Below, piece after piece: positions 1-64,000 of a DNA stretch of 64,000 nt. Numbering within the stretch: position 1 is the stretch's first letter; each line of letters begins with the position of its first letter. The position numbers and the translations under genes were made by a program. The DNA is from Acidihalobacter yilgarnensis (GTDB taxonomy: Bacteria > Pseudomonadota > Gammaproteobacteria > DSM-5130 > Acidihalobacteraceae): positions 2,198,501-2,262,500 of the forward strand of contig NZ_CP017415.1 in the NCBI RefSeq assembly GCF_001753245.1, in the 5' to 3' direction. Under the pieces are notes generated by a model, which worked only from the letters and a program-made list of their open reading frames with translations, made no database searches and was not told where the DNA came from.

Positions 1-512
1 CGTGCAATCGCCGCCCGCTGCACCTGCCCACCGGACAACCCACCGGGCCGACGGGCTGCGAAGCCGGCGTTAAGCCCGACCAGCCCCAACAAATCCCGTG
101 CACCTCGGCCCTGCGGATCGGTGATGGTGCCGTATTTGAGCCGCAGTGCCTCCTCGATGGAGCGCTGCAAGGGCCAAAGCGGATCAAACGAGGAATAGGG
201 ATCCTGAAAAACCAGCCCCACATGCCCGGCAACGTCGCGCGGCCGAGGCGAGACCAGCGTTCTACGGGTCTTGCCCGTTGTATCACGCAGCCACAGCCGC
301 ACCTCTCCCGTGGTCGCGGCAAGCTGTCCCGTCATCACCTGGGCCAGCGTCGACTTGCCGCTACCAGAGCCGCCGACCAGGCCCAAGCACTCGCCTTCGT
401 GCACATCCAATGTGACGCCATCGACCGCTAGGGTCTGCCGGCGATTACGCCCCCAACCACTGTGATAGCACAGCGAAACATCCTGTAAGGCAATGACTCG
501 ATTCGCGCTCAC
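1..512 (-). CDS. ABC transporter ATP-binding protein, DppF/OppF type (3' part cut by window edge)
   Basis: Translating the minus strand from a GTG at 512 gives an ABC ATPase N-terminal half. It has a Walker A motif GGSGSGKST, a Q-loop region VFQDPYSSFDP, and the signature LSGGQVQR just before the window edge. The GTG overlaps the stop of the preceding ATPase gene as GTGA, so the two are translationally coupled. Paired ATPases of this kind power import of di-/oligopeptides or related solutes from the cytoplasmic side of the inner membrane. Walker B and the C-terminal end lie outside the window. The family is clear; the substrate is inferred from the neighbouring binding protein only. Confidence 0.85.
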   Translation of the reverse strand, partial: MSANRVIALQDVSLCYHSGWGRNRRQTLAVDGVTLDVHEGECLGLVGGSGSGKSTLAQVMTGQLAATTGEVRLWLRDTTGKTRRTLVSPRPRDVAGHVGLVFQDPYSSFDPLWPLQRSIEEALRLKYGTITDPQGRGARDLLGLVGLNAGFAARRPGGLSGGQVQRAAIA

Positions 513-1534
513 AGGCTCACCTCGGATTCCATCGAATGGCCGCTCAGCTTTGCGGGATCTGCGGAACGATTGAGTGGATACCAACAAGCCGTGTCATGGC
601 GGCCATCGCCTTGCAATACAGGCCGTTCAACACGACAACGCGCCTCGGCCTGCGGACAGCGGGGAGCGAACACGCAACCGGGACCACGCCGCCCCGGATC
701 GGGCACCTCGCCGGGAATCGCTCGCGGCAACGTCTCATCGCCCAACCCCACGATCGCATCGCACAGTGCCGACGTGTATGGATGCCCCGGACGACAGGTC
801 ACTTCCTCCGCCGGTCCGCATTCCAGTACCTGCCCGCCGTAAAGCACATAAACCTTTTCCGCCATTTCGGCGATCAAGGCGATGTCGTGCGACACCAGCA
901 CCACCCCCTTGCCGGCCACGCGCGCGATTTCCATCAAGGTCTCGACCACTTGCCGCTGCGCCAACACGTCCAGGGCCGTGGTCGCTTCGTCGCAGAACAG
1001 AAATTCCGGGTCGGTTATCAGCGCCATGGCTATCAATGCCCGCTGGCGCATCCCGCCCGAGAGCTGGTGCGGGTATTTCGGCAATATGTCTTCGACCTCC
1101 GGCAGACCCGCCGCACGAAAACTCTCCGCAATCCGCGTCTCGGCACCCGGCGCCTTGGAAGCACGCAGGGTTTCACGTGCCATCGAGCCGATCTTGCGGA
1201 CCGGCGTGAGCGACGAAAGCGGATCCTGAGGCACATAGCCGAGCACACGCCCGCGCAAGGCCTCACGGCTCGCCGCGCCCGCGGGCTCGAGCGCAAATTG
1301 CATTCCGTCGAGTTCAAGTGTGCCCGCCGTCACGGCCAGCCCTGGCGGCAACAAACCGAGAATGGCCTTGAGCAGCACACTCTTACCCGACCCGCTCTCG
1401 CCAATGATGCCCACACGTTCGCCGCGACCGAGCGCGAAATTCACGTCATCGAGCACCGCCGCACCCGAGGCATTGACCACCGTCAAGCCACTGACTGCCA
1501 GGGGCTCATTACTTGCGCCTGCATGTGTCACCAT
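509..1534 (-). CDS. ABC transporter ATP-binding protein, DppD/OppD type
   Basis: This 341-residue protein is a complete ABC ATPase. It shows Walker A GESGSGKS near residue 46, the signature LSGGMRQR, Walker B FLFCDEATTALD, and a C-terminal cysteine-bearing extension (CVFAPRCPQAEARC) typical of oligopeptide transporter ATPases. It hydrolyses ATP to drive a peptide/nickel-type importer together with the overlapping second ATPase. It lies 142 bp downstream of a binding-protein gene, separated by a terminator-like hairpin. No permease gene sits between them, so the membrane subunits are probably further downstream outside the window. The exact substrate cannot be told from sequence. Confidence 0.88.
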   Translation of the reverse strand: MVTHAGASNEPLAVSGLTVVNASGAAVLDDVNFALGRGERVGIIGESGSGKSVLLKAILGLLPPGLAVTAGTLELDGMQFALEPAGAASREALRGRVLGYVPQDPLSSLTPVRKIGSMARETLRASKAPGAETRIAESFRAAGLPEVEDILPKYPHQLSGGMRQRALIAMALITDPEFLFCDEATTALDVLAQRQVVETLMEIARVAGKGVVLVSHDIALIAEMAEKVYVLYGGQVLECGPAEEVTCRPGHPYTSALCDAIVGLGDETLPRAIPGEVPDPGRRGPGCVFAPRCPQAEARCRVERPVLQGDGRHDTACWYPLNRSADPAKLSGHSMESEVSL

Positions 1535-1620
1535 CGTTTCATCCGCCGCCCACCTGCTGTCTATCGGTCACCACGCCATTGCGGCGCGTCCGCCACACCT
1601 TCATCTTGGCGATCCACCAA

Positions 1621-1656
1621 GAAAAATGGCCGGCGAGACAAATGCCCGCCGGCCAT
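1621..1656 (-). terminator. Hairpin plus T-run between binding-protein and ATPase genes
   Basis: A perfect 10-bp stem (1626-1635 with 1647-1656, ATGGCCGGCG/CGCCGGCCAT) has an 11-base loop and is followed on the minus strand by TTTTTC at 1625-1621. This is an intrinsic terminator for the binding-protein gene. Because the ATPase genes lie just beyond it, it may act as a partial terminator that keeps the binding protein more abundant than the ATPases. Confidence 0.75.
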
Positions 1657-1676
1657 CGGCCTTGCTTGATCCAGGC

Positions 1677-3323
1677 CTACGCCTTCACGCTGAACATGCG
1701 TGAATACGTGAAGGGATAAACCCCCGGATCGGCAAACACGTTACCGGGGCGACCCTCTATGTGCTTGCTGTGCATGGTGAAATCCACTTGGTTGAACACC
1801 GGAACCCAGGGCGCGTCGTGCATGACGGCACTGAAGATTTTCTTGTACAGAGCCATACGCTCATTGTGCTGATCGGCCTTGTACATACCGTCGGCCTTGG
1901 CCGCCAGTTGATCCAGTTTCGGATTTTTGTAGAACGCCCAGTTCCAGCCACCCTTGATCGCACTACTGCTGCCCAGGATGGGGCCGTAGAAATCCGAGGG
2001 GTCGGGGAAGTCGTCCACCCAGGCCAGCCCGCCAGACCACACCATCGGCGCCTTACCAGGCGTGCCGGCGATCGCGATCACTTGCGCCTGGCTGAGAATA
2101 TGCAGCGTGACCTTAACGCCGATCTTCGCGAGCTGAGCCTGGATCGCCTGGGCGATACGCGGGTTCGGATCGCTGTTCATCGCATACATCTCGGTCTCGA
2201 AACCGTCCTTGTGACCGGCCTCTGCGAGCAGCTTTTTCGCGGCGCTCAGGTCGTAGGCATAGCCCTTATAAGCGGTGTCGTAACCAGGCATTCCCGGTGG
2301 CAGGATCTGGTTGGCTGGTTTTCCGCGTCCGTTGATCGCGCGAACGATGGCGGCCTTGTCGATCGCCATGTTGATCGCCCGACGCACACGCAAGTCGTCG
2401 AAGGGCTTCATTTCCGTATTCAAGGTGATGTAGCTGGTTTCAAGCGGGTGCCCCTCGACCAGCATGCCGCGATATTTAGGATTGCGCTTGACCAGCGCAA
2501 GCTGGGAACCCGGTACGCCGTCGCCAAGGAGATCCACCTCGCCGCGTAGCAGCTTGAAATAGGCGGTAAGACTGTCGATGCCCAGATCGAAACGCACCTC
2601 ATCAAGATAGGGAATACCTGGAATGAAATAATGCGGATTTTTCTTGAACACAATTTCATTGCCTGGCTTCCACGATGTCATGTGGAATGGCCCGGAACCC
2701 ACCGGATGATGGGCAACATCCTTGCTATAGGCAGCCACTGTCTTGGGCGACACGATGCTGGCGAAATTCATCGCGAGCACCTGCAGAAAAACCACATTCG
2801 GCTTGGCGATCTTGAAGCGAACCGTATGCGTATCCAGTGCCGTGACACCGGATAGTGTTTTGGCCTTGCCGTTCACTCTCTCGTCGTAACCGACGATCGG
2901 ACTGAAGAAGCTCTGTCCAGGGCTGGCCGTCACCGGATCGACCACACGATCGATCGAGAAAACCACGTCCTCGGCGGTCAGCGGCGTACCGTCGCTGAAC
3001 TTGAGTCCGGGGCGCAATTTGAAGGTGTATTCCGTGCCGTCGTCCGACACGCGATAGCTCTCGGCGGCATCCATAACCAGCTTTGTGGTACCGGGTTCAT
3101 AGGTGACCAGCCGGCTGAACAGAGCGCGCATCATTGGCCAGTTTTGCCAGTTATACCCAATCGCCGGGTCCAAGGTACCCGGATCGCTCTTATAGGTCAC
3201 CACCATGCTGCCACCCGGCTTGATCTTCATCGAAGCGGCAAAGGCCGCCTCGGTCAAGGACGCACTCATCGTGGTCGCCGCGGCGGCAAAGCCCAAGGCC
3301 TTGAGGAACTCTCTGCGTTGCAT
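1677..3323 (-). CDS. ABC transporter substrate-binding protein, peptide/family 5 type
   Basis: The 548-residue protein begins with a twin-arginine-like signal (MQRREFLKALGF followed by an Ala-rich stretch ending about residue 30), so it is exported to the periplasm. The body matches SBP family 5 (DppA/OppA-like), for example DAAESYRVSDDGTEYTFKLR, LKFSDGTPLTAEDVVFSIDR and VRRAINMAIDKAAIV. It captures a peptide or similar solute and hands it to the importer whose ATPases lie downstream. A Shine-Dalgarno-like GGGAGA lies just upstream of the ATG. The length is normal for the family. Ligand specificity is unknown. Confidence 0.9.
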   Translation of the reverse strand: MQRREFLKALGFAAAATTMSASLTEAAFAASMKIKPGGSMVVTYKSDPGTLDPAIGYNWQNWPMMRALFSRLVTYEPGTTKLVMDAAESYRVSDDGTEYTFKLRPGLKFSDGTPLTAEDVVFSIDRVVDPVTASPGQSFFSPIVGYDERVNGKAKTLSGVTALDTHTVRFKIAKPNVVFLQVLAMNFASIVSPKTVAAYSKDVAHHPVGSGPFHMTSWKPGNEIVFKKNPHYFIPGIPYLDEVRFDLGIDSLTAYFKLLRGEVDLLGDGVPGSQLALVKRNPKYRGMLVEGHPLETSYITLNTEMKPFDDLRVRRAINMAIDKAAIVRAINGRGKPANQILPPGMPGYDTAYKGYAYDLSAAKKLLAEAGHKDGFETEMYAMNSDPNPRIAQAIQAQLAKIGVKVTLHILSQAQVIAIAGTPGKAPMVWSGGLAWVDDFPDPSDFYGPILGSSSAIKGGWNWAFYKNPKLDQLAAKADGMYKADQHNERMALYKKIFSAVMHDAPWVPVFNQVDFTMHSKHIEGRPGNVFADPGVYPFTYSRMFSVKA

Positions 3324-3642
3324 GCTTGTCTCCCGTTAGATGTACTGCACGCGGACACGTAATGCGAATAGCGTGCCACCCCATCAGCCCTGCATTCACT
3401 GGTCTGACTTAACCTACCTCATTGATCGAAAACACTTATCAAGCACGCTTTTGGCGCGCATACCAGGTGACGCGCCCCAAAATGAAGCGTCATCGCCCGA
3501 TGAACGACATCCACTCGCCCAGGCAAGCACAGATTTAGTGCGGATATGATTCCGCCTGACTTCTACTCGCAGCCCACACTTACCAACGCGGTATCACGGG
3601 TCTATACTGCTTTTATATGCAGATCACATCGGTACATCGGCC
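3324..3642. other. Intergenic region between divergent genes
   Basis: This 319-base gap separates the minus-strand binding-protein gene from the plus-strand Q-rich gene. Apart from the promoter-like sequence at 3580-3608, I see no gene, repeat or stable hairpin in it. It must also hold the promoter of the transporter operon, which I could not place. Confidence 0.5.
3580..3608 (+). promoter_or_regulatory. Candidate sigma-70 promoter for the Q-rich protein gene
   Basis: TTACCA (3580-3585) and TATACT (3603-3608) are separated by 17 bases, with 4/6 and 5/6 matches to the consensus. Transcription would begin near 3615, about 28 bases before the ATG at 3643. Confidence 0.45.
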
Positions 3643-4041
3643 ATGAACATTACCGACTTATCCGCCTCGTTCTACCCGCAGGTAAATCCGCAGGCCACCC
3701 CGGCACAGCAAATCCAGAGCCAACTGCAACATATGCAGCAGGCGCTCGGTAACGGCAACCTAGCGGGTGCCCAGCAGTCCTACGCCACCCTGCAACAGGC
3801 GACCGCTGCACCGCAGGCACAGATAGGCAACAGCGTCGCGGGCAATTCCGCCTTCGCCACACTGGGTCAAGCACTGCAAAGCGGTAATATCGGTGGCGCG
3901 CGCGATGCACTCGCTGGATTGCTCCAGAATGCCAATCAGGCACAACAACCGGCTCAATCCAGCGCAGCAACCTCCGGCGCATCCAACAGCGGATCAAACA
4001 CGGGTAACGGCGGGAATAACACCTTCCACGTCACTGCCTGA
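3643..4041 (+). CDS. Small Gln/Ala/Asn-rich protein with internal repeats
   Basis: The 132-residue protein has no signal peptide or membrane segment. It contains two related motifs, QHMQQALGNGNLAGAQQSY (about residues 28-46) and LGQALQSGNIGGARDAL (about 72-88), which look like a duplicated helical unit. The last 35 residues are a low-complexity Ser/Asn/Gly tail. Short proteins with repeated QALQSGNLxxAQ-type helices occur as uncharacterised proteins in many proteobacteria; I know of no assigned function. The gene stands alone between its own promoter-like sequence and a good terminator, which supports it being real. Confidence 0.75.
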   Translation: MNITDLSASFYPQVNPQATPAQQIQSQLQHMQQALGNGNLAGAQQSYATLQQATAAPQAQIGNSVAGNSAFATLGQALQSGNIGGARDALAGLLQNANQAQQPAQSSAATSGASNSGSNTGNGGNNTFHVTA

Positions 4042-4066
4042 AGCGCCGACACCTTAAAAATACGAT

Positions 4067-4094
4067 AAACGCCCCGTCATCGCCGGGGCGTTTT
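4067..4094 (+). terminator. Intrinsic terminator
   Basis: A perfect 10-bp stem AAACGCCCCG (4067-4076) / CGGGGCGTTT (4084-4093) has a 7-base loop and runs into a T tract. It ends transcription of the Q-rich protein gene. Confidence 0.85.
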
Positions 4095-4125
4095 CATTCC
4101 CGGTACGCCTCCCGCTTGTCGCCAC

Positions 4126-4139
4126 TTGATGTGCGTCAA
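4126..4139. promoter_or_regulatory. FNR/ANR-like operator upstream of petA
   Basis: TTGAT-GTGC-GTCAA matches the FNR/CRP-type palindrome TTGAT-N4-ATCAA at nine of ten positions. It is centred about 61.5 bases before a plausible transcription start near 4194, a spacing used by class I activators. This suggests oxygen-responsive control of the bc1 operon, but it rests on motif matching alone. Confidence 0.35.
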
Positions 4140-4157
4140 ATGAAGCCGGTTGATAGC

Positions 4158-4187
4158 GTGACGCTCCGCGCACACCACGCGTAGTAT
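4158..4187 (+). promoter_or_regulatory. Weak candidate promoter of the bc1 operon
   Basis: GTGACG (4158-4163) and TAGTAT (4182-4187) are 18 bases apart. Each matches the sigma-70 consensus at four of six positions, so an activator would be expected. It is the best pair seen upstream of petA. Confidence 0.3.
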
Positions 4188-4399
4188 CCCTCCCGTAATG
4201 AGCAATAAACGAGCAACAAGCTCGTTCAGCCCTGGCGACAATATCCTGGGCATACGGAGGCAAGTGTGACTGCAGCGGCAACACCAGCAAGTCGCAAGGA
4301 GACCTCCGACGGGGTACGTTGGGAATCACGATCGGGAGGCCGGGATGACGTCAACAACGCACCCGGAGGAGGGGGGACCGTCCAGAGAGGACTTGCCCC

Positions 4400-5059
4400 A
4401 TGGCAGACAGCGATGCAACACCCGTCGTCATCGATTCAATCGATTCGGAAGCAATTGACAATACCAAACGAAGATTTCTAATCGCTTCAGCAACGGTGGT
4501 AGGCGCCGCCGGGGTGGCTGCATGGGCCCTGCCCTTCATCAAATCGATGGAACCCGACAAGGCGGTTACTGCAGCCGGTGTTCCCATCGAGGTCGATGTC
4601 AGCAAACTCGAACCCGGCCAGCTCATCATCGCCGAATGGCGACAGCGCCCCATTTGGATTTTGCATCGCCAGCAATGGATGCTCGATACCTTGCCCAAAA
4701 ATACCCCGCGCCTGAAAGACCCTGATTCGCTCGCTCCCCAGCAGCCGGACAAGGACTTCATCAACGGCGACTATCGCGCATTGCGCAAGGACATCTTCGT
4801 TGCCGTTGCAATCTGTACGCATTTGCAATGCTCGCCCAATTACGCACCCAAACCGAAATCCGTCAACACATGGTGGCCCGGTGGCTTCCATTGTCCATGC
4901 CATGGCTCGATGTACGATTTCTCCGCACGCGTGTTTGACGGCTCGCCGGCACCGCTGAACATCCCCATCCCACCGTATTTCTGGAAAACCGACACCCTCG
5001 TTCGTATTGGAGAAGTCGAAAACGGAAAATTCCAGAACTGGGTACCCGCCATCTGGTGA
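4400..5059 (+). CDS. petA: Ubiquinol-cytochrome c reductase iron-sulfur subunit (Rieske protein)
   Basis: The 219-residue protein has a twin-arginine-like N-terminus (KRRFLIASATVVG, residues 23-35) that also serves as its single membrane anchor. The Rieske cluster motifs are CTHLQC (139-144) and CPCHGS (165-170), giving the two Cys and two His ligands plus the disulfide pair. It transfers electrons from quinol at the Qo site to cytochrome c1 on the periplasmic side of the inner membrane. The first motif is usually CTHLGC; here the Gly is replaced by Gln. It is the first gene of the bc1 operon, with the cytochrome c4-like gene immediately downstream. Confidence 0.95.
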   Translation: MADSDATPVVIDSIDSEAIDNTKRRFLIASATVVGAAGVAAWALPFIKSMEPDKAVTAAGVPIEVDVSKLEPGQLIIAEWRQRPIWILHRQQWMLDTLPKNTPRLKDPDSLAPQQPDKDFINGDYRALRKDIFVAVAICTHLQCSPNYAPKPKSVNTWWPGGFHCPCHGSMYDFSARVFDGSPAPLNIPIPPYFWKTDTLVRIGEVENGKFQNWVPAIW

Positions 5060-5121
5060 TGGCAGAGCGGATATGCGCCCATCGAGTCGCGCTCAGACAA
5101 ACAACCGGGGATTACAGCGAC

Positions 5122-5964
5122 ATGAAAATCAGCACACGCATTGTAAAACGAATATTGACGGCTACGGCTTGCATGCTTTCAGCAAATATTGCATACGCGG
5201 CGCCTGGCCTGAGCTATCTCGGAAAGGTCCCGAGCGGCGAACCGGCGCAGGTTAAATCGATCCTGAGCAACACCTGCTCTGCCTGCCACGGCGCGGATGG
5301 CAACAGCCTGATGACCCAATACCCGAACCTTGCCGGACAAAATGAAAGTTATCTTGTCAAGCAACTGGATAACTTCCATACCGGTGCGCGCAGCAATCAA
5401 ATCATGCAGGCCATGGTCGCCACCATCCCAGCCGATCACTTCGCACAAGACGTGGAGGATCTTGCCTATTATTTCTCTCAACAAAAATTCAACCCCAAAA
5501 TAAATGCCAACGCAACCGAACCCAAAACCACGCTCAAGATACTCAAGATTGGAGAGCAGATTTACCGTTCCGGATTACCCACTGCCGGAGTACCCGCTTG
5601 CATGGCCTGCCATGAAGCCGATGGCATGGGCAACGGGCCTATGGCCATCCCCCGTCTAGCAGGCCAGCATTCTGCCTATGTGATTACGCAACTTCTCCAG
5701 TTCCGCGATGGAGAACGGCACAACGACCCTCATGAAATGATGCGCATGATCGCGGGACGCCTCAGCAAAAAAGAAATAACTGCTGTCGCATTTTATGTGC
5801 AGGCACTCAGGCCGAACTTGATTCTTGGAGACGGGCCGAAGAACTACGAACAAACACAAAAACAAGGGCAGCCGACACCTCTGATCGGTGTGCCAACCGA
5901 TCAGATCGCCGCGCCCGCGGCCGAAAAAACGGCGGCCTCGACAACTTCATCGCCGAAACTCTGA
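5122..5964 (+). CDS. Dihaem cytochrome c, c4-like, within the bc1 operon
   Basis: From the ATG at 5122 the protein has 280 residues with a clear signal peptide ending near AYA (residues 24-26), so it is periplasmic. Two haem-binding motifs, CSACH (52-56) and CMACH (160-164), lie in two similar domains, as in cytochrome c4. Such proteins carry electrons from the bc1 complex to terminal oxidases or, in iron oxidisers, between bc1 and other carriers. A GTG at 5056 would extend the frame and overlap petA, but it would bury the signal peptide, so 5122 is preferred. Its place between petA and petB is unusual and suggests a dedicated partner of this complex. Confidence 0.88.
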   Translation: MKISTRIVKRILTATACMLSANIAYAAPGLSYLGKVPSGEPAQVKSILSNTCSACHGADGNSLMTQYPNLAGQNESYLVKQLDNFHTGARSNQIMQAMVATIPADHFAQDVEDLAYYFSQQKFNPKINANATEPKTTLKILKIGEQIYRSGLPTAGVPACMACHEADGMGNGPMAIPRLAGQHSAYVITQLLQFRDGERHNDPHEMMRMIAGRLSKKEITAVAFYVQALRPNLILGDGPKNYEQTQKQGQPTPLIGVPTDQIAAPAAEKTAASTTSSPKL

Positions 5965-6027
5965 GCATCACGAATCAGCGGCCAAGAGCAGACCGCCCCA
6001 CATACCTGCCGCGTCAAGGAAATCGCC

Positions 6028-7443
6028 ATGGATACGAGTCAATCTGAGCAAAAACCCGGCATCATGGGATGGATAGATCGTCGCTTCCCAGTCACCAGCA
6101 TGATGCGCGAACACCTCACTGAATACTACGCACCCAAGAATTTCAACTTCTGGTATTTTTTCGGATCGCTACTGATTCTGGTTCTCGTTCTGCAGATCGT
6201 AACCGGCATTTTCCTCACCATGCATTACCAACCCAATGCGAAGCTCGCCTTCTGGTCGATCAACCAAGGCATCATGAACGACGTCGAGGGCGGGTGGTTC
6301 ATTCGTTATATGCATGTGCTCGGCGCTTCGAGCTTTTTCGTGCTGGTTTATTTCCATATGTTCAGAGGCTTGATCTACGGTTCCTACAAACAACCGCGCG
6401 AACTGCTCTGGATCATCGGGGTCCTGTTGTACGTCGCCCTATGCGCCGAATCTTTTTTTGGTTATCTACTGCCCTGGGGCCAGATGTCTTTCTGGGGTTC
6501 CAACGTGGTGATTTCGCTGTTCGGGGCGATCCCGGTCGTGGGGCAAACGATCGCCCAGTGGATTCGCGGGGATTTCGTGGTCGGCTCCCCTACGTTGGAT
6601 CGCTTCTTCGCACTACATGTCATCGCGGTGCCGTTGGTCCTGGTGATTCTTGTTTTTGTACATATCCTGGCGCTGCATCAGGTTGGATCAAACAACCCGG
6701 ATGGTGTGGAAATAAAGAACTATAAAAATGCAGACGGCGTACCCATCGATGGCATCCCGTTTCATCCCTATTACACCGTCAAGGATATCTTCGGCGTATC
6801 CGTATTCCTCGCCATTTACCTGGCCTTCATATTCTTCAAACCCTCTGGCTGGGGCATTGTGCTCGACAAGCTCAACTACGTACCGGCCAATGCTCTGAAG
6901 ACCCCACCAGACATTCATCCGCTGTGGTTCCTCACACCTTATTACGCCATGCTGCGCGCTTGGCCCAGCAAGATCATCGGCGTGCTGAATCTCGTCGCCG
7001 CATACATGCTGATGTTTCTGATCCCTTGGCTCGATCGGAACCCGGTGAAATCGGTTCGCTACCGTGGCGTATTCGTTCGCATCAATATCCTTGTGCTTTC
7101 ATTTTCATTCATAGTGCTCGGATACCTCGGCATCCAGAAGGCAGAAGCGATCTATGTGCTGCTAGGTTATCGCTTCACCGAAATATTCTTCACCACTTTC
7201 TGGCTGATGATCTACTTAAACCGCGTACGCAGCCACCTGGCCACACTGATCTGGTGGGTCGTAATGACCGCGTTCTTCGTTGCCATCGATGCGTGGATGG
7301 TGTCGGTCAAGGCGCATAGCTGGGGGGTCTTACTGGAAAGCCTGTGGATGCCGGTCGGTTACGTCACGCTCATTTTCGCTGGTGCTCGATGGAAACCCTC
7401 GCTGGTCGCCGACAAACTTGTTCCGGAGAGGGTGCAAGCATGA
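6028..7443 (+). CDS. petB: Cytochrome b subunit of the bc1 complex
   Basis: The 471-residue multi-pass membrane protein holds the two b haems and the quinol oxidation and reduction sites. The haem-ligand His pairs are visible in YMHVLGASSFFVLVYFHMF and LHVIAVPLVLVILVFVH. The Qo-site motif, PEWY in many cytochromes b, reads PLWF here (IHPLWFLTPYYAML). It is somewhat longer than the roughly 400-430 residues common in the family, with extra C-terminal membrane segments. The stop overlaps the petC start as ATGA, so translation is coupled. Confidence 0.95.
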   Translation: MDTSQSEQKPGIMGWIDRRFPVTSMMREHLTEYYAPKNFNFWYFFGSLLILVLVLQIVTGIFLTMHYQPNAKLAFWSINQGIMNDVEGGWFIRYMHVLGASSFFVLVYFHMFRGLIYGSYKQPRELLWIIGVLLYVALCAESFFGYLLPWGQMSFWGSNVVISLFGAIPVVGQTIAQWIRGDFVVGSPTLDRFFALHVIAVPLVLVILVFVHILALHQVGSNNPDGVEIKNYKNADGVPIDGIPFHPYYTVKDIFGVSVFLAIYLAFIFFKPSGWGIVLDKLNYVPANALKTPPDIHPLWFLTPYYAMLRAWPSKIIGVLNLVAAYMLMFLIPWLDRNPVKSVRYRGVFVRINILVLSFSFIVLGYLGIQKAEAIYVLLGYRFTEIFFTTFWLMIYLNRVRSHLATLIWWVVMTAFFVAIDAWMVSVKAHSWGVLLESLWMPVGYVTLIFAGARWKPSLVADKLVPERVQA

Positions 7444-8186
7444 TCAAATTACTCACAAAACTCGCGACCTTCCTGCTGCTGGCCACCCTGCTCGTACCCG
7501 TTGCGCAGGCAGACTTCGCGCTCAAGTCGGTACAAATCGATACCGCGAACAAGGCCGATCTGCGCAACGGCGCGGCCTATTTCATGACCTACTGCATGGC
7601 CTGCCATAGCATTCGTGCAGATCGTTTCAGCGACATGAGTCATGTGCTCGGGCTACCACTGGAAAAAATCCAGAGCGAGTTCAATTCGACCAGCCTCAAG
7701 GTGCACGACGCCATCGTCAGTCCAATGGCACCTGCCGACGCAACCCATTGGTTCGGCCTGGCACCGCCGGATCTATCGGTCATCATCAAGATGAATGGCG
7801 CCAATTGGGTCTATACCTATCTGACCTCGTTTTATCTAGATCCCTCACGCGCGACCGGCGTCAACAATGCCGTTTTTCACAATGTCGCCATGCCCGACGT
7901 ACTTTGGCAGCTTCAAGGCCTGCAAATGCCGGTCTACACGCAAGGCACGAAGAACGGCCACTCGACCCAGGTTTTGACCGGGCTGAAGTTGGTTTCGCCC
8001 GGCACGCTGACACCCGCCGAGTTCGACAAAACCATGCGCGACATCGTGACCTTCCTGTATTGGGCCAATCACCCTCACCAGGCGGAACGCGAGCACATCG
8101 GCCTTTGGGTCATGCTGTTCATGGCCCTGTTCATCGTCGTCGCCTATCTGCTCAAGCACGAATACTGGCGGGCAGTCAAACACTGA
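7440..8186 (+). CDS. petC: Cytochrome c1 subunit of the bc1 complex
   Basis: Starting at the ATG that overlaps the petB stop, the protein has 248 residues. It carries a signal peptide (hydrophobic residues 8-20, cleavage after AQA), one haem motif CMACH (52-56), and a C-terminal membrane anchor (LWVMLFMALFIVVAYLL) followed by positive residues. The segment MPDVLWQLQGLQMP probably supplies the axial Met. It accepts electrons from the Rieske protein and passes them to soluble cytochromes. It is the last gene of the operon, followed by a strong terminator. Confidence 0.94.
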   Translation: MIKLLTKLATFLLLATLLVPVAQADFALKSVQIDTANKADLRNGAAYFMTYCMACHSIRADRFSDMSHVLGLPLEKIQSEFNSTSLKVHDAIVSPMAPADATHWFGLAPPDLSVIIKMNGANWVYTYLTSFYLDPSRATGVNNAVFHNVAMPDVLWQLQGLQMPVYTQGTKNGHSTQVLTGLKLVSPGTLTPAEFDKTMRDIVTFLYWANHPHQAEREHIGLWVMLFMALFIVVAYLLKHEYWRAVKH

Positions 8187-8226
8187 AAGGGGGAGGCTTG
8201 GCGCCCTGCGGGTGTCTGCCTATACT

Positions 8227-8278
8227 GGCGGCGGCGGCATCGAACGGATATGCGTTCGATGCCGCCGCCGTTTTTTTT
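8227..8278 (+). terminator. Strong intrinsic terminator of the bc1 operon
   Basis: A long GC-rich stem, with the arm ending CATCGAACG at 8246 pairing with CGTTCGATG from 8253 and extending through GGCGGCGGC/GCCGCCGCC, is followed by eight T residues at 8271-8278. It lies 40 bases after petC. Confidence 0.92.
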
Positions 8279-8300
8279 CGCCCGCGAGATCTGAAACCAC

Positions 8301-8768
8301 ATGCCGCCGCCAACCGCCCCACGCATACGTCAAGCCGACTGGCAGTCTGATCGCACAATTTTGATCGCGCTGCGCGAAACCGTCTTCGTCCATGAGCAGG
8401 GCGTGCCGCTGGAAATCGAGATCGACGAAGCCGACCCGATCTGTCTGCATCTACTGGCCGAAAAGGCCGGACATCCCGTCGGTACTGGCCGCTTGCTCGA
8501 AGACGGCCATATCGGGCGCTTAGCCGTCCTGCGTGAATACCGTGGCCAGGGGATCGGTCGCGCCCTACTCGACGCATTGATGCACGAAGCAGCCCGACTC
8601 GGCCACCGCCACGCCATCCTCAACGCCCAGCTGCAGGCCATCCCCTTTTACGAGCGCGCAGGATTCACCGCGAGCGGCCCCGAATTTCTCGATGCGGGAA
8701 TACCGCATCGAGAAATGCACTGCGCCTTGTCAGCCAGCATCGAGGCAACGAGACCGGCGTTGGACTAA
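8301..8768 (+). CDS. GNAT family N-acetyltransferase
   Basis: This 155-residue protein has the GNAT fold signatures: an early R..VFV.EQGVP segment, the LAVLREYRGQGIGRALLDAL acetyl-CoA-binding stretch (motif A with R/Q-GxGIG), and a C-terminal IPFYERAGFTASG region. It should transfer an acetyl group from acetyl-CoA to an unknown amine. It resembles the ElaA/YjcF-type subgroup. It is followed 42 bases later by a gene that often accompanies such acetyltransferases, so the two are probably co-transcribed. Substrate is unknown. Confidence 0.82.
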   Translation: MPPPTAPRIRQADWQSDRTILIALRETVFVHEQGVPLEIEIDEADPICLHLLAEKAGHPVGTGRLLEDGHIGRLAVLREYRGQGIGRALLDALMHEAARLGHRHAILNAQLQAIPFYERAGFTASGPEFLDAGIPHREMHCALSASIEATRPALD

Positions 8769-8810
8769 AGTCGTTCTGAGGACACTCTCGCGCAGACAGG
8801 TATGTAAACC

Positions 8811-9317
8811 ATGGCTGAACCTCCCGCCCCTGCGCCCAAGCAGCGACACGATCCTCTCCAAGGCCGCGAGGCTCTGCAGACCGCCTCGCTGGCGCTTATT
8901 GAATCGACACGGAGAAGCGTCGACATTCTGAGTCGCACGCTCGACCCACCGCTCTACAGTACCGACGACTGCAGCGATCGCCTATTCGCCCTGATCAAGC
9001 GCAACCGGCACTGCCGTATCCGTATTCTGGTCGCCGACATCGATCCCCTGAGACGACAAGGGCACCGCCTACTCGCGCTCGCCCAGCGCGTCCCCAGCTT
9101 TGTCGAAGTCCGTCAGCAAGCCCCCCGGCATCGCATGGAGCGTCGTGAATGGCTCATCAGCGACGCACAAGCCGTGCTCTATCGCGAGCAGGCCGATCGC
9201 GATGACGCGATCATCAGCCGCCACGACCCACGCTGGGCGCTCGCGCTTACGAATGAATTTCAGGCGATGTGGGACGTGGCGGAACAACATCCGGATCTAC
9301 GTCGGTTGTCGCTCTAG
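8811..9317 (+). CDS. Uncharacterised protein downstream of the acetyltransferase (DUF7931-like)
   Basis: The 168-residue protein begins with a Pro-rich segment, then a region (ALIESTRRSVDILSRTLDPPLY, CRIRILVADIDPLRRQGHR) that reads like a phospholipase D-type fold without the HKD catalytic motif. It resembles a conserved family found next to GNAT acetyltransferase genes in gammaproteobacteria. It has no signal peptide or membrane segment. Its function is not known. It converges on dacB with only 13 bases between the ends. Confidence 0.65.
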   Translation: MAEPPAPAPKQRHDPLQGREALQTASLALIESTRRSVDILSRTLDPPLYSTDDCSDRLFALIKRNRHCRIRILVADIDPLRRQGHRLLALAQRVPSFVEVRQQAPRHRMERREWLISDAQAVLYREQADRDDAIISRHDPRWALALTNEFQAMWDVAEQHPDLRRLSL

Positions 9318-9330
9318 GATGGGTGATCGA

Positions 9331-10902
9331 TCAAGGATGTGCGGCATCGTCGCGCGCCAGCAGGGCCTCTAGGTCCGATCTGACCGCAGCGATGGCGTCG
9401 AACAAACCAACGTGCGGGCGCCGATGCCCGCCGTTCACGAGCACCGCGAATGCACCCCAACGACCGTGCGCCAGGCGGAGATACCCCGCCAGCGCGAATA
9501 CCGACACCGGCTGATTCAGCGAACCCGTCTTGGCCGCGATGCGCGTATCCCACGCCGTCGAACCGCCCTTAAGCATGGCCACCGGGGTCTGGTCCGGCAC
9601 GGTCAGCCCCGCCAGAAAGGCCGGAAAATCGCCGTAACGATGGTATTCGTGCGCGAGTAGCGCCGTGATGTCGTTGGCCGACAAGCGATTGCCCACGGTC
9701 AGGCCGCTGCCGCTTTCAAGCAACGGTCGACCGTCACGCGCCCAGGCGAAGAGCGAAGCGACATCGACGGCTCGGGCGTAAGCGCTCAAGCGTCGCCCCG
9801 CCTCCGGCAGATTAACGGGCACGGGCGCACCGTCGGCCGCGGCCCAGTCGAGTGCCAGGGTATCGGCCATGTAGTTGTTGCTGTACACCAGCATGCCGCG
9901 TAACTGCTCGCCTAGCGGTGTACCCTCAACTTTAGCGACAGGCACACCGGCCATAACCTTGCCGCCCGCGCGGACGACCGCCACCCCGCCATGCACCGCC
10001 ACCCCGGCCTGCTCGAGAAACGCACGGAATACCTCTCCGGCAAAGCGGTCAGGGTGTGCAATCGAGCGGTAGAAGCGGCGGGGCTTGCCGCCCAGCGGGA
10101 TGCCACCGGAGACTTCGAAGACCTCGCGCGCACCCTCGCTGCGGCGTACGACGCGGATATGCGCCGGTTGGCCGGGCGGCAGAGTTTCGACACGCCCGCG
10201 GATCGCCAGCATGGGCAGATCGAACGGCTCGAAGGCAAGTCGTGCGGGTGCCCCCGCCTGCGCGCCAGGACGCACGCTCAGACAGGCATTGCTGAAATCC
10301 ACCCCGGCCGATGACAGCGGTGCGTTATAGGCGTCCTCGCTTTCGCGCTTCGCCCGGCAGCGATCGCGCGTCACACAGGGCACCGGGCCAAAGCGGCGCG
10401 CATCGACCAGCAAACGACCGTCAACGACGCGGATGCCGGACTCGCGCACGCGCTGGGCCAGCGTCCAGAGCTGCGCGTTGACCAAACCCGGATCGCCGCC
10501 ACCGACGAACACGAGGTCGCCGTGCAGCACCCCCTGCTTCACTGACCCAAGCCGGGTAACTCGGGTTGTGAATCGCTTGGCCGCGCCCCAGCGATCGAGC
10601 GCGGCGGCCGACGTGTACAGCTTCGTCACCGAGGCCGGGATCAACGCCTGCCCCGGATCCAAGGTGGCCAGCGTACGGCCGCTCTCGATGTCGATCACCC
10701 GCGCGCTGACCCGCGCGCCAGACGCCACCAGATGGTTGAGCGCGGGCAGCGAATAAGGGGGCGCTTCCACGGCCTTGTCCGTCGCGTGGGCCGCGGCGGC
10801 GGACAAGGCGAAACACAGGGCGAAGAGCCAACCCGTCAGCACACCGCCCCGTCGGGTCGAGGCCAGCGGCGGGAAGACAGCGGGGCGGCGGCGATGTATC
10901 AC
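9331..10902 (-). CDS. dacB: D-alanyl-D-alanine carboxypeptidase/endopeptidase (PBP4)
   Basis: The 523-residue protein has an N-terminal hydrophobic signal (WLFALCFALSAAAAHA) and the three motifs of serine penicillin-binding proteins: SVTK (active Ser/Lys, in PASVTKLYT), SNN (in YSNNYMADTLAL) and KTG (in AAKTGSLNQ). It trims D-Ala from, or cleaves crosslinks in, periplasmic peptidoglycan. The length and the insertion between SxxK and SxN fit the PBP4 (S13) class. It lies 8 bases downstream of serS on the same strand. Confidence 0.92.
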   Translation of the reverse strand: MIHRRRPAVFPPLASTRRGGVLTGWLFALCFALSAAAAHATDKAVEAPPYSLPALNHLVASGARVSARVIDIESGRTLATLDPGQALIPASVTKLYTSAAALDRWGAAKRFTTRVTRLGSVKQGVLHGDLVFVGGGDPGLVNAQLWTLAQRVRESGIRVVDGRLLVDARRFGPVPCVTRDRCRAKRESEDAYNAPLSSAGVDFSNACLSVRPGAQAGAPARLAFEPFDLPMLAIRGRVETLPPGQPAHIRVVRRSEGAREVFEVSGGIPLGGKPRRFYRSIAHPDRFAGEVFRAFLEQAGVAVHGGVAVVRAGGKVMAGVPVAKVEGTPLGEQLRGMLVYSNNYMADTLALDWAAADGAPVPVNLPEAGRRLSAYARAVDVASLFAWARDGRPLLESGSGLTVGNRLSANDITALLAHEYHRYGDFPAFLAGLTVPDQTPVAMLKGGSTAWDTRIAAKTGSLNQPVSVFALAGYLRLAHGRWGAFAVLVNGGHRRPHVGLFDAIAAVRSDLEALLARDDAAHP

Positions 10903-10910
10903 CGTGCGCG

Positions 10911-12220
<1,310 letters not shown>

Positions 12221-12228
12221 TTACACGC

Positions 12229-12543
12229 TCAGGCATCGCCGTTCGACGCATCGTGCGCGGTAGCATCGAAGGTCAGCACATGACTGGGATCAACCATGGT
12301 CAATATCTGCGCAACCACCTCTGCCACCCGCTCTGAACTGTCGTAGAACTCGATCACCACCGGCAGATCGAGCGACAGGCTCAGCAGCGAACTCGTATGT
12401 ACCTCGCCCGAACGGCCGAAGCCGCTGATACCGCGAAACAGCGTGGCGCCGCGGACCTTTGCATCGTCATGCAGATAGTGCAGCACCTTCTCATGCGCGT
12501 TGGCGCTTTCGTGCAGGTAAATCCGTGCGATGGTGACTTTCAT
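12229..12543 (-). CDS. DUF190 family protein
   Basis: A 104-residue cytoplasmic protein beginning MKVTIARIYLHE, with the conserved LFRGISGFG and LPVVIEFYD segments of the DUF190 family, which has a PII-like fold. It overlaps the crcB stop as ATGA. DUF190 genes often sit beside crcB, suggesting a link to fluoride export, perhaps sensing or regulation, but the role is not established. Confidence 0.85.
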   Translation of the reverse strand: MKVTIARIYLHESANAHEKVLHYLHDDAKVRGATLFRGISGFGRSGEVHTSSLLSLSLDLPVVIEFYDSSERVAEVVAQILTMVDPSHVLTFDATAHDASNGDA

Positions 12544-12917
12544 AGCTGCCTCCCGAGCAATAGACCCAACCAGCAGACGCTGACGCAAACCAGCACGCTG
12601 ACCAACATGTTCACGCCCGCCTTGAGCACATCCCCCTGCTCGATCAGGCTCAGGGTTTCGATGGAAAAGGTGGAAAACGTGGTGAACGCCCCCAGACCGC
12701 CGGTCAATATCGCCGCACGGACCTCCGGACCCACGTTGAGGCGCTCGACCAGCATGGCGGTCAAAAAACCCATGGCCAGCGACCCCAGCACATTGACCGC
12801 GAGCGTACCCCAGGGGAATCCCCTGCCCAGCCAATGATAAACCCCGTTGGAAACACCGAAGCGCATCATCGCGCCCACCGCGCCACCGAACGCGATGGCC
12901 AGCAACTGCAATCCCAT
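12540..12917 (-). CDS. crcB: Fluoride efflux channel CrcB (Fluc)
   Basis: The 125-residue protein has four hydrophobic segments and the family motifs GGAVGAMMRF, GTLAVNVLGS and GGLGAFTTFSTFS. It forms a dimeric fluoride channel in the inner membrane that lowers cytoplasmic fluoride. The ATG at 12917 follows a good GAGGAG ribosome-binding site. I found no fluoride riboswitch pattern in the 160 bases upstream. It is coupled to the DUF190 gene. Confidence 0.93.
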   Translation of the reverse strand: MGLQLLAIAFGGAVGAMMRFGVSNGVYHWLGRGFPWGTLAVNVLGSLAMGFLTAMLVERLNVGPEVRAAILTGGLGAFTTFSTFSIETLSLIEQGDVLKAGVNMLVSVLVCVSVCWLGLLLGRQL

Positions 12918-13014
12918 GGATAGTACTCCTCGTGGTTCGTACGCGGCCGGACGGCGCCCGGCTCGCCCATTCTTGCGACACCGCAGCAAAGCGTCAATGT
13001 GTGTTCGGCCATCG

Positions 13015-13043
13015 TTGGCGTGCGCGGGTGAGGACTCTATACT
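13015..13043 (+). promoter_or_regulatory. Candidate sigma-70 promoter for the aminotransferase gene
   Basis: TTGGCG (13015-13020) and TATACT (13038-13043) are separated by exactly 17 bases. Transcription would start near 13050, and a GGAGCAGGAG ribosome-binding region precedes the ATG at 13081. Confidence 0.55.
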
Positions 13044-13080
13044 CCGGAGCCTCAGCAAGCAGGAGCAGGAGACCATTACA

Positions 13081-14292
13081 ATGACAAACAGCTTCCACCC
13101 GCCCAGACGGGTGCTCATGGGGCCCGGCCCCTCCGATGTCGACCCGCGTGTCCTCGAAGCCATGGCACGCCCCACCATCGGCCACCTCGACCCGCTGTTC
13201 GTGGATATGATGGACGAACTCAAAGGCATGTTGCAGTACGCCTTCCGCACACGCAATGCACTCACCCTACCCATTTCCGCCCCCGGTTCGGCGGGCATGG
13301 AAACCGCCTTCGTCAATCTAGTCGAGCCCGGCGACACCGTGATCGTCTGCCAGAACGGCGTGTTCGGCGGCCGCATGAAGGAAAACGTCGAACGCTGCGG
13401 CGCCACCCCAGTGATGGTGGAAGACGAATGGGGCAAACCGGTCGACCCGCAGAAGCTCGAAGACGCCCTCAAGGCACATCCCGAGGCGCGCACCGTCGCC
13501 TTCGTGCAGGCCGAGACCTCCACCGGCGCGGAGTCCGACACCCGCACTCTGGTCGAGATCGCACACCGTCATGACTGCCTTGCCATCGTCGACACCGTCA
13601 CCGCGCTCGGCGGCACCCCCATCGAAACCGATGCCTGGGGCATCGACGCGGTGTATTCCGGCAGCCAGAAATGCCTCTCCTGCACGCCGGGGCTGTCGCC
13701 GGTGAGCTTCAGCGAAGCCGCCATCGCGCGCATCCGCAACCGCAAAACCAAGGTGCAAAGCTGGTTCCTAGACCTCAACCTCGTCATGGGCTATTGGGGC
13801 GAAGGCGCCAAGCGCGCCTACCACCACACCGCGCCGATCAACGCCCTCTACGGTCTGCACGAGTCGTTGGTCCTGCTACAAGAGGAAGGCCTCGAGAACG
13901 CCTGGGCCCGCCATCGCCGCAATCACGAAGCCCTGCGTGACGGCCTGGAGGCCATGGGGCTGTCCTTCGTGGTGGCGCCCGAGCATCGCCTGCCTCAGCT
14001 CAACGCCGTGCGCGTGCCTGAAGGTGTCGACGAGGCCACTGTGCGCAGCGCGCTGCTCAGCGATTACAGCATCGAGATCGGCGCCGGTCTCGGCCCGCTG
14101 GCCGGCCGCATCTGGCGCATCGGCCTAATGGGCTACGCCAGCAACCCGCGCAACGTCTATCTGCTGCTCAGCGCCTTGGAAGCCATCCTCGCCGCACAGG
14201 GATACGCACTGCCTCGCGGCGCAGCAGTCGATGCCGCGCGGGCCGCCTACGCCAGCGGCAACGAAAACCTTAAGACCGCCGCGAACGGTTAA
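13081..14292 (+). CDS. Class V aminotransferase (alanine/serine--glyoxylate type)
   Basis: From the ATG at 13081 (good upstream GGAG) the protein has 403 residues. It begins with the family's RVLMGPGPSDVDPRVLEAM segment and has the PLP-lysine region SGSQKCLSCTPG and the substrate-binding GLMGYASNP. These enzymes transfer an amino group from alanine or serine to glyoxylate, or act on related pairs; the true donor cannot be settled from sequence. A 17-base-spaced promoter precedes it and an intrinsic terminator follows, so it is a single-gene unit. Confidence 0.87.
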   Translation: MTNSFHPPRRVLMGPGPSDVDPRVLEAMARPTIGHLDPLFVDMMDELKGMLQYAFRTRNALTLPISAPGSAGMETAFVNLVEPGDTVIVCQNGVFGGRMKENVERCGATPVMVEDEWGKPVDPQKLEDALKAHPEARTVAFVQAETSTGAESDTRTLVEIAHRHDCLAIVDTVTALGGTPIETDAWGIDAVYSGSQKCLSCTPGLSPVSFSEAAIARIRNRKTKVQSWFLDLNLVMGYWGEGAKRAYHHTAPINALYGLHESLVLLQEEGLENAWARHRRNHEALRDGLEAMGLSFVVAPEHRLPQLNAVRVPEGVDEATVRSALLSDYSIEIGAGLGPLAGRIWRIGLMGYASNPRNVYLLLSALEAILAAQGYALPRGAAVDAARAAYASGNENLKTAANG

Positions 14293-14315
14293 GACTCAAT
14301 GGGCAACGTTTCCTC

Positions 14316-14341
14316 AGGGGCGCTTCAGCGCCCCTTTTTTT
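14316..14341 (+). terminator. Intrinsic terminator of the aminotransferase gene
   Basis: The stem GGGGCGC/GCGCCCC with a TTCA loop is followed by a run of T residues to 14341. Confidence 0.9.
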
Positions 14342-14379
14342 GGGGAAATCTGCGCTTTGCAAGCGCAAGAAGAATTGAA

Positions 14380-14400
14380 TATCCGGATTTAAGTGTGTTT
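14380..14400 (+). repeat. Left copy of a 21-bp inverted repeat flanking the accessory insert
   Basis: The 21 bases beginning TATCCGGATTTAAGTG are, read in reverse complement, identical at 20 of 21 positions to 18165-18185. The two copies face each other across the three-gene insert. Confidence 0.75.
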
Positions 14401-14592
14401 GACGACAGCGCTCGGGATACAAATCGATGCCGCTCTTCACTAGAGTTAGCGCAGACCAACAGCGGTCAGCAGCCCAGCGCTGCTGTGAGGCAACAGTCGG
14501 CCATGAGCGGTCGGACTTGCTATTTCAATATTGGGCTATGCAATGGCAAGTTTGCAGCGAGAAGAAGTCTTTAGCCTATAGCTTAATTAGCA

Positions 14593-15990
14593 TCAACTCC
14601 GAGGCTTCACACCGCCCTTGCGACCCAGACCAAAACCGACACGGTACAAATCGGGCATGTCGATGCGACCGTCTCTTTTGGTTTCCAGCAAACCAAGACG
14701 CTGCAAATCTTCACGCACACCATCCCAACCACGATCGATATGCTGAGCTGGGAGGCGCGTCATCGTCATCCCTTTGGCGCCGTCCGGAAACTTCATTTCC
14801 CACTGCGTCAGTATTGCCTCGAATTCACAGGGCACATTCATGCCGCTCAAAGCTGAGAGGACGTCAGGTACCCATGGGTAATCTTCTGCCATCTCCTGCA
14901 CGCGAATTTCCGAAGCCTTCTGGATACCACGCTTGATGCTTTCGAAGTGCAGTGCGCGTTCATGTTGTGAGTAACGCTCGCTGGAGTCTTCAGCCGCTTG
15001 TCGAATGGCGGCGAGAAATGAGCGCGGCGAAGTCTGTCCACGTCCGTCAGCCAAGTGCCCCACCGACCATATGTATGGCACACCACGTCGTTTGTCACGC
15101 CCCATCCATGGGCCAGCCAGCGCCTCAAAAGCCTTTCGTTGCGACTCGGATTCAGATTTCATGTCCTGAGTAAGTCGCCACACACCATCTTGCTCGACGA
15201 CTTGCAGACAAATATCGCGCAAATACAGGCCATGAGCATCCGGTGAATTGATGAGCCTTTGCCATAGCAAACCGTGTAAATCGTGCCTTGCCCACGTCAA
15301 GTCGGCCTTGGTCGCCATCAACTTGGAGGCATCAGGAAAATTAAACACTGTACGTTCCGCCTGATCCTCTCGGAGAAATACCTTGGCATGCAGACCCTGG
15401 AAGGCCTTCAACCAAAGAACTGTACGCATCAAGCCTCGCACGATGTCATCCATGCGCTTCCAGTCAGTGCTCGTGCGGTCCAGCGCATCGAACAGAATCA
15501 AACCCCTCCAATCCCGCGGGCGTTGCATCAAGCGCGCAGCAGCCTCGGGCTCAGCTTTTAACCAAGCGACAGTACTCGGCCAACTATCACTGGGAATTGA
15601 GTCGCCAGCACGCTGCGCTACCCAACGCAAAACAACTGCTCGCCACAGGTCATATGGGTCGCCCGCCTGATCAAGAAATGTCGAAAACACATCGGCATTC
15701 GGGTAGCTTTCAATTTTCTCTACACTAGCAAAGCCTACACGCACTTCAATCTCGTGTAATTCAGAGGCGGCTTCCCCCAGGTTTATGCGAAGTGGCATTG
15801 ATTGAAGCGCAGCTGTCCAGAAAGACTTCCCAACGCCTCGACCGCCCACTACTACATGAGCATCCAGCCGCAATGCTTTCAGGTGCGAGGGCGGTAGATA
15901 CAGGGTCTCAGGCGCGGGGGTTTCCCCGAAATTACTGGTTTCCAGCGGTGCAGCCAGAATCGCATCGCGTAGTTTCTGAGCTTGTGTCAT
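14593..15990 (-). CDS. P-loop ATPase of the three-gene accessory cluster
   Basis: The 465-residue protein has a Walker A motif GGRGVGKS (residues 49-56) and a Walker B-like LILFDALD (164-171). These are followed by VFLREDQ and a DLTWARHDLHGLLWQRL segment resembling the sensor region of STAND/KAP-like NTPases. The last 80 residues look like a winged-helix domain (DRGWDGVREDLQRLGLLE, DMPDLYRVGFGLGRKG). I do not recognise a named family. Its ATG overlaps the stop of the KGGVGR ATPase gene as ATGA, so the two are coupled. It is likely the effector, sensor or partner NTPase of the system. Confidence 0.72.
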   Translation of the reverse strand: MTQAQKLRDAILAAPLETSNFGETPAPETLYLPPSHLKALRLDAHVVVGGRGVGKSFWTAALQSMPLRINLGEAASELHEIEVRVGFASVEKIESYPNADVFSTFLDQAGDPYDLWRAVVLRWVAQRAGDSIPSDSWPSTVAWLKAEPEAAARLMQRPRDWRGLILFDALDRTSTDWKRMDDIVRGLMRTVLWLKAFQGLHAKVFLREDQAERTVFNFPDASKLMATKADLTWARHDLHGLLWQRLINSPDAHGLYLRDICLQVVEQDGVWRLTQDMKSESESQRKAFEALAGPWMGRDKRRGVPYIWSVGHLADGRGQTSPRSFLAAIRQAAEDSSERYSQHERALHFESIKRGIQKASEIRVQEMAEDYPWVPDVLSALSGMNVPCEFEAILTQWEMKFPDGAKGMTMTRLPAQHIDRGWDGVREDLQRLGLLETKRDGRIDMPDLYRVGFGLGRKGGVKPRS

Positions 15991-17384
15991 GACCGCCCTT
16001 CCATGCCCACGAAATCCCTCACGCCATCAAGCAACCAACCAAAGATAGCGTTCACTTCCTGAACATCGATGACGGCAAGCCGCCCTTGCAACGAGCGTAG
16101 GCCAGCGAAACTACGGTGCCAGTTCACCGCCCACGGATAATGTGGGGCGCCTTCGTCAGCTTCGTCGAAGTTCCAGCCTTCGACCAAATCACCAACACGC
16201 CATTTCCCATCGCCATCTGATGACGGCCCAATTGCTTCAGGCTTGGGAGGTGCAATCTCGTCGTAGAGCGTGTCGACGAATACGCCATAGGCATGTTCGC
16301 GCAAACCATCTAAATAATTCACACGATCCAGCTCTGGCACAATGGCTCCAACGATTTTCAAACGCTCACGGATTTGTTCCGCCACGTGGGCACGTTGCCA
16401 TTGCTCGAACAACATGCGATAGCCACTCCAAGTCTGCTCACCCTCAAGTGCAAACAGCAGGATCAGATTAGCACCCATGTCGGTAATACAGGTGGACGCA
16501 ATTTCGTCGATGCCAGAACGTGAGTCGATCAGCACCACATCGGGTTGAATTCGCTCCTCCAATGCCTCCAACAACCGCCCTAAACGGGCCGACCATATTT
16601 CGCGCGTTCCGTCTTCATGAGACTTGGGCATCCAAACTCGGCCTAGCTTGGATACATATTCGCCATGCTCGGCGCCATGCGCTGGTACAACATAAATTTC
16701 GCCGTCATGCGAGAGATTGCTGGTGGCGACCATGCTATCGAAAACAGCATCGCCGTTGTCCACCAAATCTTCGACAAGCCAGTCAGTAATGCCGTACATG
16801 GGCTGGCGATCGAGGGGCAGCAAGGCAGAGGATAATCCGGGCGACTCCAGGTCTAGATCAAGCACCAAGACGCGACGGCCGACCTGCGCGAGATGCCATG
16901 CTGTGGCTGCAAGCGCGGTGGATCGACCTACTCCGCCCTTGATGGAAAAGAACACAATACGTGGTATGCCTTCGGTTTCAGGTGCGATGCGAGCCCAATT
17001 GGCTTCCGTCGCCAACCGGTCTACCACCCATACTTTGGGGAACCCATCCAACGCGTAAGCGGCAGCCCCTTGACATGCCATTTCGCGGCTTGTTTCAAAC
17101 AGAATTTCAGCATTTTTCGGATAGGCGTGCGCTCCCAAACGGCTCATCAGATTTGACACCAGCGTGTCCCAAATCTGGCGTTGATCAGTTTCTACGAACC
17201 GATCCGGCAAGATCACACGCAAGCGCCCATTTAGATCTCGATTGACAAGCAGCCAATCGTCGTCATTGCTCATGAGGGTATTCAGGGAGCTGCTATGAGA
17301 TTTCAGCCACTCCTGAACTTCCGGCAAAATTCGATCAAAGGTCGGAATAGACTCAGGGATCAGCTCAAAGAGATTTTTTCTCAC
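15987..17384 (-). CDS. KGGVGR-motif variant ParA/MinD-like ATPase
   Basis: The N-terminal 140 residues form a domain of unknown type. Then comes a deviant Walker A, KGGVGRST (149-156), in which the usual second-position Lys before Ser/Thr is Arg. It is followed by VLVLDLDLESPGLSS (about 172-186) and a Walker B-like DVVLIDSRSGIDEIA. This is the SIMIBI/ParA fold. The start is taken as the GTG at 17384: it overlaps the upstream gene's stop as GTGA and has GAGGGG before it, whereas an in-frame start at 17426 would overlap by 46 bases. KGGVGR-variant ATPases are known, mostly uncharacterised, in bacterial accessory regions. Its exact role is inferred. Confidence 0.78.
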   Translation of the reverse strand: MRKNLFELIPESIPTFDRILPEVQEWLKSHSSSLNTLMSNDDDWLLVNRDLNGRLRVILPDRFVETDQRQIWDTLVSNLMSRLGAHAYPKNAEILFETSREMACQGAAAYALDGFPKVWVVDRLATEANWARIAPETEGIPRIVFFSIKGGVGRSTALAATAWHLAQVGRRVLVLDLDLESPGLSSALLPLDRQPMYGITDWLVEDLVDNGDAVFDSMVATSNLSHDGEIYVVPAHGAEHGEYVSKLGRVWMPKSHEDGTREIWSARLGRLLEALEERIQPDVVLIDSRSGIDEIASTCITDMGANLILLFALEGEQTWSGYRMLFEQWQRAHVAEQIRERLKIVGAIVPELDRVNYLDGLREHAYGVFVDTLYDEIAPPKPEAIGPSSDGDGKWRVGDLVEGWNFDEADEGAPHYPWAVNWHRSFAGLRSLQGRLAVIDVQEVNAIFGWLLDGVRDFVGMEGRS

Positions 17385-17800
17385 ATCAATAGCCCCTCTA
17401 GCTGTGCTTTCTTTATGAGATCGCAAACGACTTTGGTACCGGCTCGATGGGTCTGCGCCCGCGTTTGATCGAAGTTAGACTGATTGGCATAGCGGTCAGA
17501 AACATCCCAGTCGTCAAACGGGTTCCCGGCAGGCAAGGAGTATCCGGTCCCTTGCGCGTGGCCGCTACGGTAGCTGTCGAAGCGAGCCCAAACGCCATTC
17601 GCGTGTACCTGATCGCCCCTATTTGTGGGTCTATCCTTGGTCGCGTCGTAAGGCATCCCAAAAGCCAGCATCATTTGCTTCAATCCGCATTCCGCTGCTA
17701 TGCCATACAGGTGATCGGCATTGGCCCAGCGTTGCGACACGAGCAAGTGCTCGGCATCGTTCCAGTGTCGTACATGCGCATCAAGAAAATCCGCTAGCAC
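17381..17800 (-). CDS. HEPN-like protein, first gene of the accessory cluster
   Basis: Starting from a GTG at 17800 preceded by GAGAGGAT, the protein has 139 residues. The segment HWNDAEHLLVSQRWANADHL and the following GIAAECGLKQMM match the helical pattern of HEPN proteins (A..L......A.......A.E..LK). The C-terminal part contains DRY (102-104) and RAQTHR (114-119), which may be a short R-x3-H version of the HEPN active site; the classic motif has four to six residues between R and H. HEPN domains are often toxin RNases, so this may be the effector. The assignment rests on pattern only. Confidence 0.62.
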   Translation of the reverse strand: MLADFLDAHVRHWNDAEHLLVSQRWANADHLYGIAAECGLKQMMLAFGMPYDATKDRPTNRGDQVHANGVWARFDSYRSGHAQGTGYSLPAGNPFDDWDVSDRYANQSNFDQTRAQTHRAGTKVVCDLIKKAQLEGLLM

Positions 17801-18455
17801 TTTATCCTCTCTTGTTCATCAAAGCTCAGGTTCTTGAAGCGTGTCGATGCGAAAAGTCAGCATGCCAATTTTAATGGGAGCCATACCCTCTTTAGAATCT
17901 CCTACGAATATACTGCTCTGCAAAAACGCCTCGCTCTACTATGCACTCCCATTGCCACAATACGAATTGCGTCTATTGTCATGAGACCGATTTGCTTCAC
18001 GAACAAGTACCGGTCATCACAGGACCAGCGAGACGAACGGCAGGATGGGTCGAGCTCTGCCTGATCGAAACTTCAAGCCAGTATCTGCTATCAAACAAGT
18101 GATAGGTGCTTGACTCCGAATAACGGACTGTTAACAGACCATGAAACCGGATTATGCGGCAGCGAAACACACTAAAATCCGGATACCCATAAAACCCATG
18201 GGAAATATTTCTGACTATACAGTGGATTTTTCCGCAGAGCTTGTTGAACCGATTTCGTGGCGTCCTGATACACGCCAATCAAACAATCCTTGTTGGTCGC
18301 GATACAAACTGGGCCGGGTAGCGCCACAGCATGGATATCCAGCAAGGATGAGTTACCCCCTAATGCTGGCATTACTCGGATTCTCCTTGTGAGGACATCC
18401 TGCATGAAAATAAACACGCCACGCCGCGCATCCACACGACGATCACCAATTTCCC
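17801..18455. other. 655-base gene-poor stretch at the insert's right edge
   Basis: The sequence is noticeably AT-richer than its surroundings. It contains the right inverted-repeat copy (18165-18185) and probably the promoter for the three-gene cluster just upstream of 17800. Short open frames exist on both strands, but none shows coding character or a ribosome-binding site. It may hold eroded remnants of other genes. Confidence 0.5.
18165..18185 (-). repeat. Right copy of the 21-bp inverted repeat flanking the insert
   Basis: The bases AAACACACTAAAATCCGG plus ATA match the reverse complement of 14380-14400 at 20 of 21 positions. The match stops at both ends, so the repeat is sharply bounded. 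Confidence 0.75.
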
Positions 18456-22365
<3,910 letters not shown>

Positions 22366-22374
22366 GGGGAATCC

Positions 22375-25300
22375 TCAGCCTGCCGCCATTTGGGCCGCTT
22401 CGTCGATATCCACGGCCACCAGACGCGAAACGCCGGCTTCGCGCATGGTGACCCCGATCAACTGATCGGCGGACTCCATGCTGACCTTGTTGTGCGTGAT
22501 CATAATGAACTGTACTCGCTCCGACATTTCCTGAACCAACCGTGCAAAGCGCCCAACATTAGCCTCATCAAGCGGCGCGTCGACCTCGTCGAGCATGCAG
22601 AACGGCGCGGGGTTGAGCGCGAAAATAGCGAACACCAACGCTACGGCGGTCAGCGCCTTCTCACCGCCGGACATAAGATTGATCGTAGACAGGCGCTTGC
22701 CCGGTGGCCTCGCCAGCACGGCCACGCCGGTGCTCAGCAAGTCATCGCCGGTCATCTCCAGGCGCGCCTCCCCGCCGCCGAACAAGCGGGGGAACATTTC
22801 CTTTAGGCCGTTGCTGATCTGATCGAAGGTGTCGCGGAATCGCTGGCGCGTCTCGCGGTCGATCTTCTGGATCGCCGCCTCCAGCGTTTCCAGCGCGGTA
22901 TTCAGGTCCTCATGCTGGCCGGCCAGATACTCGGCACGTTCGTTCTCTGTCTTGAACTCGTCGATGGCCGCCAGATTGATCGAGCCCAAGCGCTGAATAC
23001 GCTGCGTCAGCTCCGCCACACGGGCCTCCCAAGCCGGGATATTGGCCTCTGGATCAAGCTCGGCGCGCAGCGGTTCCTGCTCGAAGTCGGTTTCCGTCAA
23101 CTGTTCGATCAGGGTTTCATGGCGTACGCGCACCGACTCCAGCTCGACGCGTCGCGTGCCCAGCGCCTCGCGCAGGGTCTCAACCTCGCGCTCGATACCC
23201 ACGCGCGCCTGTTCCGCCTCGCGCAACGCGGCCTCTGTTGCCTGTACGCCACTCCGCGCTTCCGTCAATTCGCGTTCCAGCAGGCTGCGCCGTTCGAGCG
23301 CGCGCGTGCGCTCGGCCTGTAACTCGGTCGTCGGTGTGGCATCTACCTCCAGCGCCTCGCGCAGGGTATTCACCCGCTGTTCGAGCGCATCGCATTGCCC
23401 GCGTCCACGTGTGAGCGCCTGCTCGGTCGCAGCGGACTCGACACGCAAGGATTCCAACGACAAGGTCAGACGGTGACGGGCCTCGCGGGCCACCTGCGCG
23501 GCCTGGCGGGCCGCGCCCAAGGTGTCCTGGCATTGCGCGCGTTCGGCGGCCAGCGCCTCGCGCTCGCTACTCAACTGCTCCATTTCGGCCACCGCGCGAT
23601 TGCGCGCCGAGGTTGCCTCGTCGAGCGCTGCGCGGTCGGTCTGTACGCGTGCTGCCAACTCGGCCAGCTCCTGGGCAATTACGTTCGCGCGCTCCCCGAG
23701 CTGTCGCAGGCGCCCTCGCTGGCTGTTCAGGCGTCCCTCGGAGGCCGCCAGCTCTCGATGGGCCTGATTCACCGCCTGTTGGACCTGCTGACGCGCCGCT
23801 TCCAGCTCGTGCAGCTCGGCCTGCCCCGCATCCAGCGAGGTCACGCGCGTGCGCGCCTCGGCCTCCAGCGACGTCCGTTCCGCTTGCAGGGATTCGATTT
23901 CCTCGGCGCGCGCGAGCACGCCCGCATGGGCTTCCTCGCGATCCGGCAGACGCAGCCAGCCGTGGCCGACCCATTCCCCGGCAGGCGTCACAAGCGATTC
24001 ACCCGGCAATAGCGCTGTCCGGCGCGCCAGTGCTTCCTGCAAATCGCTGGCCGTACCCACGCCAGCCAGCAAATCGGCCAAGGGCCAGGGCGCCTGTACG
24101 TGCGCGGCGAGGCCACCACCATCGGTCAGCCCCGTGCGGGTGCTTTGATCAACGAAATGGCGTGGCGCCTGGGCATCTTCCCCGCGGCTCCGGCCACTGC
24201 CGCGAGATCGTCCACACAGACGGCGCCCAGCAGACCACCCAGCACCGCCTCCACCGCTGACTCCCAACCGGCATCCACACGCAGGCACTCGCCGAGGCGA
24301 CGCGCCTCGGTCAGTGCCTGCTGCGCCAGCCAGGTCGCTTGCCCGCCCTCGCGCTTGCCAAGTGCGGCCTGCTGCAAGGCCTCCAGAGAAGCCAAACGGC
24401 CGGTCACGGTCTGTACCTGGCGGCGCAACTGATCGAGCCCCTGAGTATCCTCGCGAATCCCGATACGGCATATCTCGATACGCTCAAGCACCTCTGCCAG
24501 ACGGCGATCCAGATCCACGACCGCCTGCCGCTGCGCCTGCACGTCTGCCTCGATGCGAGTGATCTCGCCCTCGATGCCGACCGTATCGAGTCCGTCGGTC
24601 TCGCGAGTCAGGCGTTCACGGCGTTCACCAAGACTGTGAACCTGGCGTTCCAGATGCTCCATGCGCGTGCGCTCGACCTGCGCGCGCTGGGCCGGCTCGT
24701 TGGCGCGGCGATTGAAATCATCCCAACGGCGCTGCCAATCCGCCATCGCCTGCTCCGAGCGTTCAAGCGCCTGCACCGATTCGCCTTCGCTCACCTCCGC
24801 ATTGGCCACCTCCGGCGCGCGCGCCGACAAATCCTGCGCCAGACGCGCGGCCTTGAGTTCGTCGGTCTCCAACACTCGCCGCGACTCCACCAGCGTGGCC
24901 TCGGCCTGCTCGAGTGCCTGGTTGCGCTGCGCACGCAGGTTCTCCGCGTGCTGAATGGCCTGCTCGATCTTCGAAATCTCAGCACCGGCCTGATAGTAGC
25001 GACCCTGCACTTCGTTGAAGGCTTCGTTGCCCGTATTCAGGCGTTCGCGCCCCTGCACCAGCTCGGTCTCCCGCGCGCGCAGGCGTGCAATCGCTTCTTC
25101 CAGCGCGGTCTGTGCCTCGCGGATGGCCTGCTCTCGCTGGCCGATGTCGGCGGTGAGGGCGTCAAGCCGCAGCACGATCAATTCCGCCTGCGTGCGGCGT
25201 TCGTCCTGCCGCAGGGCCTTGTAACGCTCAGCTGTCTGCGCCTGGCGCTTCAGGTGGGTCAGATGTTTGTCGATCTCCTCGCGCAGATCGTTGAGACGGT

Positions 25301-25874
25301 CCAGGTTCTCGCGGGTGTGGCGTATGCGATTTTCGGTCTCGCGGCGACGCTCCTTGTACTTCGAGATGCCTGCCGCTTCTTCGATGTAGACGCGAAGCTC
25401 CTCCGGCTTGGCCTCGATCAGGCGCGAGATCATGCCCTGCTCGATGATCGCGTAGCTGCGCGGTCCCAGACCGGTGCCGAGGAAAATGTCGGTGATGTCG
25501 CGGCGGCGGCAGCGCGTGCCATTGAGGTAATACTGGGACTGCCCGTCGCGCGAGGCCACGCGCTTGACCGAGATCTCGGCATACTGCGCGTAGGCGCCGC
25601 CAAGGGTGCCATCGCTATTGTCGAAGACCAGTTCGACAGAGGCCTGCCCCACCGGCTTGCGCGCTGACGAACCGTTGAAGATCACGTCTTCCATGGACTC
25701 GCCACGCAGGTATTTGGCCGAGGACTCGCCCATGACCCAGCGCACCGCATCGATGGTGTTGGATTTGCCGCAGCCGTTCGGGCCGACGATGGCCACGCGC
25801 TGGCTGGACAGAGGGATGGTGGTCGGATCCACGAAAGACTTGAAACCCGACAGTTTGATTTTGCTAAGCCGCAT
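22375..25874 (-). pseudogene. smc: Chromosome segregation protein SMC, interrupted by an apparent 1-base frameshift
   Basis: The N-terminal frame (from 25874) carries the ATPase head with Walker [10 protein letters not shown] and a long coiled coil. The C-terminal frame carries the hinge region, the second coiled coil, the signature LMSGGEKALTA and Walker B (FCMLDEVDAPLDEANV). The frames switch at a CCCC run on the plus strand at 24180-24183 (GGGG on the coding strand). Restoring one G gives one continuous protein of about 1166 residues, the normal SMC length. SMC organises and compacts the chromosome. The break falls just before the hinge; a sequencing error is the simplest explanation. Confidence 0.92.
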
Positions 25875-25961
25875 GCGCTAATTGTGCCAGGAAGCCGGCG
25901 GAGTGTACGTCCGGCCGATGATATACTGCATGGTTTTCCCCACCTCTGTCAGGACATGCCC

Positions 25962-26351
25962 ATGCCGAGTCAGCCGAGCAAGGCGCTAGAGACTTTCGCC
26001 AACCCGGAACCAAACCGCGATTATACCATTCGCATTCGCATCCCGGAGTTCACCTGCTTATGTCCGGTGACCGGGCAACCGGACTTTGCCACTCTGCACC
26101 TAGAATACGTGCCGAACCAGCGCTGCGTCGAACTTAAATCGCTCAAGCTATACGTCTGGTCCTACCGTGACGAGGGCGCGTTTCACGAAGCGGTCACCAA
26201 TCGCATCGTGGACGACATCGTCGCCGCCATCGCCCCGCGATTCGTCCGCCTGACCTCCGAGTTCAATGTGCGCGGCGGGGTCTATACCAACGTGGTCGCC
26301 GAGCATCGTGCGGCTGGCTGGACGCCGCCCACGCCGGTCACCCTGCCCTAA
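25962..26351 (+). CDS. queF: NADPH-dependent 7-cyano-7-deazaguanine reductase QueF
   Basis: The 129-residue protein is the short, single-domain form of QueF. It contains [20 protein letters not shown], with the catalytic Cys before PVTGQPD, and the [17 protein letters not shown] segment. It reduces preQ0 to preQ1 in queuosine biosynthesis. The ATG at 25962 is preferred because AGGA lies 8 bases upstream; an ATG at 25956 is only two bases from it. It is divergent from smc, and the kinase gene starts 10 bases after its stop. Confidence 0.93.
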
Positions 26352-26361
26352 CCCGACTCCC

Positions 26362-27642
26362 GTGACGCGCCCGCTCGCCATCGGCGTTGATGTGGGCACC
26401 TCGGGCATCCGCGCCCTTGCCATTGATGACAAGGGCGCGATCCACGCACAGGCTACACGTTCGATGCCCGCCCCCATGGGCACCGACGGTCGACAGGAAC
26501 AATCGCCCACAATCTGGTGGGATACGCTGCTCGACACGCTGGGCGCACTGACGCGGACACTTCCCGCCGACCACCAACCCCGCGCACTGGCCCTGGATGG
26601 CACCTCGGGCTCGCTACTGCTCGCTGGTCGCGACGGTCGGGCGCTGGGCCCCGCGTTAATGTACGCCGATCAGCGTGCGAGCACAGAGGCGGCGCACATA
26701 GCCGAGCTGGCACCAGCGGAAAGCGGTGCGCACGGCCCCAGCTCAGCGCTGGCCAAGCTGCTCTGGCTACTGCGCCATCAACCGCCGCCACCAGGATTTC
26801 GCGCGTTACATCAGGCCGACTGGCTACTGGCCTGCCTCGGTGCACCGCTGGGCACGAGCGACGAGAACAATGCCCTCAAGCTGGGCTACGACCCGGTGAA
26901 TCGACATTGGCCTGAATGGCTGGCAAGGCTGGGGATACCGCCGGAGGCGCTACCCGAACCACGTATACCGGGCACGCCGGTCGGCACCCTGAACCCGTCG
27001 CTGGCACACACGCTGGGGCTGCCGGCCGGATTGACCCTGGTCGCGGGGACCACTGACGGCGTGGCCGCCTTTATCGCCACCGGTGCGAACACACCGGGCG
27101 AAGGCGTCACCTCGCTGGGCAGCACCCTCGTGCTCAAGCAGCTCTGCAGTCACCCGATATTCCAAGCCGAAGCCGGCATCTACAGCCATCGACTCGGCGA
27201 CCTGTGGCTCGCCGGCGGAGCATCCAACAGCGGTGGAGCCGTACTGCGCGCCCATTTCGACGACGACGAGATCGCGCGTTGCACTCAGGCCCTGCGCCCC
27301 GAGGAACCGACCGCGCTGGACTATTATCCGCTGCTGCGCCCCGGTGAACGATTCCCCATCGCCGATCCCGGGCTGCCACCTCGACTGACACCCCGACCCG
27401 CCGATACCTGTCGTTTTTTCCAAGGCATGCTGGAAGGCATGGCCGAAATCGAACGCCAGGGATATGTACGTCTGCGAGAGGCTGGGGGTGAACCGCTCAT
27501 CAGCGTGCGCAGTGTCGGCGGGGGCGCCATCAACACCGGCTGGACACGCATCCGCGCCGCACACTTGGGCGTTCCACTACTCGATCCGCACCACCAGGAC
27601 GCCGCTTACGGCGCAGCACTACTCGCACGTCGAGTCCTGTAA
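26362..27642 (+). CDS. FGGY-family carbohydrate kinase
   Basis: From a GTG at 26362 the protein has 426 residues. It has the FGGY/actin-fold ATPase pattern: GVDVGTSGIRALAID (phosphate 1), ALDGTSGSLLL, TDGVAAFIATG and GGASNSGGAVL. It phosphorylates a sugar or polyol using ATP. It is shorter than typical xylulokinases (about 480-500), closer to the compact D-ribulose/xylulose kinase-like group, but the substrate is uncertain. It appears to be co-transcribed with queF, with no obvious metabolic link. It converges on rnhB with a 5-base gap. Confidence 0.82.
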   Translation: MTRPLAIGVDVGTSGIRALAIDDKGAIHAQATRSMPAPMGTDGRQEQSPTIWWDTLLDTLGALTRTLPADHQPRALALDGTSGSLLLAGRDGRALGPALMYADQRASTEAAHIAELAPAESGAHGPSSALAKLLWLLRHQPPPPGFRALHQADWLLACLGAPLGTSDENNALKLGYDPVNRHWPEWLARLGIPPEALPEPRIPGTPVGTLNPSLAHTLGLPAGLTLVAGTTDGVAAFIATGANTPGEGVTSLGSTLVLKQLCSHPIFQAEAGIYSHRLGDLWLAGGASNSGGAVLRAHFDDDEIARCTQALRPEEPTALDYYPLLRPGERFPIADPGLPPRLTPRPADTCRFFQGMLEGMAEIERQGYVRLREAGGEPLISVRSVGGGAINTGWTRIRAAHLGVPLLDPHHQDAAYGAALLARRVL

Positions 27643-27647
27643 GCACA

Positions 27648-28250
27648 TTACTCCAGACAGCGGCGCACGGGGGCGAAGCTTCGCCGATGACAATCCGCTG
27701 GACCATGCCGTTTCAAAGCGTCGATATGTCGAGCGGTCGGATAGCCCATGTGGCGATCGAAACCGTACTGTGGGAGCAATGCATGCAGGGCGAGCATTTC
27801 GGCGTCGCGCGCGGTCTTGGCCAAGATCGAGGCCGCGCTGATCGCCGGCTCACTGTCATCGCCGCCCACGATTGCCACGCTCTCGCATGCAAGCGCCGGG
27901 CAGCGGTTACCATCGATCATCGCGCGGTCGGGCAGCCGTGGCAGCGCCGCCACCGCGCGCTGCATCGCCAGCATCGTCGCATGCAGAATATTGAGCCGAT
28001 CGATCTCCTCGACATCCGCACGGCCGATGCCCCAGGCCAGCGCGTGGGCACGAATTTCTATGGCCAGGGCCTCACGCCGCCGGGCGCTGAGTTTCTTGGA
28101 ATCGGCCAAGCCGTCGATCGGCCACGCGGGGTCGAGCACCACCGCGGCGGCAACCACCGGCCCAGCCAGCGGCCCGCGGCCCGCCTCGTCGATACCCGCC
28201 ACCCACGGCAGTATCCCGTTAACGATCGCCGAGTCGTGTGTATTCACCAT
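27648..28250 (-). CDS. rnhB: Ribonuclease HII
   Basis: The 200-residue enzyme has the RNase HII signatures [19 protein letters not shown] (with catalytic Asp and Glu), [15 protein letters not shown], and the late [15 protein letters not shown] and [11 protein letters not shown]. It removes ribonucleotides from DNA. In many relatives rnhB follows lpxB; here it lies near the lpx genes but on the opposite strand from lpxB. Confidence 0.95.
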
Positions 28251-28419
28251 CGCTCACCTCGCGCACCCATTCCGGCGCGCACGATACCATCGCCCGCTAA
28301 CGCCCGCATTGCCTAATCCCCCTGCTAAATGCGAACATGCGCCGACGCGACAATCGAGGGATTTCGGCCATCGGCCTATCCAGCGCCCGCAACCCTGACA
28401 TAACGGCAAGCCCCCAATC

Positions 28420-29367
28420 TTGAGCGAAACACTAAAGACAGCAGTCATCGGCGTGGGCTACCTGGGCCGTTTTCACGCGCAAAAATACGCTGCCCTGCCC
28501 GAAGCCGAGTTGATCGCGGTTGCCGACCCGAACCGCGAACAGGCTGCACGCGTCGCCGACGAATGCGGCACGCGTGCAGTTGCCGACTACCGGGACATCC
28601 TCGACGAAGTCGATGCCGTCAGCGTGGTCGTACCGACCCAGCGCCACTATGAGGTCGCCCGGGAATGTCTCGCCCACGGCGTGCATGTGATGCTCGAAAA
28701 ACCGATGACCACCACCGTGGCCGAAGCAGACGAATTGATCGCTCTCGCCCGGACGCACGGTCTGGTGCTGCAGATCGGCCACCTCGAACGCTTCAATGCC
28801 GCGATCCTCGCACTTGACGGCGTACTCAATATCCCGCGTTTCATCGAGTCACACCGGCTGGCTGCCTTCAATCCGCGCGGCGCCGACGTCAACGTCGTGC
28901 TCGATCTGATGATCCACGATATCGACATCATCCAGACGTTGGTGCGCGCACCGATCGACAAGATCGACGCCAATGGCGTCTCCGTGCTGACCTCCGAGAT
29001 CGACATCGCCAACGCGCGCCTGCACTTCACCAACGGCTGCGTAGCCAACGTCACGGCCAGCCGTGTGAGCATGAAGCCACAACGCAAAATGCGCGTGTTC
29101 CAGAACGACGCCTACATCTCGATCGACTTCCAGGACAAAATCCTCAGCGTGCACCGCAAGGGCGAGCGAGAGATATTCCCTGGCATCCCCGAGATCACCT
29201 CGCAAGAAAGCCTGTTCGAGAGCACAGATGCGATCCGCGACGAAATTATCGCCTTCATCGATGCCATCCGGCGCGGCGTGCCGCCGCTGGTGACCGGCGA
29301 GGATGGCCGTCTGGCCCTGCAAACGGCGCTCCGAATCTCCGAGCTACTCGCCTCGGCACCTGCCTGA
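28420..29367 (+). CDS. gnnA: UDP-GlcNAc 3-dehydrogenase GnnA (Gfo/Idh/MocA family)
   Basis: This 315-residue protein has an N-terminal NAD-binding Rossmann motif GVGYLGRFHAQKY (residues 11-23), the EKPMTTT segment and a C-terminal Gfo/Idh/MocA domain (VVLDLMIHDIDIIQTL). In Acidithiobacillus ferrooxidans GnnA oxidises C3 of UDP-GlcNAc and GnnB aminates it, giving UDP-GlcNAc3N for lipid A. Here the gene is followed by a GnnB-type aminotransferase and lpxB and faces lpxA, the same functional context. The start is a TTG at 28420 with a poor ribosome-binding site. The name rests on family plus context. Confidence 0.8.
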   Translation: MSETLKTAVIGVGYLGRFHAQKYAALPEAELIAVADPNREQAARVADECGTRAVADYRDILDEVDAVSVVVPTQRHYEVARECLAHGVHVMLEKPMTTTVAEADELIALARTHGLVLQIGHLERFNAAILALDGVLNIPRFIESHRLAAFNPRGADVNVVLDLMIHDIDIIQTLVRAPIDKIDANGVSVLTSEIDIANARLHFTNGCVANVTASRVSMKPQRKMRVFQNDAYISIDFQDKILSVHRKGEREIFPGIPEITSQESLFESTDAIRDEIIAFIDAIRRGVPPLVTGEDGRLALQTALRISELLASAPA

Positions 29368-29411
29368 TACCCCTTCCCGCTCACTGACACGCGACTCGCG
29401 GAGACACCAGC

Positions 29412-30509
29412 ATGATCCCGATGGTTGACCTGAAAACCCAATACCTGGCGCTGCGCGAGGAAATCGACCGGGGCATCCTGCAGGCGCTCGAAGCAACTCA
29501 ATTCATTCTCGGGCCGAACGTGCGCGCCTTCGAAGAAGAAGCCGCCGCCTATCTTGGGACGGGACATGCGGTGAGCGTCGCCTCCGGAACCGATGCCCTG
29601 CACCTGGCCTTGATCGCTGCCGGCATCAAACCTGGCGACGAGGTGATTACCTCACCGTTTACCTTCATCGCTACCGCGGAGGCCATTCTCTACGTCGGCG
29701 CCCAGCCCGTTTTTGTGGATATTGACCCACATACTTTCAACCTGGACCCGGAACGAGTGGCCGCGGCAATCACCCCGCGCACCCGTGCGATTCTGCCGGT
29801 ACACCTATTCGGCCAACCTGCCGACATGGATGCTCTGACAAAACTCGCCGAACACCATGGATTAACTATGGTCGAGGATTGCGCGCAGTCCTTCGGTGCG
29901 CAATCCGGCAGACGCCAGACCGGCACGATGGGCGCCGCAGGCTGCTTCAGCTTCTTCCCAAGCAAGAATCTCGGCTGCTATGGCGATGGAGGACTGATCA
30001 GCACCGACTCCGCCGACATGGCCGAGCACTTGCGTGTATTGCGCAACCACGGTTCCTGGCAGCGCTACCATCATTCCGAACTGGGCTACAACAGTCGCCT
30101 GGACGAGATTCAGGCGGTCATCCTGCGCATCAAGCTCAAGCACATCGACGACTTCAACAAAGGCCGCCGACGCGTTGCCCAGCGCTATAGCCAGGCACTC
30201 GCCACGATTGAGGGCGTGACGCCACCGCACGAGGCCGTGGCCGGCGAGCACGTCTATCATCAATACACACTGCTCAGTCCTCATCGCGACAAAATCATGT
30301 CCGCCTTGCAGGCCGCCGGGATCGCCAGCGCCGTCTACTATCCGATCCCGCTGCACCAGCAGGATGTCTTTGCGGCCGAATATCACGGCGTGCAGCTCCC
30401 CATCGCCGAACACGTCGCCAGCCAGTGCCTGTCATTGCCCGTCTATCCAGAGCTTGCCGACGCCGATGTCGACCGTATCCTCGAAGCCATACGTGCATGC
30501 CTCGCCTGA
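29412..30509 (+). CDS. gnnB: UDP-2-acetamido-3-ketoglucose aminotransferase GnnB (DegT/DnrJ/EryC1 family)
   Basis: The 365-residue PLP enzyme begins MIPMVDLKTQY and has SVASGTDALHLAL, EDCAQSFGA and the PLP-lysine region SFFPSKNLGCYGDGG, all typical of sugar aminotransferases. With GnnA it should convert UDP-GlcNAc to UDP-GlcNAc3N, using glutamate as amino donor, so lipid A acquires a 3-amino, amide-linked acyl chain. It lies 44 bases after gnnA and 11 bases before lpxB. Other sugar aminotransferases share the fold; the location supports GnnB. Confidence 0.8.
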   Translation: MIPMVDLKTQYLALREEIDRGILQALEATQFILGPNVRAFEEEAAAYLGTGHAVSVASGTDALHLALIAAGIKPGDEVITSPFTFIATAEAILYVGAQPVFVDIDPHTFNLDPERVAAAITPRTRAILPVHLFGQPADMDALTKLAEHHGLTMVEDCAQSFGAQSGRRQTGTMGAAGCFSFFPSKNLGCYGDGGLISTDSADMAEHLRVLRNHGSWQRYHHSELGYNSRLDEIQAVILRIKLKHIDDFNKGRRRVAQRYSQALATIEGVTPPHEAVAGEHVYHQYTLLSPHRDKIMSALQAAGIASAVYYPIPLHQQDVFAAEYHGVQLPIAEHVASQCLSLPVYPELADADVDRILEAIRACLA

Positions 30510-30520
30510 GGCGCTGAAGT

Positions 30521-31705
30521 ATGGCTGAACAAGATATACCGTCATCGCCGGCGGATACGCCCCGCGTGTTGATCGTCGCGGGCGAGGCTTCGGGTGATCA
30601 GCATGCGGCGCAATTGATCGAACAGATATCAAAGCTTGCGCCTGAGATCCACTTCTCAGGCATCGGCGGCGAATGCATGAAACGCGCCGGCGTGGAAATC
30701 CTCATCGATTCGGCCGAGCTTGCGGTCGTCGGCCTGGTCGAGGTGTTGATTCATTATCGGACGCTGCGCGGGGCGCTAGAACGCATGCGGCAAAGACTGC
30801 GCGACGAGCGTCCCGATCTGCTGATACTCGTCGATTACCCCGACTTCAACTTGCGCCTGGCCAAAACTGCCAAGGCACTCGGCATCAAAGTGCTTTACTA
30901 CATCAGCCCACAGGTCTGGGCTTGGCGCCAAAAGCGGGTACACGTCATCCGTGAACGCGTCGACATGATGGCCGTCGTCTTCCCCTTCGAACTGCCCTTC
31001 TACGAATCGGCGGGTGTGCCCGCACGCTTCGTCGGCCACCCCCTCACCGAAGAGGTGCACTCCGCTCTCACCCGCGATCAGGCCGCCGCCCGCTTCGGCC
31101 TCGACCCGACGCGGCCGATCGTTGGATTGTTCCCCGGTAGCCGACGTGGTGAATTGCAGCGCCTGCTGCCACTACAACTCGCAGCCGCTCGAAACCTGCA
31201 GGCCGAAATGCCGGCGCTGCAATTCATCCTGCCACGTGCCTCGACTCTCAACGAAGACAGCATCGACGCACACCTGCATGAGGCAGGCATTGAGGTCAAA
31301 CGGGTATCCGCCGATTTTTATGACGTCATACAGAGCTGCGACGCCATCGTGAGTGCTTCGGGCACGGCTACCCTGGAGATTGCGCTGATGGGGAAGCCGC
31401 TGGTGGTGATCTATCGCGTCAACCCGATCAGCTACCGGATCATGCGCCGCCTGATCCGCGTCGATCACATCGCATTGTGCAATATCGTCGCGGGTCAGCG
31501 AGTAGCCGTTGAGCTGATTCAGGATGCCGCCACGCCGGAGGCCATCGCCCATGAACTCCGACAATTGCTCACCGATCCGACGCATGCGGCACGCGTACGC
31601 GAGGGCTTCGCGCGTGTGCGTGAGCAATTGCGTGGCGAACATCGTAGTATCGATATCGCCAATCTGACCTTGGAAATGCTGGGACGAACGGCGAATACGG
31701 ATTGA
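30521..31705 (+). CDS. lpxB: Lipid-A-disaccharide synthase LpxB
   Basis: The 394-residue GT19 glycosyltransferase starts with the LIVAGEASGDQHAAQL motif and includes YYISPQVWAWR, GLFPGSRRGELQRLLP and ASGTATLEIAL. It joins UDP-2,3-diacylglucosamine with lipid X to form the lipid A disaccharide at the inner membrane. In most gammaproteobacteria lpxB follows lpxA on the same strand; here it is downstream of gnnA-gnnB and converges on lpxA, with 38 bases between the stops. Confidence 0.95.
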   Translation: MAEQDIPSSPADTPRVLIVAGEASGDQHAAQLIEQISKLAPEIHFSGIGGECMKRAGVEILIDSAELAVVGLVEVLIHYRTLRGALERMRQRLRDERPDLLILVDYPDFNLRLAKTAKALGIKVLYYISPQVWAWRQKRVHVIRERVDMMAVVFPFELPFYESAGVPARFVGHPLTEEVHSALTRDQAAARFGLDPTRPIVGLFPGSRRGELQRLLPLQLAAARNLQAEMPALQFILPRASTLNEDSIDAHLHEAGIEVKRVSADFYDVIQSCDAIVSASGTATLEIALMGKPLVVIYRVNPISYRIMRRLIRVDHIALCNIVAGQRVAVELIQDAATPEAIAHELRQLLTDPTHAARVREGFARVREQLRGEHRSIDIANLTLEMLGRTANTD

Positions 31706-31743
31706 ATTTCAGATAGCAAGTACGCGCCCGAAACGTCCGTCGC

Positions 31744-32517
31744 TTAACGGATGATGCTGCGCCGCACGTCCTTCTGCAGAAAATCCAGCAACGGACGAAT
31801 CGCGGGTTCCGTCGTCGCCAGCACCGTCAATTCCGCCAACGCATCGTCAAGGGTCAGACCCTGTCGATACAGCAGCTTGTAGGCACGCCGCAACTGGCTA
31901 ATCTGTTCAGGCGAGAAGCCCCGCCGCTTCAGCCCTTCCTTGTTGATGCCATGCGGATGTGCCGGGTTGCCCGATACGATCATATAAGGCGGCACGTCCT
32001 TGGCAATCGCACTACCCATGCCGGTGAACGCATGGGCGCCGATACTGCAAAACTGATGTACCAGCGTGAAGCCGCTGAGAATCACCCAATCGTCGATATG
32101 CACGTGCCCAGCCAGTGAGGCATTGTTCGAAAAAATCGTGTTGTTGCCGATCCGGCAGTCATGGGCGATATGAATATAGGCCATCAGCAAATTGTCATCG
32201 CCGATGAGCGTGCGGCCATTACCGTTGAGCGTGCCGCGGTTGATCGTCACGCTCTCGCGAATCAGGTTACGGTCGCCGATCACAAGTTCCGTCGGTTCGC
32301 CGCGATACTTCTTATCCTGCGGATCCGAACCAAGCGAGGCGAACTGCAGAATGCGATTATCGCGACCAATGCGGGTCGGTCCCTCGATCACCACGTGCGG
32401 GCCGATATAGGTGCCGGCATCTACGGTAACATTTGGACCGATAACGCTGAACGGGCCAACCGTCACATCCCCAGCCAGCTCGGCGCTGGAATCGATGATG
32501 GCTTGTGGATGAATCAA
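31744..32517 (-). CDS. lpxA: Acyl-ACP--UDP-amino-sugar O/N-acyltransferase LpxA
   Basis: From a TTG at 32517, overlapping the fabZ stop as TTGA, the protein has 257 residues and begins with the family pattern [11 protein letters not shown]. It is a left-handed beta helix of hexapeptide repeats with the catalytic region [14 protein letters not shown] and a helical C-terminus. It adds the first 3-hydroxyacyl chain to UDP-GlcNAc. With gnnA/gnnB nearby its substrate is probably the 3-amino analogue, forming an amide. An upstream ATG would extend it into fabZ without homology, so the TTG is preferred. Confidence 0.93.
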
Positions 32518-32990
32518 GGCATCACCTCTCGTCCCGCGCACATCAGCTCGGCCTCCGCGGCCAAATCGCCATCGACTCGCGCTTCCGCCGAAAATTTCCA
32601 CATATCCCGCTTCACGCGCAGCAATTCCACACGCATGACGAGTTGATCACCCGGAATCACTTGTCGCTTGAAGCGTGCTCGATCGACCGATACGAAGAGA
32701 TACAGGTAATTTTCTGGCGGCGGGGCTTCTCCACGCGTCTTGAATGCGAGCAGTCCAGTAGCCTGGGCCATGGCCTCCAAAATCAGCACGCCAGGCATGA
32801 CGGGGCGATTTGGGAAGTGCCCTTGAAAAAAGGGTTCATTGACCGTGACGTTTTTTACCGCGGTCAGCCATTCTCCCGGCACATAGTCGACCACCTTATC
32901 CACTAACAGGAAGGGATAACGATGTGGCAGAAAATTCATAATTTCCTGAATATTAAAAGAATTCAAAGTACTCGCCTCAAATGATTCCAT
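32514..32990 (-). CDS. fabZ: 3-hydroxyacyl-ACP dehydratase FabZ
   Basis: The 158-residue protein has the hot-dog-fold motifs of Fab[39 protein letters not shown] (catalytic His and Glu in this stretch) and [13 protein letters not shown]. It dehydrates beta-hydroxyacyl-ACP in fatty acid synthesis and competes with LpxA/LpxD for hydroxyacyl-ACP. The ATG at 32990 lacks a clear ribosome-binding site. A TTG at 32966, with GAGGCGA just upstream, would give [16 protein letters not shown] and may be the true start. Confidence 0.92.
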
Positions 32991-33000
32991 CGACCACGAT

Positions 33001-34038
33001 TCAGGAATTGTCCCCGTGGTCATTTCTGCTCTGCTCTTCAAGCCTTTTGAGTTCCTTGGCCATCTCATCCAAATGACGGAACCGAGCAGCATTGCGTTGC
33101 CAGCTACGCATCGGCTGTGCCGGCATGCTGGACGAATACGCACCGGCTTCGTCGAGTGAACGCGCCACCAAACTCATACCCGTCACATGCACATGATCGA
33201 CGAGTCGCAAATGGCCTGCGATACCAACACCACCACCGATCGTACAGTAGGCACCGATTTGCGCACTCCCGGCGATGCCAGCGCAAGCTGCAATGGCGGT
33301 GTGATCGCCAATTTTCACGTTGTGGGCCACCTGGACGAGATTATCGATCTTCACGCCGTCACCCAGGATCGTGTCTTCTATCGCTCCGCGATCAATCGTG
33401 GTGTTCGCACCGATTTCGACATCCTCACCGAGGATCACCCGACCCAGCTGAGGCACCTTGAGCCAGCGACCGTCATCTGATGCCAGACCGAATCCATCGG
33501 CGCCAATCACCACGCCGGGATGAATCTGCGTGCGCGCACCGATCCTACAATCAGGACCGACAGTCACGCGCGCCACCAGCCAGACACCCTCGCCCAATTC
33601 GACATCATCAAGGAGCACGCAACCCGGTCCGACTATCGCACCGGCACCTATGCGGCAGCCTTGACCGACTACGGCCAGAGCACCGATGTGCGCAGCCGGG
33701 TCCACGTGTGCACCCGCATCGACCACCGCGCTCGGGTGTATTCCAGGCGGGGGGCGCTTAGCGGGATGCAGCAATGCCGCTGCGCGTGCGAAGGCGGCAT
33801 GCGGATTGTCGCAGACCAGGCAAGGCACGGGAGATTCTGCCACGTGCTGCTCGCATAACAGGACAGCGCCGGCATGGCTCGCGCGTAAGCGCTCGAGATA
33901 ACGCTCGTCCGCCAGGAACGTCAACGCTTCCGGCCCTGCGCTATCCAGAGTCGAGACACGTGAAACTCTGTTCCCGGCCTGATCGGCCGCTACCCGTGCG
34001 CCGACTGCCTGGGCCAACTGCCCCAGGGTCATGCTCAC
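33001..34038 (-). CDS. lpxD: UDP-3-O-acylglucosamine N-acyltransferase LpxD
   Basis: The 345-residue protein has an N-terminal uridine-binding domain ([25 protein letters not shown]) and a long hexapeptide-repeat beta helix with the catalytic-His region [19 protein letters not shown]-terminal helix follows. It adds the second hydroxyacyl chain in lipid A synthesis. It lies between skp and fabZ in the standard order. Confidence 0.95.
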
Positions 34039-34062
34039 GGCTACGTCCCCTCCTGCTTCGCC

Positions 34063-34581
34063 TTATTTGGCTGTTTTCTTCAAATCCGCGAGCACTTTAT
34101 CGGTCAGATTGATCTTGTCGCTCACGTACACTACGCCATCACTGAGAATCATATCGTAATTGCCCGCTTTGGCGACATGCAGAATAACTTCGGATATTTT
34201 TTTCTGCAGCGCCTGCAGCACCTGATTACGCTTGGTGCCGAAATCTTCACGGAAAGAGGCCAATTCCCGATTGAAGTCGTTTTCCTTCTTCTGCAAATCG
34301 ATTTCTGCCTGCTTCTTACGCTCGGAAGACATTGCACTAGCATTGCGCTTGAGATCCGCCTCCTCTTTCTGAATCCCGTCACGAAGCTCACCCAGCTTCT
34401 TTTCGCGCGGCTGGAATTCTTTCTGCAATTCAGCTCGTGCGGCTTCGGCCTGTGGCGACTTGGCCATGATTTCGGCAACATTCACGAAGCCGATTTTCCC
34501 ACTAGCCGCCTCGCTGGCGGGAGACAGCAACAATAATGCGGAGATCGCGAACAGAGCCAGCAAGCTTTTACGTACGGACAT
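34063..34581 (-). CDS. skp: Periplasmic chaperone Skp/OmpH
   Basis: The 172-residue protein has a signal peptide (LLALFAISALLLLSPASEA) and then the OmpH/Skp pattern: KIGFVNVAEIMAKSPQAEA followed by long charged coiled-coil helices (about residues 45-125) and a C-terminal strand segment (YDMILSDGVVYVS). It holds unfolded outer-membrane proteins in the periplasm for delivery to BamA, the next upstream gene. Confidence 0.9.
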   Translation of the reverse strand: MSVRKSLLALFAISALLLLSPASEAASGKIGFVNVAEIMAKSPQAEAARAELQKEFQPREKKLGELRDGIQKEEADLKRNASAMSSERKKQAEIDLQKKENDFNRELASFREDFGTKRNQVLQALQKKISEVILHVAKAGNYDMILSDGVVYVSDKINLTDKVLADLKKTAK

Positions 34582-34589
34582 ATAACACC

Positions 34590-36887
34590 TCAGAAATAGG
34601 TACCGATGTTGAACTGGAAGAGTTGCAAATGATCACCCGGACGGGCGTTAAGTGGCTTTGCCACACTAAAGCTCAAGGGTCCAATGGGCGACAGCCATTC
34701 CAGGCCGATACCCGCTGAAGCCCTCAGATTTTTGGTCTTGTAATCCTGGGGTGTGGCAAAGACATTACCGACATCGACAAAGGTGCTCAATCGGACAGAG
34801 CTCGAATTTTTTAGGAAGGGCATCGGGAAGATCAGGCTGACTCGCCCGACAACCTTTAAATCACCGCCCACCGGTAATCCTGACACCGGATCCTGCGGGC
34901 CCAATGAGTAATCCTGGTAGCCCGCTACGCTGTTAATGCCGCCCGCATAGTACGTGTCGAAGAAAGGCAATGTATGAGTGCCACCGTAACCTGCGCCATA
35001 GCCCAGCGTACCACTGAGCGACAATGTCAGGTTGTGCGTGACAGGCAGATATTGGTGATTGTCGTAACCCAGCTTGTAGTATTTGATCGAGCTACCAGGC
35101 GTGATCAGGCTCAAATTAAGCGTCTGGTAGTTGCCTTCGGTAGGGAATACGGTGCGGTTACGCGAGTCATGCGAATACCCCATCCCTAAAGTAAACATAC
35201 TGTAACTATTACCGTGACGAGCGATGAAATCTGTCACAGTTTGCGAAGGCGTCGTGCCAGGCTGAACCTTGATACCTTGATAACCATAGCTGGCATCCAG
35301 ACGGTCATATTCAGAAACAGGGATACCGTAGCTAACCGTACCGCCTATACGATCCGAGCTGTAGTCAACCACATAGACTTGGGTGGTATTGGTCTGCTGG
35401 TAATACAGATTGATCGAGCGACTAACACCGTTAAGCGTGTAATAGGGATTGCGATAGTTGAGCTGGTAAAGCGTGTTGATGCTGCTGGTATTCACACCCA
35501 ACTGAATCGCCTTACCTTCGCCTAGAAAATTATTGGTGCTCACGCTGGTCGAAAGGATCACGCCTTCAAATTGTGAATATCCCACGCTGGCCATAAAGCT
35601 GCCAGCCAGGCGTTCCTTCACGTGCACATCCAGGTTAACTTCATTGTCACTACCAGGCACTCGCTGGGTATCGATATTGACGGATTCGATAAATGGCAAA
35701 CGCTGGAGGCGAATCTTGGAACGCTCGATCTCTTTGGCGGAATACTGAGATCCTTCCAATTGCCGCATTTCCCGCCGCAAAACCTCTCCCAGGGTGCCTT
35801 TATTGCCGAAGAAATGTATCTGATTCACGTAAACCCGCTTGCCCGGATCCACGAAAAAAGCCAGACTTATTGTTTTGTTTTTTCGATCGATCTCCGGAAT
35901 TGGATTGACATTCGCAAACGCATATCCGTGATCACCGTACAGTTTGGTCAATGCCTTAATACTATCCGTGACTTGTTTGCGCGAAAATATCTGTCCGGCC
36001 TTGACACTAATCAGCTTATCTATCTCCGCTTTCGGATAAAGCAAATTACCCGCAAGCTTGACGCCAGATACGCGGTACTGGTCACCTTCATGAACGTTGA
36101 TATCGATATAAATATGACGATGTGAAGGCGTCAATGCAACTTGGGTCGAATCTAGAGCAAAATCGATATACCCATGGTTGAGATACTCTGAACGAAGACT
36201 TTCGAGCGAAGTATTCAGCCGCTCACGGGAGTATTTATCGCGATCACTGAAAAAAGCCCACCAAGGCGGAATACCGACATCGAGCAATCCACGCAGATGC
36301 TGTTCCGTATAGGCCTGATTGCCGACAACATTAACCTGCTTGATCTTCGCCGTACGACCTTCGACGATCTTGATGTCAATATTCACCCGATTGCGCGGCA
36401 AGTGCTTAACCACTGCGTCTATTTTGACGTTATATTTCCCGCGTGAGAAATATTGATCGCGCAGTGCGTTCTGCAGCTGCTCAAGAACGGCCGGCTTGTA
36501 TATTTGGGCCTTGGCGACATGCGCCTGCATCAATACCAGTTTGAGCTGAGCTTTGCTGATGACTTTATTGCCACTGAACTTAATGTCATTGATCGCCGGC
36601 CGCTCCTGAACCTTGACGATCAAAACGTGATTCTGTCGATACAGACTCACATTGCTGAAAAATCCCGTGTGATAAAGCGCACTGATGATCTTGCTGGATT
36701 CGGCATCATTGAAGGTTTCTCCCTTGTGGATCGGCAGATAGGCAAAAACCGTCCCCTCTGATATCCGTTGCAAGCCCTGCACCTCAATACCAGATACCTT
36801 GAACTTGTCGGCCACGGTTGCGGCATGCGCCTCCCCGCACAGTAAAGTCAGCAGGACTGGGATACACAGTGAACGCTTTAAAATCAT
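34590..36887 (-). CDS. bamA: Outer membrane protein assembly factor BamA
   Basis: The 765-residue protein has a signal peptide (about 22 residues), five POTRA domains (roughly 27-430, starting FKVSGIEVQGLQRISEGTVF) and a C-terminal 16-strand barrel ending in Phe (FNIGTYF), the outer-membrane insertion signal. The loop-6 region carries VRLSTFVDVGNVF near the end of the barrel. It catalyses folding of beta-barrel proteins into the outer membrane. Its ATG overlaps the rseP stop by one base. Confidence 0.96.
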   Translation of the reverse strand: MILKRSLCIPVLLTLLCGEAHAATVADKFKVSGIEVQGLQRISEGTVFAYLPIHKGETFNDAESSKIISALYHTGFFSNVSLYRQNHVLIVKVQERPAINDIKFSGNKVISKAQLKLVLMQAHVAKAQIYKPAVLEQLQNALRDQYFSRGKYNVKIDAVVKHLPRNRVNIDIKIVEGRTAKIKQVNVVGNQAYTEQHLRGLLDVGIPPWWAFFSDRDKYSRERLNTSLESLRSEYLNHGYIDFALDSTQVALTPSHRHIYIDINVHEGDQYRVSGVKLAGNLLYPKAEIDKLISVKAGQIFSRKQVTDSIKALTKLYGDHGYAFANVNPIPEIDRKNKTISLAFFVDPGKRVYVNQIHFFGNKGTLGEVLRREMRQLEGSQYSAKEIERSKIRLQRLPFIESVNIDTQRVPGSDNEVNLDVHVKERLAGSFMASVGYSQFEGVILSTSVSTNNFLGEGKAIQLGVNTSSINTLYQLNYRNPYYTLNGVSRSINLYYQQTNTTQVYVVDYSSDRIGGTVSYGIPVSEYDRLDASYGYQGIKVQPGTTPSQTVTDFIARHGNSYSMFTLGMGYSHDSRNRTVFPTEGNYQTLNLSLITPGSSIKYYKLGYDNHQYLPVTHNLTLSLSGTLGYGAGYGGTHTLPFFDTYYAGGINSVAGYQDYSLGPQDPVSGLPVGGDLKVVGRVSLIFPMPFLKNSSSVRLSTFVDVGNVFATPQDYKTKNLRASAGIGLEWLSPIGPLSFSVAKPLNARPGDHLQLFQFNIGTYF

Positions 36888-38248
36888 TAAGTCAGCAACC
36901 TGGAAATGTCATTGTAAAAGGCGAGCGACATGAGCGCTCCGAGGAAAACCAGCCCGATCTTCTGACCGATCAATTCGGCGTGTTCAGATAGCGGGCGCCC
37001 GCGTAATAGCTCAATGGTCTGATACAGAAGATGTCCGCCATCGAGTACGGGCACTGGAAGCAAATTAAGCACGCCCAGACTCAGACTGACGACCGCGAGA
37101 AACCCAAGAAAGGCAGACAAGCCGATCGCGGCCGTAATGCCTGCATATTCGGCGATGGTAACCGGCCCACTGAGATTCCGGACGGATGCCTCTCCAACGA
37201 TCAACTTGCCCATCACTCGGAGGGTCAACACCGTCATGTCCCAGGTCCTGGCAGCCCCTTCTCTCAGGGCCTGCAGCGGACCATACCGCACCTCTGTGCG
37301 CAATATTGCTTGTACTGACTTGGGCACGATGCCACCAATCTGGGCATCGATAAAGCCCTGCACATGCCCATCCCTCATTTTGGGGTGTGGCGTAAGCGTA
37401 AGCGGTATTTGCTTGCCATCACGCTCGACAACGAGTGACATACCCTGGCCAGCATGTTGCTGAATCTCCTTGATCCAGGCTGAGGTCGAGGTAACCCCCT
37501 GACCATTCATACTCAGAATGTGGTCTCCGGGCTGCAGGCCGGATTTTGCCGCCGCTCCCCCAGGCATGACCTTGGCGATCACCGGCGTCGACGGCCGCCA
37601 GATCGAAAGCCCCATCAACTGCAAGACTTTGTCACCGTGTTTGAGCAGGCCCAATTCGGCAGTTGGCATCTCTCGCGTTTCGACTGCGCCAGAAGCGGTG
37701 CGCACACGCAGGACAAGACTGCCATGGCTGATACCATCGGCCAGCAACATGAGACGAGCTTGCTCCCAGGTCTGAACCGGACTGCCATTGACGTCTAGAA
37801 TCAAATCTCGCTCATGAAAACCCGCAAGGGCCGCCGGGGTTTCGGGCGTCACGGTTCCGATGTAAGGGCGAATGCCCTGCACACCAACAATGAACATCGC
37901 GGCATACAGCAGGATCGCAAGCAGAAAATTGGCGATTGGTCCCGCCGCCACGATCGCCATGCGATGGGTCACTGGTTGTCGGTTGAATGCACGATCCCGA
38001 AATTCCTCCGCTACCTCACCTTCCCGCTCATCCAGCATTTTGACGTAACCACCGAACGGTAGAGCGGCGATCACATATTCAGTCTGATCCTTACCCCGCC
38101 ATCGCAGCAGCGGGCGACCGAAACCGATGGAAAAACGCAAGACGCGAACGCCCAAACGTCTGGCGACCCAGAAATGGCCAAATTCATGCACCGTCACCAG
38201 GATGCTGACGGCCACAATAAATGCTGCGATATCCCACAATACGTTCAC
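36887..38248 (-). CDS. rseP: Site-2 zinc metalloprotease RseP
   Basis: The 453-residue inner-membrane protease has the zinc motif HEFGH in its first membrane segment ([12 protein letters not shown]), two tandem PDZ domains (about 115-290), and the second active-site segment [13 protein letters not shown]. It performs the intramembrane step of RseA-type anti-sigma factor cleavage and clears signal-peptide remnants. Its ATG overlaps the dxr stop (ATGA). Confidence 0.95.
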
Positions 38249-39459
38249 GATGTGACCTGCAAGCGGGTATAGCGCGCGTCGACGCTGCGCTGCGCGGAAA
38301 GTCGGGCACGGGCATCCCAGTCCAATATCTGTTCGAGATCACCGGCGTCGCCGGGTGCCAGCGCAGATAGGGTGTCGTCGATCACACCCGGTATATCGGT
38401 AAATCGCAATCTCCGATCGAGGAATGCCGCAACGGCAATTTCATTGGCAGCATTGAGTATTGCGGTGGCTGCGCCACCGGCCGCCATCGCCTCGTAGGCG
38501 AGTCTCAGGCACGGGAAACGCGCCATGTCCACGACCTCGAAATCCAACCGCGCAACGGATATGAGATCCAGCGGCGCCACGCCCGAATACATGCGTTCGG
38601 GCCAAGCCAGTGCGTGAGCGATGGGGGTCCGCATGTCCGGATTACCCAATTCGGCCAACACCGAGCCGTCGCTATAACTGACCAATGAGTGAATCACGCT
38701 CTGCGGATGCACGACCACTTCGACACGGGTGGGATCGACGCCAAACAGCCAGCAAGCCTCGATGACCTCCAACCCTTTGTTCATCAGCGTTGCCGAATCC
38801 ACCGATATCTTGCGTCCCATCGACCAATTGGGATGAGCGCAGGCTGCTTCCGGTGTGACTTGATGCAGTTCCTCGGCAGCATGGCGCCGAAACGGGCCGC
38901 CCGATGCAGTCAATACGATACGCTCCACGCCCCGTGACGGCAGATCGCCACCACGCGTGCCGCAAGGCAGACATTGAAAGACGGCGTTGTGTTCGCTGTC
39001 GATCGGTAGCAGTACAGCCTGGTGTTCAGCAACCTCGGCCATGAACAAGCCGCCGGCCATCACCAACGCCTCTTTGTTCGCCAACAGTATGCGTTTGCCC
39101 GCGCGCACGGCCGCCAGGGTGGGTAATAGCCCTGCGGCCCCAACGATTGCTGCCATCACCACGTCAACCTGTGGCAGGGCCGCCACTTCGGTTAGGCCCG
39201 AGGGTCCGGTCAACACCTGCGTATCGATATCCGCACCCCGTATACGCTGTGCGAGATCGCGCGCGGCGGCCGGATCCGCCATCACGGCATATTCAGGCTG
39301 ATGCTGCAGGCAAAGCTCGAACAATCTTGCGCTATCGCGGTGTGCTGTCATCGCCGTGACGCGAAAACGATCAGGGTGCCTGGCAACCACGTCGAGGGTG
39401 CTAGCACCGATACTTCCGGTTGCGCCCAGAATTGCCAGTCGCTGCACCGCTTGGGTCAC
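38245..39459 (-). CDS. dxr: 1-deoxy-D-xylulose 5-phosphate reductoisomerase
   Basis: From a GTG at 39459, overlapping the cdsA stop as GTGA with GGGAGCG upstream, the enzyme has 404 residues. It shows the NADPH-binding [27 protein letters not shown], the metal-binding [12 protein letters not shown] and the [21 protein letters not shown] stretch. It makes MEP in the non-mevalonate isoprenoid pathway, which feeds the uppS product nearby. In-frame ATGs at 39486 and 39480 would add up to nine residues. The next gene is rseP. Confidence 0.95.
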
Positions 39460-40283
39460 AAACCGCTCCCGCGCAGCCATAGCCATCCCATCAGAAAGAC
39501 GGGTGCTACCGCCAAATGGCTGTCAAAACGGTCGAGAACACCACCATGCCCAGGCAACAGGCTCCCGCTGTCCTTGGCCCCGGCTAGACGCTTGAGCAGG
39601 CTTTCGAAGAGATCGCCGACCACGGATGCCAGCACCGTCAACAGGCACAAACCCACGAAGCCCATGCGCAGCCACACGTCATCGGCGACGAAGTGCCATG
39701 CACCCGCGATGGCCAGCAGCAAAGACATCAACATTTCTCCCATCAGGCCTTCCCACGTTTTGCCAGGGCTCAGGCGGGGCGCCATGCGATGACGTCCGAA
39801 GCGCTTACCTGCCAGATATGCGGCGCTGTCACCTACTGCGGCCAGCACGACCAGGAACACGAGCAGCCAAGGATCATACCTTTGGAGCCACACGATGGCG
39901 AGCCATGCAGGCACCAGAGATGGCAGAACCGCCAGACGCATGACCATCCGCATGCCGCCGATCACGTCCAACGGGCGGTTGGGGCTGTATACCAATAGCA
40001 GCACGGTGGCAGCGAGCCACCAGATCACGCCAATCAGGATCGGAAGACGCACATCTCCATGCTCCGCCAGGCCCCAAGCCAAGCCGGCGACCACCGCTAC
40101 GACGGCCACATAAGCCAGCCGGATCAAGGGCGTATGCCCCCCGGTCAGGCGCGCCCACTCGTCCGCACCAATCAAAAACGTCACCAAGACGAAAATGCCG
40201 AAGGCAATATTCGGCAGACCCAAGATCGCCGCGAAGGCGACGCCGGCCAGCAGCAAACCCGTGACCAAGCGCTGTTTAAACAC
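39456..40283 (-). CDS. cdsA: Phosphatidate cytidylyltransferase CdsA
   Basis: The 275-residue protein has about eight membrane segments and the CDS signature near the C-terminus ([25 protein letters not shown]). It makes CDP-diacylglycerol, the precursor of all phospholipids. The GTG at 40283 ([14 protein letters not shown]) overlaps the uppS stop by eight bases and fits the family's start. An upstream in-frame ATG would add a non-homologous tail inside uppS. Confidence 0.93.
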
Positions 40284-41007
40284 GTGATTCCACCTGCTCT
40301 CCGGTGCGTCCGAATCGTCGCTGCCTACGGCCATAATCGACAAATGCCTGATCCAGCTCGGCAACGTCAAAATCAGGCCACAGCACATCGGTGAAATAGA
40401 GTTCTGTATAGGCCAGCTGCCACAACAAAAAATTACTGAGGCGTCGTTCTCCGCCAGTACGGATGAACAGGTCTGGATCTGGCAGTCCTGCAGTAGCCAA
40501 CCCGCTCGCGAGGGCAGTTTCGTGCGATTCCTGCGCCACCTCCTCCAGCTTCATATGCTCAGCCGCCTGAGTGATATCCCAACGCCCGCCATAATTAACC
40601 GCGACAACCAGGGTCATAACGTGATTGTCCCGAGTACGCACCTCCGCCTCCGTCATCGCCGCCTGCAAACGCACGGTGAAAGCCTCTCTCGCACCGATGA
40701 AGCGCATACGTATGCCTTTTGCCGCCAACGTGCCGATTTCCCTGCGCAGTGCGGTGATGAACAACTCCATCAGAGCACTGACCTCGCTCTCGGGGCGGCG
40801 CCAGTTCTCGCTGCTAAAGGCAAACAAGGTCAGCACCTCGACGCCACGTTGCGCACATGCCTCAATGACGGCGCGTGCCGAATTCACGCCACGGCGATGG
40901 CCTTCGGTCCTGGGCAAATGACGGGAACGCGCCCAGCGACCATTGCCATCCATGACGATCGCAAGGTGCTTGGGAACGGGGGCTTTGCTGGCGTTATCTG
41001 TTTGCAC
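40276..41007 (-). CDS. uppS: Undecaprenyl diphosphate synthase
   Basis: The 243-residue cis-prenyltransferase has the signature AIVMDGNGRWARSRHLPRTEGH, LTLFAFSSENWRRP, and the late DLFIRTGGERRLSNFLLWQLAYTELYF. It builds the C55 lipid carrier for peptidoglycan and O-antigen from farnesyl diphosphate. It lies between frr and cdsA in the standard order. Confidence 0.95.
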   Translation of the reverse strand: MQTDNASKAPVPKHLAIVMDGNGRWARSRHLPRTEGHRRGVNSARAVIEACAQRGVEVLTLFAFSSENWRRPESEVSALMELFITALRREIGTLAAKGIRMRFIGAREAFTVRLQAAMTEAEVRTRDNHVMTLVVAVNYGGRWDITQAAEHMKLEEVAQESHETALASGLATAGLPDPDLFIRTGGERRLSNFLLWQLAYTELYFTDVLWPDFDVAELDQAFVDYGRRQRRFGRTGEQVESRV

Positions 41008-41044
41008 GTAATCGAAGGACCACCGGGATCGGAACCGTCAACGG

Positions 41045-41605
41045 TCAAATTTCCATCAGTTCCTTTTCTTTCTGCGTCAGCAGGGCATCAACATCGGCGA
41101 TGCTTTGATCCGTCGCCTTCTGTATCAAATCCTGTGCGCGATGCTCTTCATCCTCTGAAATCGCCTTGTCTTTGACCAGAGACTTGAGATCGTTGTTCGC
41201 ATCCCGACGAATATTTCTGACGGCCACTCGAGCACTCTCAGCCTCATGCCGAACCACCTTGACCAAATCGCGCCGACGCTCTTCGGTCAGCGGCGGCATG
41301 GGCACACGAATCACCGTTCCTGATGTGGCCGGATTCAAACCCAGATCCGAGGTCATAATGGCCTTCTCAATCGGCCCAACCATCGTCTTTTCCCAGGGTG
41401 TGATACTCAAGGTCCTGGCATCTTCGATCCCGACCTTTGCCACCTGATTCAGCGGTGTGGCATTGCCGTAATAATCAATCATGATGTGTTCGAGTAGACT
41501 TGGCGTCGCACGACCGGTCCGAATTTTGGCAAATTCATGCTTGAGCGACTCGATGCTTTTCTGCATCCGAGTCTTCGCATCACTAAGCGTTTCGTCAATC
41601 ATCAT
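41045..41605 (-). CDS. frr: Ribosome recycling factor
   Basis: The 186-residue protein shows the RRF pattern: [35 protein letters not shown], and the C-terminal helix with [21 protein letters not shown]. With EF-G it splits post-termination ribosomes. Its ATG overlaps the pyrH stop by one base. Confidence 0.96.
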
Positions 41606-42333
41606 CAGTCTCGCTTTACTAAGGTACCGACAGACTCTCCCATCACCACGCGCTTGAGATTGTCCGGCTGGTACACATCAAAAACCCTAAGCGGGATCGA
41701 ATTATCGCGGCACAGAACCAGTGCGGTTTGGTCCATGACTTCGAGGCGAGAACTCAGCGCCTCATCATACGTCAGGCTGTCATAACGTAGCGCGTCAGGA
41801 TTATGCATCGGGTCGGAATCGTAGACGCCGTCCACCTTGGTGGCCTTGAGCATCAGATCCGCGTTGATCTCGCTGGCGCGCAGGCTCGCGGCCGAGTCGG
41901 TGGTAAAATAAGGATTGCCCGTGCCGGCCGCGAAGACCACCACGCGCCCCTTTTCAAGATGACGGACCGCGCGGCGACGGATGTAATCTTCACAGACTTG
42001 GTTGATTTTGATCGCCGACATCACCCGGCAGAAGGCACCGTGGTGCTCCAATGCATCCTGCATTGCAAGCGCATTCATCACGGTTGCCAGCATGCCCATT
42101 TGGTCAGCGGTCACGCGGTCCATGCCTGCCTGGGCTAGCCCAGCGCCGCGAAACAGATTACCACCTCCGATCACCATGGCAACCTGTACGCCAAGTCGAC
42201 TGATTTCGGTGACTTCCCTCGCCATGCGCTGGATCATGTCAGGGTCGATACCGAAGGACAGATTGCCCATCAGCGCCTCGCCACTGAGTTTCAGGAGAAT
42301 ACGTCGATAAGCGGGTTTGGCAGGTTCGCTCAT
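41605..42333 (-). CDS. pyrH: Uridylate kinase
   Basis: The 242-residue amino acid kinase-fold enzyme has [33 protein letters not shown] and [17 protein letters not shown], as in bacterial UMP kinases. It phosphorylates UMP to UDP. It is preceded by tsf and coupled to frr. The gap from tsf holds a GC-rich hairpin. Confidence 0.96.
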
Positions 42334-42402
42334 GAGGCGGAGATATCCCGTGGTGAGTGGCGAAACCCAGGCAACCGAGAGCTACCTGGGGTCACATGCA
42401 AA

Positions 42403-42433
42403 CGCGCGGACCGACCCGGGGTCGATCCGCGCG
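42403..42433 (-). other. GC-rich hairpin between tsf and pyrH
   Basis: CGCGCGGA (42403-42410) pairs with TCCGCGCG (42426-42433), and an inner CGAC/GTCG extends the stem. On the minus strand only a short TTTGCATG follows, so it is at best a weak terminator or processing signal between tsf and pyrH. Confidence 0.4.
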
Positions 42434-42450
42434 GAGACCAGGACACGCAG

Positions 42451-43335
42451 TCAGGCGCCCTTGACCTGCGCCATCACTTCCTCGGCGAAATTTTCCGCCT
42501 GTTTCTCGATACCCTCGCCGACCTCGAAACGAACGAAGCGATTGACCGAAGCGCCCGCATCGGACAGCAACTTAGCGACGGTGGTATCGGGCTGCTTCAC
42601 GAAAGGCTGCCCAAGCAAGGTGATCTCACCCAGATATTTCTTGAGGCGCCCCTCGACCATTTTCTCGATGATCTCGGCGGGTTTGCCGCTTTCGGCTGCC
42701 TGCGCGGTATAAATCTCGCGCTCTTTGGCCAGCAACTCTTGCGGCACCTCCTTCGGGTCGACGCAAACAGGGCGCGATGCCGCAATATGCATGCAAATAT
42801 CGCGTGCCAGAGCGTCATCACCACCGACCATATCCACTACCACGCCAATCCGCATACCATGGATATAGGTACCCAACCGGTCACCGGTAGCCTCGAAACG
42901 GGCGAAGCGACGCACCTGTACGTTTTCGCCAACCTTGGAAACCAGCTCCTGGCGACGCTCTTCGACAGATTTGCCGTCAACGCCCGAGGGTAGCGCCGCC
43001 AAAGCGTCGATATCCGCCGGATTTTCGCCCAGCGTCCGCTCGGCCACCATGGCCACGAAGCCACCGAAATTCTCATCCTTGCCGACGAAATCAGTTTCGC
43101 AATTGACTTCGAGGAGCACTGCGGTCTGGCCGTCTACCGATTGCGCTGCGACGACTTGGCCCTCGGCCGCGATACGCCCAGCCTTCTTGACCGCCTTCGC
43201 AGCACCGGATTTACGCATGGCCTCGATAGCGGCCTCGATGTCGCCATTACTCTCGGTCAGCGCCCGCTTGCACTCCATCATGCCGGCTCCGGTACGCTCA
43301 CGAAGCTCTTTGACCAGACTTGCGGTTATTTGCAT
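42451..43335 (-). CDS. tsf: Translation elongation factor Ts
   Basis: The 294-residue protein starts with the EF-Ts helical domain ([19 protein letters not shown]) and contains the core [16 protein letters not shown] and the C-terminal module [12 protein letters not shown]. It exchanges GDP for GTP on EF-Tu. It follows rpsB by 39 bases, the universal arrangement. Confidence 0.97.
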
Positions 43336-43374
43336 GCCTTTTAACTCTCCTAAATTCAGGTGGTGACCAGCGGA

Positions 43375-44145
43375 TCAGGATGCAGCATCTGCGGCATGGG
43401 CCGCGAGCTCTGCCTCGACCGCATCCGCCTTGTCCTTGGCAGCGGCACCCGCGGTGTTACGCGCGATCAGGCGACCTTCGTTGATCGCATCGGCCGCCGC
43501 AGTAACATACAGCTGAATGGCGCGCATGGCGTCGTCATTGCCGGGAATCACGTAGTCGATATTGTCCAGCGGGTTGTTTGTATCCACAACCGCGATCACT
43601 GGGATACCCAGCTTGGCCGCCTCGCTCACGGCGATGCGTTCATGACCGACATCGATCACGAACAATGCGTCCGGCAGGCCACCCATATCCTTGATGCCAC
43701 CCAGGCTTTTCTCGAGTTTTTCCATCTCGCGCCGAAGCCCCAAGGCTTCCTTCTTGCTCACGCGATCAAAACCACCATCACGCTCGATGGTTTCCAGGTC
43801 CTTGAGGCGCTGGATCGACTGACGCACGGTCTTGAAGTTGGTCAGCATGCCGCCCAGCCAGCGGTGATTGACGAAAGGCATGCTCGCACGCTCGGCCTCT
43901 TCGCGAATGGCCTCTCGGGCCGAGCGCTTGGTACCCACGAACAACACCTTGCCGCCCTTTGAAGCCAACTTGCCAAGGAAATTCATGGCATCGTTGAACA
44001 GGGGCAACGTGTGCTCAAGGTTGATAATATGTATGCGATTCCGTTCCCCGAAGATGTAAGGTGCCATCTTGGGGTTCCAATAACGGGCCTGATGGCCGAA
44101 GTGCACGCCGGCTTCTAGCATCTGGCGCATGGTAATGTTTGCCAT
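43375..44145 (-). CDS. rpsB: Small ribosomal subunit protein S2
   Basis: The 256-residue protein contains the S2 signatures [24 protein letters not shown] and [23 protein letters not shown], and ends with an Ala-rich tail. It is the first gene of the minus-strand cluster running to lpxA, with a candidate promoter about 200 bases upstream. Confidence 0.97.
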
Positions 44146-44344
44146 GATGATCTGTTCTCCAGTTTTGGGTTAGACCTCCATGTGCCCCGACCCGCAACCC
44201 GCCTCCAAAAGAGGCTTGGGCACCCAGCGAGCCGTGACGGCGCATGTGTGTCGTTAAATGACGCCCGACGGCGTCGAAATCCACGAGGCGCGACCCCACC
44301 TCACGAGAGCTTCGGGGAGACGGGTTTGCGCCACGCGCCGGCGC

Positions 44345-44373
44345 TTTATACCATAAAGGACTTGGCCAACCAA
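44345..44373 (-). promoter_or_regulatory. Candidate rpsB promoter
   Basis: On the minus strand TTGGTT (44373-44368) and TATAAA (44350-44345) are 17 bases apart. Transcription would begin near 44337, leaving an untranslated leader of about 190 bases before rpsB. Long leaders are often used for feedback control by S2. Confidence 0.55.
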
Positions 44374-44417
44374 CTCCGCCACCCGCCGCCACGACTGGGG
44401 CCCAATTGCGAGCAACC

Positions 44418-45206
44418 ATGACAGTTACGATCAAGACCGCGGAAGAAATCGAGAAAATGCGCGTTGCCGGCCGCCTGGCGGCAGAGGTACTCGACATGAT
44501 CGAGCCTCATGTCAAGCCCGGCGTGACCACCGACGAGCTGGACAAAATCTGTCATGACTACATCGTCGACGTGCAACAGGCTATCCCCGCGCCGCTCAAC
44601 TATCACGGCTTCCCCCGGTCAATTTGCACCTCGGTCAATCACCAGGTCTGCCACGGCATCCCAGGCAATCGCCGCCTCAAAAACGGCGATATCGTGAACA
44701 TCGACATCACGGTCATCAAGGATGGCTTCCACGGCGACACCAGTAAAATGTTCTACATTGGCAAATCCAGCGTCGCCGGGCGCCGCGTCTGTGAGATCGC
44801 ACACGAGGCGCTGTGGATCGGCATTGGCCTGGTGCGGCCCGGCACGCGACTCGGCGACATCGGCGCCGCCATCCAACAGCACGTTGAATCCCGCCATGCC
44901 AGCGTCGTGCGCGAATACTGTGGGCACGGCATCGGCCGCGGATTCCATGAAGACCCACAGGTACTCCACTACGGCACCCCCGGCACGGGCATGACGCTCA
45001 AGACCGGTATGACCTTCACCATCGAACCGATGGTGAACGCCGGACGGGCCGACGTGAAGGTGCTCGCCGACGACTGGACGGTCGTCACCCGAGATCACAG
45101 CCTCTCTGCCCAGTGGGAACACACCATCTTGGTTACCGAAGACGGCCACGAGGTCCTGACCCTACGACGAGAAGAACTGGAGGCGAAAACCCTTGGCGTC
45201 GCCTGA
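44418..45206 (+). CDS. map: Methionine aminopeptidase, type I
   Basis: The 262-residue enzyme removes the initiator Met. It has the type I pattern: INHQVCHG-like SVNHQVCHGIPGNR, metal ligands in VNIDITVIKDGFHGDTSKMF, YCGHGIGRGFHEDPQVLHY and FTIEPMVNAGR. The ATG at 44418 is used. It is divergent from rpsB, as in many proteobacteria, and its end overlaps the glnD start by 14 bases. Confidence 0.96.
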   Translation: MTVTIKTAEEIEKMRVAGRLAAEVLDMIEPHVKPGVTTDELDKICHDYIVDVQQAIPAPLNYHGFPRSICTSVNHQVCHGIPGNRRLKNGDIVNIDITVIKDGFHGDTSKMFYIGKSSVAGRRVCEIAHEALWIGIGLVRPGTRLGDIGAAIQQHVESRHASVVREYCGHGIGRGFHEDPQVLHYGTPGTGMTLKTGMTFTIEPMVNAGRADVKVLADDWTVVTRDHSLSAQWEHTILVTEDGHEVLTLRREELEAKTLGVA

Positions 45207-47916
45207 GTTCGGAATTGATCCACTATCATCCCTGATTGTCTGGCCACCGATACTCGATCAGTATCTGGAACTCGATCAAGCCCTGAGCAAGCTGCTATCG
45301 GATACTACGCGCGATCCGACACGCTATCGCGACTTGATCCAGGCCGTTACTCAGGCACTCGAACAGGCGTTCGAAACCGGTGTGGCTGCGGACGAGCTCG
45401 TGCACGGCCGAGCCGCGTTCGTAGACCGTCTCCTACGGCAGATATGGGCCGACACCGGCCTCGGCGAGCAACCCGATATCGCCTTGTTCGCCGTCGGTGG
45501 CTACGGCAGAGGCGAGTTGCTGCCTGCTTCCGACATCGATCTGCTGCTGCTGACACCCGACGGCGCCTCGGAAAACCAACAAGCATCCATCGCAGAATTC
45601 CTGCGTCGCCTCTGGGACGGCGGACTCAATGTCGGCCATAGCGTCCGCACACTTGACGAGTGCATCAGCGAGGCCACGCGCGATATCACCGTCGTGACCA
45701 ACCTGATGGAGGCACGTCTGCTCGCCGGCTGTGATCGACTCTTCGGTACATTGATGGATGCCATCGGCCCCGCACGCATCTGGCCAAGCCGGGAATTCTT
45801 TGCCGCCAAGCTGACCGAGCAATCGCGACGCCATCAGAAATTCGGCGACACGGCCTATCGCCTGGAACCCAACGTCAAGGACGGGCCAGGCGGTTTGCGC
45901 GATATTCAGATGATTGGCTGGGTCAGCAAACGGCACTTGGGCGCGCGACGCATGAGTGACCTAGTACGCCACGGCTTCCTGACCGAGGACGAATACCGCG
46001 AGCTCAAGGCCGGGCAATCCTATCTATGGCGTATCCGCTTCGCCCTGCATACCCTCACCGGCCGTGCGGAAGACCGGCTCTTGTTCGACCATCAGGTCGC
46101 GCTGGCCAAGCAAAGCCACTTTGCCGACGAGGACCACAATCTTGCGGTCGAGCAATTCATGCAGGGCTACTACCGCATCGTCATGAATCTCGAACGGCTC
46201 AACGAAATGCTGCTGCAGCATTATCGCGAATGCATTCTGCATGCCGACGATGCCTGTGTCTCCGAACCGCTCAATGAACGATTCCAGATTCGACTCAATT
46301 TCATCGAGGTTCGGCACGAGTCGGTATTTCGCGATTATCCACCGGCACTCCTGGAGATATTTCTGCTCTGCGCACGGCATACGCATATAGAAGGTGTACG
46401 TGCCGCGACCATTCGTCTGATCCGCCAGCATCGTCATCTGATTGACGACGCCTTCAGGCGCAACCCGATCTGCCGAGATCTATTCATGCAGATCCTGCGT
46501 GAACCCAGCGGCATTACGCTGCAGCTGCGCCGCATGAATCGCTACGGCATCCTGGCAGGCTACTTACCCGCCTTCGGCAGTATCGTCGGGCGCATGCAGT
46601 ACGACCTGTTCCACGTTTATACGGTGGACGAACATACGCTCATGGTCCTGCGCAACGTAAGACGCTTCAGCCTGCCTCAGGTTGCCGGCGACTCGCCACG
46701 CTACCACGCGCTTTTCCGTATACAACCGAAGCCAGAACTACTCTATCTCGGCGCCTTATTCCATGACATTGGCAAGGGTCGCGGTGGCGATCATTCTCAG
46801 GTTGGCGCCGTGGAGGCAGAAACTTTCTGTCGGCTGCACGGGTTGTCAGAGGCCGACGGTGAATTGGTCAGCTGGCTGGTACGCAACCACCTACTGATGT
46901 CCATGACGGCCCAGCGCAAGGACATCAGCGATCCCGAAATCATCCATGCCTTCGCATCTCAAATCGGCTCGCAATTGCGCCTTGATAGCCTCTACCTGCT
47001 CACTATTGCAGATATCCGCGCGACCAATCCCGAGCTATGGAATACCTGGCGGGAAACGTTGCTGGCCGACCTCTACGCAGCCACAAGGCAGCTACTGGCG
47101 CGAGGCCTGCACGTGCGCCAAGACCATACGGACATGATCGAGTCGGTGCAACGCGAATCACTGGCACGCCTCACCAAGCTCAACCTCCCCTCCGAACCCG
47201 CCCAAGCCTTATGGCACGAACTCAGCGACGATTATTTCCTTCGTCATTCCGCGGATGAGATCGCCTGGCATACCGCTTCGATCCTGGAGAGCGAACAACG
47301 TCCCGTCGTGCGCATCCGGCAGACCACCGAGCGCGGCGGCAGCGAAATCTTCGTCTATGCCGGCGACTCGACGCAGATATTCGCGCATATCACCAGCACG
47401 CTCGACGGACTCGGGCTCGACATCGTCGACGCCCGCATCACCACCGCACAACACGGCTGGGTACTCGATAGCTTCATGGTCCTTGAAGAAGGCGGCGAAA
47501 CCATAGATGGCGGATTCCGCGCAGAGGAAATCGTCACCCGCCTGCGGGAAACGCTCACCCAGCTCCACCGCCCGCCAGAAAAAGTCCGACGCCGCATGCC
47601 CCGACGGCTCAAGCATTTCGACATTCCACCACGCGTCACCTTCAGCCATGACGCTCCGCGTCATTGGACCGCGCTCGAACTCAATACCAATGATCGGCCC
47701 GGACTACTATCCGCCGTGAGCCAAGCGATGGCGGATCAGGGGGTACGCATCCACAATGCGAAAATATCAACCATCGGAGAGCAGGCCAGCGACGTGTTTT
47801 ATGTGACTACCGTGGACGGGCATCCGATCGACGATCCCTCAACCCAGGAACGCATACGCACTGCCATGCTCAAGGCGTTAAGCGATATCAACCGCAACGG
47901 GAGCAAGACGCCTTAG
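45193..47916 (+). CDS. glnD: Bifunctional uridylyltransferase/uridylyl-removing enzyme GlnD
   Basis: The 907-residue nitrogen sensor has a nucleotidyltransferase domain (GGYGRGELLPASDIDLLLL), a central helical region, an HD domain (YLGALFHDIGKGRGGDHS) and two C-terminal ACT domains (about 720-790 and 830-905; e.g. LELNTNDRPGLLSAVSQAM). It adds or removes UMP on PII proteins in response to glutamine. The start is a TTG at 45193 inside the map 3' end. Confidence 0.96.
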   Translation: MASPEFGIDPLSSLIVWPPILDQYLELDQALSKLLSDTTRDPTRYRDLIQAVTQALEQAFETGVAADELVHGRAAFVDRLLRQIWADTGLGEQPDIALFAVGGYGRGELLPASDIDLLLLTPDGASENQQASIAEFLRRLWDGGLNVGHSVRTLDECISEATRDITVVTNLMEARLLAGCDRLFGTLMDAIGPARIWPSREFFAAKLTEQSRRHQKFGDTAYRLEPNVKDGPGGLRDIQMIGWVSKRHLGARRMSDLVRHGFLTEDEYRELKAGQSYLWRIRFALHTLTGRAEDRLLFDHQVALAKQSHFADEDHNLAVEQFMQGYYRIVMNLERLNEMLLQHYRECILHADDACVSEPLNERFQIRLNFIEVRHESVFRDYPPALLEIFLLCARHTHIEGVRAATIRLIRQHRHLIDDAFRRNPICRDLFMQILREPSGITLQLRRMNRYGILAGYLPAFGSIVGRMQYDLFHVYTVDEHTLMVLRNVRRFSLPQVAGDSPRYHALFRIQPKPELLYLGALFHDIGKGRGGDHSQVGAVEAETFCRLHGLSEADGELVSWLVRNHLLMSMTAQRKDISDPEIIHAFASQIGSQLRLDSLYLLTIADIRATNPELWNTWRETLLADLYAATRQLLARGLHVRQDHTDMIESVQRESLARLTKLNLPSEPAQALWHELSDDYFLRHSADEIAWHTASILESEQRPVVRIRQTTERGGSEIFVYAGDSTQIFAHITSTLDGLGLDIVDARITTAQHGWVLDSFMVLEEGGETIDGGFRAEEIVTRLRETLTQLHRPPEKVRRRMPRRLKHFDIPPRVTFSHDAPRHWTALELNTNDRPGLLSAVSQAMADQGVRIHNAKISTIGEQASDVFYVTTVDGHPIDDPSTQERIRTAMLKALSDINRNGSKTP

Positions 47917-47977
47917 TACCGGCATCGCACACACGCGCTTCATTTATACTACGCCCCCACTCGGAAAATCCTGGCCG

Positions 47978-49170
47978 ATGAACCCAGAACTCGACCGTCT
48001 TCACCCCTATCCCTTTCAAAAGCTTGCCAAGCTATTCGCGGGCACGTCTGCCGCCGATATGTCGCGCATCGCCTTTTCCATCGGCGAACCCAAGCACCCG
48101 ACCCCAGGCTTCATCCGCGAGGCCATGCTTGAGCACCTGCACACCTTATCGAGCTATCCGACAACCCAAGGCAGCAGCATGCTGCGCGAGTCTATCGCCG
48201 ATTGGTTGACCCGCCGCTTCGATCTCCCTGCTGCTGCCGTCGACCCGAACGGCACGTGTTACCGGTCAACGGCACTCGAGAAGCCTTGTTCGCCTTCGCG
48301 CAAACGCTCGTGGCCCGAGGTGATCAGGCGCGCGTGTTCATGCCCAACCCCTTCTATCAGATCTACGAAGGCGCAGCCCTACTGGCCGGTGCTGAACCCT
48401 ATTTCCTCCCTTGCGACGCCGCCAACAACTTTCTGCCCGATCTCGACCGCGTACCAGCCAGTGATTGGGATCATTGCCAATTGCTCTATCTATGCACACC
48501 AGGCAACCCAACCGGGGCGGTCATGAGTGAAGCCACGCTCATGCGCCTGATCGAACTGGCAGAACGCCATGATTTCGTCCTCGCCTCCGACGAGTGCTAT
48601 AGCGAAATCTACCCCAACGAAGACCTCCCGCCGGCTGGGTTGCTGGGCGCCTGCATACGCGCAGGCAACACCGCTTTCGAACGCTGTGTCGTCTTTCACA
48701 GTTTATCGAAACGCTCCAACGCACCAGGCCTGCGATCCGGCTTCGCCGCCGGCGACGCCGAAATACTCCAACGCTTTCTGCAATACCGCACCTATCAAGG
48801 CGGTGCGATGCCGCCACCGGCACAAGCAGCCAGCGCACTGGCTTGGCAGGACGAAACGCATGTACGAGAAAATCGCGCACGCTATCGTGCCAAATTCGAT
48901 GCCGTACTGGAAATTTTATCGCCCGTCATGGAAGTCGCTCGACCGGACGGCGGCTTCTATCTCTGGCCAAAAACCCCGATTGCCGACACGAAATTCGCCC
49001 ATTTGCTGTATGCCAGCCAAAACGTCATCGTATTGCCTGGCAGTTATCTCTCACGCCCCGAACCCAATGGCGATCCTGGTGCCAACCGCGTGCGAATCGC
49101 ATTGGTCGCACCGATTGAAGAATGCATCGAGGGTGCCTGGCGCATCAGGCGCCTGATCGAAACACTCTAA
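47978..49170 (+). pseudogene. dapC: Succinyldiaminopimelate transaminase DapC, interrupted by an apparent 1-base frameshift
   Basis: The N-terminal frame starts MNPELDRLHPYPFQKLAKLF and includes AFSIGEPKHPTPGFI. The C-terminal frame continues with LPVNGTREALFAFAQTL, the STPGNPTG-like LCTPGNPTGAVMS and the PLP-lysine segment SLSKRSNAPGLRSGF. They join if one C is added to the CCC run at 48244-48246, giving 397 residues, the normal length. The enzyme transaminates N-succinyl-2-amino-6-ketopimelate in the lysine/diaminopimelate pathway. The next gene is dapD, which fits the role. A sequencing undercall is the likely cause of the break. Confidence 0.88.
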
Positions 49171-49190
49171 ACCCTGCTCGGAGATTCACC

Positions 49191-50012
49191 ATGTCAGATA
49201 TTCAACACATCATCGAAGAAGCCTTTGAGCGGCGCGCGGAAATCACACCGCGCACCGTGGAAACCCACGTCAAGGACGCCATCATCGGCGCTATCAATCA
49301 GCTCGATGCCGGCACATTGCGCGTAGCGGAAAAACGCAACGGCACATGGGTCGTGAACGAATGGCTCAAGAAAGCAGTACTGCTCGGTTTCAGAATATGG
49401 GACAACGACTTCATCAAGGGCGGTTTCACCAATTACTACGACAAGGTGCCGTCTAAATACGCAGATATCAGTTCGCGTGAATTTCGAGAAGGCGGCGTGC
49501 GCGTCGTTCCACCCGCCACGGCCCGAAAAGGCGCATATATCGCACCCGGCGTCGTATTGATGCCGTCGTACGTAAACATCGGCGCCTACGTCGACACCGG
49601 GACCATGGTCGATACCTGGGCCACCGTCGGCTCCTGTGCGCAAATCGGCAAAAACGTTCATCTTTCAGGCGGGGTGGGGATCGGCGGCGTACTGGAACCG
49701 CTGCAAGCAGCCCCCACCATCATCGAAGATAATTGCTTTATCGGTGCCCGTTCCGAAATCGTCGAAGGCGTCATCGTCGAGGAAGGTGCCGTTATCTCCA
49801 TGGGCGTCTACATCGGTCAAAGCACCAAAATATACGATCGCGAGAGCGGTGAAATTCTCTATGGTCGCGTGCCGGCCGGGGCGGTTGTTGTCTCCGGCAA
49901 TCTGCCGTCAAAAGATGGGCGCTATAGCCTCTACTGTGCGGTTATCGTCAAGCGAGTAGATGAAAAAACCCGTGCCAAAGTCGGCATCAACGCCTTGTTG
50001 CGAGACATTTGA
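49191..50012 (+). CDS. dapD: Tetrahydrodipicolinate N-succinyltransferase
   Basis: The 273-residue hexapeptide-repeat enzyme has an N-terminal helical domain ([16 protein letters not shown]) and the beta-helix stretch [37 protein letters not shown]. It makes N-succinyl-2-amino-6-ketopimelate, the substrate of DapC encoded just upstream. The start is the ATG at 49191. Confidence 0.96.
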
Positions 50013-50038
50013 CCTCAGCATCCCCGGAGAGCCGTCCC

Positions 50039-50455
50039 ATGCGCGATTTCCCCTTGCTGCTAGGCAATATCCTATGGTTCATCCTGGGTGGTTTCGCTGT
50101 GGGACTGGCCTGGTGGTTTGCCGCCGCGATCATGATCATTTCCATCATTGGCATACCCTGGGCACGCGCGGCCTTCGTGATTGGGCGATTTTCTTTTTTC
50201 CCCTTCGGCTACCGAGTCGTAGAACGGCGCGCACTGTTCCAGCGCAGCGATATCGGCAGCGGCTTACTCGGCCTGCTCGGCAATCTGATCTGGTTCGTAT
50301 TCGCCGGTATCTGGCTAGGCATAGCGCATCTGATGGCAGCACTGCTGTGTTTTCTGACTATCATCGGTATCCCTTTTGGGCTGCAACACATGAAGCTTGC
50401 CCAGATATCTCTCTTCCCCATCGGGAAAACCATCGTTCCGAATGATGCAATATGA
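50039..50455 (+). CDS. YccF family inner membrane protein
   Basis: The 138-residue protein consists of two similar hydrophobic units (NILWFILGGFAVGLAWWF and NLIWFVFAGIWLGIAHL), each followed by a conserved GIP motif (IIGIPWARAAF, IIGIPFGLQHMKLA), as in the YccF family. Start at the ATG at 50039 with GGAGAG upstream. The function is unknown. It overlaps the next gene by four bases and sits between dapD and dapE. Confidence 0.82.
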   Translation: MRDFPLLLGNILWFILGGFAVGLAWWFAAAIMIISIIGIPWARAAFVIGRFSFFPFGYRVVERRALFQRSDIGSGLLGLLGNLIWFVFAGIWLGIAHLMAALLCFLTIIGIPFGLQHMKLAQISLFPIGKTIVPNDAI

Positions 50456-50802
50456 CACTCACACTCTATGGCATACGACCGTGCGACACCGTCAAGAAGG
50501 CGCGTCATTGGCTGGACACGCGCAACATCGAATACCGCTTCCACGATTTCCGTGTCGATGGGCTCGCCCCAGCCCTACTTCAATCATGGCTTGATCGAAA
50601 AGGCCATGAGGCATTGATTAACCGCCGTAGCACGACCTGGCGAGGCCTGTCGGATACGGCGCGGGCTGGCTTGAATAGGGAACATGCGCTAACCCTCATA
50701 CTTGCCAATCCCACATTGATCAAGCGCCCGGTGCTCACCGGCCCGGATTTATTGCTCATTGGCTTCGATGAAAAAGCCTATGCGCGCCTGACGACCGACT
50801 GA
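50452..50802 (+). CDS. ArsC/Spx-family thioredoxin-fold protein (YffB-like)
   Basis: The 116-residue protein has the ArsC-family pattern: [18 protein letters not shown] (active Cys in the PCDTV motif), [11 protein letters not shown], and [10 protein letters not shown]. It resembles E. coli YffB, which also lies directly upstream of dapE. The family includes glutathione-dependent thiol reductases; arsenate activity is not implied. Its ATG overlaps the yccF-like stop (ATGA). Confidence 0.83.
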
Positions 50803-50818
50803 ACTGAGAGATGTAGCC

Positions 50819-51967
50819 ATGTCAGATACGCTGGAACTCACTCGCGCACTGGTCGCCCGCCCATCCGTCACGCCTGATGATGCCGATTGTCAAAAACTCA
50901 TCGCACAACGACTGGCCCCGCTCGGCTTCACTGCTGAACATATGCGATTCAATTCAGTCGATAACCTCTGGTTGCGCCGGGGCAAGCGAAATCCGCTATT
51001 CTGCTTCGCCGGACATACCGACGTCGTGCCCACCGGTCCATTGGAACACTGGACCACACCGCCGTTCGAAGCGACCATCCGCGAAGGTAATCTCTACGGG
51101 CGAGGCACTGCGGATATGAAGGGTTCCATCGCGGCCATGATTACCGCCATCGAACGATTTCTCATCGATCATCCCGACGCCCCCGGTTCCATTGCCCTGT
51201 TACTGACTAGCGACGAAGAAGGCCCCGCCACACACGGCACCGTCAAGGTCATCGAAACCCTGCAGACACGCGGCGAATCGATCGACTGGTGCCTGGTGGG
51301 CGAACCCTCTAGCACGGACACTATAGGCGACACCATCAAAAATGGGCGTCGTGGGTCCCTGACGGGATATATGCGCATCCATGGCAAGCAGGGACATATC
51401 GCCTATCCCCATCTCGCCATCAACCCTATTCACGAAGCAGCGCCCGCACTGCTCGAACTGACTCAAACCAAGTGGGACGATGGCAACAAACACTTCCCGC
51501 CCACCTCGTTTCAGATATCCAACATCAAGGCGGGGACAGGTGCTGGCAACATTATTCCCGGTGAGATGTTCGTTGAATTCAACTTTCGCTACTCAACCGA
51601 AAACACTTCAGAAATGCTGCAGAAGCGCGTACTCGAAATACTCGAGCGCCATCGACTGACGTTCGATCTCGATTGGACGCTCTCGGGGAAACCCTTCCTC
51701 ACGGCCGCCGGTCCTCTCGTGGAGGCGGTACGCGAAGCAACGAGATCCGTAAACGACGCGCCGGCCATGCTTTCAACGGCCGGAGGTACATCCGATGGCC
51801 GTTTTATCGCGCCTTTAGGCATCCAGGTCGTTGAACTCGGACCGGTCAATCAAAGCATCCATCAGATCGATGAGCACGTCGATGTCCGCTCGCTCGATAC
51901 CCTAAGCCTGATTTACCAACGCGTACTGGAAAACCTGCTGATCTCGCTCCCTTACTCCCATAACTAA
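50819..51967 (+). CDS. dapE: Succinyl-diaminopimelate desuccinylase
   Basis: The 382-residue M20 zinc peptidase has the metal-site motifs [25 protein letters not shown] and LTSDEEGPA, plus the C-terminal [13 protein letters not shown]. It removes succinate to give LL-diaminopimelate for lysine and peptidoglycan. It is the last gene of the dap run and is followed by a terminator. Confidence 0.96.
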
Positions 51968-51984
51968 AGCGGCATCACCATCTA

Positions 51985-52015
51985 TAAAAAAGGGCTCCTT
52001 ACGGAGCCCTTTTTG
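51985..52015. terminator. Bidirectional intrinsic terminator
   Basis: The stem AAAGGGCTCC/GGAGCCCTTT with a TTAC loop is flanked by an A run on the left and T run on the right. It can end both dapE transcription and transcription from the AT-hook gene on the opposite strand. Confidence 0.88.
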
Positions 52016-52054
52016 TTGCCAGCATCAGGTTTATTCAAACTGATGGCAGTTTAA

Positions 52055-52897
52055 TCATGCCTTACGTGGCCGGCCACGACGCTTCTTGGGGGCCGCACCT
52101 TGCTGAAGTTTGGATAACTCGCGTGCCTGCCAATCTTCCGCAAACTTAGCAACGACCTTTTCACGCATTTCAAAAAGTTTCATCAATGCATTTTCGCGTT
52201 TCGTGACTTCCTTCAGTTCAAGCTTGAGAGTTGCAAGCTCAAGTTTGGCTTCCGCCAGCTTTTCCTTCAAATTGGCCTTAATCGCACGATCACGCTCCAC
52301 CGCGCTCGTAGCGTTTGCAGAACGAACAACAGCAGCCTTCGGCGGACGACCCGGACCACGCTTCTTCTTCGGCGCGGCAGCGACGACAGAAACTGCGCTC
52401 GCAGCCTTCGGCGGACGACCCGGACCGCGCTTCTTCTTCGGCGCGGCAGCGACGACAGAAACTGCGCTCGCAGCCTTCGGCGGACGACCCGGACCGCGCT
52501 TCTTCTTCGGCGCGGCAGCGACGACAGAAACTGCGCTCGCAGCCTTCGGCGGACGACCCGGACCGCGCTTCTTCTTCGGCGCGGCAGCGACGGCAGAAAC
52601 TGCGCTCGCAGCCTTCGGCGGACGACCCGGACCACGCTTCTTCTTCGACGCAACAGCGGCAACATCAGCAGCATCCGCAATCATGGCTTTTGCCGGGCGG
52701 CCAGGGCTGCGCTTTTTCTTGGTGCCATCGACGGCCTTAACAGCCGTCTTCGCCGTCTTCTTGGTCCGAACCGTTTTTTTCTTGGCAGGCGCGGCCGGAC
52801 TCGCGGCCGATGCAGGCTCTGAGTTCGTCGTCACCTTAGGTTCGACGACTTCACTACCAGCGGGCTGCTGATTCATTTCCACGTTTTCGACCGACAT
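52055..52897 (-). CDS. AT-hook repeat DNA-binding protein (histone H1/HMGA-like)
   Basis: The 280-residue basic protein has seven AT-hook-like cores: SPGRPAK (64-70), five RGPGRPPK units spaced 23 residues apart (88-188), and RRGRPRK at the C-terminus (273-279). The units are separated by Ala/Val/Ser linkers. Residues about 200-265 form a charged coiled coil. Such proteins bind the minor groove of AT-rich DNA and act as nucleoid or regulatory architectural factors; AlgP-like proteins of pseudomonads are a loose analogy. It is transcribed alone, with a terminator downstream. The partner or target is unknown. Confidence 0.8.
   Translation of the reverse strand: MSVENVEMNQQPAGSEVVEPKVTTNSEPASAASPAAPAKKKTVRTKKTAKTAVKAVDGTKKKRSPGRPAKAMIADAADVAAVASKKKRGPGRPPKAASAVSAVAAAPKKKRGPGRPPKAASAVSVVAAAPKKKRGPGRPPKAASAVSVVAAAPKKKRGPGRPPKAASAVSVVAAAPKKKRGPGRPPKAAVVRSANATSAVERDRAIKANLKEKLAEAKLELATLKLELKEVTKRENALMKLFEMREKVVAKFAEDWQARELSKLQQGAAPKKRRGRPRKA
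52332..52676. repeat. 69-bp tandem repeats within the AT-hook gene
   Basis: Units begin at 52332, 52401, 52470, 52539 and 52608, exactly 69 bases (23 codons) apart. The first four are almost identical (one or two changes) and the last diverges. Each encodes one AT-hook plus linker, so copy number can change in frame. Confidence 0.9.
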
Positions 52898-53073
52898 TCA
52901 AATTCCCCTTATTAAACAATTGTGATGCAATCATACTAGAATATATTCTCAAGGCATTCCAATACAAGCGCCGATTATCTGTTTTTCTGCTCCGATGAGC
53001 GGGACAACCCAAGAAACCGGCATTACGAATGCCGCTTCGTCATCGCCACAGACACACACTAACAATAGAAGAG

Positions 53074-53562
53074 ATGCCATTGAACCCGAACAAAAAAATG
53101 GATATTCGCGTAGGTCTGCCACGCAGATTACTCTCGATCGCGTACGACGGACTATTGATGTTCGCTTTACTTATCGTTGCGAACGCCTTACTGATTCCGT
53201 TCCTTCACGGCAAGTCGATTACACCTGGAAACCATCTCTACCAACTTTACTTGTTGTACGTCATCTATCTATTTTTCGCTTGGTTCTGGATACATGGCGG
53301 ACAGACGCTGGGCATGAAAGCCTGGGGTATTCATTTGGTATCTGACGATGGAAAACCCATCGGGTGGTGGCGCGCGACCGTTCGATTCTTCAGCGCCATA
53401 ATCTCATGGGCATTGCTCGGAGGTGGTTTCTTATGGTCCTTGGTCGATCGTGAAAAGCGAAGCCTGCACGACATTTTAAGTCACACTCGACTGATCCGGG
53501 TCGCAGCCACCTCATCGAAGCCGTCGCAGCGCGAACAAGCTGACGAAAAGGAAAAGGCCTAA
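53074..53562 (+). CDS. RDD family membrane protein
   Basis: The 162-residue protein has the RDD pattern: RVGLPRRLLSIAYDGLLMFALL, two or three more hydrophobic segments, QTLGMKAWGIHLVSDDG, and the late LWSLVDREKRSLHDILSHTRL. RDD proteins are inner-membrane proteins of mostly unknown function, some linked to transport or Na+/H+ exchange. The ATG at 53074 gives the family-like start; an ATG at 53098 is possible. Its last 51 bases overlap the lptG 3' end on the opposite strand. Confidence 0.85.
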   Translation: MPLNPNKKMDIRVGLPRRLLSIAYDGLLMFALLIVANALLIPFLHGKSITPGNHLYQLYLLYVIYLFFAWFWIHGGQTLGMKAWGIHLVSDDGKPIGWWRATVRFFSAIISWALLGGGFLWSLVDREKRSLHDILSHTRLIRVAATSSKPSQREQADEKEKA

Positions 53563-54579
53563 AGGCAACATGGCACTTAACAAAGGGGCCAACCCGAATA
53601 CCAAACCCACTTGGTTACTCAGGCGATTGAGGAAATAAAAACCAACTCCGACGACGATTCCGATGAACAGCCGCTGACCAGCCCCTCCTGAACGCTGCGA
53701 ACCGAAAACGAACGGGATCGCCAACATGAGCATGACCAGCGCCGACAATGGCGTGGTAAAGCGCTGCCAAAATGACAACTCATAGCGTGACGCATCCAAG
53801 TGATTCCGCTTGAGATATCCCACATATTGTGCAAGAGCCGGTAACGTCATCTCCCCGGGTTGCGTGTCCAGCAAGTCGAAAAGTCGAGGCGAGATCAGCG
53901 CCGGTGTCTTCATCGTCATCAACTGTTCGACTTGCACGCGCTCGGGATCATCGAAAACACTTTTTTGGACATCATGTAACATCCAAGCTTTGTCGCCATA
54001 GCGCGCGCTGGCCGCATGTAAAGCCAAGCGCAAATGTCCCACCGGTGAAATCGTATAAACACTGATACCCATGAGTCGACGCCCAGGCAAAGCATGGTCG
54101 ATATGGATATAGCGATCGCCATCCCTTGCCCAGATATCGCTACCTTCGCGAACAACCTGCTGCCCACTTTCAGCCGCAACTTTTAACGCTTGTCCCATGC
54201 GAGCTGCTTCGGGCCCCACCCATTCACCGAAGGGCAAAGCCACCACAATCATGATAATTCCGGCCATAAGCGCGGCGCGCACAACCCCGGCAACCGATAC
54301 ACCGACGGCCCGAATAGCAATCAGTTCGCTATGTGCGGCGAGATTGCCGAGACTGAGCAAACTTCCGATCAATACCGCAGTCGGAAACAGCGTGTACATA
54401 CGTTGCGGCTCGGTATAGAGCGTAAATAAAATTGCCTGAGCCAGGCCGTAATGGCCGTGCCCGACACTGTCTATCTCCGCGAGAAAGGCGAATACCCAAT
54501 CCAACAACGTCAAAAGCAAAAGCGCAACCAGGCTACCACCGATTACCGCGCGCATGAGATAGGTATTGATACGCCTCAT
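53512..54579 (-). CDS. lptG: LPS export ABC transporter permease LptG
   Basis: From the ATG at 54579 the protein has 355 residues with six membrane segments in two groups of three around a periplasmic jellyroll domain, the LptF/LptG layout. It begins MRRINTYLMRAVIGG. With LptF and LptB it extracts LPS from the inner membrane and feeds the Lpt bridge. It overlaps the lptF stop by four bases. Confidence 0.93.
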   Translation of the reverse strand: MRRINTYLMRAVIGGSLVALLLLTLLDWVFAFLAEIDSVGHGHYGLAQAILFTLYTEPQRMYTLFPTAVLIGSLLSLGNLAAHSELIAIRAVGVSVAGVVRAALMAGIIMIVVALPFGEWVGPEAARMGQALKVAAESGQQVVREGSDIWARDGDRYIHIDHALPGRRLMGISVYTISPVGHLRLALHAASARYGDKAWMLHDVQKSVFDDPERVQVEQLMTMKTPALISPRLFDLLDTQPGEMTLPALAQYVGYLKRNHLDASRYELSFWQRFTTPLSALVMLMLAIPFVFGSQRSGGAGQRLFIGIVVGVGFYFLNRLSNQVGLVFGLAPLLSAMLPLGLFLFVSLFALRRLR

Positions 54580-55673
54580 GCCACACGACGCCGGATTGTC
54601 ACCGGCCAGCGCCAACCCGCGCGGCGCCACCAGAGCAAGCTGGCCAGTGCCAGAATCACCAGATGCGGCCACCACATACCGATCCAGACCGGGACAATGC
54701 CTTTTTCCATCCAGGCTTTAGCAATCAAAATCAAATTGGCATATACCACATAAATCAGCATACCGAACACGAGTTGCCCATAACGCCCCTGGCGTGGACG
54801 CACATGACTCATCGGCACCGCCAGCAAGATTAATATCAACGTCGAAATCGGGATCGCCAGACGCCACTCCAGTTCTGCCAAATCGGCTGCGCCTCCATGG
54901 CGCCACAAGGTCAAGGTAGGCATCGCAATTCGGCGAAGCGTGCCACTCCGATGGATCGCGGCCAAAGGCATGACCGCCTGATAACGATCAAATTGTAAAA
55001 TCTTGTAATTTGCAGATCCTGCATGCCCGTCATAGCGCGTGCCGTTGATCAACGACAGCACACGAAGTCCCTTGTCGCGCTCAATTTGCAATGTGCCCGA
55101 ATGCGCACTGAGTACAACCGGCACGCCATTATCGACGGCATGCACGAAAATATCCTCCAACCGCTTCCCCTGGCCACTCAAATTCGCTACGAATGCAACA
55201 ACTCGCCCACCGTCCAATCCCATGAAGCGACCGGATTCAACGCCAGCGAAATCCATTCGCTGCTGTCCCTCGTGCTGTATGACCACACTTTGCTGCGAAG
55301 CCCAGGGATAGGCCATGAGCATCAGGTATAGGGATAGCAAAGCCATCGGCAGGCCCAGCAGCATCAGACCTCCGTACAACCGCAAAGGACTCACGCCTGC
55401 AGCTTGAATGGCCGTCATTTCGCTATCACGGTAAAAACGGCCGAATGTCAGCATGACTGCGAGGAAGAGCGCCACCGGCATCAGCAACATCATCGCCTTG
55501 AGGCTTTCGACCGCAACCAGCGAGGCCAACAGTTCGACGGGCAAGGCGCCGCTGGCCGACAAGCCCAGCAGGCGGACAAAGGTACTTCCGATGATCACCA
55601 GCCCAAGAACGAATCCTACCGCGAGCAGCGATACAAGGACTTCAATGGCAAGATATCGAGCAAGAATGCGCAT
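54576..55673 (-). CDS. lptF: LPS export ABC transporter permease LptF
   Basis: The 365-residue protein begins RILARYLAIEVLVSLLAVGFVLGL and has the same six-segment plus jellyroll design as LptG, with a conserved FGRFYRDSEMTAIQAAGVS coupling region. It pairs with LptG. The gene is divergent from pepA, the usual gammaproteobacterial arrangement. Confidence 0.93.
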   Translation of the reverse strand: MRILARYLAIEVLVSLLAVGFVLGLVIIGSTFVRLLGLSASGALPVELLASLVAVESLKAMMLLMPVALFLAVMLTFGRFYRDSEMTAIQAAGVSPLRLYGGLMLLGLPMALLSLYLMLMAYPWASQQSVVIQHEGQQRMDFAGVESGRFMGLDGGRVVAFVANLSGQGKRLEDIFVHAVDNGVPVVLSAHSGTLQIERDKGLRVLSLINGTRYDGHAGSANYKILQFDRYQAVMPLAAIHRSGTLRRIAMPTLTLWRHGGAADLAELEWRLAIPISTLILILLAVPMSHVRPRQGRYGQLVFGMLIYVVYANLILIAKAWMEKGIVPVWIGMWWPHLVILALASLLWWRRAGWRWPVTIRRRVA

Positions 55674-55780
55674 GAGAATTGACGGGAATTTTTAGACTGC
55701 GCAAGTTTGCCATAGAATAGCTCGGGTACCGTAACGGCATTAAACCGCCGCACCCTGCCAATGGATACCGGAGCCCGCGC

Positions 55781-57280
55781 ATGGAATTCTCGCCAACCAC
55801 ACTCTCTACGCATGAAATCAAGACGCCTTGCCTCGTACTCGGACTTTTTACGGGGAACCGGCACGCTGGCTTGATCAAACAGATTGATGAAGCGACCGGC
55901 GGCTGGCTACAAAAACAGCTCAAGCGCGGAGACTTCAGCGGCAACAAGGGGCAGTGCCAGTATCTATACGATCCACCAGGACTATTGGCGGAACGCCTAC
56001 TGTTGGTCGGATGCGGCGATTCAGACGATTTTGGAGAGCGCGCATACTTCGAAGCATGCCAGAACGCAGCAAAAACGCTGAACGAGGGGGGCGCTAAACA
56101 AGCGGTATCCTGCCTACCCGCACTGAAAGTTGGCCGCCACGATCTCGACTGGAAGCTTCGCCAAGCCACTTACAACAGCGGAATCGCGCTTTACGCCTTC
56201 AACGAATTCAAGAGCAAAGCAGAAAAAGTCAAAGCCCCGCTGCGAAACCTAGCGCTTTGGATCGGACCGGACGAAGATATCACCACAGCAGTCGAATCCA
56301 TCCGCACCGGTGAAGCACTTCTCTCGGGTATCACCTTGGCGCGCGACCTGGCGAACCGCCCCGGCAACATCTGCACGCCGACGCACCTCGCGAAACAGGC
56401 CAAGGCTCTGAAGAAACAGTATGCCCGCATGAGCCTCGAAGTCCTTGAGGAAGCCGACATGGAAAAACTCGGCATGGGTGCATTTCTATCCGTATCCCGT
56501 GGCAGCGAGGAACCGGGCAAGCTCATCATTCTCAACTATCAGGGTGGCGAAAAAAGTGCGCGCCCTATCGTACTCGTCGGCAAGGGCATCACCTTCGACA
56601 CTGGTGGCATTTCCCTCAAGCCCGGCGCACAAATGGATGAAATGAAATACGACATGGGTGGCGCTGCAAGCGTCCTCGGCACACTCAGCGCCTGCGCCCA
56701 GCTTGAATTGCCACTGAACGTCATCGGCGTTATCGCCGCGGCGGAAAATATGCCAGACGGACGCGCAAGTAAGCCTGGTGACATCGTCAAGACACTGTCA
56801 GGGCAGACGGTCGAAATCCTCAATACCGACGCCGAAGGTCGGCTGGTGCTTTGTGACGCGCTCAGTTATGTCGAACGCTTCAATCCTGACTCGGTAGTCG
56901 ATATGGCCACCCTCACTGGCGCGTGCATTGTCGCACTCGGTCATCAGGTCAGCGCCGTGCTCGGCAACCATCCACCCTTGATCCAGGAAATCATCCAAGC
57001 CGGTCAAACCAGCTTCGACCGTGCCTGGGAACTGCCCCTATTCGAGGAATACCAGGAGCAACTCAAGAGTAATTTCGCCGATATGGCGAATATTGGTGGA
57101 CGCTCGGCCGGCACTATCACGGCGGCAAGCTTCCTGGCCCGCTTCACCAAAACCTATCACTGGGCGCACCTGGATATCGCCGGCACCGCCTGGGTTAGCG
57201 GAGACAAAAAGGGCGCGACCGGCCGTCCCGTCGGCTTACTGCTGCAACTACTGCTCGATCGGGTAGCCAGTGCCCACTGA
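55781..57280 (+). CDS. pepA: Leucyl aminopeptidase PepA (M17)
   Basis: The 499-residue enzyme has the M17 metal-site motifs VGKGITFDTGGISLKPG, MKYDMGGAASVLG and NTDAEGRLVLCDAL. It removes N-terminal residues from peptides in the cytoplasm; in E. coli it also binds DNA in site-specific recombination. The N-terminal macro-like domain and length are normal. holC follows 16 bases later. Confidence 0.96.
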   Translation: MEFSPTTLSTHEIKTPCLVLGLFTGNRHAGLIKQIDEATGGWLQKQLKRGDFSGNKGQCQYLYDPPGLLAERLLLVGCGDSDDFGERAYFEACQNAAKTLNEGGAKQAVSCLPALKVGRHDLDWKLRQATYNSGIALYAFNEFKSKAEKVKAPLRNLALWIGPDEDITTAVESIRTGEALLSGITLARDLANRPGNICTPTHLAKQAKALKKQYARMSLEVLEEADMEKLGMGAFLSVSRGSEEPGKLIILNYQGGEKSARPIVLVGKGITFDTGGISLKPGAQMDEMKYDMGGAASVLGTLSACAQLELPLNVIGVIAAAENMPDGRASKPGDIVKTLSGQTVEILNTDAEGRLVLCDALSYVERFNPDSVVDMATLTGACIVALGHQVSAVLGNHPPLIQEIIQAGQTSFDRAWELPLFEEYQEQLKSNFADMANIGGRSAGTITAASFLARFTKTYHWAHLDIAGTAWVSGDKKGATGRPVGLLLQLLLDRVASAH

Positions 57281-57296
57281 GACTGGACCGGGAACG

Positions 57297-57731
57297 ATGA
57301 CTCGCGTTGACTTCTACCTGCTGCCCACAGATGAACCCGTCGCCCGTCTACAGTTGGTATGCAGACTGGCGGGCAAGGCCTTCGCCAGTCTGCGGCGGCT
57401 GCACATCCATGCGGCCACCCCCGCGGAATGCGCCCTGCTCGACCGTCTGTTGTGGACCCATGAAGACGCGAGTTTTCTGCCGCATGCGATCACGCATGCG
57501 GCCGATCCCAATTATCCGATCACGCTCGGACACACCGTAGAATCCCTTGCCGATGGTATGGCGCTGATCAATTTGGCTGATGATGTTCCCAGCCAATTCG
57601 ACTGCTTCGACCAAGTTGCCGAGATCGTCGACGAGGACCCCGACCGCAAGGCACGCAGTCGCAAGCATTATCGTCTATACCGGGAGCATGGCTGCGAGCT
57701 GCAGCATCACCAGCTGGAGCTTACGACGTGA
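57297..57731 (+). CDS. holC: DNA polymerase III subunit chi
   Basis: The 144-residue protein begins MTRVDFYLL and has the chi pattern VCRLAGKAFASLRRLHIHA, LDRLLWTHEDASFLPHA and a terminal EIVDEDPDRKARSRKHYRLYRE. It links the clamp-loader complex to SSB. Its position between pepA and valS is characteristic. It overlaps the next gene by four bases. Confidence 0.92.
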   Translation: MTRVDFYLLPTDEPVARLQLVCRLAGKAFASLRRLHIHAATPAECALLDRLLWTHEDASFLPHAITHAADPNYPITLGHTVESLADGMALINLADDVPSQFDCFDQVAEIVDEDPDRKARSRKHYRLYREHGCELQHHQLELTT

Positions 57732-58773
57732 AACGCCCTGACCCACGTGATATTCCCACGCTAGACGACCTCGTCTTTCCCGGGGAACAGCCCAGCGAAT
57801 CCACGCACGTCACGCACGCCGAATCACCCAATCAGCCCCTACCGGAAAACAGCTTGACGCAGTTCTTGTCCACTGAAGCCGCCTCGCTGACAGCGTATGA
57901 ACAGGGAGCTGCTGCCTCGTATGGACGCGAGCCTCAGTTTCGATCGACTGATTCCGCGGACGCGGAATCGTCAAACATCGACGACACTGAAGATCGGCCA
58001 TCGCCTCATCGGCTCGAAGACATCACGCGGCCCCCTGCAGCGCCAGCACCTTTCACCCCGATTTCGGCGCTGGAAGACATAGAATACCGTCACGATCCCG
58101 TGCTTCCCTTTATCGAGCGAGAAGACGACGCTGCGCTACCAGCAAACGCTCCGATCATCGAGAACGAAACCATCGACGACCCAGCATTAGCGTCATCAAG
58201 ACCAACTAATGCGCCCTTAGCTGCCACACCGAACCGAGAGGGGCACGATACTCGCTGGCGCGAACCCAGCTTCCAGCCTGATGGAAAAGACATCGCACCG
58301 GAAGGCCCTCGCCTCGGGCCGATCCAACACCTCCAGTTACTGGCAGAAGAGGATCTACAAGGACCCCTCTTCCGCGCTCAAGGCGAGCAACCAGAATCCA
58401 CAACCGAGATTGCCTTCCAGGCTATCGATGCACCCGGGCTCGATCCAGAGGATCCCTGGGCATTGCGCACCCCCCTCTCGAAGCTGACCTACCAGACCCA
58501 ATCCGACACCCATTTTTCCTTCGCCACGGCTGAGCCTCCCCCGATCACGCCATCCCGCCAAGCCCTACGTCGACCACCGAAGAGGCGCTGACAACACTCA
58601 AGTCACTGGAAATGTCTGTCGGTGCGCCGACCACATCCGAATCAGACAAAACGGACGCTATCGAGGCAATGGTCCAAAAGGCGATACTTGAGGCATTGGA
58701 GGTTGAATTGCCGCTACTCGCACAACGTCTTACGGAGGCAGTCATGCGGGAAATTCGCCAAAATCCCGACTGA
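57728..58773 (+). pseudogene. Uncharacterised protein between holC and valS, interrupted by an apparent 1-base frameshift
   Basis: The first frame encodes 287 residues beginning MKRPDPRDIPTLDDLVFPG, then a long acidic, Pro-rich, low-complexity linker. Without correction it ends RRPPKRR. Adding one C to the CCCCC run at 58538-58542 joins a second frame that ends with a plausible helical domain (DAIEAMVQKAILEALEVELP then LAQRLTEAVMREI). The result is 348 residues. A protein with a short DIPxLxDLV-type N-terminus, a disordered middle and a C-terminal helix pair is common between holC and valS in gammaproteobacteria. Its function is unknown; the C-terminal helices loosely resemble PopZ-type oligomerisation helices. 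Confidence 0.72.
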
Positions 58774-58787
58774 CTCGGCACAAGCGC

Positions 58788-58816
58788 TCGGCAGCCTCTG
58801 CCGGCACCGTTATAAT
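58788..58816 (+). promoter_or_regulatory. Candidate valS promoter
   Basis: TCGGCA (58788-58793) and a perfect TATAAT (58811-58816) are 17 bases apart. Transcription would start near 58823, about 28 bases before the valS ATG. Confidence 0.55.
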
Positions 58817-58850
58817 CCCCGCTTCGCAATGAATGCCCATCGGATACCTC

Positions 58851-61616
58851 ATGGATAAGAGCTACGACCCTCACTCGATCGAACAACGCTGGTATACGCA
58901 ATGGGAGGCACGCGGCCATTTCAAGCCCCAGGGCGAGGGTCAGCCCTATTGCATCATGATCCCACCACCAAATGTGACCGGCACCCTGCACATGGGCCAC
59001 GCGTTTCAAGACACACTGATGGACACGTTGATCCGCTACCACCGCATGCGTGGCGACAACACCCTCTGGCAAGCCGGTAGCGATCACGCAGGCATCGCCA
59101 CGCAAATGGTCGTAGAACGCCAGCTCAACGCCGAGGGCCTGAACCGACACGACCTTGGCCGCGAGGCCTTCGTCGAGCGCATCTGGCAGTGGAAGGCTGA
59201 ATCCGGGGGCAACATCACCCACCAGCTACGCCGTATGGGCGCGTCGCTGGACTGGAGCCGAGAACGGTTCACCATGGACGAGGGTCTGTCAAAGGCGGTG
59301 CAAGAGGTCTTTGTCCGCCTGCACGAGGAAGGCCTGATCTACCGCGGCAAGCGCCTTGTGAACTGGGACCCGGTGCTGCATACCGCCATCTCCGATCTCG
59401 AGGTCGTCTCCGAAGAAGAACAGGGGCAGCTCTGGCACTTCCGTTACCCCCTCGCCGAAGGCGACGGCTATCTGGTGGTTGCCACGACGCGACCAGAAAC
59501 CATGCTTGGCGATACGGCGGTCGCCGTGCATCCTGCCGATGCCCGCTACCAGGACATGATCGGGCGCAGCATTCGCCTGCCACTGACTGACCGCCTGATA
59601 CCCATCATTGCCGACGAGTACGTCGACCCTGAATTCGGCACCGGTTGCCTCAAGATCACGCCTGCCCACGACTTCAACGATTATGCCGTAGGTCAGCGGC
59701 ACGACTTGCCCATCATCAATATTTTCACCCCAGATGCGCACCTCAACGATCTGGCGCCCGACGCCTTCCAGGGACTCGATCGCCTCGATGCGCGCAAGCG
59801 CGTGGTGGCCGCGATGAAGGCATTGGGGCTACTGGAGAAGATCGACGACCACAAGCTGATGGTGCCACGTGGAGATCGCTCCGGCGCCGTCATCGAGCCT
59901 TATCTGACCGATCAGTGGTACGTCAAGGCGGCGCCGCTGGCCGAACCCGCCATCCGTGCCGTCGAGGATGGACGCATCCGGTTCATCCCCGACAACTGGA
60001 GCAAGACCTACTTCGAGTGGATGCGCAACATCGAAGACTGGTGCATCTCGCGCCAGCTCTGGTGGGGGCATCGCATCCCCGCCTGGTACGATGCCGACGG
60101 CAACATCTACGTCGCGCGCTCGGAAGCCGAAGTCCGCGAGAAATACGGCCTGGCGGACACGCTTGCGCTGCGTCAGGACGAAGACGTACTCGATACCTGG
60201 TTCTCCTCCGCCCTGTGGCCATTCTCCACACTGGGCTGGCCGGACGACACCGCCGAACTCAAGCGCTATTATCCGACCAGCGTGCTGGTCACCGGTTTCG
60301 ACATCATTTTCTTCTGGGTCGCGCGCATGGTCATGATGGGCCTCAAGTTCATGGGCGACGTTCCCTTCCGCGAGGTCTACGTGCACGGCCTCGTGCGCGA
60401 TGCCGAGGGACAGAAAATGTCCAAGTCCAAGGGCAACGTCCTCGACCCGCTCGACCTGATCGACGGCATCCCGCTGGAAGACCTGCTGGCCAAGCGTGCC
60501 CGCGGGCTGATGCAACCGCACATGGCCGAGCGCATCGATGCCACCACACGCAAGGAATTTCCCGACGGCATTGCCGCCTTCGGTACCGACGCACTGCGCT
60601 TCACCTTCGCCGCCCTCGCCACCACGGGACGTGACATCCGCTTCGATCTCGGGCGCATCGAAGGCAACCGCAACTTCTGCAACAAGCTCTGGAATGCTGC
60701 ACGCTACGTATTGATGAACACCGAGGCCCAGGACACTGGACTCGGCGACACACCGGTCGAACTGTCGCTTGCCGATCACTGGGTCATCTCCCGTCTGCAA
60801 CGCCTGGAGCAAGAGGCCGCCACCCAGATCGAGGCCTATCGCTTCGACCTACTGGCACGCGCGCTCTACGATTTCACCTGGCATATCTACTGCGACTGGT
60901 ACCTCGAACTCGCCAAAACCGTGCTGACGGACGAAACCGCGAGTGTGACCGCGCAACGCGGTACACGACGCACACTGGTCCGCGTACTGGAGGCTGTCCT
61001 CCGCCTGATCCATCCGATCATGCCTTACATCACCGAGGAAATCTGGCAACAGGTAGCGCCGCTGGCCGGGGAAACCGGCGATACCATCCTGCTGCGCCTT
61101 TACCCAGAATGTGATTCCACACTGATCGATGCCGCAGCGGAGGCCGAAATGGAGTGGGTCCAACAATTCATCCTCTCGATCCGCCGTATCCGCTCGGAAA
61201 TGGACATCGCGCCTGGACGCCCGGTGCCGGTACTGGTGCAGGGACACGATGAGATCGAACAGCTACGTTACAAAACACACCGCGGCTTCATCGATTCACT
61301 CGCACGCCTGTCCGATGTGCAATGGCTGAGTGCCGACGAGACCGCACCCGAGGCCGCCACTGCGCTGCTAGGCGACACCCGCCTGTTGATTCCGCTTGCA
61401 GGGCTCATCGACAAAGAAGCCGAGCTCGCGCGCCTGAACAAGGAAATCGCCAAACTGGAAAATGGACTCGCTCAGTGTCAGGCAAAGCTCGCCAACGAAA
61501 ATTTCGTGGCGCGAGCACCCGAAGCGGTCGTCGAACAGGAGCGCGGACGGGTTCGGGACATGGATACCGCGCTCGCGCAGCTGCGTGAGCAGGCGGCGCG
61601 TATCCAGGCCCTTTGA
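58851..61616 (+). CDS. valS: Valine--tRNA ligase
   Basis: The 921-residue class I synthetase has the HIGH-type motif [15 protein letters not shown], the CP1 editing domain (about 200-330), KMSKS ([14 protein letters not shown]), the anticodon-binding domain and a C-terminal coiled coil ([20 protein letters not shown]). It charges tRNA-Val and edits Thr. The ATG at 58851 gives the usual [15 protein letters not shown] start. Confidence 0.97.
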
Positions 61617-61641
61617 GACGCGGATAAGGAAGACGGACTCG

Positions 61642-62196
61642 ATGAGCACATTGCCGACACAACACGAGCAGATCATTCAGACCCACGCCGCGCTCATCGT
61701 CAACGTCGTGCGTGCGGCTCAGAATCCGGCGCTACGTGCGCCGCTCGACGAGGTGCTCCGCGTCAGTGCCGAGAACGGCTGGGGTGCATTGGTTGCCGCC
61801 ATCCGGCGCATTATCGAGGGTGTCCGCGAACTCAGCCTCTTGGCCGGGCTCGACGAAGAGGATAGCGTGATCGTGGAAGCCATCCTCCGTGGTCTACAGG
61901 ACCCAGCCACCCTACCGGACCCAAATGCCAAACCCGACCCGGTGCTCGCGGCCCCCGGCCTGGCCGCCATGATTCACGCTAGCCGACGCGGCGACGTGCA
62001 AGCACTTCAGCTACTTTCGGGGATGGCCGAGCAGATGACCAAGGTCGGTGGCGATATGGGGCGAATGGGCGGCATCATGCGCCGATTGGTCGATGGTGAA
62101 CGCAATCCCGAAATACTCGCCAAGGGCATGAGTGCACAGGGCGAGTCGCTATTGCTTGCCGTACTCGAAGAACTCGGCAAGCTGGACATGCATTGA
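61642..62196 (+). CDS. Uncharacterised helical protein downstream of valS
   Basis: From the ATG at 61642 (AAGGAAGACGG upstream) the protein has 184 residues. It is largely helical, without signal or membrane segment: IRRIIEGVRELSLLAGLDEE, then a Pro-rich link (LPDPNAKPDPVLAAPG) and a Gly/Met-rich region (MTKVGGDMGRMGGIMRRLVD). I do not recognise the family. It lies 25 bases after valS and converges on dadA. Confidence 0.7.
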   Translation: MSTLPTQHEQIIQTHAALIVNVVRAAQNPALRAPLDEVLRVSAENGWGALVAAIRRIIEGVRELSLLAGLDEEDSVIVEAILRGLQDPATLPDPNAKPDPVLAAPGLAAMIHASRRGDVQALQLLSGMAEQMTKVGGDMGRMGGIMRRLVDGERNPEILAKGMSAQGESLLLAVLEELGKLDMH

Positions 62197-62237
62197 CACG
62201 ATGGCCAGAACCGGGCTCCAGCAGAGTACCTAACCCC

Positions 62238-63491
62238 TCAACCGTAGCGGGCGAACGTCAGGCCATCCGGATCGATCTCGGGTGTCCGACCGGATATCAG
62301 ATCGGCCAGCAGGCGCGACGACCCGCAGCTCAAGGTCCAGCCCAACGTGCCATGGCCGTTGTTAAGGAACAGATTATCGTATGACGTGGGACCGATGATC
62401 GGCGGGCCGTCAGGGGTCATCGGGCGCAGACCGCACCAGTATTCGGCCTGACTCAGATCTGCGGCATCGGGGAACCAGTCCCGCGCGACGCGCTCGATCA
62501 CGCCATACCGCTGTTCTGAGAGCGACAGGTCGAAACCCGCCAACTCGGCAATCCCGGCCACGCGCAGGCGGTCGCCGAGGCGCGTAATCGCCACCTTGCG
62601 CGCCTCGTCGATCATGGTCGAGCGAGGTGCCGCCTCGGGTTCGATAATGGGCGCCGTCAGCGAATACCCTTTGACTGGGAACACCGGCAACCGGATACCC
62701 AGCGGTGCCAACATACCTGGGGCATAACTACCGGCGGCCATCACGTAGGCATCGGCCGTCACCACCCCCTGGTCGGTGTCGATACCCTCGATACGCCCGG
62801 CCGCGGCGCGTACGCTGGCCACATTCACGCCATAACGAAAGTCGACGCCGGCGGCCACGCAATGTCCAGCCAGCGTTTCGGTAAATTTACGGCAATCACC
62901 AATCTCGTCGCCGGGAAAGCTCAGCCCACCGGCCAAGCGCTCACGTACGCGCGCAAGCCCAGGTTCGACCTGCAGGCAATCTTCGACTGACATGCGGCGG
63001 GCGGGAATACCGGCCTCGGCGAGCAATTCCAGTTCCTTGTCGAGGCCCGCCATCTGCGAAGGATCGCGAAATAGCTCTAAGGTACCATCGGCACCCTCGT
63101 CGTAGCGTAGACCCAAGGTCTCGCGTAATTCGATCAGTGCAGTATGGCTGTAGCGGCCTAGGCGCAACAGCCGTGATTTGTTGATCGCATAACGTTCGGC
63201 GGAACAGTTGCGCAGCATGTCAGCAACAAAACGCCACTGCGCAGGATCGCTCCGCCAGCGCATCACCAGCGGGGCATCGGGATCGAAAAGCCAGCGCAGA
63301 GCCTTGAGCGGAACGCCAGGGGCAGCCCAGGGTGTCGCGTAGCCCCAGGAAACCATACCGCCATTGGCAAAGCTGGTTTCGAGGGCCGGGCCCGACTGAC
63401 GTTCCACCACGGTCACTTCATGGCCGGCGCGTTGCAGATACCAAGCACTGGTGACGCCGATGACGCCGGCACCCACGATCAGGACCTTCAT
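62238..63491 (-). CDS. dadA: D-amino acid dehydrogenase, small subunit DadA
   Basis: From the ATG at 63491, with AAGGGAGACAGC upstream, the protein has 417 residues. It starts with an FAD-binding motif VLIVGAGVIGVTSAWYLQRA and contains the DAO-family segments ETSFANGGMVSWGYATPWA and CGLRPMTPDGPPIIGP. It oxidises D-amino acids (D-alanine typically) to keto acids and passes electrons to the quinone pool. An in-frame upstream ATG at 63575 adds 28 residues that break the family's N-terminus. Confidence 0.92.
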   Translation of the reverse strand: MKVLIVGAGVIGVTSAWYLQRAGHEVTVVERQSGPALETSFANGGMVSWGYATPWAAPGVPLKALRWLFDPDAPLVMRWRSDPAQWRFVADMLRNCSAERYAINKSRLLRLGRYSHTALIELRETLGLRYDEGADGTLELFRDPSQMAGLDKELELLAEAGIPARRMSVEDCLQVEPGLARVRERLAGGLSFPGDEIGDCRKFTETLAGHCVAAGVDFRYGVNVASVRAAAGRIEGIDTDQGVVTADAYVMAAGSYAPGMLAPLGIRLPVFPVKGYSLTAPIIEPEAAPRSTMIDEARKVAITRLGDRLRVAGIAELAGFDLSLSEQRYGVIERVARDWFPDAADLSQAEYWCGLRPMTPDGPPIIGPTSYDNLFLNNGHGTLGWTLSCGSSRLLADLISGRTPEIDPDGLTFARYG

Positions 63492-63616
63492 GCTGTCTCC
63501 CTTGCGTCTCGAATTGCGTGTCCAGGGCGGAATGTATGCCTGAGTGGCGGCTGCACCGACATCAGGGCATTTCAAACTCGCCGACGCGCCGCCCTACCGC
63601 CAGGAGGGAGTGGATT

Positions 63617-64000
63617 CTACCCGAAACGCCCGGTGATGTAGTCCTCGGTTTCCTTGCTGCCGGGATTGGTGAAGATGGTGTTGGTGTCGTTAAATTCAAT
63701 CAGCTTGCCCAGATACATGAAGGCGGTATAGTCGGAGACGCGTGCCGCCTGCTGCATGTTGTGCGTCACGATGGCAATGGTGTAGTCGTTCTTCAGCTCG
63801 TAGATCAATTCCTCGATCTTCAATGTCGAGATCGGATCCAGCGCCGAAGCGGGTTCGTCGAGCAGCAATACCTCTGGCTTGACCGCAATCGCGCGCGCGA
63901 TGCACAAACGCTGCTGCTGGCCGCCGGAAAGTTGTGTGCCGTTCTGCTTGAGCTTGTCCTTGACCTCGTCCCAGATAGCCGCCTTGTTCAACGCCCATTC
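63617..64000 (-). CDS. pstB: Phosphate ABC transporter ATP-binding protein PstB (C-terminal part)
   Basis: The frame is open through the window edge at 64000 and encodes the last 127 residues. It contains [20 protein letters not shown] (signature), Walker [14 protein letters not shown], the H-loop [18 protein letters not shown] and the PstB-like ending [28 protein letters not shown]. PstB powers high-affinity phosphate uptake. The N-terminal half with Walker A is outside the window. Confidence 0.93.

Follow-up and report, generated by a model that had tools for sequence, protein, structure and literature searches.

The analysed window was a stretch of 64,000 nucleotides (59.2% GC) from the genome of Acidihalobacter yilgarnensis, where it occupies positions 2198501-2262500 of a single contig of 3,566,941 bases. 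An open reading frame for a 280-aa protein, with an ATG start, was found on its minus strand at positions 52055-52897. The protein is strongly basic, with a net charge of +48 and a pI of 11.2. Three further frames in this region, one of 253 aa on the plus strand (52110-52871) and two over the repeat array (137 aa, minus strand; 141 aa, plus strand), were taken as shadows of the GC-rich in-frame repeat. The 280-aa frame was taken as the real gene, because its protein has relatives. Upstream, at 53029-53562, a divergent plus-strand gene encodes an RDD-family protein, a conserved neighbour according to Pfam and locus comparison. Downstream, at 51985-52014, an A-run, the stem-loop GGGCTCC TTAC GGAGCCC and a T-run were recognized by eye; they were absent from the listing of the scan. 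This element is likely a two-way terminator between the 280-aa protein gene and the convergent gene, presumably dapE.

From the N- to the C-terminus, the protein consists of a weakly charged N-terminus, an AT-hook array, a helix and a C-terminal hook. It has seven GRP cores, at residues 66, 91, 114, 137, 160, 183 and 275, with successive distances of 25, 23, 23, 23, 23 and 92 residues. Five hooks are regular and read RGPGRPPK; the remaining two, which have diverged, read SPGRPAK (GRP at 66) and RRGRPRK (GRP at 275). The former, recognized from the sequence, lies within KKRSPGRPAK (residues 61-70; 52688-52717, minus strand). The latter lies within KKRRGRPRK (residues 271-279; 52061-52087, minus strand) and was also traced by comparison of relatives. 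Only this last hook has the RGRP form, the array hooks being RGPGRP. A preliminary description of the DNA had reported seven AT-hooks, five of them RGPGRPPK units 23 residues apart and two diverged, and all of these counts were confirmed.

The five KKKRGPGRPPK hooks are encoded, 23 residues apart, by an in-frame tandem array of 69-bp units at 52332-52658 on the minus strand, the single array reported by TRF within the whole window (period 69, 4.7 copies, 97% matches, no indels, score 612). No codon differed in any pair of the middle three units. The first unit has one synonymous codon change and one residue change relative to these, and the last had only the hook and its surroundings in common with the others. 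When the 23 residues were encoded independently in 5000 trials, with codons drawn at the frequencies of five neighbouring genes, codon differences averaged 15.7 and never fell below 8. Zero differences against 15.7 of 23 expected means that the units are recent copies or have been kept alike by exchange; repeated selection of a single protein motif does not suffice as an explanation. Both the 69-bp in-frame repeats and their recent expansion or homogenization, as first described, are thus upheld. Elsewhere in the genome, the hook DNA pattern had one further match, and the 601 bases around it contained no array. An assembly artefact as the cause of the arrays was ruled out: a congeneric genome (G001, below) and genomes of two other families (f57 and f10) have their own arrays, with other spacers.

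The C-terminal part of the protein, residues about 199-268 (52094-52303, minus strand), is conserved and was predicted as a single 70-residue helix. For the 92-residue C-terminal segment, AlphaFold returned one helix over segment residues 11-80 (mean pLDDT 86.2, pTM 0.45), with pLDDT above 90 across its core. Heptad scoring was modest, with at best 62% hydrophobic residues at the a/d positions. The predicted single helix is compatible with a coiled coil. Of the C-terminal coiled coil postulated earlier, the helix was thus recovered as a prediction, and the coiled coil itself stays putative. A PDB sequence search with the helix profile gave seven sequences at E ≤ 1, the best at 0.036 and none significant. 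Against Pfam and NCBIfam, the 280-aa protein had no match at E ≤ 1, Pfam AT_hook (PF02178) included, and a whole-protein scan of the genome contigs gave no match. The Pfam AT_hook search of the whole genome, also without matches, is uninformative, because the same search found none in the control genomes either (0/14).

The gene was present in all five genomes sampled from the Acidihalobacter family (Acidihalobacter and kin, one genome per species, G000 to G004, with G000 carrying the 280-aa protein). An order-level search drew the same five. Hook counts were seven in G000, six in G001, at least three in G002, and four each in G003 and G004, the G002 count being a lower bound because contig ends fall inside the hook array. 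In this draft genome, the contig ends (L009 and L012, on contigs 1 and 2) lie inside the gene, that of the first contig in the array, and the copy seems truncated. Hook number differs between species, and, as the preliminary description suggested, it may also vary between strains and tune DNA binding. It also differs within two other genera with two genomes each, with nine and six hooks in one (f10/g11) and five and three in the other (f57/g58). The spacer is AASAVSVVAAAP in the 69-bp unit of G000 and SATAAATAAP in the 63-bp unit of G001 (4.8 copies, 91%). Within one array, the spacers of most units are alike, but between species they are unlike, which points to within-gene homogenization after the species parted. 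In G003 and G004, hooks were present and TRF reported no DNA array. The helix and the terminal hook were retained in all five members, and RGRPRK was identical in all of them.

A perfect, AT-rich 12-bp palindrome, AGAATATATTCT, is located at 52938-52949, 41-52 bp upstream of the start codon. Each of the three congeneric genomes has it at exactly one place genome-wide, always in the promoter of the 280-aa protein gene. It starts at -53 in G001 and at -52 in G002, and other conserved stretches surround it. From base composition, our own arithmetic predicts about 0.03 copies per genome, and a reversed control pattern had no copies in the three genomes. In both sister-genus genomes (G003 and G004), the palindrome is absent upstream of the gene. 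The 150 bases upstream are 56-68% AT across the five family genomes. By eye, a plausible -10 element, TATATT, lies inside the palindrome in G000 and G001, 16 bases after TTGTAT; a promoter scan listed no minus-strand site there. Since the palindrome overlaps this plausible -10 element, descent or conservation of the promoter alone could explain it. A single-copy promoter palindrome suggests putative autoregulation, and feedback on its own promoter is the simplest guess, because the hooks should prefer the AT-rich core. In the wider set described below, 12 of 30 upstream stretches contained a perfect palindrome of at least 10 bases, where mononucleotide shuffling would give 6.1. The idea that one palindrome is shared by the entire wider family was dropped, as the rows are related, the motifs differ and some families are without any.

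A profile of the C-terminal regions of the five family members (A2) had matches in 34 of 369 genomes sampled from the class Gammaproteobacteria. A second profile of 31 rows (A3) matched in 33 of the 369 genomes and in 24 of 271 genera. In a phylum sample, 5 of 398 genomes matched at E ≤ 0.001, and the sole strong match was the protein's own genome; four weaker matches, at 1.3e-4 to 8.5e-4 and including one from the class, were partial and were taken as helix noise. The 31 rows are distinct proteins from the loci of the family search and of the A2 class search, with seven A2 places without a locus left out (G141:C2, G363:C165, G267:C232, G338, G143, G042 and G078). A second helix-profile match was seen elsewhere in each of the genomes G141, G267 and G363. 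Across the 31 rows, one L, one R, one E and one W, all located in the C-terminal helix, are each at least 90% conserved. When the search was reversed with a profile of the 26 rows from outside the family, only the 280-aa protein matched out of 920 open reading frames in the window (E = 2.2e-18), and with the basic tail removed its helix still matched at 1.8e-16; this test is reciprocal but not blind, the rows having first been found with the family's own profile. Pfam AT_hook matched five of the 31 proteins (best 2e-17). At E ≤ 0.01, every other Pfam or NCBIfam model matched at most one of them, and in PHROGs one unnamed family matched two and four others one each. The family is not captured by Pfam or NCBIfam. 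In the open-access literature, no such family was described in the titles and abstract beginnings among the matches listed, which leave subscription papers uncovered, so that the family may have been described before; the papers listed there for xerD combined with AT-hook dealt with prophages. A pangenome study of nucleoid-associated proteins in Acidithiobacillia does not use the term 'AT-hook' in its main text (PMC10561277).

Our preferred reading, to which we assign a probability of about 60%, is an HMGA/H1-like architectural nucleoid-associated protein, for which we infer DNA binding, oligomerization, bridging, disorder, the mode of repeat turnover and autoregulation. By analogy, it would work like AlgP, Hc2 and CarD; of their features, those looked for were not found in it. 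In HMGA, it is the GRP core that inserts into the minor groove at A/T tracts, and HMGA is not known to have a helix or a tandem DNA array. Eukaryotic HMGA likewise strings several short hooks along a chain that lacks a fixed structure, but HMGA2, as described in an excerpt of PMC4482583, has three hooks and an acidic end, unlike the 280-aa protein. The C-terminal domain of CarD from Myxococcus xanthus is likewise an HMGA-like unfolded hook region, whose four RGRP hooks bind AT-rich DNA; CarD, however, has an N-terminal RNA polymerase-binding domain and an acidic segment (excerpt of PMC4374960), whereas the 280-aa protein has a C-terminal helix instead. As to a CarD-type N-terminal domain, Pfam returned nothing at all for the 280-aa protein at E ≤ 1. 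Chlamydial Hc2 (HctB), together with similar proteins from Bordetella and Burkholderia, shares the character of a basic DNA-binding repeat protein, but Hc2 is built of Lys-rich pentamers and the 280-aa protein of hooks. The size of Hc2 varies between strains by 36-aa elements (excerpt of PMC2848022). Pfam HC2 (PF07382) and NCBIfam hist_H1_lk_Burk (NF038053) each matched one of the 31 relatives weakly (E = 0.0032 and 0.00042, respectively), and neither matched the 280-aa protein at E ≤ 1.

AlgP and PhaF are thought to tether granules to the nucleoid in Pseudomonas. A corresponding role here would have the helix dock on a polyphosphate or PHA granule, possibly through a surface formed by its conserved W, R and E, and the basic tail tie the granule to the nucleoid. 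AlgP of Pseudomonas aeruginosa resembles the 280-aa protein in combining a predicted helical domain with a disordered repeat tail, a tail of the kind also found in PhaF; it is associated with polyphosphate granules and needed for their even spacing (excerpt of PMC9239181). The order of the parts is reversed, however: AlgP has an N-terminal helical domain followed by a C-terminal KPAA tail (same excerpt), whereas the 280-aa protein has the tail first, with GRP hooks and no KPAA. There was also no granule gene among the labelled recurrent neighbours. We consider such a tether unlikely.

The A2 profile found 33 places outside the Acidihalobacter family. Nineteen of these loci, mostly better-scoring ones on longer contigs, were compared with the window, with L043 and with one stretch of G001. 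Neighbour labels were verified for examples with Pfam (RDD, LptF_LptG, Peptidase_M20, Peptidase_M17, Phage_integrase, DsbC_N, MoeA, MobB and NTP_transf_3) and with NCBIfam (LptG, LptF and XerD, above cut-off). The names dapE (M20), pepA (M17), holC, valS, arsC, dapD, dapC and glnD are our assumptions, based on the typical arrangement of these genes and on inspection of the proteins. In most cases the order is valS-holC-pepA, lptF-lptG, RDD on the opposite strand, the family gene, xerD and dsbC. Seventeen of the 19 loci have RDD and/or xerD nearby, and L057 and L058 have neither. RDD adjoined the gene in 14 loci, xerD lay on its opposite flank, either adjacent or a few genes away, in 16, and both were found in 13. 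In seven loci (L044, L046, L047, L049, L050, L051 and L052), the family gene directly precedes xerD and then dsbC on the same strand, with 13-141 bases between the family-gene and xerD frames, as if the two formed one operon. Genes resembling mobA, mobB and moeA separate the family gene from xerD in four loci (L048, L053, L059 and L062). The window keeps the left half of the usual order (lptF, lptG and RDD), and dapE replaces xerD in all three Acidihalobacter-family loci examined. L043 showed no RDD frame in the stretch from lptG to the family gene.

The same-strand xerD downstream and the short distance between the frames, together with both tested XerD proteins exceeding the TIGR02225 cut-off, would fit a partner of XerD with an architectural role at the terminus or in dif recombination by XerCD. 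We hold this to be quite improbable, given the dapE at the place of xerD and the intervening molybdenum-cofactor genes, and a neighbourhood may be inherited without function. Besides, XerCD is, to our knowledge, general, whereas the family gene occurs in just 33 of 369 class genomes. For the architectural nucleoid protein that we favour, the shared locus has another value: it makes the relatives with hook tails and those with H1-like tails probable orthologues rather than chance helices. The 280-aa protein is the local hook-tailed form of a syntenic family that is apparently unnamed.

By the number of GRP cores in the tail, we labelled 12 of the 31 proteins as hook-tailed (two or more), four as single-hook and 15 as hookless; these labels are our own, and one hook row (L037) is doubtful, having AGRPAVKK-like units. 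The preliminary description had called multi-AT-hook proteins of this kind unusual outside a few bacterial groups, which was incomplete, in that it overlooked this syntenic family with its three tail classes. Most hookless tails are Lys/Ala-rich and H1-like. Short tandem repeats with periods of 9-63 bp were found in all five H1-like rows run through TRF. In three H1-like rows of family f155 (L019, L024 and L025), KKKAAS-type repeats flank the helix on both sides. All 31 proteins (alignment A4, in which L009 is a fragment) have a pI of 10.5-12.0 and a net charge of +18 to +60. The basic tail is conserved, and its chemistry and length vary. Basic tails of such a kind can also bind RNA or polyphosphate, and high charge is the property common to all 31 proteins, but a protein that binds RNA or ribosomes or buffers charge, and takes no part in chromosome structure, is improbable, as plain charge needs neither GRP hooks in all five Acidihalobacter-family members nor their invariant C-terminal RGRPRK.

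On a tree of the helix, the hook label required at least three changes (bootstrap range 2-4), one of which is forced by well-supported branches. The H1-like label required five, with three forced by strong branches, when single-hook rows were counted as non-H1-like. All three labels together took seven changes, compared with the least possible two; this tree has long branches for several rows and leaves 7 of its 28 inner branches undecided. Tail type has thus likely switched more than once.

As an architectural nucleoid-associated protein, the 280-aa protein may work as follows. Six hooks lie on a long, probably disordered tail, and their spacing would let each reach into its own A/T tract by way of the minor groove. 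Two or more chains would be joined by the C-terminal helix of about 70 residues, with a further DNA contact from the final hook that follows this helix. One oligomer could then clamp or bridge AT-rich stretches in a 59%-GC genome. Slippage or unequal exchange would lead to the in-frame gain or loss of 69-bp units, so that species come to differ in hook number but retain the helix. Self-repression of the gene through the AT-rich promoter palindrome is probable. This reading is favoured by the hook and basic-tail composition, the family-wide charge, the conserved helix, the synteny, the presence in all five family genomes and the palindrome in all three congeneric ones. Against it stand the RGPGRP form of the hooks, the lack of an AT_hook match, the modest heptads, the pTM of 0.45, the two of 19 loci lying elsewhere and the palindrome missing in both sister-genus genomes.

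More tentatively, and with slightly greater doubt than confidence, we propose that in Gammaproteobacteria the tail of one orthologous chromosomal protein, held in place by synteny, has changed more than once between HMGA-like hooks and H1-like Lys/Ala repeats. The tail would have been re-expanded and homogenized as in-frame arrays, while the oligomerizing helix and the place beside lptG/xerD stayed.

Basic repeat proteins such as those like AlgP and Hc2 are hard to separate from compositional look-alikes. Here, the conserved helix and the genomic place permit orthologues to be recognized, and hook and H1-like tails appear interchangeable on one scaffold. With natural variants, cultivable acidophiles among them, the tuning of the nucleoid by the number and kind of minor-groove contacts becomes testable. 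If the tail switches are real, their series would be a natural test of how hook number and tail type affect the nucleoid, to which Acidihalobacter would add an AT-rich promoter palindrome as built-in feedback.
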